A DNA stretch of 39,957 nucleotides from Planctomycetes bacterium RIFCSPLOWO2_12_38_17 (GTDB lineage Bacteria; Planctomycetota; Brocadiia; Brocadiales; Brocadiaceae), in contig MHYY01000015.1 in assembly GCA_001830285.1 (NCBI GenBank), positions 3,107-43,063 of the forward strand, given 5' to 3'. Below are positions 1 to 39,957 of this stretch, piece after piece (position 1 is the first letter of the stretch; each line of letters starts with the position of its first letter). The notes beneath the pieces are model-generated. The model had not been told where the DNA came from. It did no database searches and saw only the letters and a list, made by a program, of their open reading frames with translations. The translations under genes were made by a program, and so were the position numbers.

Positions 1-92
1 AGATTTTAGGATGGGAGCCAAAGGTCTTACGTAAGGAAGGATTACCTAATACACTTGAGTATTTTAAAGAAATGTTGAATAAGAAGATTTAG
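1..92 (+). CDS. 3' end of an extended SDR (UDP-glucuronate decarboxylase/epimerase-like), partial
   Basis: Reading from base 3, an open frame ends at the TAG at 90-92 and encodes the tail ILGWEPKVLRKEGL...TLEYFKEML. The LGW-P-V---EGL--T-EYF pattern is the usual C-terminal signature of NAD-dependent sugar-nucleotide epimerases and dehydratases, and resembles the tail of UDP-glucuronate decarboxylases. Everything upstream lies outside the window, so the active site cannot be checked and the exact substrate is inferred only. It fits the nucleotide-sugar genes further on. Confidence 0.7.
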   Translation, partial: ILGWEPKVLRKEGLPNTLEYFKEMLNKKI

Positions 93-234
93 GTGTGTAG
101 TGCGTTGAAGGATTTTTGTGATATTAGTGTTTTACAAAAAATATTGAAAAAACATTCGTCATAGCCGGTTACGTAGAGGTATTATTAATCAAAGAAGGAT
201 TTTGAGCAACAAGTGCTTTTATTGATAAGTTTTC

Positions 235-810
235 ATGGAAAAGGTTATTGCTATTTTTGGGAGTCCACGCAAGGAAGGAAATTCTGATATATTACTTAAT
301 GAGTTTATTAGAGGTATTACAAAGAGTGATATAAAAATAGAGAGTGTTGTTGTCAGGGATTTACAGATTGCTCCGTGTAATTCATGTGGTGGGTGCTGGG
401 AAAGCGGGATCTGCGTTATAGACGACGATATGCAGAAGATATATCCATTGCTGGTCGAAGCAGATGGTATTGTTATATCTTCTCCCATTTATTTTATGGG
501 TGTTCCTGCACAATTAAAGGCATTTATTGATCGCTGTCAGTCATTTTGGGCAAAGAAGTATATTCTTAATTTGCCAATAAGGGAAGGAGCCAGAATTTCT
601 AATGGGTTTTTCATTGCTACTGCGGCACGTGATAAAGGTGTGGACTTGTTTTCGGGTGCTGTAAAAACAGTGAAGGCTTTTTTTCATGTTTTAGATACTA
701 AGTATACTGGCGATATGCTGTGTTCCGGGCTGGAAGGAAAGACTGATGCAGCCGATAAACAAGCATTATTGAAACAGGCATATAATGAGGGCAAGTCGTT
801 TGGTATATAA
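235..810 (+). CDS. Flavodoxin-fold NAD(P)H-dependent FMN reductase, iron-sulfur flavoprotein type
   Basis: 191 residues with the NADPH-dependent FMN reductase/flavodoxin fold. An N-terminal beta strand leads into GSPRKEGNS (residues 9-17), the FMN phosphate loop. A cysteine cluster C48-x2-C51-x2-C54 plus C60 follows, as in iron-sulfur flavoproteins and related reductases, and SSPIYFMGVPAQLKAFIDR (82-100) is the conserved FMN-contacting segment. It is probably a cytoplasmic redox protein; the electron partner is unknown. About 100 nt separate it from the phosphomannomutase downstream, so it may not belong to the glycan operon. The start is the first ATG in frame; the ribosome-binding site ahead of it is weak. 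Family call is firm, physiological role is not. Confidence 0.85.
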   Translation: MEKVIAIFGSPRKEGNSDILLNEFIRGITKSDIKIESVVVRDLQIAPCNSCGGCWESGICVIDDDMQKIYPLLVEADGIVISSPIYFMGVPAQLKAFIDRCQSFWAKKYILNLPIREGARISNGFFIATAARDKGVDLFSGAVKTVKAFFHVLDTKYTGDMLCSGLEGKTDAADKQALLKQAYNEGKSFGI

Positions 811-912
811 TAATTTATTGTTTCCAAAAAATAGAAATACATATTTTTATCAATAATAATATATGAAAAGTATATATTTTATTAACAACATAATTTTGCA
901 TGGTGGATAATA

Positions 913-2430
913 ATGAAAAAAGAGCAATTATTAGAAAAAGACGAAGAAAAACAACATCGTTGTCCAGGTGAATCTTATACAATTAGTGATTCAATATGTA
1001 AAGGAAGGCAGAGGGTTAATTATCCTAAGTGTAAAGTATGTCTTGAGAAGGTAGAGCCGGTTCAAACACAAACAGAGTCCAGAATGTCTATGAATATCTT
1101 TAAAAGTTACGACATACGTGGGAAATACCCATCTGAGATTGATGAACATACGACAAGAAAAATTGGGGCGTCAATAGCTCAATTTTTCAAGGAAAAGAAT
1201 CAAAGTGCAAAAAATATAGTTGTTGGCAGGGACATGAGGGTTTCTTCAAGGGCACTTGCTAATTCTTTAATTGAGGGTATATGTGCGGCTGGGTTGAATG
1301 TTGTAAATATAGGTGTTGTTTCTACAGAAATGACCTATTTTGCCGTAGGTTATTATAACTATGATGGGAGTGTGATGGTTACAGCTTCTCATAATCCGGC
1401 AGAATACAATGGCTTTAAAATATGCAGGGAACGGGCGATTCCTGTTGGCTATGAAACTGGTTTGGATCGTATTGCAAAATTAACCAGGCAGTATCATCCA
1501 CCGCGCGAACAACAAGGAAATGTTACTTTCAGTGAAATTTTTAAAGATTATAAGAAACACGTGTTGAAATTTGTCAGAAATCTGAGACACCTTCGTATTG
1601 TAATAGATGCAGGTAATGGTATGGCAGGCAAGCTGATTCCTATTGTTTGTGATGGACTTCCGATTGAGATTATTCCACTTTATTTTGAACTGGATGGAAG
1701 TTTTCCCAATCACGAGGCTAATCCGCTGAAGGCTGAGAATATTCTTGATTTGCAGAATAAGGTGCGTGAGACAAAAGCGCATTTGGGTGTCGCTTTTGAT
1801 GGAGATGCCGATCGTTGTATATTTGTGGATGAGATGGGCAGGGCGATTAGTTGTGATACCATTACAGCGCTGATTGCAAGACGGATGCTTGAACAGGAAA
1901 AGGGCGCGACAATTTTATATGACCTTCGTTCCAGCTGGGCGGTGCCTGAAGAAATAAAAGCCGCCGGCGGCATACCGTATCGCGAGCGTGTAGGGCATGC
2001 CTATATGAGGGCGACACTTCGCGAAAAAAATGCAGTGTTTGGAGGTGAACTATCAGGACACTATTATTTCAGGGATAATTATTGTTCAGATTCGGGTATG
2101 ATTGCATTCCTTACGGTTCTTGATATATTGAGCACAAAACGTATCCCTTTTTCAAATGTAGTGGCACCGTTTAAAAGATATTATTCGACAGGCGAAACAA
2201 ACTTTGAAGTAGAGGATAAGGATGCAAAGATTGATGAAATTGCAAAGAAATTTTCAGATGGGAAGGTGAACTATCTTGATGGTGTAACTGTTGAATACAG
2301 TGATTGGTGGTTTAATGTTAGAAAATCAAATACAGAACCATTATTACGTTTGAACCTGGAAGGAAAGACACAGGAAATAATGGAAAAGGGTAAAAAATTG
2401 TTGATTGGTATTATTCAGGGTAAATCCTAG
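913..2430 (+). CDS. Phosphomannomutase/phosphoglucomutase with cysteine-bearing N-terminal extension
   Basis: 505 residues. From about residue 60 this is an alpha-D-phosphohexomutase of the ManB/AlgC type, interconverting hexose 6-phosphate and 1-phosphate to feed GDP-mannose or glucose-nucleotide synthesis. Visible motifs are the phosphoserine loop TASHNP (157-162, catalytic S159), the metal loop DGDADR (296-301), the sugar-binding loop GELSGHYYF (378-386) and the phosphate-binding RKSNTEP near the C-terminus. The first 60 residues are extra: they hold C17, C29, C40 and C43 and look like a small metal-binding module. The internal MSMNIFKSYDIRG would be the ordinary start, but the ATG at 913 follows a GGTGG ribosome-binding site and the frame is open, so I keep it. 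It overlaps the next gene by one base, which implies coupling. It probably supplies mannose-1-phosphate for the gmd/fcl pathway. Confidence 0.92.
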   Translation: MKKEQLLEKDEEKQHRCPGESYTISDSICKGRQRVNYPKCKVCLEKVEPVQTQTESRMSMNIFKSYDIRGKYPSEIDEHTTRKIGASIAQFFKEKNQSAKNIVVGRDMRVSSRALANSLIEGICAAGLNVVNIGVVSTEMTYFAVGYYNYDGSVMVTASHNPAEYNGFKICRERAIPVGYETGLDRIAKLTRQYHPPREQQGNVTFSEIFKDYKKHVLKFVRNLRHLRIVIDAGNGMAGKLIPIVCDGLPIEIIPLYFELDGSFPNHEANPLKAENILDLQNKVRETKAHLGVAFDGDADRCIFVDEMGRAISCDTITALIARRMLEQEKGATILYDLRSSWAVPEEIKAAGGIPYRERVGHAYMRATLREKNAVFGGELSGHYYFRDNYCSDSGMIAFLTVLDILSTKRIPFSNVVAPFKRYYSTGETNFEVEDKDAKIDEIAKKFSDGKVNYLDGVTVEYSDWWFNVRKSNTEPLLRLNLEGKTQEIMEKGKKLLIGIIQGKS

Positions 2431-3311
2431 TGAATATTTCTCCCAGTGTATTAAAAAAGTATATTTCGATTTGTTTGTTAACGACAATATTTCTTTTGCA
2501 AAATTTTGCACTTAATGAGTGTAGGTTGCTTAGAGCTGATACTCCGAAAGGTGAAGAAATTTTTGAGGTAAAATTCGAGAACGGGCAACTATCAGTAAAG
2601 CTTAAAAACTCTCCTTTGGAAAAGGTCTTAAAAGAAATCATGTCGCAAAGTGGTGCTAAAATCTGGCTTAATGATTCAATTGATACAACTATTACAATAG
2701 AGTTTCAAAACTTGCCGATAGAAGAAGGGGTTCGCAAGATTATTAAAAATAAGAACTACGCTTTTGTTTTCGCGCCGCATGAATCAAAAGACGGCAAATT
2801 GTCAATAATTAGTAGCCATAAGTCTAAAGAAACTGCTGTAAAGGGGAAGGATGTACTTTCTAAAAAACCCGTACAAAAACCAGTGCAACCTGCCGTAAAG
2901 AAAGGCAAACCAAAAAAAGAAAGGCGTTCATTTGAAGAACTTGTAAAAGAAGCTCTTGAAAATCCAAGCGCAGATAAGAGAGAAGATGCTATTATCGCCC
3001 TGGGTGAAACCAAGGATAAAAAGGCAATTGAAGTAATTTCAAAAGCGTTAACAAATGATGCCAGCGAAGATGTTCGGTTGAGTTGTATAGATGCCTTATT
3101 GGAAATTGGTGATAAAAGCGTTGTTGATGTTGTTTCCGTTGCCCTTAAGGATAAGGAACCATGGGTGCGTGAAAGTGCTGTAGAAGCCTTGGGTGAACTG
3201 GGCGGAGAGGCTGCAGTTGAGCTTATTAAAAATGCTTTAAACGACGACGACGGTTCGGTTAGAGAGCTTGCTAAGGAAATACTGGAAGAACAGGGCAAGG
3301 GTAAAAATTAA
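2430..3311 (+). CDS. Exported protein with STN-like domain and HEAT repeats
   Basis: 293 residues, GTG start overlapping the mutase stop codon (TAG/GTG sharing one G). Residues 1-37 form a basic then hydrophobic N-terminus consistent with a signal peptide or membrane anchor. Residues about 48-125 resemble an STN/secretin-N domain: KLKNSPLEKVLKEIMSQSG followed by an ITIEFQNLPIEEGVRKII segment. A lysine- and proline-rich linker follows (about 125-165). From about 178 to the end there are three HEAT or PBS-lyase-type repeats (ADKREDAIIALGE, EDVRLSCIDALLEIG, PWVRESAVEALGELGG). It is likely periplasmic and a protein-interaction scaffold. The combination of a secretin-type N domain with HEAT repeats is uncommon. 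No enzymatic function is visible, and its role in glycan export is only suggested by position. Confidence 0.75.
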   Translation: MNISPSVLKKYISICLLTTIFLLQNFALNECRLLRADTPKGEEIFEVKFENGQLSVKLKNSPLEKVLKEIMSQSGAKIWLNDSIDTTITIEFQNLPIEEGVRKIIKNKNYAFVFAPHESKDGKLSIISSHKSKETAVKGKDVLSKKPVQKPVQPAVKKGKPKKERRSFEELVKEALENPSADKREDAIIALGETKDKKAIEVISKALTNDASEDVRLSCIDALLEIGDKSVVDVVSVALKDKEPWVRESAVEALGELGGEAAVELIKNALNDDDGSVRELAKEILEEQGKGKN

Positions 3312-3329
3312 AAATTTTTATTTTTTGTG

Positions 3330-3357
3330 TTGACATTTCTAAAAAATTGTTTAATAT
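3330..3357 (+). promoter_or_regulatory. Sigma-70-like promoter ahead of the NusG paralog
   Basis: A perfect TTGACA (-35, 3330-3335) is followed after 16 bases by TAATAT (-10, 3352-3357). It sits in an AT-rich gap just after the HEAT protein and 124 bases ahead of the next start codon. Transcription would begin near 3364, leaving a leader of about 118 nt that contains the two stem-loops described separately. This is a sequence match only. Confidence 0.6.
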
Positions 3358-3360
3358 TAT

Positions 3361-3384
3361 AAACGTTTAAAAAATTAAACGTTT
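3361..3384. promoter_or_regulatory. Paired AAACGTTT palindromes at the transcription start, possible operator
   Basis: The self-complementary octamer AAACGTTT occurs at 3361-3368 and again at 3377-3384, separated by eight A/T bases (16 bp centre to centre). The pair immediately follows the -10 element and would cover the start site, a natural place for a repressor dimer pair. No regulator can be assigned from sequence; the MarR-type gene at 4518 is the nearest candidate. Confidence 0.4.
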
Positions 3385-3401
3385 GTTAATTTAAACAACG
3401 A

Positions 3402-3464
3402 TCTCTCAAATCTCCCAACTGAGAGACCCCATTCCTCCCGCAGTTCCCACTCTGCGGGAGGAAT
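3402..3464 (+). promoter_or_regulatory. Two-hairpin leader RNA upstream of the antiterminator gene
   Basis: Hairpin 1 pairs TCTCTCA (3402-3408) with TGAGAGA (3420-3426). Hairpin 2 is a perfect 13-bp stem, ATTCCTCCCGCAG (3431-3443) with CTGCGGGAGGAAT (3452-3464), and an 8-nt loop. Hairpin 2 is GC-rich but followed by TTATAAAC and not a U-run, so it is not a clean intrinsic terminator. The loop of hairpin 1 carries CTCCC that could pair with GGGAG of hairpin 2, allowing alternative folds. RfaH/LoaP-class proteins are recruited by leader DNA or RNA elements, so this is a reasonable candidate for a loading or autoregulation site. A separate ribosome-binding site (AGGAT) precedes the ATG at 3482. 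Confidence 0.55.
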
Positions 3465-3481
3465 TTATAAACTATTAGGAT

Positions 3482-3988
3482 ATGGATAGAAATATCGCAT
3501 ACTGGTTTGCCATTCATACGAGATCACGTCACGAAAAACAAGTAGATATGTTTTTAAGGGAAAAGAGTATTAATTCTTTCCTTCCGCTTATAAGAACACT
3601 AAGTCGCAGGAGAGACAGGAGAGAATTTGTTGATTTACCGCTTTTCCCTGGCTATTTGTTTGTAAATATGACCTTAAATAGCATGTATGACGTTATCAAT
3701 ACGCGTGGGGTTGTAAGGATTGTAGGTAATGATAATTTTAATCCTACGCCAATTCCGGATAAACAAGTAAATGATATAAAATTACTTTTAAGCAGCAATG
3801 TTAAATTAGACCCTTACAAATATTTAAAAAATGGCGTAAGGGTGAGGGTGAAGGTGGGCCTATTGATGGGCGTAGAAGGTATTCTTTTGAAAAGAAAGAC
3901 AAATTATCGGGTTGTTGTTTCGATAGACCTTCTACAAAAGGCTGCTTCGGCTGAAATTTCTATAGCTGATATTGAACCTATAGATTAG
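3482..3988 (+). CDS. NusG-paralog transcription antiterminator (RfaH/UpxY/LoaP type)
   Basis: 168 residues. The N-terminal NGN domain is clear: WFAIHTRSRHEKQV (8-21), then LPLFPGYLFV (52-61), the conserved polymerase-binding strand of NusG proteins. A KOW domain follows at about 119-145 (GVRVRVKVGLLMGVEGILLK). Specialised NusG paralogs of this size commonly sit at the head of long polysaccharide or secondary-metabolite operons, where they suppress pausing and Rho or intrinsic termination. That matches the position here, ahead of roughly 35 kb of co-directional genes. It has its own promoter and structured leader, suggesting autoregulation. It is unlikely to be the housekeeping nusG, because no secE, rplK or rplA neighbours are present. 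Confidence 0.9.
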   Translation: MDRNIAYWFAIHTRSRHEKQVDMFLREKSINSFLPLIRTLSRRRDRREFVDLPLFPGYLFVNMTLNSMYDVINTRGVVRIVGNDNFNPTPIPDKQVNDIKLLLSSNVKLDPYKYLKNGVRVRVKVGLLMGVEGILLKRKTNYRVVVSIDLLQKAASAEISIADIEPID

Positions 3989-4177
3989 TCAGGTTTTGAT
4001 CGGCAAACAGATAGTTTTATGGTTTAAGTTATTTGAGTTACGTAGGTTACATTAATAAAAATCATGTAACTGAGAGGGAGATACTCTATACTCACCTTGC
4101 GCTTCAAGCTGTTCCTATGACTTAATTAATGCTATTTCTATTCAAATTAGGTTGTGTTTTTCTTATATAAACGAAGT

Positions 4178-4367
4178 GGGGTATGCACTTGACGGCACCT
4201 ACAACAAAGTCTTGTATTCTCGATATCGCCCTCCAGGATGCCTTTAACCAAACCTGCATAGGGAACAGGCTCCGCAGCCACAGCCTGTTGAGCTAAGCCG
4301 CAAAAAACTCTTACTACGATGAACAGAGGTCCGTATATGCTATCAGGTGCCGTCAAGTTCATACCCC
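4178..4367. mobile_element. MITE-like non-autonomous element with 23-bp terminal inverted repeats
   Basis: The left end 4178-4200 begins GGGGTATG and ends GACGGCACCT. The right end 4345-4367 is its reverse complement with a single mismatch. The element is 190 bp. It is flanked by an 11-bp direct repeat with one difference, ATAAACGAAGT (4167-4177) and ATAAACGAAAT (4368-4378), which reads as a target-site duplication. Inside is a hairpin, AACAGGCT (4264-4271) with AGCCTGTT (4282-4289). There is no transposase. A long target duplication of this size is typical of IS4-related families, but the parent transposon cannot be named from this window. Confidence 0.7.
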
Positions 4368-4385
4368 ATAAACGAAATCATTACC

Positions 4386-4448
4386 CACCCCTTTATCCCC
4401 TCCCAGGAGGGGACTTATTGATTCCCCTCTAGAGAGGGGTCAGGGGTG
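4386..4448. repeat. Nested palindromic repeat cluster
   Basis: An outer pair CACCCCT (4386-4392) and AGGGGTG (4442-4448) encloses two hairpins: CCCCTCC/GGAGGGG and CCCCTCT/AGAGGGG. Both inner stems are GC-only at the base. Such boilerplate palindromes are common extragenic repeats in environmental genomes. It could act as a bidirectional terminator or mRNA stabiliser before the regulator gene, but there is no U-tract. Confidence 0.55.
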
Positions 4449-4517
4449 TGTTAAGAATTTGATATGCCTCGCAAACCCACACAACCAGAAAGTTTAAAAA
4501 TCCTGTAAACAAATATT

Positions 4518-5096
4518 ATGGCCAACCAGGAAGAAATCACACAATATAATATCCTCCAATCTATTGAAAATGGCGAGCAGATATCTCAACGTCAGTTATC
4601 GTCGCAGATGGGTATTAATGTTGCGTCAATAAATTTTGCGTTAAAAAAGCTTACCAAAAGAGGACTGGTGAAAATGTTGGGGGTAAATTCTAGGAGGATG
4701 AAATATATTTTAACGCCAAAAGGGATTGCAGAGAAAACGCAGCTTGCCTATAAATTTTTTGACAGAAATTTCCATTTCTATAAAGCGGTCAGAAAGGATG
4801 TTGAAAACAAAATCAATAGCATTTCCTTTAATGGTGGAAATGGGAATCGCGTTGCTCTTTATGGAGTTACCGACCTGATGGAGTTGGCATATCTCGTTAT
4901 TCAGGATAAAGAAGAGTTGGACCTTGTTGCAATCGTTGATGATGAAACGAAGATCAGGATATTTGGCTATCACGTAATAGGTATCGAGGAAATAAATACC
5001 CACACCCCCGACTTTCTCTTACTAACAAAAGAATTAGATGCTGAGAAAGTAAAACAAATACCAGACTGTACTAAAGTTGTTGATATCAGGATTTAG
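4518..5096 (+). CDS. EPS-associated MarR-type winged-helix regulator with C-terminal Rossmann-like domain
   Basis: 192 residues. Residues about 8-75 form a winged helix: [21 protein letters not shown] is a textbook helix-turn-helix and is followed by a wing and [16 protein letters not shown], as in the EPS-associated MarR family regulators. The second half (from about 112) starts [18 protein letters not shown] and continues through [19 protein letters not shown], the beta-alpha pattern of a nucleotide- or CoA-binding Rossmann unit, so it may sense a nucleotide sugar or cofactor. Ordinary members of the EPS regulator family are only about 100 residues, so this is a fusion. Only two bases separate it from gmd, so it is translated with the glycan genes and probably regulates the locus. 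Confidence 0.8.
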
Positions 5097-5098
5097 GA

Positions 5099-6244
5099 AT
5101 GAAAAGGGCGCTAATAACAGGAATCACAGGGCAGGATGGTTCTTATCTTGCAGAATTATTGTTGTCAAAAGGTTACGAGGTGCATGGTCTTATTCGTCGT
5201 GCCAGTACCTTTAACACAGAGAGGATTGATCATCTCTATCAGGACCCTCACAACCCCAATGCACGACTTTTTCTTCATTATGGGGACCTCTCTGATTCCG
5301 GACAAATAACAAATCTCATTTACAACATCCAGCCCGATGAAATCTACCATTTAGCAGCACAGAGCCATGTGCGTGTTAGTTTTGACATGCCAGAATTTAC
5401 AGGAGATATTACAGGGCTGGGGACTACGAGGTTGTTGGAGGCAGTAAGAAGGAGTGGCATTAAAACCAAATTTTATCAGGCTAGCAGCAGTGAGATGTTT
5501 GGGGACGCCCTACCTCCTCAGAATGAAGAAACCCATTTTAGGCCAAGAAGTCCTTACGCCGCAGCCAAGGTTTATGCCTACTGGATGACTGTCAACTATA
5601 GAAATGGGTACAATATGTTTGCTTGTAATGGGATACTCTTTAATCATGAATCACCAAGGAGAGGCGAGACCTTTGTTACAAGAAAGATAACACGGGCAGT
5701 TGCTAATATAGTTGCCGGAAAGCAGAAGAGGCTATACCTTGGCAACCTAGAAGCCAGAAGAGATTGGGGCTTTGCACCTGAGTATGTGGTGTGTCAGTGG
5801 TTAATGCTTCAACAGGATAAACCAGAAGATTATGTAATTGGCACAGGAGAGAGTCGCTCCGTAAGAGAATTTGTAGAACTTGCTTTCAGACAAGGTGGTA
5901 TCGAATTAGAATGGAATGGAGAAGGAGCTAACGAAAAAGGTATAGTCCATTCCTTAACTTCCAACCTCCAACTTTCAACCTCAATCAAAATCGGCGAAAC
6001 TGTTATTGAAATAGATATGAAGTATTTCAGGCCTACAGAAGTAGACTTTTTACGTGCCGATATTACAAAAGCGCAGAAAAGACTGGGCTGGACAGCAAAA
6101 GTTATGTTTGAAGAACTTGTTAAGATAATGGTTGATTCAGATATGAGACTAGCTGGTTTAAAACCGCTTGGCGAAAGTGAAAAGATTCTGAGACAAAAAG
6201 GGATTGATTGGACGGGAACAAGTTTACATCAGGTTAAGGCTTAG
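5099..6244 (+). CDS. gmd: GDP-mannose 4,6-dehydratase
   Basis: 381 residues, extended SDR. Converts GDP-D-mannose to GDP-4-keto-6-deoxy-D-mannose, the first step to GDP-L-fucose, GDP-rhamnose or related sugars. Motifs: NADP loop TGITGQDG (7-14), HYGDLSDS (60-67), AAQSHV (86-91), active-site SSSE (129-132) and Y153-x3-K157, and the family-specific [20 protein letters not shown] stretch. The length is slightly more than usual because residues about 284-296 ([13 protein letters not shown]) are an in-frame insert in a loop just ahead of the conserved YFRPTEVD region; its DNA reads like the short tandem repeats seen between genes. The insert lies away from the catalytic residues, so the enzyme may still work. 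Paired with fcl downstream. Confidence 0.96.
5948..5986 (+). repeat. Short tandem-repeat-like insert inside gmd
   Basis: The segment reads as degenerate steps of about 7-8 bases (AACTTCCAACC, TCCAACTTTCAACC, TCAATC). It adds about 13 residues that are not part of the usual GDP-mannose dehydratase sequence while keeping the frame. Similar AACCT/AGGTT-rich text occurs in the gene gap downstream and inside fcl. Confidence 0.5.
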
Positions 6245-6292
6245 ATTGAGGTTAAGATTAAAGTTTGGTAAGTCACCTGAAACTACAACAAA

Positions 6293-7404
<1,112 letters not shown>

Positions 7405-7535
7405 AAATGGTAACGTGTTAGGCCATCTTAAGAAACGGATAAGAAATTGTTTATAAAAGTGCAGGGTGAGGAAGGATTGAAACAAGCAACTAAACGGTAT
7501 AAGACAATACCCTATACAGGGCAGATGTGAAATAA

Positions 7536-9350
7536 ATGAAAAGTATTTTTTCTAAATTTTTATATCTATTTAATCGCAGAGAAAAGCTGCAAATAGTTGT
7601 TTTGCTTATTTTAATATTGGTGGGGGCACTGCTTGAAACATTTGTGGTTGGGCTTATTTATCCCTTTATTTCTGTACTCAAAAGGCCAGAAATTATCCAT
7701 GAGCACTGGATGTCAAGTTGGGTTTATAGGGTCATGCGAGCAGGGTCTGATAAGGAATTTATAGTTTGGATAGCTGTAGGGCTAATCGGAGTTTATTTAC
7801 TTAAAAATGTTTATTTGATTTTTTTAGCATATACGCAGTCCAGGTTCATATTCAATAAGCAGAGAATGTTTTCCCGCAGGTTTTTTACTTTCTATTTACA
7901 TCAACCTTATACCTTTCACTTGCAACGGAATACTGCTGAATTATTAAACAAAATCAACGGCGTAATTCCTTCATTGTTTAGCAGTTTCCTGCTCTTTGCG
8001 CTTATGTTTGTCATAGAAACAATAACTACCATCTCCATTTTAGGGCTACTCATTTTAATAAAACCTCTTCCAGCCATAATTACCGTAAGCATATTAGGTA
8101 CGTTTATATTTGCTTTTTACAGAATACTCCGGAAAAAGATTGGTGAGCTTGGTAAATTGAGCCAGCATTATGGCGAAAAAATGATACAGTGGGTCAATCA
8201 AGGATTAGGAGGGTTAAAAGAGACTAAGGTTCTGGGAAGGGAAGAGTTTTTTATCAACACATTCGATAAAAATAGCAAGGGCTTAGCACGGGTTCAGTTG
8301 TTTATGCATGTGATTAATCAACTCCCCCGTTCCTTTCTCGAAACCATATGCATGATTAGCATGCTCCTGATAATGTTATTAATTATAGTCCAGAACAAGG
8401 AAATCCAATCTATTATTCCAACATTATCAATATTTGCTATGGCTGCTTTCCGCATCATACCCTCTATGAATCGTATTTTTGCGGCAACGGCAGTATTACG
8501 GTTCAACAGTTATTCAGTAGAGGTAGTTTATAATGATCTGGTTTCGCTCAATAAAGATCTCAATACTAATGACGTTGCAAAAAGAGCAGATGCTACCGAA
8601 ACTGTTATAGTTTTTAATAAAGTGATAGAACTTAAGAATGTTTACTATCAATATCCTAATGCTAACAGGCTAGCCTTAAATGACATTTCAATAAAAATTC
8701 CTCAACATTACTCTGTTGGTTTTGTTGGACCATCAGGAGCGGGTAAAACAACCCTCGTGGATATTATTCTGGGGTTGCTTCCTCCAACACAAGGAAAGAT
8801 GTTGGTAGATGGTAAAGATATTCAAGATAATTTGGCAAGTTGGCAACGCCGGATAGGTTACATTCCCCAGAATATTTATCTTTCTGATGATACTATTCGA
8901 TGTAATATTGCATTTGGCTTGCCCGATGAACAAATAGACGAGGAAAAGGTCTGGTCAGCTTTAGAGTCTGCACAACTTGAAGAACTCGTTAATAGCTTTT
9001 CTGATAAAATAAATACCTTTATAGGCGAGCGGGGTATTCGTCTTTCTGGTGGCCAATGCCAACGTATAGGAATTGCCAGGGCGTTATATCATAATCCTGA
9101 AGTGTTAGTTATGGATGAAGGCACAGCTTCTCTGGATAATGAAACAGAACGTGAAATTATGAAGGCAATGAGACGCTTGGGTGGGAAAAAAACCTTGATT
9201 ATCATTGCACATCGTTTAAGTACGGTAAAAAACTGTGATCTACTTTATTTCGTAAGTGATGGCAAAGTGGTAAACTATGGAACGTATGACGAGCTACTCA
9301 TTAATAGTGTGGACTTCAAGGAAATGGTTATGTCCACTGAGTATGAATAA
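7536..9350 (+). CDS. ABC exporter, fused membrane and ATPase domains (MsbA/PglK-like)
   Basis: 604 residues: an N-terminal transmembrane region with about six hydrophobic segments (first near 18-42, then about 76-98, 140-195 and 265-310) followed by a nucleotide-binding domain. Walker A is GPSGAGKTT (398-406), the signature is LSGGQ (503-507), Walker B is VLVMDE (523-528), and an H-loop lies in IIIAHRLST. Half-size exporters of this kind flip lipid-linked oligosaccharides or lipid A and act as homodimers. In this context it is the most likely flippase or exporter for the locus product; no wzx or wzy was found in the window. The bases around the gene show nothing unusual. Confidence 0.9.
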   Translation: MKSIFSKFLYLFNRREKLQIVVLLILILVGALLETFVVGLIYPFISVLKRPEIIHEHWMSSWVYRVMRAGSDKEFIVWIAVGLIGVYLLKNVYLIFLAYTQSRFIFNKQRMFSRRFFTFYLHQPYTFHLQRNTAELLNKINGVIPSLFSSFLLFALMFVIETITTISILGLLILIKPLPAIITVSILGTFIFAFYRILRKKIGELGKLSQHYGEKMIQWVNQGLGGLKETKVLGREEFFINTFDKNSKGLARVQLFMHVINQLPRSFLETICMISMLLIMLLIIVQNKEIQSIIPTLSIFAMAAFRIIPSMNRIFAATAVLRFNSYSVEVVYNDLVSLNKDLNTNDVAKRADATETVIVFNKVIELKNVYYQYPNANRLALNDISIKIPQHYSVGFVGPSGAGKTTLVDIILGLLPPTQGKMLVDGKDIQDNLASWQRRIGYIPQNIYLSDDTIRCNIAFGLPDEQIDEEKVWSALESAQLEELVNSFSDKINTFIGERGIRLSGGQCQRIGIARALYHNPEVLVMDEGTASLDNETEREIMKAMRRLGGKKTLIIIAHRLSTVKNCDLLYFVSDGKVVNYGTYDELLINSVDFKEMVMSTEYE

Positions 9351-9408
9351 AAATTAATACACTACTACTTGATTTTGTAGTTAACTGTTTTCTGTTGAAA
9401 GAAATAAG

Positions 9409-9440
9409 ACATCCAGTAAATCCTGTTATCCTGTTTAATA
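9409..9440. repeat. Boilerplate ATCCTGTT direct repeat
   Basis: The gap before the first radical SAM gene contains CATCCAGTAAATCCTGTTATCC-type text, with ATCCTGTT present as two adjacent copies. The same kind of phrase often flanks GxxExxY cassettes in environmental genomes. Here it stands alone, perhaps the scar of a lost cassette. Confidence 0.35.
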
Positions 9441-9449
9441 ATTTTGTAA

Positions 9450-10370
9450 ATGGAAAAAACAAACGAAACTCAATATATCCAACCCAAACGGCCTCATAAT
9501 TATGTTGCCTTTTTTCTAACCCTTGCCTGTAATTTACAATGTCCGTATTGTATAAATCTGCATGGCGCTGGTTCCCGATATCAACGGGCGAAACGGGCGA
9601 ATTTAACTGCTGAAGAATGGATAAAATCTGCTAATCGGCTGGTTTTGAGAGATGATTTACCCCTTACCTTTCAGGGAGGCGAGCCAACTTTACACAATGG
9701 TTTTTATAAAATAGTCAATGAAGTTAAAAAAGAAATAAAGATGGATTTATTGACTAATATGGTTTTTGACGTAGAGGAATTTATAAAAAATGTTCCTATA
9801 TGGAGATTTCTGAGGGAAGCACCTTATGCCGCGATAAGAGTTAGTTATCACCCAGGCCAGAATGACATAAACGACCTGATTAAAAAAACTTTGAAGATGC
9901 AAGAGGCTGGTTTCAGAGTGGGATTGTATGGGGTGTTAATTCCGGATGAAGAAGTGAAAAAACATATCCTGGAAGTACAGGAAACATGCATAAAAATGGG
10001 GATAGATTTTAGAACGAAGGAATTCCTAGGTGAATATAATGGAAAGCTATATGGTACTTTTAAGTATGAAGGTTCTGTTTGCGGAAAACAAATACAGTCT
10101 TGTAAGTGTAAACCCTCCGAGCTTATTGTAGATCCGGGAGGGTATGTTTATAAATGTCATGCAGATCTGTATAATGGAAGAAGTCCAATAGCTCATATCC
10201 TAGATGGAAATTTTACCGAAGAAGAAATAGATAAATTCAGGGATTGTTCTTTTTATGGTGATTGTAATCCCTGCGATGTCAAGGTAAAGACAAATAGATT
10301 CCAGATATTTGGACACACTAGCGTTGAAATAAGAAATGTACATGAGGCCGCAGTGAAATTAAAAACATAA
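9450..10370 (+). CDS. Radical SAM protein with cysteine-rich C-terminal (SPASM/Twitch-like) region
   Basis: 306 residues. The radical SAM cluster motif is C27-x3-C31-x2-C34 (ACNLQCPYC), followed by a GGEPTLH segment near residue 75, the standard SAM-contact motif. A second cysteine set lies in the last third: CGKQIQSCKCKPSELIVDPGG, then YKCHADL and DCSFYGDCNPCD. This pattern suggests an auxiliary Fe-S cluster domain. The substrate is unknown; such enzymes act on peptides, sugars or cofactors. It is the first of eight radical SAM genes on this strand and stands between the ABC exporter and a GxxExxY cassette. Confidence 0.88.
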   Translation: MEKTNETQYIQPKRPHNYVAFFLTLACNLQCPYCINLHGAGSRYQRAKRANLTAEEWIKSANRLVLRDDLPLTFQGGEPTLHNGFYKIVNEVKKEIKMDLLTNMVFDVEEFIKNVPIWRFLREAPYAAIRVSYHPGQNDINDLIKKTLKMQEAGFRVGLYGVLIPDEEVKKHILEVQETCIKMGIDFRTKEFLGEYNGKLYGTFKYEGSVCGKQIQSCKCKPSELIVDPGGYVYKCHADLYNGRSPIAHILDGNFTEEEIDKFRDCSFYGDCNPCDVKVKTNRFQIFGHTSVEIRNVHEAAVKLKT

Positions 10371-10392
10371 AACCACAGATTTCGCAGATTAC
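10369..10392 (+). repeat. Left inverted repeat of the GxxExxY cassette
   Basis: A 24-base sequence starting AAAACCACAGATTTC matches the reverse complement of 10825-10848 at 21 of 24 positions. The two copies face each other across the GxxExxY gene, starting at the stop codon of the upstream radical SAM gene. Confidence 0.6.
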
Positions 10393-10435
10393 ACCGATAA
10401 TTTTTTCATCTATGCAATCTTGAGATAATCCCCTC

Positions 10436-10801
10436 ATGGAAAAAGATCCCAGGACTCATGAAATTATAGGAGCGGCAATCGAAGTCCATAGCATAATTGG
10501 CCCAGGCAAGTTAGAAGCTGTTTATCAAGAGTGCCTGGAAATAGAGTTTAAGAAGCGTAATATCGCCTTCATTGCACAACCGCAGTTAAAAATTTATTAT
10601 AAAGAAATAGAATTAGAGAAATATTATATTCCGGATTTTATTGTATTTGGAGAAATTGTCTTAGAGATCAAAGCTGCAAAAACTTTAGCGAAAGAAGATG
10701 AAGCTCAAATAATAAATAGTCTAAAGATTAGCTGTCACAAAATAGGTTTACTTATCAATTTTGGTGAAGCGTCACTACGATTTAAAAGGTTTATTAACTA
10801 A
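10436..10801 (+). CDS. GxxExxY protein (PD-(D/E)XK-fold, function unknown)
   Basis: 121 residues. Carries the namesake motif as GKLEAVY (residues 24-30 region), then a nuclease-fold core: IPDFIVFGEIVLEIKAAKTL, where D and E-x-K resemble the PD-(D/E)XK catalytic arrangement, and the tail IGLLINFGE. Members of this family are about 120-130 residues and have no demonstrated function. The gene sits between unrelated biosynthetic genes and is bracketed by inverted repeats, so it looks like an inserted cassette and not a part of the glycan pathway. A second copy is destroyed at 16292-16909. Confidence 0.88.
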   Translation: MEKDPRTHEIIGAAIEVHSIIGPGKLEAVYQECLEIEFKKRNIAFIAQPQLKIYYKEIELEKYYIPDFIVFGEIVLEIKAAKTLAKEDEAQIINSLKISCHKIGLLINFGEASLRFKRFIN

Positions 10802-10824
10802 GAGCTGCACTTAAGAAAATCTGA

Positions 10825-10848
10825 GTAATCAATGAAATCTGTGGTTTT
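10825..10848 (-). repeat. Right inverted repeat of the GxxExxY cassette
   Basis: Ends in AAATCTGTGGTTTT, the mirror of the left copy at 10369-10392 with three differences over 24 bases. It lies 23 bases after the GxxExxY stop codon. Confidence 0.6.
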
Positions 10849-10881
10849 TTCTTTTGTGGGTAATTTTAAAATTTCGATACA

Positions 10882-11814
10882 ATGCCTAAAGAAAAAGTTT
10901 TAATTATAAAGCTTGGTTATTCAGAAACATTGGATGGTGAAATAGGGAAAGTAACAAGCTTGGGTGATGTACTTAGAAGCACTGTTATCCTGCATCTTTA
11001 CAAAGATGCTTATGTTACTTGGCTTGTAGATGAGAAGGCTTTTCCACTACTTAGAGGAAATCCATTTATCCATAGGATACTTTCTTATGATTTTACAACT
11101 GTATTACAGTTACAATCAGAACGATTCGATACGGTTATTAATCTGGAAAAAGTACCTGGTGTGTGTGCCTTCGCAGATTCTCTTCATGCATGGCGACGAT
11201 ACGGCTTCCGATTTGATCAAGAAAAAGGAATGGCCCTTACGTATGATGGTTCTCATCATGTCTTAGAAATTTGTTTAGATTTAGAACACAAGAAAAAAAC
11301 AAAAAAATGTTGGGATGAGATTCTGTTTGAGATGATGGGAGCAACTTGGCAAGGCGAAGGTTGTATTCTTGGGTATAAGCCAAAATCTGAAGTTAATTAT
11401 GATATTGGTTTTAATTACGATGTAGGTAAAAAATGGCCTAACAAAGCCTGGCCTATGGAATATTGGAAAGAATTTGAAAGAATTATTGGAAATAAATATA
11501 CGGTTACGTGGCAAAGCGGATTGGGTAATATCGAAGAATATATTGAGTGGATAAATTCTTGCCGTGTTTTTATAACAAATGATAGTTTGGGATTGCATAT
11601 AGCAAATGCATTAAATAAAAAAATAATTGCGCTTTTTGGTCCTACACATGCAGATGAGGTTTATATAAAAGATGGTGTAAAAATATTACCTGTTTCTAAT
11701 TATGATTGTATTCCTTGTTTAAATGCTAGGTGTATACAAGATAAATCGTGTATGAATTTTATCGAACCAAAGATAGTTTGCGATTCAATTAAAGATTTTA
11801 TGAAAGATAGATAA
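10882..11814 (+). CDS. Glycosyltransferase family 9 (heptosyltransferase-like)
   Basis: 310 residues with the two-domain GT-B layout of ADP-heptose:LPS heptosyltransferases. The N-terminal half begins KVLIIKLGYSE and contains SLGDVLRST, the family's G-D loop. The C-terminal half has FITNDSLGLHIANALNKK followed by ALFGPTHADEVY, the conserved donor-binding T-D-S-G-x-x-H and G-P-T motifs. It would transfer a sugar, often a heptose, to a lipid-linked or LPS-core acceptor at the inner face of the membrane. The last 40 residues contain several cysteines (CIPCLNARCIQDKSC), as in other family members. There is no obvious ribosome-binding site ahead of the ATG. Confidence 0.9.
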   Translation: MPKEKVLIIKLGYSETLDGEIGKVTSLGDVLRSTVILHLYKDAYVTWLVDEKAFPLLRGNPFIHRILSYDFTTVLQLQSERFDTVINLEKVPGVCAFADSLHAWRRYGFRFDQEKGMALTYDGSHHVLEICLDLEHKKKTKKCWDEILFEMMGATWQGEGCILGYKPKSEVNYDIGFNYDVGKKWPNKAWPMEYWKEFERIIGNKYTVTWQSGLGNIEEYIEWINSCRVFITNDSLGLHIANALNKKIIALFGPTHADEVYIKDGVKILPVSNYDCIPCLNARCIQDKSCMNFIEPKIVCDSIKDFMKDR

Positions 11815-11848
11815 CTGTTTATATTTCTAATCGCGACATATAGAGAAC

Positions 11849-12916
11849 ATGGATAAATATCGTATAGATAGTCATAAACTTATATATCACATACCCAGAG
11901 TAAATAGCTGGTTAAAAGGAGAAAATATCTATCCGATTTACATGGAAATAAGCCCTTCTGGTGACTGTAACCATCGTTGTACGTTTTGTGCCCTTGATTT
12001 TATGGGTTATCAAAAAAGACATCTTGATGTATCCATGCTAAAGGAAAGGCTTTCGGAAATGGCTATCCTTGGATTAAAAAGTGTTTTGTATGGCGGCGAG
12101 GGAGAACCATTAATTCACGAATGTATTGCGGAACTAATCAACCATACAAAAAAATCTGGAATAGATGTAGCTTTGACCACAAATGCAGTATTATTAAAAG
12201 AATCTTTGGCGGAAAAAATCATGGCTGATCTGGAATGGTTAAAGGTAAGTATTAACGGAGCAACAAGAGATACTTATGGTAAAATCCATCGAACAAAACC
12301 TTCTGATTTTGATATTGTAATTAAGAATCTTACAAGTGCAGTCAAAATAAAGAGGCAGAATGGGTATAAATGTACGCTGGGAATGCAAATCTTATTATTA
12401 CCTGAAAACAACGAAGAAGTTATTAAGTTAGTTGAAATTTCAAGAGATATTGGTATGGATTATTTGGTAGTAAAGCCTTATTCTCAACATCTTCTAAGCA
12501 AAACCAATAGATACAAAGATATAAAATACGATGAATATGTTTACCTTTCTGACGTATTATCGAAAATTAGCACAAAAAATTTTAATGTTATATTCAGGAT
12601 GCATACTATGAAGAAATGGGATAGCAATACTAAAAATTATAATCAGTGTTTTTCATTGCCATTTTGGTCGTATATGGATTCAGGAGGGAATCTCTGGGGC
12701 TGCAGTGCCTATCTTGGTGATGAGCGATTCCTTTACGGAAATATTTATGAAAATTCCTTTAAAGAGATATGGGAGGGAGAGAAAAGAATACGCTCTCTTG
12801 AGTGGGTGGAAAAGGAACTCGATGTTAAACAATGCCGAGTAAATTGCAGGATGGATGAAATAAATCGTTACCTATGGGAGTTGAAATATTCACCGGAACA
12901 TATTAATTTTATTTAA
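11849..12916 (+). CDS. Radical SAM/SPASM-domain protein
   Basis: 355 residues. The 4Fe-4S motif is C40-x3-C44-x2-C47 (GDCNHRCTFCALD). YGGEGEPLIH near residue 90 is a GGEP-type SAM motif. The C-terminus has a SPASM-like set: CFSLPFWSYMDSGGNLWGCS, then YLGDERFLYGNIYENSFKEIW, then C-x3-C (CRVNC). The phrase 'gn.y..s..eiW' is common in SPASM enzymes working on sugars or peptides. It lies directly ahead of the transketolase pair with a 19-base gap, so it may provide or use the same intermediate. The substrate is unknown. Confidence 0.9.
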   Translation: MDKYRIDSHKLIYHIPRVNSWLKGENIYPIYMEISPSGDCNHRCTFCALDFMGYQKRHLDVSMLKERLSEMAILGLKSVLYGGEGEPLIHECIAELINHTKKSGIDVALTTNAVLLKESLAEKIMADLEWLKVSINGATRDTYGKIHRTKPSDFDIVIKNLTSAVKIKRQNGYKCTLGMQILLLPENNEEVIKLVEISRDIGMDYLVVKPYSQHLLSKTNRYKDIKYDEYVYLSDVLSKISTKNFNVIFRMHTMKKWDSNTKNYNQCFSLPFWSYMDSGGNLWGCSAYLGDERFLYGNIYENSFKEIWEGEKRIRSLEWVEKELDVKQCRVNCRMDEINRYLWELKYSPEHINFI

Positions 12917-12935
12917 TATTCAAAATTGATTTTTT

Positions 12936-13718
12936 ATGAATTTAGAAACTAGAGCCAAAAAGATCCGGAAAAAAATCATAGAAATAGCTAATAAGTCTAA
13001 AAGTCCGCATATAGGCTCTTCTTTGTCTTGTGTGGATATTTTAACTGTTTTGTACTATGATGTATTGAAACTAGAACCTTGGGAAAAGAGAGATATTTTT
13101 ATTCTAAGTAAAGGACACGCGGCAATGTCACTATATAGTACCTTAGCTAGCAGAGGTATTATGGATAATCAGTTGTTAGAAGGTTATTATCAAAACAATG
13201 GTACGTTACCTGCGCACCTTGATCGGTTTAGTGCAAAAGGCGTTGAAGTATCAGCAGGTTCACTGGGACATGGATTTAATATTGGGCTTGGGATAGCTTA
13301 TGGATTTAAAAAAAAGAAGGAGATGCGAAAAGTTTATGCATTGATAGGAGATGGAGAAACCCAGGAGGGTTCTATTTGGGAAGGTGCTCTTTTCGCGTCT
13401 AAACTTGGAATAGATAGTTTTACCGCAATCATGGACTATAACAATTTACAAGGATACGGAAGGGCTTGCGAACTATGCAGTTTTGAACCAATAAAAGCAA
13501 AATGGGAGTCATTTGGCTGGCATGCTATAGAAGTAAGTGGTCACGATTTTGACGCTCTTAAAAGTGCTTTCTGCGAAACCACACAGGGGAAACCAAAAAT
13601 AATTATCGCACACACTACCAAAGGGAAAGGTGTTTCCTTTATGGAAGACCAGCTTGTCTGGCACTATTACATTGTTACAGATGAACATAAAGAAAAGGCA
13701 TTACAGGAATTAGAATAA
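12936..13718 (+). CDS. Transketolase, N-terminal (TPP-binding) subunit
   Basis: 260 residues, the length of the N-terminal half in two-gene transketolases. Key residues: H26, KGHAAMSLYS (59-68), GSLGHGFNIGLGIA (108-121), and the thiamine diphosphate motif GDGETQEGSIWEGA (138-151) closing with DYNNLQGYG (167-175). It forms the enzyme with the C-terminal subunit at 14570. In sugar clusters such pairs move two-carbon units to make branched or chain-extended sugars, as an alternative to a pentose-phosphate role. Unusually, a toxin-antitoxin pair separates the two subunit genes. Confidence 0.93.
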   Translation: MNLETRAKKIRKKIIEIANKSKSPHIGSSLSCVDILTVLYYDVLKLEPWEKRDIFILSKGHAAMSLYSTLASRGIMDNQLLEGYYQNNGTLPAHLDRFSAKGVEVSAGSLGHGFNIGLGIAYGFKKKKEMRKVYALIGDGETQEGSIWEGALFASKLGIDSFTAIMDYNNLQGYGRACELCSFEPIKAKWESFGWHAIEVSGHDFDALKSAFCETTQGKPKIIIAHTTKGKGVSFMEDQLVWHYYIVTDEHKEKALQELE

Positions 13719-13751
13719 GTCTTTTAAAAGGATCTTTTTGAGGGAAGACGA

Positions 13752-14048
13752 ATGAAGCTAATCGAAAGAGAAATAAATATCTTATTAGAGAAGGGATATT
13801 ACAAAAATAAAGAAGAATTAATGGATGACGCATGTAGATCTCTTTTGAGAAACAGACCTCACTTGAGAATAGATGTAGCCGCAACTTTATATGAAAGGGC
13901 AGAGATTTCACTGACTAAAGCATCAGAAATTGCAGGTGTATGCGTAGAAGAATTTAAAGAAATTTTAAAAGACAAGGGATTATTAATGGAGGTTTCATCA
14001 ATTCCTAAAGAAGAACTCGATAAACAGGTGAAATTTATAATAAAGTAG
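13752..14048 (+). CDS. UPF0175-family protein, probable antitoxin
   Basis: 98 residues, charged and largely helical. The segment ATLYERAEISLTKASEIAGVCVEEFKEILKDKGL has the ribbon and helix-turn-helix character of UPF0175 proteins, which commonly pair with PIN-domain toxins. Ten bases separate it from the PIN gene that follows. It would neutralise the toxin and probably bind its own promoter region. It begins 33 bases after the first transketolase subunit. Confidence 0.85.
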   Translation: MKLIEREINILLEKGYYKNKEELMDDACRSLLRNRPHLRIDVAATLYERAEISLTKASEIAGVCVEEFKEILKDKGLLMEVSSIPKEELDKQVKFIIK

Positions 14049-14058
14049 AAATATATAA

Positions 14059-14556
14059 ATGACAATTTTTGATACTGATATTTTGAGTACATTTGCGAAG
14101 ATTAACAGACTGGATTTAATAAAGAGATTGTTTGGAACGATTTATATTACTCCAATGATAAAAGAAGAACTCCTTGCCCCTTTAGAATATGGATATAAAT
14201 TCCCATTACAAATTCTGAATGATAGTACAGCTATTATACCAACAGAAGGAGAATTGAGTTTATATTCAAATTTTAGAACAAAACTTGGTAAAGGTGAAGC
14301 AGAAGCTATTTCTATAGCACGGGCTAGGAAACTATCATTTGTCACAAATGATAAAGTTGCTCAAGAAATAGCAAAAGAAAATGGAGTGAACATTATATCG
14401 ATTCAAGCCATTTTGAAGGCATCGTTAGAAAAGCATTTTTTATCACAAGTGGAACTTTTTGAAGTCATTAAAGATATGAGATTTAAAGACGGCCTTATTA
14501 TACCCGAAGACGAGATAAAGAATATTCTGTACCCGAACAAGGCTGAAAGCGACTAA
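14059..14556 (+). CDS. PIN-domain protein (DUF3368 type), probable RNase toxin
   Basis: 165 residues. PIN-domain acidic residues are in place: D5 and D7 (IFDTDILS), E36/E37 (MIKEELLAP), E80/E82 (GKGEAEAISIA) and D98 (FVTNDKVA). DUF3368-type PIN proteins are partnered with UPF0175 antitoxins, exactly as here. It likely cleaves RNA when unopposed. The pair lies between transketolase subunit genes that are normally adjacent, which suggests insertion into the operon, though without visible repeats at the joints. Confidence 0.87.
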   Translation: MTIFDTDILSTFAKINRLDLIKRLFGTIYITPMIKEELLAPLEYGYKFPLQILNDSTAIIPTEGELSLYSNFRTKLGKGEAEAISIARARKLSFVTNDKVAQEIAKENGVNIISIQAILKASLEKHFLSQVELFEVIKDMRFKDGLIIPEDEIKNILYPNKAESD

Positions 14557-14569
14557 AATCTGAAAACAA

Positions 14570-15487
14570 ATGAGAAATACTTTAATTAACACAATAATTG
14601 ACGCATGCAAAAAACGAGAGGATGTTTTCGTTATTAGCGGAGATGCTGGACTGGGGGTCTTTGATGAATTCAAAGAAGCATATAAAAATAGATTTCTTAA
14701 TCTTGGCATCGCTGAACAAAATATGGCGAGTTTTGCAGCTGGACTCGCCATGTCTGATTTTAAAGTATATATATACAATATTATACCATTTTTGTTATAT
14801 AGATGCTATGAGCAGGTGCGAAATGATATTTGTTATCAGGAGTTACCGGTTACTTTGGTTGGAATTGGCAGTGGCATTACGTATGCTCCCCAGGGCATGA
14901 CCCATTATTCTGTGGAGGATTTGGGGCTTGCGCAAACTTTGCCAAATATTAAAGTGTTTTCTCCCTTGGATCCGATAGAGGCAAAACTCGCGGCGGAATA
15001 TTCATTAAATTGCAAGTCGCCAGTTTATATCAGACTTGCCAAAAGAGGTGAACCGAATATACATAAAAAAGAAAATTTTGATATAACGGAACCTCAATTG
15101 ATAGAAGAAGGAGAAGATATAGCAATTTTATTTCATGGATCTATTGGTGTAGAGGTGCTAAAGGCTGTAGGAATATTAAAAAAAGAGAAAATTTATCCAA
15201 AAATTATATCAGTTCCGATGGTTATACCGATCAATTCAGAAAAATTGTTTTCTATGGTTAAAAGTGCAAAATACGTTATTACTGTTGAAGAGCATTTCTT
15301 GAACAGCGGGATTGGTTCCATGCTGTCAAGGGAATATGTGAAGGCAAAGCCGAATTGGGAGCTGTTCACGCTCGGAATACCAGATGGATTTATTCATGTA
15401 ATCAAAGATTTGGATGGTATGCGAGAATATTTTGGAATTTCAGCAGCCAGAATTGCGGAGTATATAAGAAAAAAAGTAATTGTGTAA
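14570..15487 (+). CDS. Transketolase, C-terminal subunit
   Basis: 305 residues: pyrimidine-binding domain plus C-terminal transketolase domain. The catalytic glutamate is E49 in LGIAEQNMASFAAGLA (45-60). GITYAPQGMTHYSVEDLG is the conserved substrate and cofactor loop, and the C-terminal domain contains VITVEEHFLNSGIGS. It pairs with the gene at 12936. The start at ATG 14570 lies 13 bases after the PIN stop, so it is still in the transcription unit. The glutamate and the GDG motif in the partner are both intact, so the enzyme should be active. Confidence 0.93.
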   Translation: MRNTLINTIIDACKKREDVFVISGDAGLGVFDEFKEAYKNRFLNLGIAEQNMASFAAGLAMSDFKVYIYNIIPFLLYRCYEQVRNDICYQELPVTLVGIGSGITYAPQGMTHYSVEDLGLAQTLPNIKVFSPLDPIEAKLAAEYSLNCKSPVYIRLAKRGEPNIHKKENFDITEPQLIEEGEDIAILFHGSIGVEVLKAVGILKKEKIYPKIISVPMVIPINSEKLFSMVKSAKYVITVEEHFLNSGIGSMLSREYVKAKPNWELFTLGIPDGFIHVIKDLDGMREYFGISAARIAEYIRKKVIV

Positions 15488-15610
15488 GTAAAGAGAAATG
15501 GTGAGATGGAGAGAAAAGAATTAAAGAAATATTTGATTTTTTTCTCCAATTCTCCCTTGTTCTCCCTTTCTCCTTTTTCCCCCGGCTCGTTTGATTGAGA
15601 GGAGTAATAC

Positions 15611-16273
15611 ATGGGAAGACTTTTGAATATAGTAACTCCATTACATAAAAAGGCAAAAAGAGATTATATTGGCAGGATGACAGACAATAAAATTGAATGT
15701 ATGAAAGTTGCCAAAAAATATGGGCAGGAATACTGGGACGGTGATAGACGATATGGATACGGAGGTTACAAATATGATGGCAGGTGGGAAGCTGTTGCTA
15801 GAAAACTCATAGAAACATACAATCTCCCTGAAAACGCAAAGATTCTTGACGTTGGTTGTGGAAAGGGTTTTTTGCTTTATGAGTTTAAAAAACTTTTGCC
15901 AAACTGTAGTATAACAGGCTTTGATATTTCTGAGTATGGACTTAAAAATGCTAAAGAGGAAATAAAAGAAAATCTATTCCAGTACGGGGCGCAGGATGTT
16001 TACCCTTTTGGAAATAATGCGTTTGATTTGGTTATTTCAATAACAACGCTTCACAATCTCCATGTATTTGAACTTAAAACAGCCGTAAAGGAGATTGAGA
16101 GGGTAGGGAAAAACAAATACATCGTCGTGGAAGGATACAGAAACGAGGACGAACTGTTCAACCTGGAATGCTGGGCATTAACCTGTGAGAGTTTTTTCAA
16201 ACCACAGGAATGGATATGGTTATTTCATGAGCTTGGTTATACCGGTGACTATGAGTTTATCTATTTTGAGTAA
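15611..16273 (+). CDS. Class I SAM-dependent methyltransferase
   Basis: 220 residues. Motif I ILDVGCGKGF (78-87), the acidic end of beta-2 in ITGFDIS, and motif IV-like FDLVISITTLHNLHV are all present. GYRNEDELFNLECWALTCESFFKPQEW is specific to a group of sugar or small-molecule methyltransferases found in polysaccharide loci. Substrate unknown. The gap upstream (15488-15610) holds a purine-rich arm and a pyrimidine-rich arm (TCTCC repeats) that could fold on each other. A good ribosome-binding site (GAGAGGAG) precedes the ATG. Confidence 0.85.
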   Translation: MGRLLNIVTPLHKKAKRDYIGRMTDNKIECMKVAKKYGQEYWDGDRRYGYGGYKYDGRWEAVARKLIETYNLPENAKILDVGCGKGFLLYEFKKLLPNCSITGFDISEYGLKNAKEEIKENLFQYGAQDVYPFGNNAFDLVISITTLHNLHVFELKTAVKEIERVGKNKYIVVEGYRNEDELFNLECWALTCESFFKPQEWIWLFHELGYTGDYEFIYFE

Positions 16274-16342
16274 AAATAATTTTGGACGCGGATGAACGCG
16301 GATTATAAAGATTTTAAACATAAAGAACTTACAGATGAAGTC

Positions 16343-16784
16343 ACGACCACCCGCATAGTGGGTGGCTTGGCTAGCCCTAAAAGGGCATTGTTACCGGCTC
16401 CCCTTAAGGGGATACCGTATAACTTTTCAATGACAATTGCACGATGCGTTGTTTCAGACCGACTCTAGGTCTTTAAATCGCTTAACTTCGCCGTGCCACT
16501 TCATCCTCTTTAGAGGGTGGCAAGGATATTTTTTAAACTTTGTAATTTTTTCTTACCCTCGTATTTGGATTATGCTTTTTGAACAGTTTCTAATACCCTT
16601 TACTTAAGCACTTGGCTCCTGATAACTATAGCTTATTACAATCGAACACGGATATTTACACAGCTTCTTGAATTGTTTGTTCTGATGCAAAAGCAGTTAT
16701 TTTTCATGTAAATATACTGTAAATGATAAATACCGCAGCATAGCTTTTGCTATTCACACCCGCTTAGCGGGTGGTTCAGCTCAG
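16343..16784 (-). mobile_element. IS200/IS605-like non-autonomous element with hairpin ends
   Basis: Both ends are marked by subterminal hairpins and not by matching terminal repeats. One end has CCACCC/GGGTGG (16347-16352 with 16360-16365). The other has CACCCGC/GCGGGTG (16757-16773) preceded by ATAGC/GCTAT (16740-16753). This is the layout of IS200/IS605 elements, whose ends are recognised as hairpins. No tnpA or tnpB frame survives in the roughly 440 bp. Read on the minus strand, the segment 16521 to 16343 packs five stem-loops up to the boundary. Boundaries are approximate to a few bases. Confidence 0.6.
16345..16521 (-). ncRNA. Possible omega-RNA-like structured region at the element end
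   Basis: Clustered stems, in minus-strand order: GCCAC/GTGGC (16495-16521) with an inner CCTC/GAGG, AGACC/GGTCT (16456-16472), CCCCTTAAGGGG (16400-16411), GCCCT/AGGGC (16374-16386) and CCACCC/GGGTGG (16347-16365). TnpB-associated omega-RNAs lie at the 3' end of IS605-type elements, end in such stems, and continue into flanking DNA as guide. The arrangement fits, but no tnpB is present here and expression is unproven. Confidence 0.3.
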
Positions 16785-16982
16785 GAATTAAGGCAGCAAA
16801 GTGTTTACCCGAAGAACACGAAGCGCAATTATTAAATTATTTAAAAGCAACTGATATGGAGGTTGGGCTTTTGCTTAATTTTGACAGTAAACCGGAAATT
16901 AAAACGTAAGGCATTCGATAATTTGAGGAAAAACATATCCGCGTTTATCTGCGAAAATCAGCGTCCAATTTGATTTTTCATT

Positions 16983-18053
16983 ATGGGACTTTTATATACT
17001 AAATTAAAAATATTTCACTATCAGGCAAAGATTGACTCATTGCCGCAGCAAAGTAAAGATATACTTCCACCAGTACACATAAGGATCAAGCCTACCAATG
17101 CCTGTGGCCACAACTGCTGGTATTGTGCATACAAGGCGGATAACTTGCAACTTGGCAAGGATATGAATAAAAGGGATTTTATCCCCAAAGAGAAGATGGC
17201 AGAAATTCTTGATGACCTTGTGGAAATGGGGGTGAAAGCAGTTACCTTTAGCGGAGGGGGGGACCCATTGTACTATCCTTATCTGTTGGATGCTGTAAAG
17301 AAGCTAGCACAAACTCCCATAAAATTCGCATCCTTAACAAACGGCTCACGATTGCAAGGAGAAGTTGCAGAGATCTTTGCCCACCGTGGCACATGGCTGA
17401 GGATATCCATAGACGGATGGGATGATGAAAGTTATGCCCGATACAGGAATGTGAAAGTGGGCGAATTTACCAAGGTAATGAATAATATTGAAAGCTTTAA
17501 AAATCTCGGTGGAAAATGTTATCTAAGTATAAGCTTAATTGTGGACAAGGAGAATGCTGGACATGTATATGAGTTTATTAGGAGACTAAAAAATATGGGC
17601 GTCAATAGCGTTAAGGTGTCACCGTGCATTGTTAGTAATGACGGTGCGGTGAACAATGCCTATCATCAACCTATCTTTGACCAAGTCAAGGAAAGCACCC
17701 GGAAGGCTGTTGCTGATTTCTCGGACGGGCACTTCGAGATATTTGATTCTTATCATGCCTTGGATGATAAATTTAAAAAAGATTATGACTGGTGTCCGTA
17801 TTTGCAGATACTACCAGTGATAGGGGCAGATTTAAACATTTACCCCTGTCAGGACAAGGCTTACAACCTTGAAGATGGCCTAATTGGCACTATTAAAAAC
17901 CAGCGCTTCAAAGACTTCTGGTTTTCGGATAAAAATAAATTCCTTAAAATTAATCCTTCAGTCAACTGCAATCATCACTGCATTGCCAATGAGAAAAACA
18001 AAATGGTTTTAGAATATTTATATGCAGATTCTGAGCATTTAAGTTTCGTTTGA
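16983..18053 (+). CDS. Radical SAM/SPASM-domain protein
   Basis: 356 residues. Cluster motif C41-x3-C45-x2-C48 (NACGHNCWYCAYKAD). FSGGGDPLYYP near residue 94 replaces the usual GGEP with GGGDP, a variant seen in some radical SAM subgroups. The C-terminal part has WCPYLQILPVIGADLNIYPCQDKAYN, then GLIGTIKNQRFKDFWFSDKN, then CNHHC, a SPASM-type cluster ligand set. It has no ribosome-binding site better than weak A/T text. It is followed after eight bases by an RmlD-like SDR, which hints at a sugar substrate. Confidence 0.9.
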   Translation: MGLLYTKLKIFHYQAKIDSLPQQSKDILPPVHIRIKPTNACGHNCWYCAYKADNLQLGKDMNKRDFIPKEKMAEILDDLVEMGVKAVTFSGGGDPLYYPYLLDAVKKLAQTPIKFASLTNGSRLQGEVAEIFAHRGTWLRISIDGWDDESYARYRNVKVGEFTKVMNNIESFKNLGGKCYLSISLIVDKENAGHVYEFIRRLKNMGVNSVKVSPCIVSNDGAVNNAYHQPIFDQVKESTRKAVADFSDGHFEIFDSYHALDDKFKKDYDWCPYLQILPVIGADLNIYPCQDKAYNLEDGLIGTIKNQRFKDFWFSDKNKFLKINPSVNCNHHCIANEKNKMVLEYLYADSEHLSFV

Positions 18054-18061
18054 GGAAATAA

Positions 18062-18997
18062 ATGGGGTCTGAGAGTTATAATGAGGGACGGCAGTTTACC
18101 CTTGTTGTTGGGTCAGATAGCTTAATTGGCAAAGCATTAATGGCTCACTTAAACCGTGCTGGATCGCGAGTTTTGGGAACTACTCGGCGGTACGAGCAAG
18201 TAGATGACATACACTTGTATCTTGATCTTGCAAAGAATGTAAATGATTGGCAATGTCCGTTCCCAGTTAAAGTTGCTGTTGTGTGTGCGGGCGTGACTAA
18301 TCTTGATATGTGTAGGCATAATCCGATTGCAAGTGCTTCTACCAATGTGGAGGGTTTGTCTGCTCTGGTGAAGAATCTGGTGAATAGTGGTGCATTCGTA
18401 ATTTACCTTTCAACTAATCAAGTCTTCGATGGTACAGTTCCGTATCGCAAGACCGATGATCCATTGTCTCCAATTACGGAATATGGTCGGCAAAAGGCCG
18501 AAGCAGAGCTTCGAATCAGTGCATTTGCTGATTCTGTAGCGATTGTGCGTTTAACAAAAGTTTTAGGACCAAATCATATGCTCTTTTCTGCATGGGCAGG
18601 AGCGATGCAAAAGGGTGAGGCTATTCAACCTTTCGCAGATATGGTTATAGCGCCAATACCTTTGTCTTGTGTGGTGTCGGTGATTAGACTATTAGCAGAT
18701 CGAAGATTATCGGGTATTTTCCATGTATCGGGAGAGCGTGATATTTCTTACGCGGAGGCTGCTTTTTTGGGTGCCGAACTGCTTGGTGCAGATTCATGTC
18801 TAATACAACCGGTCAATGCCTCGCAGTCGGGTCATTATACGGAGGTTGTTCCAGCCCACACCACACTAAACATTGATAGCCTGAGATTTGCTTTGGGAAT
18901 AGAACCACCGGACGTTAGGTGGACAGTTAAGATGGCGTACATGAAGCCATCTACGCTTGTAGGGATAGATAAGATGTTGTTTTATACCAGATTCTAA
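18062..18997 (+). CDS. RmlD-like SDR (dTDP-4-dehydrorhamnose reductase family)
   Basis: 311 residues. The nucleotide-binding loop is VVGSDSLIGKAL (15-26), slightly unlike the usual GxxGxxG. STNQVFDGTVPY with a following EYGRQKAEAEL carries the Y-x3-K catalytic pair in the order typical of dTDP-4-dehydrorhamnose reductases. PFADMVIAPIPL and the C-terminal GIFHVSGERDISYAE are also RmlD-like. It would reduce a 4-keto nucleotide sugar. The G+C of this gene is visibly higher than its neighbours, suggesting separate acquisition. Good ribosome-binding site (GAGGAAAT) and an 8-base gap to the radical SAM gene indicate co-translation. Confidence 0.85.
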   Translation: MGSESYNEGRQFTLVVGSDSLIGKALMAHLNRAGSRVLGTTRRYEQVDDIHLYLDLAKNVNDWQCPFPVKVAVVCAGVTNLDMCRHNPIASASTNVEGLSALVKNLVNSGAFVIYLSTNQVFDGTVPYRKTDDPLSPITEYGRQKAEAELRISAFADSVAIVRLTKVLGPNHMLFSAWAGAMQKGEAIQPFADMVIAPIPLSCVVSVIRLLADRRLSGIFHVSGERDISYAEAAFLGAELLGADSCLIQPVNASQSGHYTEVVPAHTTLNIDSLRFALGIEPPDVRWTVKMAYMKPSTLVGIDKMLFYTRF

Positions 18998-19003
18998 ATT
19001 AGT

Positions 19004-19477
19004 ATGGCTATTTCTCCATATCTCAAACGGCTACGGCAGGCTGTAGGTCATGAAACACTACTTGTACCTAGCGTAAGTGTCATAATAAGGGATGACTCTG
19101 GCCGCATATTGCTCCAGCAGCGTGCAGATAACGGTGAATGGTGTTTACCTTGTGGGATCATGGAGCCAGGGGAACGTATAGTCGAGACAGCCATTCGTGA
19201 AGTGCGTGAGGAGACGGGATTAGATATTAAGATAGTTCGTTTAGTGGGAGTGTATTCTGATCCTTTAGCTTACACTTATTCCAATGGTGATAGCATACAA
19301 CCCATGCTGGCACTTTTTGAGGGGCGGGTTGTTTCAGGTGTATTGATGCCAGATTATGAAGAAGTAGTGCAACTTGGATACTTCGAGCTAGAAGCCTTAC
19401 CGGAAAGCATAGCGGAACAGCAACGTATGCTTATATTTGATGCACTTGCTAACCGGCAAGAGGCATTTTTTAGATAG
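19004..19477 (+). CDS. Nudix hydrolase
   Basis: 157 residues. A complete Nudix box, G-x5-E-x7-REVREETGL, occupies residues 51-73 (starting GIMEPGE), with the preceding GEWCLPCG strand. It would hydrolyse a nucleoside diphosphate linked to another moiety, possibly a nucleotide sugar, for example to remove damaged or dead-end sugar nucleotides. Six bases after the SDR gene, so part of the same unit. Substrate cannot be told from the sequence. Confidence 0.92.
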   Translation: MAISPYLKRLRQAVGHETLLVPSVSVIIRDDSGRILLQQRADNGEWCLPCGIMEPGERIVETAIREVREETGLDIKIVRLVGVYSDPLAYTYSNGDSIQPMLALFEGRVVSGVLMPDYEEVVQLGYFELEALPESIAEQQRMLIFDALANRQEAFFR

Positions 19478-19573
19478 GCTAGTTATGAATTCATGCACGT
19501 TTAGAGGATTGTTTTATACCTAAATCTTACAACCAGATAAAATCAAACTATCAGATAACAGTACAAAAACATC

Positions 19574-20197
19574 ATGAACTTATTGACTATTCTTATCACT
19601 ACATATAATCGTCTAAATATTTTAAAACAATGCTTAAATGCTATTTTTTCATCAAGGGGTTTAAATTATGTAAAAGACATTGTCGTTGTCGATGACTGTT
19701 CTACAGATGGTACGACAGAATATCTTCAACAGCTTTTTGTTGAAGGGGAAATAACAACGTTTATTAGAAATGAACAAACCAAAGGACCTGCAACCAGAAG
19801 AAATCAAGGGATACGTTGTGCAAAAGGTGAATATATTCTAATTATGGGAGATGATGTCATCTTATTTAAATCTACTATTGAATTATTCTGCAAACATATT
19901 CAAAAATATGGACTTCACAACGCTTCTGTTATAGGGAATATATTGCCTTTCCCAGATAATATAACTGCCTTTGTATATTGGAGTTGCAATGGTGGCTCAC
20001 AGTTTGGGCATTATCGGTTATCTGATGAGAATAAATTTGATGCTGGTGATGAATACTTCTATACGTGCAATGCGGTGACCCCTACAATAATTTTAAAGGA
20101 AAATCCGTTTGATGAGTCTTTTCCTTATGCTCGATTTGAAGATAGAGAACTGAGTTACAGGTTAAAAAAAAAATCAATCATAAAATTCATTATTTAG
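19574..20197 (+). CDS. Glycosyltransferase family 2, N-terminal part (frameshifted)
   Basis: 207 residues in this frame. GT2/GT-A signatures: TILITTYNRLNILKQCLNAI (5-24), VDDCSTDGT, GPATRRNQGIRCAKGEY, and a D-D acidic motif in IMGDDVILF. DESFPYARFEDRELSYRL is the typical acceptor-side ED-x-E segment. The frame stops soon after a run of ten A bases (20164-20173). Reading one base back, the protein continues smoothly as INHKIHYLAEAKSYHKHK into the next open frame. So the real protein is probably about 347 residues, and the stop at 20197 is a frameshift, slippage site or assembly error. Confidence 0.85.
   Translation: MNLLTILITTYNRLNILKQCLNAIFSSRGLNYVKDIVVVDDCSTDGTTEYLQQLFVEGEITTFIRNEQTKGPATRRNQGIRCAKGEYILIMGDDVILFKSTIELFCKHIQKYGLHNASVIGNILPFPDNITAFVYWSCNGGSQFGHYRLSDENKFDAGDEYFYTCNAVTPTIILKENPFDESFPYARFEDRELSYRLKKKSIIKFII
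20164..20173 (+). other. A10 slippery run at the GT2 frame change
   Basis: Ten consecutive A bases, read as TTA AAA AAA AAA TCA in frame one. A -1 ribosomal slip on A-AAA-AAA, or one extra A added by transcriptional slippage, joins the upstream frame to the downstream one. Confidence 0.6.
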
Positions 20198-20226
20198 CTG
20201 AGGCAAAGTCCTATCACAAACACAAG

Positions 20227-20616
20227 ATGCCTTTTAAGGTATGGCTACAAAAATTCGAACAATTTACGTGGGCAGCGTTACATTTTAGTAATCTTTACCC
20301 CAATGATCATGATTTAAAACGGAAACTAGGCATTAAAAAAGCATTAGAAACAGAGAGTTTCAAAAATGAGTCTTTAGAAAATGCGGTGCAACTTATCAAT
20401 CATTATCACAAGCAATTTTTCGATTCAGAGACAAATTTTGGACAGTCTTGGATAAAAAATGTTGTGACGATGAGTTTCCAAAATTTGCAGGAGTTCTTCA
20501 GAATCAATTGTTATCGTAAACATTTAGACATGCCTCTACTTGTCGATGTTGATCGAAAATTTAGCGTTCAGGAAGCAATGAATATGATTCTGGAAAAATT
20601 ACATAATGAGGTTTAA
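20227..20616 (+). CDS. Glycosyltransferase family 2, C-terminal part (frameshifted)
   Basis: 129 residues from the first ATG, but the true continuation of the upstream GT2 begins at 20173 in this frame. The sequence is helical with WLQKFEQFTWAALHFSNLYP and FDSETNFGQSWIKNVV, like the C-terminal tail of GT2 proteins that act in O-antigen synthesis. It has no ribosome-binding site of its own, which supports its being the end of the upstream gene and not an independent protein. Confidence 0.7.
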   Translation: MPFKVWLQKFEQFTWAALHFSNLYPNDHDLKRKLGIKKALETESFKNESLENAVQLINHYHKQFFDSETNFGQSWIKNVVTMSFQNLQEFFRINCYRKHLDMPLLVDVDRKFSVQEAMNMILEKLHNEV

Positions 20617-20728
20617 CGAGTGTTTTTTAAGGCTTCAGGATGATAATATATTTTTTCAACGAGTTGTATGTTTAGATAGGATTTGACAAAAAATAGATGT
20701 TAACTGAAAAATAGGAGAAAGCTGCAAT

Positions 20729-22183
20729 ATGTTTCACAATGATATGAAGAAAGTCCTACTGGTTATTTCCAATTCCCGATGGCATGAAAAACGCCCTTGG
20801 TTGACTAGTCCACATTCTGCGTTGATTTTGACAGCCTTATTAAAAAAGGACTTTAATTTTAGCATAATAGACGCAAACGGACTAAATCTATCTGAGGTGG
20901 AATGTCAATTACGAATACAGAAACACAACCCGGATGTTATATTGATTTCTGCTTTATCGGTCGAGTACCATAAACAAGCTCATACGACACTGGCTTTGGC
21001 TAAAAAAGCCTCTCCAAATGCAATCACTGTTATCGGAGGAGTATATCCGACTGTACTTGGCGAAGAAGTTTTGAAGGACACTAACGTAGATTATATTTTT
21101 ATAGGTCATGCAGAGGAACGCATTGTGAATTTTATTCAACAGATAGATGATAAGGGAGACATATACGATCTTCCGGGTATTGGTTTTAGAACTGCTACTG
21201 GTGCGACTAGGATCAATCCAGTTCGGAGTTATATTGGCGATGTAAAGAAGTTGGTCAAACCTGATTACTCTTTATTGGATTTAGAGCCATATTGGGATTG
21301 GAAACAACATGATCATCAAATGAACTCTAGCGTTCGTTCGGCACAAATTATTACCACATATGGGTGTCCGTATAATTGTGTGTTTTGTGCAACTCGAACG
21401 ATCAGTGGAAAAGGAGTCGCAATTCGACCAGTTGAGGATGTGTTGGAAGAAATTGAATTTTTAATTTCGATGTATCATATTAAAAGTTTGTCTTTTCAAG
21501 ACGATTTGTTTCTGGCTAAGAGGAGTAGGGTAGAAGAAATACTTAAAGCATTTATTGATCGTAACTATGGTTTAACATGGAATTCTTCAGCCTCTAGTTG
21601 GCATCTAGACGACGAATTGTTGGTCTTGATTCAAAAAAGCGGGTGTCGTCTACTTACTATGTCTGTGGAATCAGGGTGTCAGAGAGTTTTAAAGGAGGTT
21701 ATTCACAAGCCATTAAAATTAGATACAATTCCTCCCATTGTCAGAAAATGTAGAGAACTTGGAATAGATATAGTTGCTAATTTTGTTATCGGTTTTCCAG
21801 GAGAAACATGGGATGAATTGCGCGAAACATTTCGTTTTGCCGAAAAGTGCAATTTTGATCTGGCGCACTTTCATATCGCTACTCCACTGCCTAACACAGA
21901 TTTATATTCCATTGCAAAAGAGCAAAACCTTCTTCCAGAGGATTTCAGTTTTCTGGGTGATAAATACTTTGGTTTTGGCGGTGCCTTTATTACTACGGAA
22001 GAATTTACCCCTGAACAATTGATGATTTTGCGTTCCTATGAATGGGATAGGATCAATTTTAGTTCGCCCCAAAAAATTGAAAAAGCTACTAAATTATACC
22101 ATCTTACTTTGGCCGAACTGAAAGACCATCGTCGCCAAACAATTAAAAAAGCTGGCATCCACTTGGCAACTCACGAGGAGTGA
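20729..22183 (+). CDS. B12-binding-domain radical SAM protein
   Basis: 484 residues. The N-terminal 150 residues have the cobalamin-binding Rossmann pattern (VLLVISNSRW, LKKDFNFSIIDANGLN, PDVILISALS, ITVIGGVYPT). The radical SAM core follows, with C213-x3-C217-x2-C220 (YGCPYNCVFCATRT). SVESGCQRVLKEVIHKPLKL and FVIGFPGETWDELRETFRFAE are the usual downstream motifs of this family (BchE/methyltransferase class). B12-type radical SAM enzymes often methylate unactivated carbons or rearrange skeletons. A ribosome-binding site (ATAGGAG) precedes ATG 20729; the alternative M at 20744 would give a more conventional MKKVLLVI start. Confidence 0.93.
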   Translation: MFHNDMKKVLLVISNSRWHEKRPWLTSPHSALILTALLKKDFNFSIIDANGLNLSEVECQLRIQKHNPDVILISALSVEYHKQAHTTLALAKKASPNAITVIGGVYPTVLGEEVLKDTNVDYIFIGHAEERIVNFIQQIDDKGDIYDLPGIGFRTATGATRINPVRSYIGDVKKLVKPDYSLLDLEPYWDWKQHDHQMNSSVRSAQIITTYGCPYNCVFCATRTISGKGVAIRPVEDVLEEIEFLISMYHIKSLSFQDDLFLAKRSRVEEILKAFIDRNYGLTWNSSASSWHLDDELLVLIQKSGCRLLTMSVESGCQRVLKEVIHKPLKLDTIPPIVRKCRELGIDIVANFVIGFPGETWDELRETFRFAEKCNFDLAHFHIATPLPNTDLYSIAKEQNLLPEDFSFLGDKYFGFGGAFITTEEFTPEQLMILRSYEWDRINFSSPQKIEKATKLYHLTLAELKDHRRQTIKKAGIHLATHEE

Positions 22184-22274
22184 TCACTAAGCGTATTTCT
22201 GCCAGCCTCGTTCATTTTGATGATATTTCTATTGAACTGAGATTTTCTATGCATCTAATAAAGGCGGACAAGAA

Positions 22275-23660
22275 ATGATTAAAGTACTGTTAGTTAACAC
22301 CCCTGATGACAAAAAGCCTGTCAATAGAGACATGGCTGGTGGACTAGGGTTCGACCGAAGCAAAACAACGGTTCTGCCTCCTATGGATTTACTCAATTAC
22401 GCGACATTTCTTGAGCAAAAAGGATACTCAGTTGTATTGTTCGACTCGCAAGTCGAATCCCCTGCACAGGAGCAAATCGAACGGATAGCCAATCAGTTTA
22501 AACCGAACGTAACAATCTTAACTGCATCTCTGCCCTCAGTAGACAATGATATTTCATTTGCCAAATGGCTAAAGGGTATTCTTCCTTTCAGCAGTCAAAT
22601 TATATTCAAAATAGGAACTCGATTTCGCCCAATAGTTGAAAAGATTTTAAGAAGTAGTGGTTGCACATATTGTATTATCGGGGAATGCGATTTAGTTATT
22701 GATCAGATATTAACGGGACATACTATGGAGGGGACAGCGCGCTTATTGAATGATGAATATCACGAGCAACAGGAAACTCTCCTTAAGGATATCTCTCAGC
22801 TTCCAATTCCCAACAGAAAGCTTCTTAATAATGATGCCTATCGTTATCCTGCCTTAGGAGATAAAACGACAACTATGCAAACAAGCAGAGGTTGTTCATT
22901 CAGTTGTAGCTACTATTGTCCATATCCTTTGGTTCAGGGCAAAACATGGAGAGCCATGAACGCATCACGAGTCGTGAGTGAGATTGAGACTATTATAAGG
23001 GAAAATAAAATTGAAAATATATTATTTCGTGATGCTACATTCACATTGGATAAAAAACGTACGCAGGAAATCTGTCACTTGATTATTGAGAAATCATTAT
23101 CATTCTCATGGTGGTGTGAAACTCGTATAGATTGCCTAGGCATTGATTTGATTGATATTATGAAAAAAGCCGGATGTGTTGGTATGAATATTGGGGTGGA
23201 AACTGGTGATGAAGCGCTTCTAGCTGAACGGGCAAAGCAGGGAGTGACGCTGTCCAAAATTATACAATTAACGCAACATTGCAAAAAAGTTGACATTAAA
23301 TTGCGGGTTTTGTTAATGATGGGATTGCCCGGTGAAACAAAACAAACACTGTATAAAACTTTTAAGCTTGTAGAGCAAGTACGGCCAGATTATATAGGGC
23401 TCACTACTGTTACTCCTTATCCAGGAACTCCCTTCTATGAAGATGCTCTTAAAAATCACTGGATAAAAACTTTTGATATTAATACCTTCGGTGGGCATGG
23501 TTACAACACCCAAATAGATCCATTAACTTCTGAAGATTTAAAGTTTGCGATGGATAAAATACACATGGCCTATCGCTTTGGCCTAGAAGATAGTGCCACT
23601 ACTAAGGCAGGAAAAGATAAACTGCAAAAAGAATTTCTGGAATGGGTGGAGTTGCAATGA
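22275..23660 (+). CDS. B12-binding-domain radical SAM protein with a CX3CX3C cluster motif
   Basis: 461 residues. A B12-binding-type N-terminus (VLLVNTPDDKKP, GYSVVLFDSQVESPAQ, PNVTILTASLPSV) is followed by the radical SAM core. The cluster cysteines are C207, C211 and C215, in RGCSFSCSYYCPYP, giving C-x3-C-x3-C. This replaces the usual C-x3-C-x2-C of the sibling genes. The remaining motifs are normal: FRDATFTLDKKRTQEI, GMNIGVETGDEAL and LLMMGLPGETKQTLYKTFKLVE. It is otherwise full length, so probably functional. It follows the other B12-type gene and precedes an aldo/keto reductase. Confidence 0.92.
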   Translation: MIKVLLVNTPDDKKPVNRDMAGGLGFDRSKTTVLPPMDLLNYATFLEQKGYSVVLFDSQVESPAQEQIERIANQFKPNVTILTASLPSVDNDISFAKWLKGILPFSSQIIFKIGTRFRPIVEKILRSSGCTYCIIGECDLVIDQILTGHTMEGTARLLNDEYHEQQETLLKDISQLPIPNRKLLNNDAYRYPALGDKTTTMQTSRGCSFSCSYYCPYPLVQGKTWRAMNASRVVSEIETIIRENKIENILFRDATFTLDKKRTQEICHLIIEKSLSFSWWCETRIDCLGIDLIDIMKKAGCVGMNIGVETGDEALLAERAKQGVTLSKIIQLTQHCKKVDIKLRVLLMMGLPGETKQTLYKTFKLVEQVRPDYIGLTTVTPYPGTPFYEDALKNHWIKTFDINTFGGHGYNTQIDPLTSEDLKFAMDKIHMAYRFGLEDSATTKAGKDKLQKEFLEWVELQ

Positions 23661-23795
23661 AAACTGATTTCATGGATGGAATGGGTGCCGATTGTTTCCG
23701 CAACATTTGACCATATCGCTACATACTCGTTAATGGCGTACTCGTTTGTTGAGATGCAACTATTCTTCTATCCTTAAAGAAATGGAATCCGTAAT

Positions 23796-24839
23796 ATGCA
23801 ATATAGAATACTAGGGAATACAGATTTGCAAGTGAGTCAAATCTGCCTTGGTTCCCTTACTTTTGGCCAGCAGAGTAGCGAACTTGAATCACACGAGCAG
23901 TTGGACTATGCGGTGGATGCTGGAATAAACTTCTTTGACACCGCAGAGCTTTACCCTGCGCCACATAAACCGGAAACCTATGGTGAATCGGAACGGATTA
24001 TTGGAAACTGGTTGGCATCGCGCAAAGGAAGAGATCAAAAAATATTGGCAACGAAGGTGGTTGGTCCCGGAAAACCGGCAACCCATATAAGAAACGGACA
24101 AACCCACTTTACTTCAAAAGATATTGAAGAAGCATTAAATGGCAGTCTAAAACGTCTTAAAACTGATTACATTGACCTTTATCAGCTACATTGGCCGGAT
24201 CGAAAGACCAATGGATTTGGGAAATTGGGCTTTACCTATGATTTAAATGAATATGCCACTCCAATTAAAGAAACACTTGAGAGCCTTAGTTCTATTCAAA
24301 AATCTGGTAAAATTAGGCACTTTGGAATTTGCAACGAGACCTCTTGGGGAACTATGGAGTTTCTTCATCAAGCGGATAAAGCAGGCTTCCCTCGTATCGC
24401 CAGCATTCAGAATTCATATAATCTATTGGATCGAACCTTTGAAATTGGACTTTCAGAAATTGTCTACAGAGAAAAGATTAGCTTGCTAGCGTATTCACCC
24501 CTAGCATTCGGAGTTTTAAGCGGAAAATATCTGAACGGGAATAAACCGTCGAATAGTAAACTTACATTTTGGGAAAGACAGTTTTCTCGTTATAGAAAAG
24601 AAAACAGTGAGGTAGCGACTGAAGCCTATGTAAATTTGGCCCAATCCTATCAGATTGGCCCGGCACAAATGGCGCTTGCGTTTGTAGGTAGCCGACCTTT
24701 TGTGACCAGCATGATTATTGGAGCAACTACGATAGGACAGTTAAAAGAGAATATTTCAACTATTAACATAACACTTCCAAGTGAAATGAAAGAGGGGATT
24801 GAGGCTATTCATAGGCAATTTCCCAACCCTTGTCCATAG
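23796..24839 (+). CDS. Aldo/keto reductase (Tas-like)
   Basis: 347 residues. The catalytic tetrad is complete: D48, Y53, K87 and H132 in INFFDTAELY, ATKV and LYQLHWPD. The opening MQYRILGNTDLQVSQICLG and the insertion after the ELYP segment are typical of Tas-type aldo/keto reductases. It would reduce a sugar or aldehyde carbonyl with NADPH. It lies between two B12-type radical SAM genes, so it may process their product. The last 10 bases overlap the longest possible frame of the next gene, but that gene probably starts at 24866. Confidence 0.92.
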   Translation: MQYRILGNTDLQVSQICLGSLTFGQQSSELESHEQLDYAVDAGINFFDTAELYPAPHKPETYGESERIIGNWLASRKGRDQKILATKVVGPGKPATHIRNGQTHFTSKDIEEALNGSLKRLKTDYIDLYQLHWPDRKTNGFGKLGFTYDLNEYATPIKETLESLSSIQKSGKIRHFGICNETSWGTMEFLHQADKAGFPRIASIQNSYNLLDRTFEIGLSEIVYREKISLLAYSPLAFGVLSGKYLNGNKPSNSKLTFWERQFSRYRKENSEVATEAYVNLAQSYQIGPAQMALAFVGSRPFVTSMIIGATTIGQLKENISTINITLPSEMKEGIEAIHRQFPNPCP

Positions 24840-24865
24840 CAATTCAAAATATGAAAGGTAGGAAA

Positions 24866-26926
24866 ATGAAAGCACCGCTTAGGGTCTTTTTTGCAGATCT
24901 TGCACATGAGAGTTATACGGGAATATACCCGGCCGGATTGGTATTTCCTTTGGGGATTGGATGTGTTGCAAGTTACGCTAAAATGAAATTCAAAGATGCT
25001 GTTTCTTTTCAATTATTTCGGGATCCGGTCAAATTCTCCGCAGAATTCCTCAAGGCTCCTCCCCCTATTGTAGGCTTTAGTAATATCAACTGGGCGCTTC
25101 GTTTGTCTTATGCCTATATTGAAAGGATCAAAAAGCTTTATCCTGAGACGATTATTATTTTGGGAGGACCAAATTATCCTGACAAAGAACCATGGAAACA
25201 ATTAAACTTTTTAGAAAGCCACCCGCTTGTTGATTTCCATGTTGTCGGGGAGGGGGAACGCGCCTTCTGTGATTTATTAGAAAAAATCATAGAGTATGGA
25301 TTTAATGTTAAAAAACTAAAAGAGAATAAGATTCGGATTATGGGGACCCATTATACGATTGGAGGCTCTTTAACAGCCGGTGAGAAGGCGCCAAGGATTT
25401 CCAGGGATGACAATACTCCTTCGCCCTACCTTACAGGAATGTTTGATGAGTTCTTTACTGGAACTTATGAGCCTATAGTCCAATTCGCCCGTGGGTGCCC
25501 ATTTTCGTGTACTTACTGCACGGAAGCACAGAAGTACTGGAATAGCGTAAAAAGAATCAGCCTTAATCGGCTGGAAGAAGAGTTGGATTATATTGCTAAA
25601 AGACTTCCCAATAAAGAACTGACAATGCATTTTGCTGATGCAAACATGGGGATGTTTAAAGAAGATACCGATGTGTTCAAAATAGTAGCCGATATTCAGA
25701 AAAAGTATGGTTGGCCGAAAAGGATTAATGCATCGCTAGGCAAGAACAATCCTGATAATGTGCTTTCCGCTGTCAGTCAGTTAGAATACGGGTCTTTATG
25801 GTTCAGCGCCGCAATCCAATCAGCAGATCCCGAAGTTCTGGAGAATATTAAAAGAAAGAACATATCTACCGATAAACTTATTGACGCAGCACTGAGGGCA
25901 AATGAGTATAATAGGGGATCGAACTCAGAAATAATCTTAGGCCTTCCCGGTGATTCGAAGAAAGCGCATTTGTTTACTGTGAAAAGTATAGTTGATGCTG
26001 GGATTTCCAGAGTGAGAATGTATGTTCTGGCGGTATTTTATGGGGCAGAACTTGATCATCAAGACTATCGGGAGAAATTCAAGTTAAAAACTCGCTTTAG
26101 GATTCTTCCCCGCAACTTTGGCAATTATGAATTTAATGGAGATAGGTTCCCTGTTGCTGAAATCGGCGAAATAGTAGTTGAAAGCTCAACTATGTCTTAT
26201 GATGATTTTGCCTATTGCAGGTATTTTGATCTCTCCGTTGAGGTTTTCTATAATGACCATTACTTTTTGGAAGTAAAAGGATTTTTAAATTCGTTAGGTA
26301 TTTCAATGTTTGATTTCATCTTAAAGTGCCACGAGTTGACGATGGAAGACATGCCAAAGGATCTAAAAGAAATATACGACAGCTTGCACCATAATACGGA
26401 AAGTGAAATGTGGAACTCCATTGATGAGCTAATTCAATTCATTGCAGGGGATGGAAATCTGAAAGAATACGAAAAAAGAGAGTACGAAAATAGCCTTGCA
26501 TCTCTGCGTGCAATTGGAATCTGGTCTTGCGCCGAGAGCATTCATAGAATTGCCGAGAAATCCCTAAAACAGTTACTCATTGAAAAGAAAATTAATGATG
26601 AACAACTGAATTTGTATGTAAGTGAGATGATTCGATTTAGTTTGTGGCGTAAAAATAACCTGCTGGAAACAAAAATGAGTTATGAGGATGAATATCATTT
26701 CGATTTTACCGCTCTTGATAAAAATGGGTATAATGTGAACCCATTGAAGCACAAACTCAATAATGCAACAAAATATCGCTTCTGGCATGAAAAGGAAGTG
26801 GAAGAGGAAATGCTGAGGTTGTACAGTGAAAAAGAGTCGCACGTTGTTGGTTTGCGCTGGATATTATTCCATTCTCTGGGTGCGAAACCAGCAAACTACT
26901 ATTTCAGGAGTTTCCGGGTAATATAA
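24866..26926 (+). CDS. B12-binding-domain radical SAM protein, large
   Basis: 686 residues from the ATG at 24866, which has the best ribosome-binding site (AGGTAGGAAA). The frame is open to 24830, with in-frame ATGs at 24830 and 24851. A B12-binding-like region (LRVFFADLAH, YPETIIILGGPNYP, DFHVVGEGERAFCDLL) precedes the radical SAM core with C211-x3-C215-x2-C218 (RGCPFSCTYCTEAQKYW). HFADANMGMF and IILGLPGDSKKAHLF follow. About 200 extra C-terminal residues are helical and without cysteine motifs; their role is unknown. A long tail of this kind is uncommon and could bind the substrate or lipid acceptor. Confidence 0.9.
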   Translation: MKAPLRVFFADLAHESYTGIYPAGLVFPLGIGCVASYAKMKFKDAVSFQLFRDPVKFSAEFLKAPPPIVGFSNINWALRLSYAYIERIKKLYPETIIILGGPNYPDKEPWKQLNFLESHPLVDFHVVGEGERAFCDLLEKIIEYGFNVKKLKENKIRIMGTHYTIGGSLTAGEKAPRISRDDNTPSPYLTGMFDEFFTGTYEPIVQFARGCPFSCTYCTEAQKYWNSVKRISLNRLEEELDYIAKRLPNKELTMHFADANMGMFKEDTDVFKIVADIQKKYGWPKRINASLGKNNPDNVLSAVSQLEYGSLWFSAAIQSADPEVLENIKRKNISTDKLIDAALRANEYNRGSNSEIILGLPGDSKKAHLFTVKSIVDAGISRVRMYVLAVFYGAELDHQDYREKFKLKTRFRILPRNFGNYEFNGDRFPVAEIGEIVVESSTMSYDDFAYCRYFDLSVEVFYNDHYFLEVKGFLNSLGISMFDFILKCHELTMEDMPKDLKEIYDSLHHNTESEMWNSIDELIQFIAGDGNLKEYEKREYENSLASLRAIGIWSCAESIHRIAEKSLKQLLIEKKINDEQLNLYVSEMIRFSLWRKNNLLETKMSYEDEYHFDFTALDKNGYNVNPLKHKLNNATKYRFWHEKEVEEEMLRLYSEKESHVVGLRWILFHSLGAKPANYYFRSFRVI

Positions 26927-26993
26927 TGAAATTGCAAATAGGTCGGTTCTCTTTACTATTGGTCTTACCTGTTGAATGGATAAATAAAATATT

Positions 26994-28130
26994 ATGAAAC
27001 TTCATCCGGCCGGCAAACTAAGCCCAATGGGCGTTTTGGACGTGGGTAGGAAATGTCCTCATTCCTGCATATTCTGCTTTTACAGTTTTTATGATGGTTC
27101 CGAAAAACAATTCAATTATCTGCGAAAGGCAAAGTTTCTGCCAAAAGAACAATTGGAAAACCTACTGCGTTATTTTGTTAAATGGGGATTGACCCATTTC
27201 GAATACACTGGAGGTGAGCCTTCCTTGCATCCCGATATAGTGGAAATTACGAGATATGCTCATTTTGAACTGGGCTTAAAAGGCAGAATGATTACCCTTG
27301 GGCAACTATTGGATCGCAAGGTAAGAAAGAGTGACGCTAGTTTACTCGATGATCTATTGTCAGCTGGACTAAACGACTTTTTGTTTTCATTCCATACCTT
27401 GGACGACACGCTATACAATAAGATTACTGGTGGCAATCTATTGAAACTGAAAACAGTAATGGACATCCTAGACGAGAAAGGTTTTAGTTACTGTACTAAT
27501 ACAGTAGTCAACGGACTCACATATAAAAAACTACCGGAATTAGCTTCCTATCTAATTAAGAAAAACACCCGTTATCATAATTTCCTCATGATGCGGTTGG
27601 ATTGGGGATGGGAAAACAATAATATGCGAGAAAGTATGGCACTGGGGTATAAGGGGAATTACACCGAGGTTGCAAAATATGTTAAAGAAGCGACCGACAT
27701 CTTAGATGAGAATGGCATTGCCGTGAACATTCGCTACGCTCCGTACTGCATTTTTAGAGGCTATGAAAAATACATTGTTGGATATAAAGGCAGGCAGTTG
27801 GATCCTTATGAGTGGAGAAATGGAACTTTAAAAGCGAGTGAAGGTATTCCCTCTCTTACATGTGAAACAGAAGAGGACAACTATACTAAGCGAATTCCAC
27901 TTTTCGAGAGCGACCCGGTATATAATTTAGCGTTTTCAGAAAAATGCAAAGAATGCGCTTTACGTATTATTTGCGATGGCGTAGATAATAATTATATTCA
28001 AGCAAACGGATGGTCAGAATTTACAACCTATGAGGGCAAGAAGATTAAGGATGTTGTGTATTTCCGTTATGATTACCCCGCCCCATTTTGGATGAAAGAA
28101 AGTCAGTATGAATCAATGAGCAAGGGATGA
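26994..28130 (+). CDS. Radical SAM protein
   Basis: 378 residues. Cluster cysteines C21-x3-C25-x2-C28 in RKCPHSCIFCFYSFYDGS, and YTGGEPSLHPDI is the SAM motif near residue 67. The C-terminus has CKECALRIICDGVDNNY, resembling a SPASM-type or auxiliary-cluster ligand set. The substrate is unknown. It follows the large B12-type enzyme after 67 bases. The start codon is supported by the usual short stretch ahead of the first cysteine. Confidence 0.9.
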   Translation: MKLHPAGKLSPMGVLDVGRKCPHSCIFCFYSFYDGSEKQFNYLRKAKFLPKEQLENLLRYFVKWGLTHFEYTGGEPSLHPDIVEITRYAHFELGLKGRMITLGQLLDRKVRKSDASLLDDLLSAGLNDFLFSFHTLDDTLYNKITGGNLLKLKTVMDILDEKGFSYCTNTVVNGLTYKKLPELASYLIKKNTRYHNFLMMRLDWGWENNNMRESMALGYKGNYTEVAKYVKEATDILDENGIAVNIRYAPYCIFRGYEKYIVGYKGRQLDPYEWRNGTLKASEGIPSLTCETEEDNYTKRIPLFESDPVYNLAFSEKCKECALRIICDGVDNNYIQANGWSEFTTYEGKKIKDVVYFRYDYPAPFWMKESQYESMSKG

Positions 28131-28222
28131 CCTCCTCCCTTAAAGCTGATCCAGTTGCGGGGTGAGGCTTGGCCCCAACAGGTTTTGTCTGCTAACTTTA
28201 GTCGATTGAGCATAATTGAGAT

Positions 28223-28561
28223 ATGGAACCCAAAATAATTCTTCGCGTGGCCGGTTATTTTGTTATTTTCTGGATGATGCAAGCCGTGGCCCAAGTACTA
28301 CTCAAATGGGGAAGCACATCGGAGTCGCGCTGGTGGTTGGGCTTTCTTGTTGGTAACCTTTTTGGGTTTTCAAGCACTTTGCTCCTTATGCTTTTGTACA
28401 AGGATCTCAATCCTAACGTGGCACTAGGTTTCGCAACGGGTGGCTCATTTCTTGCGAGTCAGATAGCCATCGGTATTTTCTTCAATACCAAGCTTGCGCT
28501 TGCTCAATATTTCGGTGTTGTTGTCATAACCATTGGGTTGTTGGCTTTTCTGATAGGATAA
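28223..28561 (+). CDS. Small four-helix membrane protein, SMR/EamA-like transporter
   Basis: 112 residues with four hydrophobic segments: about 8-25, 38-58, 67-88 and 92-111. The last carries GVVVITIGLLAFLIG, typical of small multidrug resistance and ArnE/ArnF-type flippase subunits. It probably acts as a dimer in the inner membrane, exporting a small or lipid-linked substrate. Given its place, a lipid-linked sugar is plausible but unproven. G+C is higher than in the preceding radical SAM gene. A family-level call only. Confidence 0.7.
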   Translation: MEPKIILRVAGYFVIFWMMQAVAQVLLKWGSTSESRWWLGFLVGNLFGFSSTLLLMLLYKDLNPNVALGFATGGSFLASQIAIGIFFNTKLALAQYFGVVVITIGLLAFLIG

Positions 28562-28576
28562 AAAGCGGTGATTAAG

Positions 28577-28792
28577 ATGAAAGGAATCATTGCAACGGGT
28601 ACGATTACTCGCGTAGCAAGGAAGTCTTACTTCAAAAAAAGAGAGGGGGAAATGCTGACTTTGGCGACATGTAGTGGCAAAGTGAATGCATGGAGCATGG
28701 ACGTTGGAGGTAGCCCCCTTGGTGTGATTCGCGAATCGACTCGTCTTACGGTGGCGCACCTTATTTCTCATTTTGAGAAGAGGTTAAACTGA
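28577..28792 (+). CDS. Small hypothetical protein
   Basis: 71 residues from ATG 28577 (a GTG at 28568 is also in frame). The sequence contains MKGIIATGTITRVARKSY and ends in HLISHFEKRLN. No family is recognised and there is no signal peptide, membrane segment or cysteine motif. It lies 15 bases after the membrane protein and 35 before a TIM-barrel gene on the same strand, so translation is plausible. A 108-codon frame on the opposite strand covers the same bases, so I am unsure which, if either, is real. Confidence 0.4.
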   Translation: MKGIIATGTITRVARKSYFKKREGEMLTLATCSGKVNAWSMDVGGSPLGVIRESTRLTVAHLISHFEKRLN

Positions 28793-28827
28793 GGTCATCT
28801 GGGTGATGCCGGAGATCACAGAGTAGT

Positions 28828-29502
28828 ATGAACGAAGGTAGCATTGCCCTTGCCATTAAATGTGCTCCAGTACCTGATATCTTGGCTAATGTTGTAAATG
28901 CAGGAATTACTGGTGTTGAATTATATACTAATCTGAAATGGCTGGAAAATATTCAAGGAACCATAAAAACATGCCAGGATTTCCCTCTTCGCTATATGGT
29001 TAATTCTCCGCCAAATGATTATAGTCCATGCATTGTTGAGTTGGCGCAAGCAATCAATGCTGAACTTGTAGTCTTCCACGATGTATTCTGGGAGGATGAA
29101 TGGAGTGGCATTAAGAAGGATTTTAATGGTACCAACATTCAAGTGTGTGTAGAAAATGTCTCTTCGTCTATTGAGGTGGTAAAGATCATGAGACGTTTTG
29201 GGTTTGGACTTTGCCTGGATCTTGAGCATTTTCAGATGCAGACCTCCGGTCTTTTTGAGGATGTGCTTCCACAGATTATCAGTCCTGCTAAACATATTCA
29301 TCTCACGGGTTATTTCCATGGTTCAAAATGCTGGCATACTCATCTCCACCATTCTCCGGAACACGTCAAAAACATATTGAATCTAATTAGTCTATCTGGC
29401 TATCAGGGTTATGTCGTATCAGAAGGTAAAACATCCTTGCAAACACTTTCAGAGTTTCGAAAACTGAATAAATTCTTCATTGATTGGAAGAGTAGTTTAT
29501 AA
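28828..29502 (+). CDS. Sugar phosphate isomerase/epimerase-like TIM-barrel protein
   Basis: 224 residues with the AP-endonuclease-2/xylose isomerase-like TIM-barrel pattern: ITGVELYTNLKWLEN, NAELVVFHDVFWEDEW, NIQVCVENVSSS, FGLCLDLEHFQ, HIHLTGYFHG and YVVSEGKTSLQ. The E, D and H residues at these strand ends are the usual metal ligands. Shorter than many family members (often 260-300). It would isomerise or epimerise a sugar or polyol, in keeping with the locus. It is the last AT-rich gene before the GC-rich block. Confidence 0.75.
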   Translation: MNEGSIALAIKCAPVPDILANVVNAGITGVELYTNLKWLENIQGTIKTCQDFPLRYMVNSPPNDYSPCIVELAQAINAELVVFHDVFWEDEWSGIKKDFNGTNIQVCVENVSSSIEVVKIMRRFGFGLCLDLEHFQMQTSGLFEDVLPQIISPAKHIHLTGYFHGSKCWHTHLHHSPEHVKNILNLISLSGYQGYVVSEGKTSLQTLSEFRKLNKFFIDWKSSL

Positions 29503-29536
29503 AGAAATATTATGAAAAAAGGAGGTGTTGCTAACT

Positions 29537-30772
29537 ATGATTGGCAAGGACGAGCTATTGGAAGTCGCTAGAAGAATATGGAAGATTCCACTATATGTTC
29601 TTGCTCTACCGGCCGTTATGGTGGTTCGGCTGATTCGGCCACTGTTATTGGTACGATTTGGCTTTTTGTACGGCAATCGCATCGGTCACTTTGCCGCCAA
29701 TACGGAATTGTACCTCTGCGAACGGGATGCGGGCATCAATGTGCCCCAACAACGCTATGTTGACCTCTTCTATATGGTGCCGCCTGTTTGCAATCAGCAA
29801 CTGGCAAAGATGTGGAAGCGTATCATGCACATCTGGCCGATTTGGATATTGGCTCCTATCATTCGAATCAATCGACTGATTCCCGGAAGCGATGTTCACG
29901 AGATTGCCAACCTCCCTACGAATGATCGGGATGTGCATAATCTTTTGAGCAAATTCCCGGCACATCTGCAATTTACCTCTGATGAAGAAGCCATAGGAGA
30001 GAATCTGTTGCGTTCCATGGGAATTTCCCCCGGAACCCCCTTTGTCTGTTTGATCGTTCGCGATAGCGCTTATCTGAAAGCGCATATGCCGGAGGTTGCG
30101 GATTGGTGCGAGCACGACTATCGCGACAGCAATATCCAGAATTACGTTTTGGCGGCCGAAGCGCTTACGGATCGTGGCTACGTTGTAATCAGGATGGGAG
30201 CAAAGGTCAACGAACCAATTAATAGCAGTAACTCTAGGGTCATTGACTACGCTACCAATGGTATGCGCAGTGACTTTGCGGATATTTATTTGGGCGCAAA
30301 GTGTGAATTCTGTATTTCAGTATCCACAGGGTTTGATGCCGTGCCAGAAATATTTCGACGTACGATTGTTTTTGTAAATATGGTACCTTTAGGGTACCTG
30401 CGTATTTCCTTGGCTAAATCCATCGGTATTACAAAGCATCACTTCGCAGTGCAGAAGAATCGAGAGCTGACACTAAGTGAAACCTTCACTCACGGCGTGG
30501 GCTTTAGCCTGCGAACTTCAGACTATGAATCAAAAGGCATTCAGCTCATTGAAAACACGCCTGAAGAAATCCGAGATGTCGTCGTCGAAATGGCAGATCG
30601 CCTGAGAGGCACTTGGCAGCCGGGGCCCGACGACGATGCCTTGCAACGTCGGTTCTGGGAAATCTATCCGGCCGATGCACACGATGCCTACCAAGATAGG
30701 CCCCTACACGGGGAAATACGCTGCCGTTTCGGATCGCAGTTCCTCCGCGCCAACGGTGAGTTCTTAAAGTGA
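29537..30772 (+). CDS. TIGR04372-type glycosyltransferase
   Basis: 411 residues from ATG 29537, chosen because GGAGG (29521-29525) lies 11 bases ahead; the frame extends to a GTG at 29525 that sits inside that site. Recognisable family features are an N-terminal hydrophobic segment (PLYVLALPAVMVVRLIRPLL), FLYGNRIGHFAANTELYLCE, the central VCLIVRDSAYL and the strand/loop text CEFCISVSTGFDAVPEIFRR. These proteins are predicted GT-B-like enzymes of LPS and capsule loci. A second, divergent relative follows directly. Base composition shifts upward here. Confidence 0.85.
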   Translation: MIGKDELLEVARRIWKIPLYVLALPAVMVVRLIRPLLLVRFGFLYGNRIGHFAANTELYLCERDAGINVPQQRYVDLFYMVPPVCNQQLAKMWKRIMHIWPIWILAPIIRINRLIPGSDVHEIANLPTNDRDVHNLLSKFPAHLQFTSDEEAIGENLLRSMGISPGTPFVCLIVRDSAYLKAHMPEVADWCEHDYRDSNIQNYVLAAEALTDRGYVVIRMGAKVNEPINSSNSRVIDYATNGMRSDFADIYLGAKCEFCISVSTGFDAVPEIFRRTIVFVNMVPLGYLRISLAKSIGITKHHFAVQKNRELTLSETFTHGVGFSLRTSDYESKGIQLIENTPEEIRDVVVEMADRLRGTWQPGPDDDALQRRFWEIYPADAHDAYQDRPLHGEIRCRFGSQFLRANGEFLK

Positions 30773-30792
30773 GCGAAGGGGATTAGAGTCAA

Positions 30793-32103
30793 ATGGCGGG
30801 TAAGTACTTTTCTGTACACCACCGATTTCTGGCATGGGTGGGTAGATTAACCAACACCATCATTTTACTTCCTCACCCCGTATCGATCGGAAACGCTTCG
30901 GAGGAATATTATTATGCTTTGCTTAAGGCTAGGAGAGAGAAGAAAAAACTTGTGATTTTATTCCCCTTTCAAATGCCGGAGCGTTTCAAGATACCAATGT
31001 TTGATCCCGCTATTTTGTTCTTGGAATCCGACTTGCTGGCGATGAAGTTTAGAAGCCCAATCTCTTCCCTGCTTAGCGGTATCTTTTCATTGTATTGGAT
31101 AATGGTAAGAGTCTGGGCGGTCTTTTTGGACAAATACTTTAAGATTGCACTGTCTGGTTACTACTATCGGCCGTTAGCTGGACAGGATATACTCTGGCGG
31201 CCCAATGCGGGCCGACTAAAGTTTGATTGGGCCTTGGCGCGCGAGCAGGACTGGGGAACCCAATTTTCAACCCCCCTTGGCCTTACTCTGGACAGGAAAA
31301 TCGTTGCTTCTTGTGAAGTGGAACGTGAACGTATTGGGTTGCCGCGCGATGCGTGGTTCGTATGCTTGCATGTGCGCGAGGGGGGCTATAAAGGAGATTG
31401 GGACAACTCCACCAATGCCAATATTTCCACCTATCTCTGGGCAATTAAGGAGATTGTTCGGCGAGGTGGATGGGTAGTTCGATTGGGCGACCCAACCATG
31501 GCAAGACTCCCTGCTCTCGAACATGTAATTGACTACCCATTCTCCTCAAGTAAAAGTGCCATTATGGATGTGTACTTATTGAGAGAATGCTCCTTCGTCG
31601 TATGTACATCCTCAAGTATTCTTGATACGGCATACTTGCTTAATAAACCCGTGGTGGTGACTAATTCGCCCCAGTGGTTTTTTGGCCTGCCGTTGAGACA
31701 TGGCGATCTGTGGATTTACAAACACCTGTACTCCCGCACGGAAAAGCGGTTTATTTCGATACAAGAGTGGTTCATGCGGGCGTCAAGCATTACTGAAGAT
31801 AGGTGGTCATTGCCGGATTGCGATCTCATCGAAAATAGCGAAGAGGAAATAACGAGTGTTGTAAAAGAAATGCTGGATTTCTCTAATGATCAAGGCCCAA
31901 CCGATCTTCAACAGGAATTCAGGAAAACCCACTTGTGTGCGGTTCAAGAGATGAGCAAAACTTTTCGTTTTAGCCGCGATTCCAAAGTTGAGAACTGCAA
32001 CGAGTGGTTTCGATTTGCTTCACGCATGCTTGGATGGCGGGGAGAGATTTCTGCCGAATTCCTGGAGAAAAACTGGTTCAAGAGTTCAAGAATGCCTAAC
32101 TGA
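30793..32103 (+). CDS. TIGR04372-type glycosyltransferase, second copy
   Basis: 436 residues, aligning in layout with the preceding gene: VCLHVREGGYKGD matches VCLIVRDSAYLKA, IDYPFSSSKSAIMDVYLLRE matches the IDYATNG segment, and CSFVVCTSSSILDTAYLLNK matches CISVSTGFD. The identity looks low, so they probably act on different sugars or acceptors. The start follows AAGGGG ten bases upstream and a 20-base gap. No catalytic residue can be named with confidence. Confidence 0.82.
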   Translation: MAGKYFSVHHRFLAWVGRLTNTIILLPHPVSIGNASEEYYYALLKARREKKKLVILFPFQMPERFKIPMFDPAILFLESDLLAMKFRSPISSLLSGIFSLYWIMVRVWAVFLDKYFKIALSGYYYRPLAGQDILWRPNAGRLKFDWALAREQDWGTQFSTPLGLTLDRKIVASCEVERERIGLPRDAWFVCLHVREGGYKGDWDNSTNANISTYLWAIKEIVRRGGWVVRLGDPTMARLPALEHVIDYPFSSSKSAIMDVYLLRECSFVVCTSSSILDTAYLLNKPVVVTNSPQWFFGLPLRHGDLWIYKHLYSRTEKRFISIQEWFMRASSITEDRWSLPDCDLIENSEEEITSVVKEMLDFSNDQGPTDLQQEFRKTHLCAVQEMSKTFRFSRDSKVENCNEWFRFASRMLGWRGEISAEFLEKNWFKSSRMPN

Positions 32104-32160
32104 CCTTTCCCAATCTCGGCAACGAGAAGGAAGTTAAATAATTTCAGACAAGGAAAAGTC

Positions 32161-33045
32161 ATGAATCAGCAAAAACAAACTCTCAGCTACTTTAATCAGA
32201 ATGCTGCGGATTGGCAGCGCGCAGCTTCTGCAAATAATTTCAGCGTCATTGACAACAGGCATAACGCTGTCCTGGAGATAATGAAAGCGCACACGCATGC
32301 CGGCCAGTTATTGGATGTGGGCTGTGGTACGGGCCAGTTGGCTATTGAGGCTTCAAAAAAAGGTTGGCATTCCGTTGGCATTGACTATGCGGCTTCGATG
32401 ATCGACATCTGTAAATTGAACAATCGTGAAGCCGGGACCGACGCGGAATTCCATTGCGTTTCATTTTTTGATTTTGCCATCAAGCCAGCCAGCTATGACA
32501 TAGTGAGCGCCCAGGGCTTTATTGAATACATATCCCTGGCTGAACTGGACAAATTTTTGAGGCGGATCAGCAAAGGTCTGAAGCGCGGTGGTGCAATAGC
32601 TTTGGGCTCAAGGAACCGGTTGTTTAATCTTCACTCACTCAATGAATTCTCATTGCTGGAACTGCAACTAAACACAGTCGGTAAGTTGTTGCACGAAGCA
32701 ATAATCATGCAGTCTTCAAAAAGTCAGCAGGAAGCCATAGAGGGGCTCACTGGATTAAATTACGAATATAGTCACCCGGACACACATCCGGAAACCGGTA
32801 TAAAGGTTGAAACACGATTTCAATTTTCGCCGGCTGACTTGATTGGTCGTTTAACGAAACATGGTTTGAAGCCGACCAGGATTTTCCCGGTTCATTTTCA
32901 TGGACTACCTTTGTCATTAACCAAGGACGACAAGTTGAGTGCTTTGCATGCGCAGTTGGCGGATTTGGTTGGCAAGCAATATATCAATTCGCATGAATTT
33001 GTGCCTTATTCCTCCTCGTTTGTTATCGAGGCGAAGAAGGACTGA
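32161..33045 (+). CDS. Class I SAM-dependent methyltransferase
   Basis: 294 residues. Motif I is LLDVGCGTGQ (50-59), the acidic beta-2 end is HSVGIDYAASM, and YDIVSAQGFIEYI is motif IV. The second half is longer than the minimal fold, with YEYSHPDTHPETGIKVETRFQFSP, a likely substrate-binding cap. Probably methylates a sugar in the glycan. Overlaps no neighbour; the next gene starts two bases after the stop, so they are coupled. Confidence 0.88.
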   Translation: MNQQKQTLSYFNQNAADWQRAASANNFSVIDNRHNAVLEIMKAHTHAGQLLDVGCGTGQLAIEASKKGWHSVGIDYAASMIDICKLNNREAGTDAEFHCVSFFDFAIKPASYDIVSAQGFIEYISLAELDKFLRRISKGLKRGGAIALGSRNRLFNLHSLNEFSLLELQLNTVGKLLHEAIIMQSSKSQQEAIEGLTGLNYEYSHPDTHPETGIKVETRFQFSPADLIGRLTKHGLKPTRIFPVHFHGLPLSLTKDDKLSALHAQLADLVGKQYINSHEFVPYSSSFVIEAKKD

Positions 33046-33047
33046 AG

Positions 33048-33983
33048 ATGAGCAAGCTGACAATCGTCATGTATCACTACGTTAGAGACTTACAGAACTC
33101 TGCTTTCCCGAGAATAAAAGGCCTGGACATTTCATCGTTCAGGCGGCAGTTGGATTTCCTTCAGGCCAAATATTCCTTCTTGCCCATGGGGGATTTGACG
33201 GCGTGTATCAAGACGTCCACGCCCCTGCCTGATAACGCTTGCTGGCTTACCTTTGATGATGGGTACCGCGACCATTATGAATATGTTTTCCCTGAATTGG
33301 TTTCTCGGGGAATTGAAGGAGCATTCTTTCCTCCAGTTAAATCAGTTGCAGAGCGAGAGATACTTGATGTCAACAAGATTCACTTTATCTTGGCATGTAT
33401 TGACGATGTGAGTACGCTCGTAAAAGAGCTTCGGTTACTTTATCTTAGTAGTGATCTATCGCAATATACGGGTAAATCGTTTGATGATTATTGGGAGGCG
33501 CTGGCAAAGCCTGGTCGTTTTGATTCAGATGACGTAGTCTTTGTGAAATGTATGTTGCAACATGCGCTCCCGCAAATCTGGAGGGACCGATTCGCGGACT
33601 TCCTGTTCAAGAAATATGTAAGCCAGGATGTCTGCGCTTTCGCGGAGGACTTATATATGTCTTCAAAGGATCTTTCCGAGATGGTTCAGGCCGGAATGTA
33701 CGTGGGCAGTCATGGGTATCGGCATCTTTGGTTTAGCAAGGAAACTCGTCAGACGCAGTTAGAAGAGATTCAAAATTCCCTTACGTTCCTGGGAAGTATA
33801 GGGGCGCCAACTGATGATTGGGTGATGTGCTATCCGTATGGAGCATACAACAGCGAGACGTTGGAAATCCTAAAGGGTAAGGGATGTATTGTGGGATTGG
33901 CCACTAAGGTTGGGGTTGCTGATTTGCAGCATCACCCACACTTGGAGCTTCCGCGCTTGGACACCAACGATTTGCCGCAATAA
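33048..33983 (+). CDS. Polysaccharide deacetylase (CE4/NodB-like)
   Basis: 311 residues. MYHYVRD near the N-terminus, catalytic TFDDG (68-72) and the metal motif SHGYRH (H-x3-H) are all present, so the active site looks intact. It would remove an N- or O-acetyl group from the glycan or its precursor. No signal peptide is seen, suggesting cytoplasmic or membrane-associated action. The tail LPRLDTNDLPQ matches that of deacetylases found next to glycosyltransferases. Gap of two bases after the methyltransferase. Confidence 0.9.
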   Translation: MSKLTIVMYHYVRDLQNSAFPRIKGLDISSFRRQLDFLQAKYSFLPMGDLTACIKTSTPLPDNACWLTFDDGYRDHYEYVFPELVSRGIEGAFFPPVKSVAEREILDVNKIHFILACIDDVSTLVKELRLLYLSSDLSQYTGKSFDDYWEALAKPGRFDSDDVVFVKCMLQHALPQIWRDRFADFLFKKYVSQDVCAFAEDLYMSSKDLSEMVQAGMYVGSHGYRHLWFSKETRQTQLEEIQNSLTFLGSIGAPTDDWVMCYPYGAYNSETLEILKGKGCIVGLATKVGVADLQHHPHLELPRLDTNDLPQ

Positions 33984-34024
33984 TTCAGGATAAGTTACCC
34001 TCACAACATAGCAAGGGGAAGAAA

Positions 34025-35929
34025 ATGAAAATACTACTTGTGACCGTTCCAGTCGAGGCATACACCAAGTCGGCATACGAACGAGATATTCAGGGAAAGG
34101 AAGTATTCTCCACGGTCAATCGAGCAGATGGCGTGTTACCGGTCATCCCGAAAATCGCGATCGTGAGCATCATCAAGTACATGGAAAAGGCAGGATACGA
34201 AAGACAAGATATCGATTTCTATGACGTTGATATGTTGCAGCCGACCGACGATGAATTTACGTCCTATCTTATGAAAACAAAACCGGATGTCATTGGATTG
34301 AGCGCCGTGGTGTCGACGTGCTATTCCCAGGTAAAGAGACTCTCGCATCTAGCAAGAGCAGCACTTCCAAGCACACTTATCGTGATGGGCGGTAGTCTGT
34401 CGGCCTCGGCCAATGTAGTCCTGAATAGATCCGATGTAGATATCTGCGTGGTTGGCGCCGGTGAACTCGCGTTTATGGAGTTACTCAAAGCATACGGAGG
34501 CGACCAACTGACACTCAACTCGGACACGCTGCGCAAGGTAAAAGGGCTGGCATTTCTAAATGCAGGAAAAATCGAGTTCACCGGCTACGGCGCGCCTATT
34601 CCTGGCGATGAGAACTATTATCCCGACTATGATCTGCTGCTTTCGGGGCTTAAGGACAAGCCTGAACTGCTGGCCAACTATTTTCGCCCTGGGATGGGCA
34701 CCTATTACGTCCGATGCGATCCGCGATCAAAGCGCCAAAGCGAAATTCGACCAATGATGGCCCAACTGTGGACGACCAAGGGATGTGTGGCCCGGTGCAC
34801 GTTTTGTCAGCGCTCCACCAAAGGTTATCGAGTGTTCAAATCTGAGAGCCTTGACGCCCACCTGAAGGAACTGCGAACGAGATTTAACGTAGGATTTGTC
34901 CTTATCATGGATGAAAGCTTTGGCTCGGACAGGCCCTACACGAAGGAGATTGCGGAGATCCTTCACCGCAATGAAATGTTGTGGTTTTGTGGTGGAGTAC
35001 GGGTATCTACGGTAGACGCTGAATACGTCCAGTTCCTCAAGGATCATGGCTGCATGTCGCTGAAATTCGGCGTGGAATCGGGCAGCAAGGTGATCATGGA
35101 TGTTATGGAGAAGAAATTTACGCCCGAGCGCGTGTTTGAGTCGTTGAAACTCCTTGCCGACAGGGATATGTATTCGCCGTTGGCGTTCATGGTCGGGATG
35201 CCAGGTGAATCCATAGCATCTGTGAAGGAAACTGGAAAATTTTGGGGCCGGTTGTGTCATATGCAAGGCACCCATCCGCGGCACGGTGTTACGTCCATAT
35301 TTTATGCCCTCCCTCTCCCTGGAACGCCGCTTTTCGTTTACGGCCAGCAGAAAGGTGTGATAGGCACCTCGGTGGATGAAGAGGAGGCGTATCTTATCAA
35401 CGTTGGGGCCGTGGGTGCGGAGAAACTGAATTACCCCAATTTGAATGGTTCCAAATTCTTAGATGTAATCTGGTGGGATTGCTTGGCTGTATTCGAGGCA
35501 TTGAAGGAATTCTATCGGCTGGCAAGAGAGCGTCCATTGCCTAACCCGAAGACTTTCCTGCAAGCGGAGATTTACGAGGGTTACAAGATCGAACAACGAC
35601 GGGTCGGTGCCATTGGGAGGATCAGATCAATTCTCAAGGATATGCTTTACTCCAAGTGGGTTTTCGGAACCCCGCTGGTTCATCCCGTTATCGTGATGCT
35701 GAGAATAAGGGTCAGCGTGCAATTCATGTACCGCAAATATTTTTTCAAGGTTCGCGGCATGGAATATAACCTATTCAAGGAGTGGCCGAAGATATCACAA
35801 CTGGAAGCTACCGCCGGTACAAAGCCGATTAAACTATCCTTGAGGTCGATTGTGAACGACAAGCTGTTGATAGCGGGAGATGAAAACTACCCTGACCAGG
35901 TGCGCAAGGAACTTTCTATAGGTCTGTGA
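34025..35929 (+). CDS. B12-binding-domain radical SAM protein in the GC-rich block
   Basis: 634 residues. The B12-binding-like N-terminus has ILLVTVPVEAYTKSAYERD, PDVIGLSAVVS, LIVMGGSLSA and VDICVVGAGELAFMELL. The radical SAM core has C254-x3-C258-x2-C261 (TKGCVARCTFCQRSTKGYRV). LKFGVESGSKVIMDVMEKK and FMVGMPGESIASV follow. The C-terminal 150 residues are basic and include a hydrophobic stretch near HPVIVMLRIRVSVQFMY, which could touch the membrane. It differs in base composition from the other radical SAM genes, so it was probably acquired with the surrounding block. Confidence 0.9.
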   Translation: MKILLVTVPVEAYTKSAYERDIQGKEVFSTVNRADGVLPVIPKIAIVSIIKYMEKAGYERQDIDFYDVDMLQPTDDEFTSYLMKTKPDVIGLSAVVSTCYSQVKRLSHLARAALPSTLIVMGGSLSASANVVLNRSDVDICVVGAGELAFMELLKAYGGDQLTLNSDTLRKVKGLAFLNAGKIEFTGYGAPIPGDENYYPDYDLLLSGLKDKPELLANYFRPGMGTYYVRCDPRSKRQSEIRPMMAQLWTTKGCVARCTFCQRSTKGYRVFKSESLDAHLKELRTRFNVGFVLIMDESFGSDRPYTKEIAEILHRNEMLWFCGGVRVSTVDAEYVQFLKDHGCMSLKFGVESGSKVIMDVMEKKFTPERVFESLKLLADRDMYSPLAFMVGMPGESIASVKETGKFWGRLCHMQGTHPRHGVTSIFYALPLPGTPLFVYGQQKGVIGTSVDEEEAYLINVGAVGAEKLNYPNLNGSKFLDVIWWDCLAVFEALKEFYRLARERPLPNPKTFLQAEIYEGYKIEQRRVGAIGRIRSILKDMLYSKWVFGTPLVHPVIVMLRIRVSVQFMYRKYFFKVRGMEYNLFKEWPKISQLEATAGTKPIKLSLRSIVNDKLLIAGDENYPDQVRKELSIGL

Positions 35930-36063
35930 AGCGATCAATAAACATTCGCCAGAAGATAGTGATCCATTGCAAAACTATTTAACTGGCCTATCACGGATTA
36001 CCGGTAATGGCGGTAAGGGAGGGGCAGGTGTCTATCGCGCCTTGATGCTTTCAATGTGCTACG

Positions 36064-37452
36064 ATGAAGAGAGAATGCATGCAACAAAAGCCTAATTTCT
36101 ATTTGACCAGGTTCGTAACGGTAAAAGACAAATACGGATTGCCATATACCGGCCTAATTCTCTACTACATGATGGCCTATTCTCTGCGGTATAGATTTGT
36201 GCAGTTTGCGAGAATTATCGGAGAACTTCTCCAGGGAAGATTCAGTATGAATTACTCCGTAAACAGTATGCTCGCGTACGTATATCGCCAGTTGAATAAT
36301 TTTGAGGGCGAATGCAAGGCCTTGATGAGAATTGTGCCAGCCAATTGCCATGATATTGACCTTTTGTTTCGCGCGTCTGAAAGCGCGGCTTTTTCAGGGG
36401 ACGTGGACAGCTTGGTAAGGCTTCGGGATATCGCCGCACAGGAGAGTGCGGCGATACATTTTCATATCAAAGGCCTATTGGCTTTCGTGAAAGGGGAGGC
36501 AAATTACGCGGTTCACTTCCAGGAAGCTGTCAGGTCTTTCTTGGATCCGGAAAGTATTGACTCGTCTGACGCATCGGGGAAATCGGTGAGTATATTGTTG
36601 CAGAAAGCCTATAAATCCGGGCGTCCCCTTCCCGAGTTTGTTAGAGCCGCCTCCAATATAAGGGAATTGTCCATTATCGATGAGTTGTTGAAGGTTGATG
36701 GCCCATCGCATCTACCGCCTTTGCTATCGGACGCTTTGGATGGGACAGCGATAACTGATTCTGGACTTACCAATCCGATCGTTCTCATTTCCTGCAGTAC
36801 CGGTTACCTTCGAGTTTTTGCTGATTATTATATTCGCACCTTCCGGCGTAAGAATCTAAACATTGTCCATTTTCATGTCCTGGCGGATGATATGGAGGCC
36901 ACGCGGAATTACTTGGAGGCATTAAAAAATAGGCACTCCAACGTTGGCTATTCAATAGAGGCGCTCTCCGGAAACTCGCAGACCTATATCACCCTGTCGC
37001 GATTTCTAATTTGCCGCGATTTAATGAAGCACTACAACAGCGATGTTCTCATCTCGGATATCGATTTATGTGTTTATTTTAATCTGGGTTCAATAGGTAG
37101 AGAACTTAGAACTCAAGGATGCGATTTTGGACTTTTTGCTCTAGGTTATCGCGTGCCTTGGGGGAAGTTTAGCATTGGTTTCAGCTATTTCAGGGTTGCC
37201 AACCACGCCAGCGACGTCTATTTAGATGTGCTTTCGAGGTATTTGGTATGGTTGTACTCTAATGGTGGTTTCTTTTCCATGGATATGGTAGGGGGAATGA
37301 TGGCACATGAATATATGCTGGCGCGAGGCCATGATTTCAAGGTGCTGAATCTCTCGGGTTTTGCTGACCTTATGCAAATGCACACCAAGATACCGAAGAA
37401 GCTGCAGAGGGGGAAAATCGAAGTCAAATTCGGAAACGGCGCTCCTCAATGA
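36064..37452 (+). CDS. Glycosyltransferase-like protein with helical N-terminus and DxD motif
   Basis: 462 residues. Residues about 30-230 are helix-rich and TPR-like (YRQLNNFEGECKALMRI and similar). From about 240 a nucleotide-diphospho-sugar transferase-like domain appears: NPIVLISCSTGYLRVFADYY, NIVHFHVLADD, and DVLISDIDLC with the D332-x-D334 metal motif, then GFSYFRVANHASD. Related to glycosyltransferases with a GT8-like core, but I cannot name the family. Its C-terminal bases are nearly repeated downstream in a remnant; the repeat implies a 4-base deletion here that cuts the protein by roughly eight residues or more. Confidence 0.6.
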   Translation: MKRECMQQKPNFYLTRFVTVKDKYGLPYTGLILYYMMAYSLRYRFVQFARIIGELLQGRFSMNYSVNSMLAYVYRQLNNFEGECKALMRIVPANCHDIDLLFRASESAAFSGDVDSLVRLRDIAAQESAAIHFHIKGLLAFVKGEANYAVHFQEAVRSFLDPESIDSSDASGKSVSILLQKAYKSGRPLPEFVRAASNIRELSIIDELLKVDGPSHLPPLLSDALDGTAITDSGLTNPIVLISCSTGYLRVFADYYIRTFRRKNLNIVHFHVLADDMEATRNYLEALKNRHSNVGYSIEALSGNSQTYITLSRFLICRDLMKHYNSDVLISDIDLCVYFNLGSIGRELRTQGCDFGLFALGYRVPWGKFSIGFSYFRVANHASDVYLDVLSRYLVWLYSNGGFFSMDMVGGMMAHEYMLARGHDFKVLNLSGFADLMQMHTKIPKKLQRGKIEVKFGNGAPQ

Positions 37453-37502
37453 GTACGCCTCCGGGCGTCCGTCCGCTGTTGGGAAAACGTCGAGGAATTT
37501 AA

Positions 37503-37640
37503 AAAAGATCGAGATGGGCTGACCTCTATACGGCAATTGACTTCAAAGAATTGATCAGCGTGCCGACGCAACTGCAGCGCCTAAAAATCAAAATCAAATG
37601 GGGAAGCGGGGAGGCGGTCCTCAATGAGGGCGCCTCCTGA
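37503..37640 (+). pseudogene. 3' remnant of a relative of the DxD glycosyltransferase-like gene
   Basis: A 45-codon frame reads WADLYTAIDFKELISVPTQL, then QRLKIKIKWGSGEAVLNE, GAS and stop. This matches the end of the upstream gene (KIPKKLQRGKIEVKFGNG) in both protein and DNA, beginning at a shared CTGCAG. Nothing upstream in frame extends it; a stop lies at 37500-37502. It is best read as the surviving tail of a deleted tandem duplicate. Confidence 0.55.
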
Positions 37641-37683
37641 AACAAGCCAGATTTGTTACACGGGAAAAATAAGGGGAAGATCC

Positions 37684-38373
37684 ATGAAAAAGAAAGTAAC
37701 AGCCCTTATCTTGTGCGGAGGGAAAGGCGACCGTCTTAGGCCGCTAACTGATTCCCTGCCGAAACCGTTGGTACTCCTGGGCGGTCGTCCTATCCTGAGT
37801 TACGTTATGAATCATCTGAAAAGGTATGGCATAGATGATGTGGTTATCGCGGCCGGGTATCAGAAGGAAAAAATTCATGAGTTCTTTGAAGAAAATCATT
37901 GTGGTCTGAATGTGAAAATAATGGACACGGGGAATGTTGATATTATCGAACGAATCAAGAGTTGTTCTTCACAAATCAGCGATGATTTTATTGTTTTATA
38001 TGGTGACACTATCGCCGATGTGAACCTCGAACAGCTTCAGGCGTTTCATTTATCTCATAGCCTGAAAGCAACCATGACGCTTTGGCCGCTTAGAACTTCC
38101 TTTGGATTGGCCGAGCTGGATGGTGAAGGAAATGTTTTACAGTTCCGGGAAAAACCAGTTCTCGATCATTGGATCAATATTGGCTATTTTTATTACGAGA
38201 AAGAAATTCTTTCCTGGATAAAGGACTTTTCAACTTATGCCGCATTTCTGGAATTCCTGGCAAATCAAAAAGAACTGAAAGGATTCAAGCATCACGGACT
38301 CCATATCACCGTAAACTCACTTCGTGAGCTGGAAGACGCCGAGAAAAATATTCACGAGTTTGAGTTTAAATGA
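37684..38373 (+). CDS. Sugar-1-phosphate nucleotidyltransferase
   Basis: 229 residues from ATG 37684, preceded by AAGGGGAAG; an in-frame ATG at 37624 would overlap the pseudogene and is less likely. The signature LCGGKGDRLRPLTDSLPKPL begins near residue 10, with the PKPL lysine. YGDTIADVN is the metal-binding G-D segment, FREKP is the sugar loop, and WINIGYFYYEKE closes the site. Activates a sugar-1-phosphate to an NDP sugar. Its neighbour is CDP-glucose 4,6-dehydratase-like, so a glucose-1-phosphate cytidylyltransferase-type role is a reasonable inference; mannose-1-phosphate is the alternative. Confidence 0.85.
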   Translation: MKKKVTALILCGGKGDRLRPLTDSLPKPLVLLGGRPILSYVMNHLKRYGIDDVVIAAGYQKEKIHEFFEENHCGLNVKIMDTGNVDIIERIKSCSSQISDDFIVLYGDTIADVNLEQLQAFHLSHSLKATMTLWPLRTSFGLAELDGEGNVLQFREKPVLDHWINIGYFYYEKEILSWIKDFSTYAAFLEFLANQKELKGFKHHGLHITVNSLRELEDAEKNIHEFEFK

Positions 38374-38394
38374 CAAAGGTTATTCTAATAAATC

Positions 38395-39423
38395 ATGAAA
38401 ATTAAAGATAATTATTGGTTTAATAAAAACGTCCTGGTTACTGGCGTTAATGGATTTATCGGCGGAAATTTGGCTAAACATCTTGTAGAAAAAGGTGCCA
38501 ACGTTTTCGGGGTCATTAGAAATTCTAAACGCGACACCATGCTCTATTATGAAAAACTGAATGAGAAAATTACCCTGATCGCTGGCGATATTACTGATAA
38601 GGATTTTCTTTCCAGAATCGTTTCTGAAGAACGGATTCAATCCGTCTTTCATCTCGCATGCCAAGTTGAAGTGGGGATTGGTCTTGTCAACCCCTATTTG
38701 ACATTCGAATCGAATATCAAAGGAACCTACTGTCTGCTTGAGGCAATCCGGCAATACCCGCAAACCATTGAGTCAGTAATCGTTGCCTCAACAGACAAGT
38801 CTTATGGCAGTTACCCACGAGAAAAAATGCCATACAAGGAAGACTATCCTCTTTGCCCAAAATATCCTTATGATGTTTCCAAAGCCTGTGCTGATCTGAT
38901 CGCCCAGTCTTATGCGACTGAGCTTTATAATTTTCCGGTTGTTGTGACGAGATTTTGTAATATCTTCGGTCCAGGGCAGCTCAATTTCTCAGCCATCTTT
39001 CCTGATTCGATCAGGGCGTGCTTAGGCTATGGGTCTTTCACGCCACGAGGTAATGGGTTACAAATCAGGGATTTTATTTTTGTTGAGGATGTTGTAGATC
39101 TTTACCTGTGTATAGGGGAAGGCCTTGCAAAAAAGCCTGAAAGGCTCCGCGGGCATATTTATAATGCCGGGACCAACACTCCTATATCAGTTCGTGAAAT
39201 TTTGGAAACGGTTTACAAACTAACAGGCCAAGAACATTCCTTCAGCAATATATTAGAAGAGATGAAGGGTAAAGAAACCGTGGGTGAGATCGATTGTCAA
39301 TATATGGATTTCGAAAAAGTTAATCAACATTTCGGCTGGTCTCCTAAGCATTCATTTGAGGGGGGCGTTATTAAAACGATTGAATGGTTTAGAAGATATT
39401 TAAAATATAAGTATGAATATTGA
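38395..39423 (+). CDS. NAD-dependent epimerase/dehydratase, CDP-glucose 4,6-dehydratase-like
   Basis: 342 residues, extended SDR. NAD loop TGVNGFIG (16-23); ASTDKSYGSYP with T133-D134-K135, the dehydratase-type triad; catalytic Y159-x3-K163 in PYDVSKACADL. VTRFCNIFGPG and RDFIFVEDVVDLY are also conserved. The STDK and YDVSKACAD text resembles CDP-glucose 4,6-dehydratases, which feed 3,6-dideoxy sugars. It follows the nucleotidyltransferase after 21 bases, so the two probably act in sequence. Final substrate is inferred. Confidence 0.87.
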   Translation: MKIKDNYWFNKNVLVTGVNGFIGGNLAKHLVEKGANVFGVIRNSKRDTMLYYEKLNEKITLIAGDITDKDFLSRIVSEERIQSVFHLACQVEVGIGLVNPYLTFESNIKGTYCLLEAIRQYPQTIESVIVASTDKSYGSYPREKMPYKEDYPLCPKYPYDVSKACADLIAQSYATELYNFPVVVTRFCNIFGPGQLNFSAIFPDSIRACLGYGSFTPRGNGLQIRDFIFVEDVVDLYLCIGEGLAKKPERLRGHIYNAGTNTPISVREILETVYKLTGQEHSFSNILEEMKGKETVGEIDCQYMDFEKVNQHFGWSPKHSFEGGVIKTIEWFRRYLKYKYEY

Positions 39424-39835
39424 TTATTGTCAACATCGTTTTTTGGCGTAACGAAAAAAGTTGAACACCCACTCACTTCTGTACGTCCCGCAATGATTAG
39501 GGCTGCTGTAGGGTTAGTTCGATTTGCGCTTAAATAGAAAACCCATAGCAGTTGTTTGCAGATCTGCCTGTAAATCACAAACCCATTCTTCAACTAAGTC
39601 ATAGTTTTCTTCGAAAGGTTTATGAAGGTTGTTGTAGTTGAAGTTGCGTATTGGGAAAGATGCTTTATAGATCGACGGTGGGACGTGCTGAATAGCAAAA
39701 GTGTCTTCTGCTGCTTTTGTAATGGGAGTTCTATCAAATATTATGTATTGAGCGTTTGTTGCTACTGCGGGGGTATAAATAGTTTTGTGTAATCGGTCAT
39801 TGGCAGGATACTGCCGCCTACTTAAAGGGAAATAT
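39424..39835. other. Intergenic region before the IS256-type transposase
   Basis: No plus-strand gene. A minus-strand frame runs through most of it and may be the tail of a gene cut by the insertion sequence. The stretch after about 39780 should contain the left end of the IS256-type element; its terminal repeat cannot be fixed because the right end is outside the window. Confidence 0.5.
39514..39790 (-). pseudogene. Possible 3' fragment of an unrecognised gene
   Basis: Minus-strand frame ending in a stop at 39514, containing AAEDTFAIQHVPPSIYKASF and DLVEEWVCDLQADLQTTAMG. It reads like protein, with few low-complexity stretches, but I recognise no family. Upstream it merges into sequence next to the transposase, consistent with truncation by insertion. 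Low confidence. Confidence 0.25.
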
Positions 39836-39957
39836 ATGACCAAACGCAAAGTAGCACAACCCGACCTGATTGATCTTTTACTCGCCGACTACCAGAAACC
39901 GGAAGACCTAATCGGCGAGAACGGAATATTAAAGCAGCTCACCAAAGCCATCGTGGA
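39836..39957 (+). mobile_element. Start of an IS256-family transposase, cut by the window end
   Basis: From ATG 39836 the frame reads MTKRKVAQPDLIDLLLADYQ, then KPEDLIGENGILKQLTKAIV, the characteristic opening of IS256-family (Mutator-type) DDE transposases, which are about 400 residues. Only the first 40 codons are in the window. A ribosome-binding site (AAAGGGAAA) precedes it. It marks the right border of the locus. Confidence 0.85.

Follow-up and report, generated by a model that had tools for sequence, protein, structure and literature searches.

A conserved promoter-leader module and a separate UpxY-associated element at a Brocadiaceae polysaccharide locus

A NusG paralog heads a polysaccharide cluster in Planctomycetes bacterium RIFCSPLOWO2_12_38_17, and the sequence immediately ahead of its gene is densely structured, which raises the question of whether this structure is the signal that the paralog reads. 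The window analysed is a stretch of 39,957 nucleotides (GCA_001830285.1, contig MHYY01000015.1) from a 2.1-Mb Brocadiaceae genome of 85% completeness, to which, among named genomes, those of Planctomycetota and Candidatus Brocadiaceae are most closely related. A HEAT-repeat gene ends at 3311, and the leader fills the gap up to the start of upxY (3482–3988, + strand), whose 168-aa product belongs to the UpxY family by its NGN domain (PF02357, 81 bits) and by a score of 125.7 bits against NF033644, for which the curated cut-off is 100 bits. A gene for a 192-aa MarR-like winged-helix regulator follows (4518–5096, + strand), and then a polysaccharide and related cluster (5099–39423, + strand) with gmd, epimerase, ABC exporter, radical-SAM and sugar genes, an annotation that rests on a scan of its first genes. 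A preliminary description of the region, made from its letters, had proposed a new type of loading or autoregulatory element for the NusG paralog. Genome (G), genus (g) and family (f) labels used below are anonymous working labels.

Structure of the leader upstream of upxY

The TTGACA/TAATAT promoter of the preliminary description is confirmed as a sigma-70-type element with a spacer of 16 (3330–3357, + strand; TTGACA at 3330–3335, TAATAT at 3352–3357), and TTGACA is retained in all 10 upxY leaders and in most other leader copies. Its two palindromes 16 bp apart were likewise recovered, well above chance: AAACGTTT lies at 3361–3368 and 3377–3384 (16 bp start to start), a pair that occurs once in 40 kb at 0 mismatches, with ~0.06 expected even allowing 2 mismatches. 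With a degenerate third copy 16 bp upstream of the first (3345–3352), the sites form an array of four 8-bp units with an exact 16-bp period (starting at 3345, 3361, 3377 and 3393; 3345–3400, + strand), an arrangement seen across 31 sequences, and the promoter-plus-array pattern was found at 20 places in the 33 genomes of the family and at none in the reversed control. Read as sequence, the AAACGTTT copies are the junctions between three abutting GTTT-N8-AAAC inverted repeats (3349–3364, 3365–3380 and 3381–3396), the first of which, overlapping the −10 element, is placed as a repressor operator would be. Pairing of the two AAACGTTT copies into an RNA hairpin was also considered, and the operator reading is preferred because that pairing is broken in g10. 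Placed from the promoter, the transcription start would fall within the first AAACGTTT, so that both hairpins downstream would be transcribed.

These hairpins, described earlier as one of 7 bp and a perfect one of 13 bp, are both present and fold far better than shuffled sequence, with −32.5 kcal/mol for 3401–3465 where shuffles give −12.3 (z = −7.3; 0 of 200 shuffles as good) and z = −6.9 for 3360–3490. Hairpin 1 (3401–3426, + strand) pairs TCTCTCA (3402–3408) with TGAGAGA (3420–3426) around an 11-nt loop holding the conserved AUCWCCCAA; loop included, it is nearly invariant across copies, which suggests sequence recognition, and covariation evidence for it is scant because the sequence hardly varies. 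Hairpin 2 (3431–3464, + strand) joins ATTCCTCCCGCAG (3431–3443) and CTGCGGGAGGAAT (3452–3464) in 13 perfect pairs, a GC-rich stem around a freely varying loop. Compensatory changes occur at 4 of its stem pairs (for example CCAACAG/CTGTTGG in copies L087 and L094 and CTTCCC/GGGAAG in L092); its pairing was matched by 0 of 2000 shuffles, an equal number of double-changed pairs was reached by 51 of 2000, and the ten upxY leaders taken alone contain no compensatory pairs. The hairpin is terminator-like in form; in its own genome the tail is TTATAAAC, with no U-tract and no call by the terminator scan, and a U-run is missing in most copies and present only in g10 (T6 in L027 and L029). An alternative fold between the hairpin-1 loop and a hairpin-2 arm (CUCCC/GGGAG) was rejected, being lost in L087, L094 and the ACCC copies. 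Possible short open reading frames (such as MLHSRNQNITSA...) start just after hairpin 2 in L086, L095 and L098, ~8 nt past GGAGG; they are alike between loci and may be leader peptides or remnants. Rfam 15 gave no match above the gathering threshold in the window and sub-threshold matches only at 3200–3700 and 3990–4190, and as far as the searched libraries show, the leader module is undescribed, with no Rfam family.

Distribution of the leader and its relation to UpxY and the MarR-like regulator

The preliminary description had suggested looking for the same stems upstream of orthologous nusG paralogs, and they are present in nine relatives, where the block ahead of upxY orthologues of 68–82% protein identity is nearly letter-for-letter the same and hairpin 2 covaries as described above. 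In total the leader precedes upxY in ten genomes, comprising 10 of 10 UpxY genomes with a readable leader in g1 and g7–g10. On 98 relatives, a covariance model built from both hairpins (R1) matched strongly only within the family, in 20 of 33 genomes representing 6 of 11 genera, and gave no convincing copy outside it. A class-wide search gained no further genomes. The stems, whose lack of conservation in orthologues was to count against a function, are therefore conserved within the family; the leader is missing upstream of upxY orthologues in other families and in G010 of the same family. The weak R1 matches read outside the family (L075–L078) and those inside it (L079–L081) were unrelated GC-rich hairpins, and a dispersed-repeat reading was discarded, as the stretch is single-copy in its own genome. 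Thirty leader copies, in 20 of the 33 family genomes, were read with their surroundings. Almost all of them stand immediately ahead of polysaccharide genes in the same orientation, and those at other loci than upxY precede flippase, sulfotransferase, carbamoyltransferase, gmd, NeuB and pseB-like genes (identified by Pfam), with small nucleotidyltransferase-like genes behind L094; hairpin 2 is separated from the first gene by 88–262 nt in most polysaccharide-operon copies.

Co-occurrence of leader and UpxY across the 33 family genomes gave counts of 10, 10, 2 and 11 (both, leader only, UpxY only, neither; p = 0.067 by a Fisher test, which here and below treats related genomes as independent, so that p-values overstate independence, and draws on tables read from thresholded lists). 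Genus g11 is informative in this respect: each genome tested has one NusG-family gene, taken as the housekeeping NusG, and the old upxY locus keeps at most a few dozen codons of the gene. Across seven UpxY-less g11 genomes, hairpin 1 and the stems of hairpin 2 each average 0.96 in pairwise identity; promoter and operators average 0.83, and the hairpin-2 loop and upxY remnant 0.52 and 0.51, respectively. With hairpins 96% identical while the upxY remnant decayed, the leader is probably not simply a UpxY loading site; in g11 something other than UpxY, or a shared factor, would maintain the hairpins, and their persistence argues against an exclusive UpxY role. A truncated upxY lies behind two extra leader copies at other loci (L088 and L097). 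The leader may therefore be an ancestral upxY leader whose UpxY role was lost, and the module probably spread together with upxY; several polysaccharide loci would once have begun with a leader plus upxY, as they do in Bacteroides.

For the leader and the MarR-like gene, the corresponding counts were 18, 2, 2 and 11 (p = 2.6e-5, Fisher test, with the same overstatement of independence). The two genomes with a leader and no MarR-like gene (G029 and G031) carry damaged leaders (L097 and L098), G001 has the MarR-like gene and is missing the leader, and in G007 an array without hairpins (L149) is the promoter of the MarR-like gene, on a contig other than that of upxY. Taken together, the G007 promoter, the co-occurrence and the damaged leaders make the MarR-like protein (4518–5096) the likely candidate reader of the operator array. 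This protein shares with MarR_EPS (TIGR04176) a winged-helix N-terminus and a gene within a polysaccharide locus; unlike that family, it scores below the cut-off (73 bits against 88) and has an extra C-terminal domain, weakly Rossmann-like in a predicted fold of low confidence (pLDDT 59).

A second element downstream of upxY

An element absent from the preliminary description lies between upxY and the MarR-like gene, ~600 bases downstream of the leader (4044–4086, + strand), and consists of a hairpin, GTTACAT (4046–4052) paired with ATGTAAC (4064–4070), followed by TGAGAGGGA (4071–4079). With a model of this element (R2; match threshold E 1e-3 or better), it was found in 11 of 12 UpxY-positive and 0 of 21 UpxY-negative genomes of the family (p = 6e-8), and over 98 genomes in 24 of 34 UpxY-positive and 1 of 64 negative genomes (24, 1, 10 and 63; p = 6e-14, uncorrected for relatedness), so that 24 of the 25 element-positive genomes carry UpxY. 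The contrast also holds inside genera g4 and g9. Ten of the 34 UpxY-positive genomes are without a strong R2 match, in G019, which has UpxY, the element occurs only as a long-loop variant, and G048 has the element with UpxY not detected. A copy in G052, between unrelated genes, may be spurious.

In total, 36 copies align around TGAGAGGGA, with both sides of the stem changing and pairing kept. Among copies read with their genes, these are mostly polysaccharide genes or upxY (named from sequence starts, a few by Pfam), and in family f8 the element is directly upstream of upxY (L048, L049 and L200). At the trans loci L087, L094 and L101 the promoter-operators come first, then hairpins 1 and 2, the downstream element and the genes; many element copies have no leader. 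A TAAGT box ~17–25 nt upstream of the stem was observed in the 36 copies (as at 4020–4090), and many copies have a mini-hairpin, GGAC-GRA-GTCC, right after TGAGAG. In G009 (C1:2466700-2477000; L147 and L186) the element precedes a toxin-antitoxin-like pair and transposase pieces, not polysaccharide genes, and one of the two copies is accompanied by an operator array. Also between upxY and the MarR-like gene is a 24-nt inverted repeat, TGGGGTATGCACTTGACGGCACCT, with 96% complementary arms 144 nt apart (4177–4368), which resembles a MITE or IS remnant, and the single terminator-like site within 2400–5200 falls in a GC-rich block of inverted repeats, CCCCTCCCAGGAGGGG ... CCCCTCTAGAGAGGGG, immediately ahead of the MarR-like gene (4388–4460).

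The element at 4044–4086 resembles the ops/JUMPstart signal of RfaH in enterobacteria (PMC7819879) in being short and conserved, containing a small hairpin, occurring in several copies per genome in the leaders of surface-polysaccharide operons and accompanying a NusG paralog; unlike ops, it has no ops 12-mer, and what is conserved is TGAGAGGGA, placed behind a 7-bp stem. The earlier statement that no JUMPstart/ops text is visible was borne out, as the ops sequence GGCGGTAGCGTG has only 2-mismatch matches in the window, at chance level, and none at 4044–4086. As free RNA the element folds only modestly better than chance; its hairpin might therefore just as well work in the non-template DNA, in the manner of ops. 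Judged by these comparisons, 4044–4086 appears a better candidate than the leader for an ops-like UpxY loading site. What stands of the loading or autoregulatory element first proposed is a conserved regulatory leader with a covarying hairpin 2 and no Rfam counterpart; its assignment to the NusG paralog is doubtful, as the leader outlives UpxY in g11 and precedes other polysaccharide operons, its palindromes track the MarR-like gene, and the element that tracks UpxY lies elsewhere. The preliminary description saw a real regulatory module but most likely matched it to the wrong partner.

A two-signal locus and competing explanations

We consider it probable that the locus carries two signals, a reusable leader module with MarR-like operators at 3330–3481 and a site of UpxY loading at 4044–4086. 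The 3330–3481 block would be a promoter-leader module shared within a Brocadiaceae polysaccharide regulon. At the DNA level the MarR-like regulator would most likely bind the three operators over the −10 element and start site, and at the RNA level hairpins 1 and 2 would act as a transcribed element controlling elongation, with hairpin 1 most likely the recognition hairpin and hairpin 2 behind it a pause or attenuator hairpin. From co-occurrence and the RfaH/ops analogy, UpxY would most likely load at the hairpin-TGAGAGGGA element and from there carry polymerase through the long operon.

Part of the evidence can be read differently. The palindromes could be sites of another factor, their link to the MarR-like gene being merely shared ancestry; this would fit the phylogenetic nature of the association and the leaderless G001, and we find it doubtful given that the hairpin-less G007 array is the MarR-like gene's own promoter, far from upxY, and that leaders are damaged in the two family genomes without that gene. 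We regard it as unlikely that hairpins 1 and 2 themselves are an autoregulatory UpxY loading or antitermination site, with UpxY-less copies as relics or sites of other factors: the hairpins are kept in g11 beside an almost unrecognisable upxY remnant, and upxY orthologues of other families and of G010 do without the leader. Such a role would nevertheless account for the leader in all ten readable UpxY genomes, for a loop that is always AUCUCCCAA before intact upxY and AUCACCCAA in UpxY-less copies at the upxY locus, and for AACTGAGAG, common to the locus's own hairpin 1 and downstream element. It also has precedents. LoaP at the dfn/mln leaders of Bacillus velezensis (PMC12691694) is likewise a NusG paralog of a long biosynthetic operon whose 5' leader has a small recognition hairpin and then a GC-rich one; dfn has a UNCG-type loop and a true intrinsic terminator, whereas the present leader has its 11-nt AUCWCCCAA loop and mostly no U-tract (no UNCG tetraloop was found in the loops at 3409–3419 and 3444–3451, and the terminator scan called no U-tract terminator 3' of hairpin 2 in the locus's own leader) and, unlike LoaP/dfn, outlives its NusG paralog. 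Bacteroides UpxY, of the same subfamily, works in its own 5' leader, and there too upxY heads a capsular polysaccharide operon behind a regulatory leader (cited in PMC7819879); the present leader is set apart from those by distribution rather than by sequence comparison, as it also stands before upxY-less operons and survives UpxY loss.

Two further explanations have little to recommend them. A translational switch, in which hairpin 2 hides a ribosome-binding site (GGAGG in its 3' arm), would suit several upxY leaders with GGAGG 10–15 nt ahead of the start codon, but the spacing is 20–21 nt in this and some other leaders and the first gene is 88–262 nt away in most polysaccharide-operon copies, which makes it very improbable. 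At least as remote is a small RNA that ends at hairpin 2 and carries a C-rich UCCC loop: a promoter, ~100 nt, two hairpins and a conserved C-rich loop would be in keeping with one, but most copies have no U-tract after hairpin 2, nearly all are same-strand and immediately 5' of polysaccharide genes, and there is no Rfam match.

How NusG paralogs are targeted to their operons has been worked out in detail in only a handful of cases (RfaH/ops and LoaP/dfn), and at this locus comparative evidence separates two signals, with a natural experiment in one genus that lost UpxY and the downstream signal and kept the leader. More tentatively, Brocadiia may possess an undescribed two-tier control, in which a MarR-like regulator and its operators are combined with an attenuator leader not read by UpxY, and a class-wide hairpin-TGAGAGGGA serves as the UpxY loading site, unlike ops or dfn. 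A short, testable sequence is named as candidate UpxY loading site across the whole class, the anammox bacteria and their relatives, which are environmentally important and in which extracellular polymers drive aggregation. If the two-tier reading is true, hairpin-TGAGAGGGA would represent a new type of recruitment signal for NusG paralogs, distinct from both ops and the dfn hairpin.
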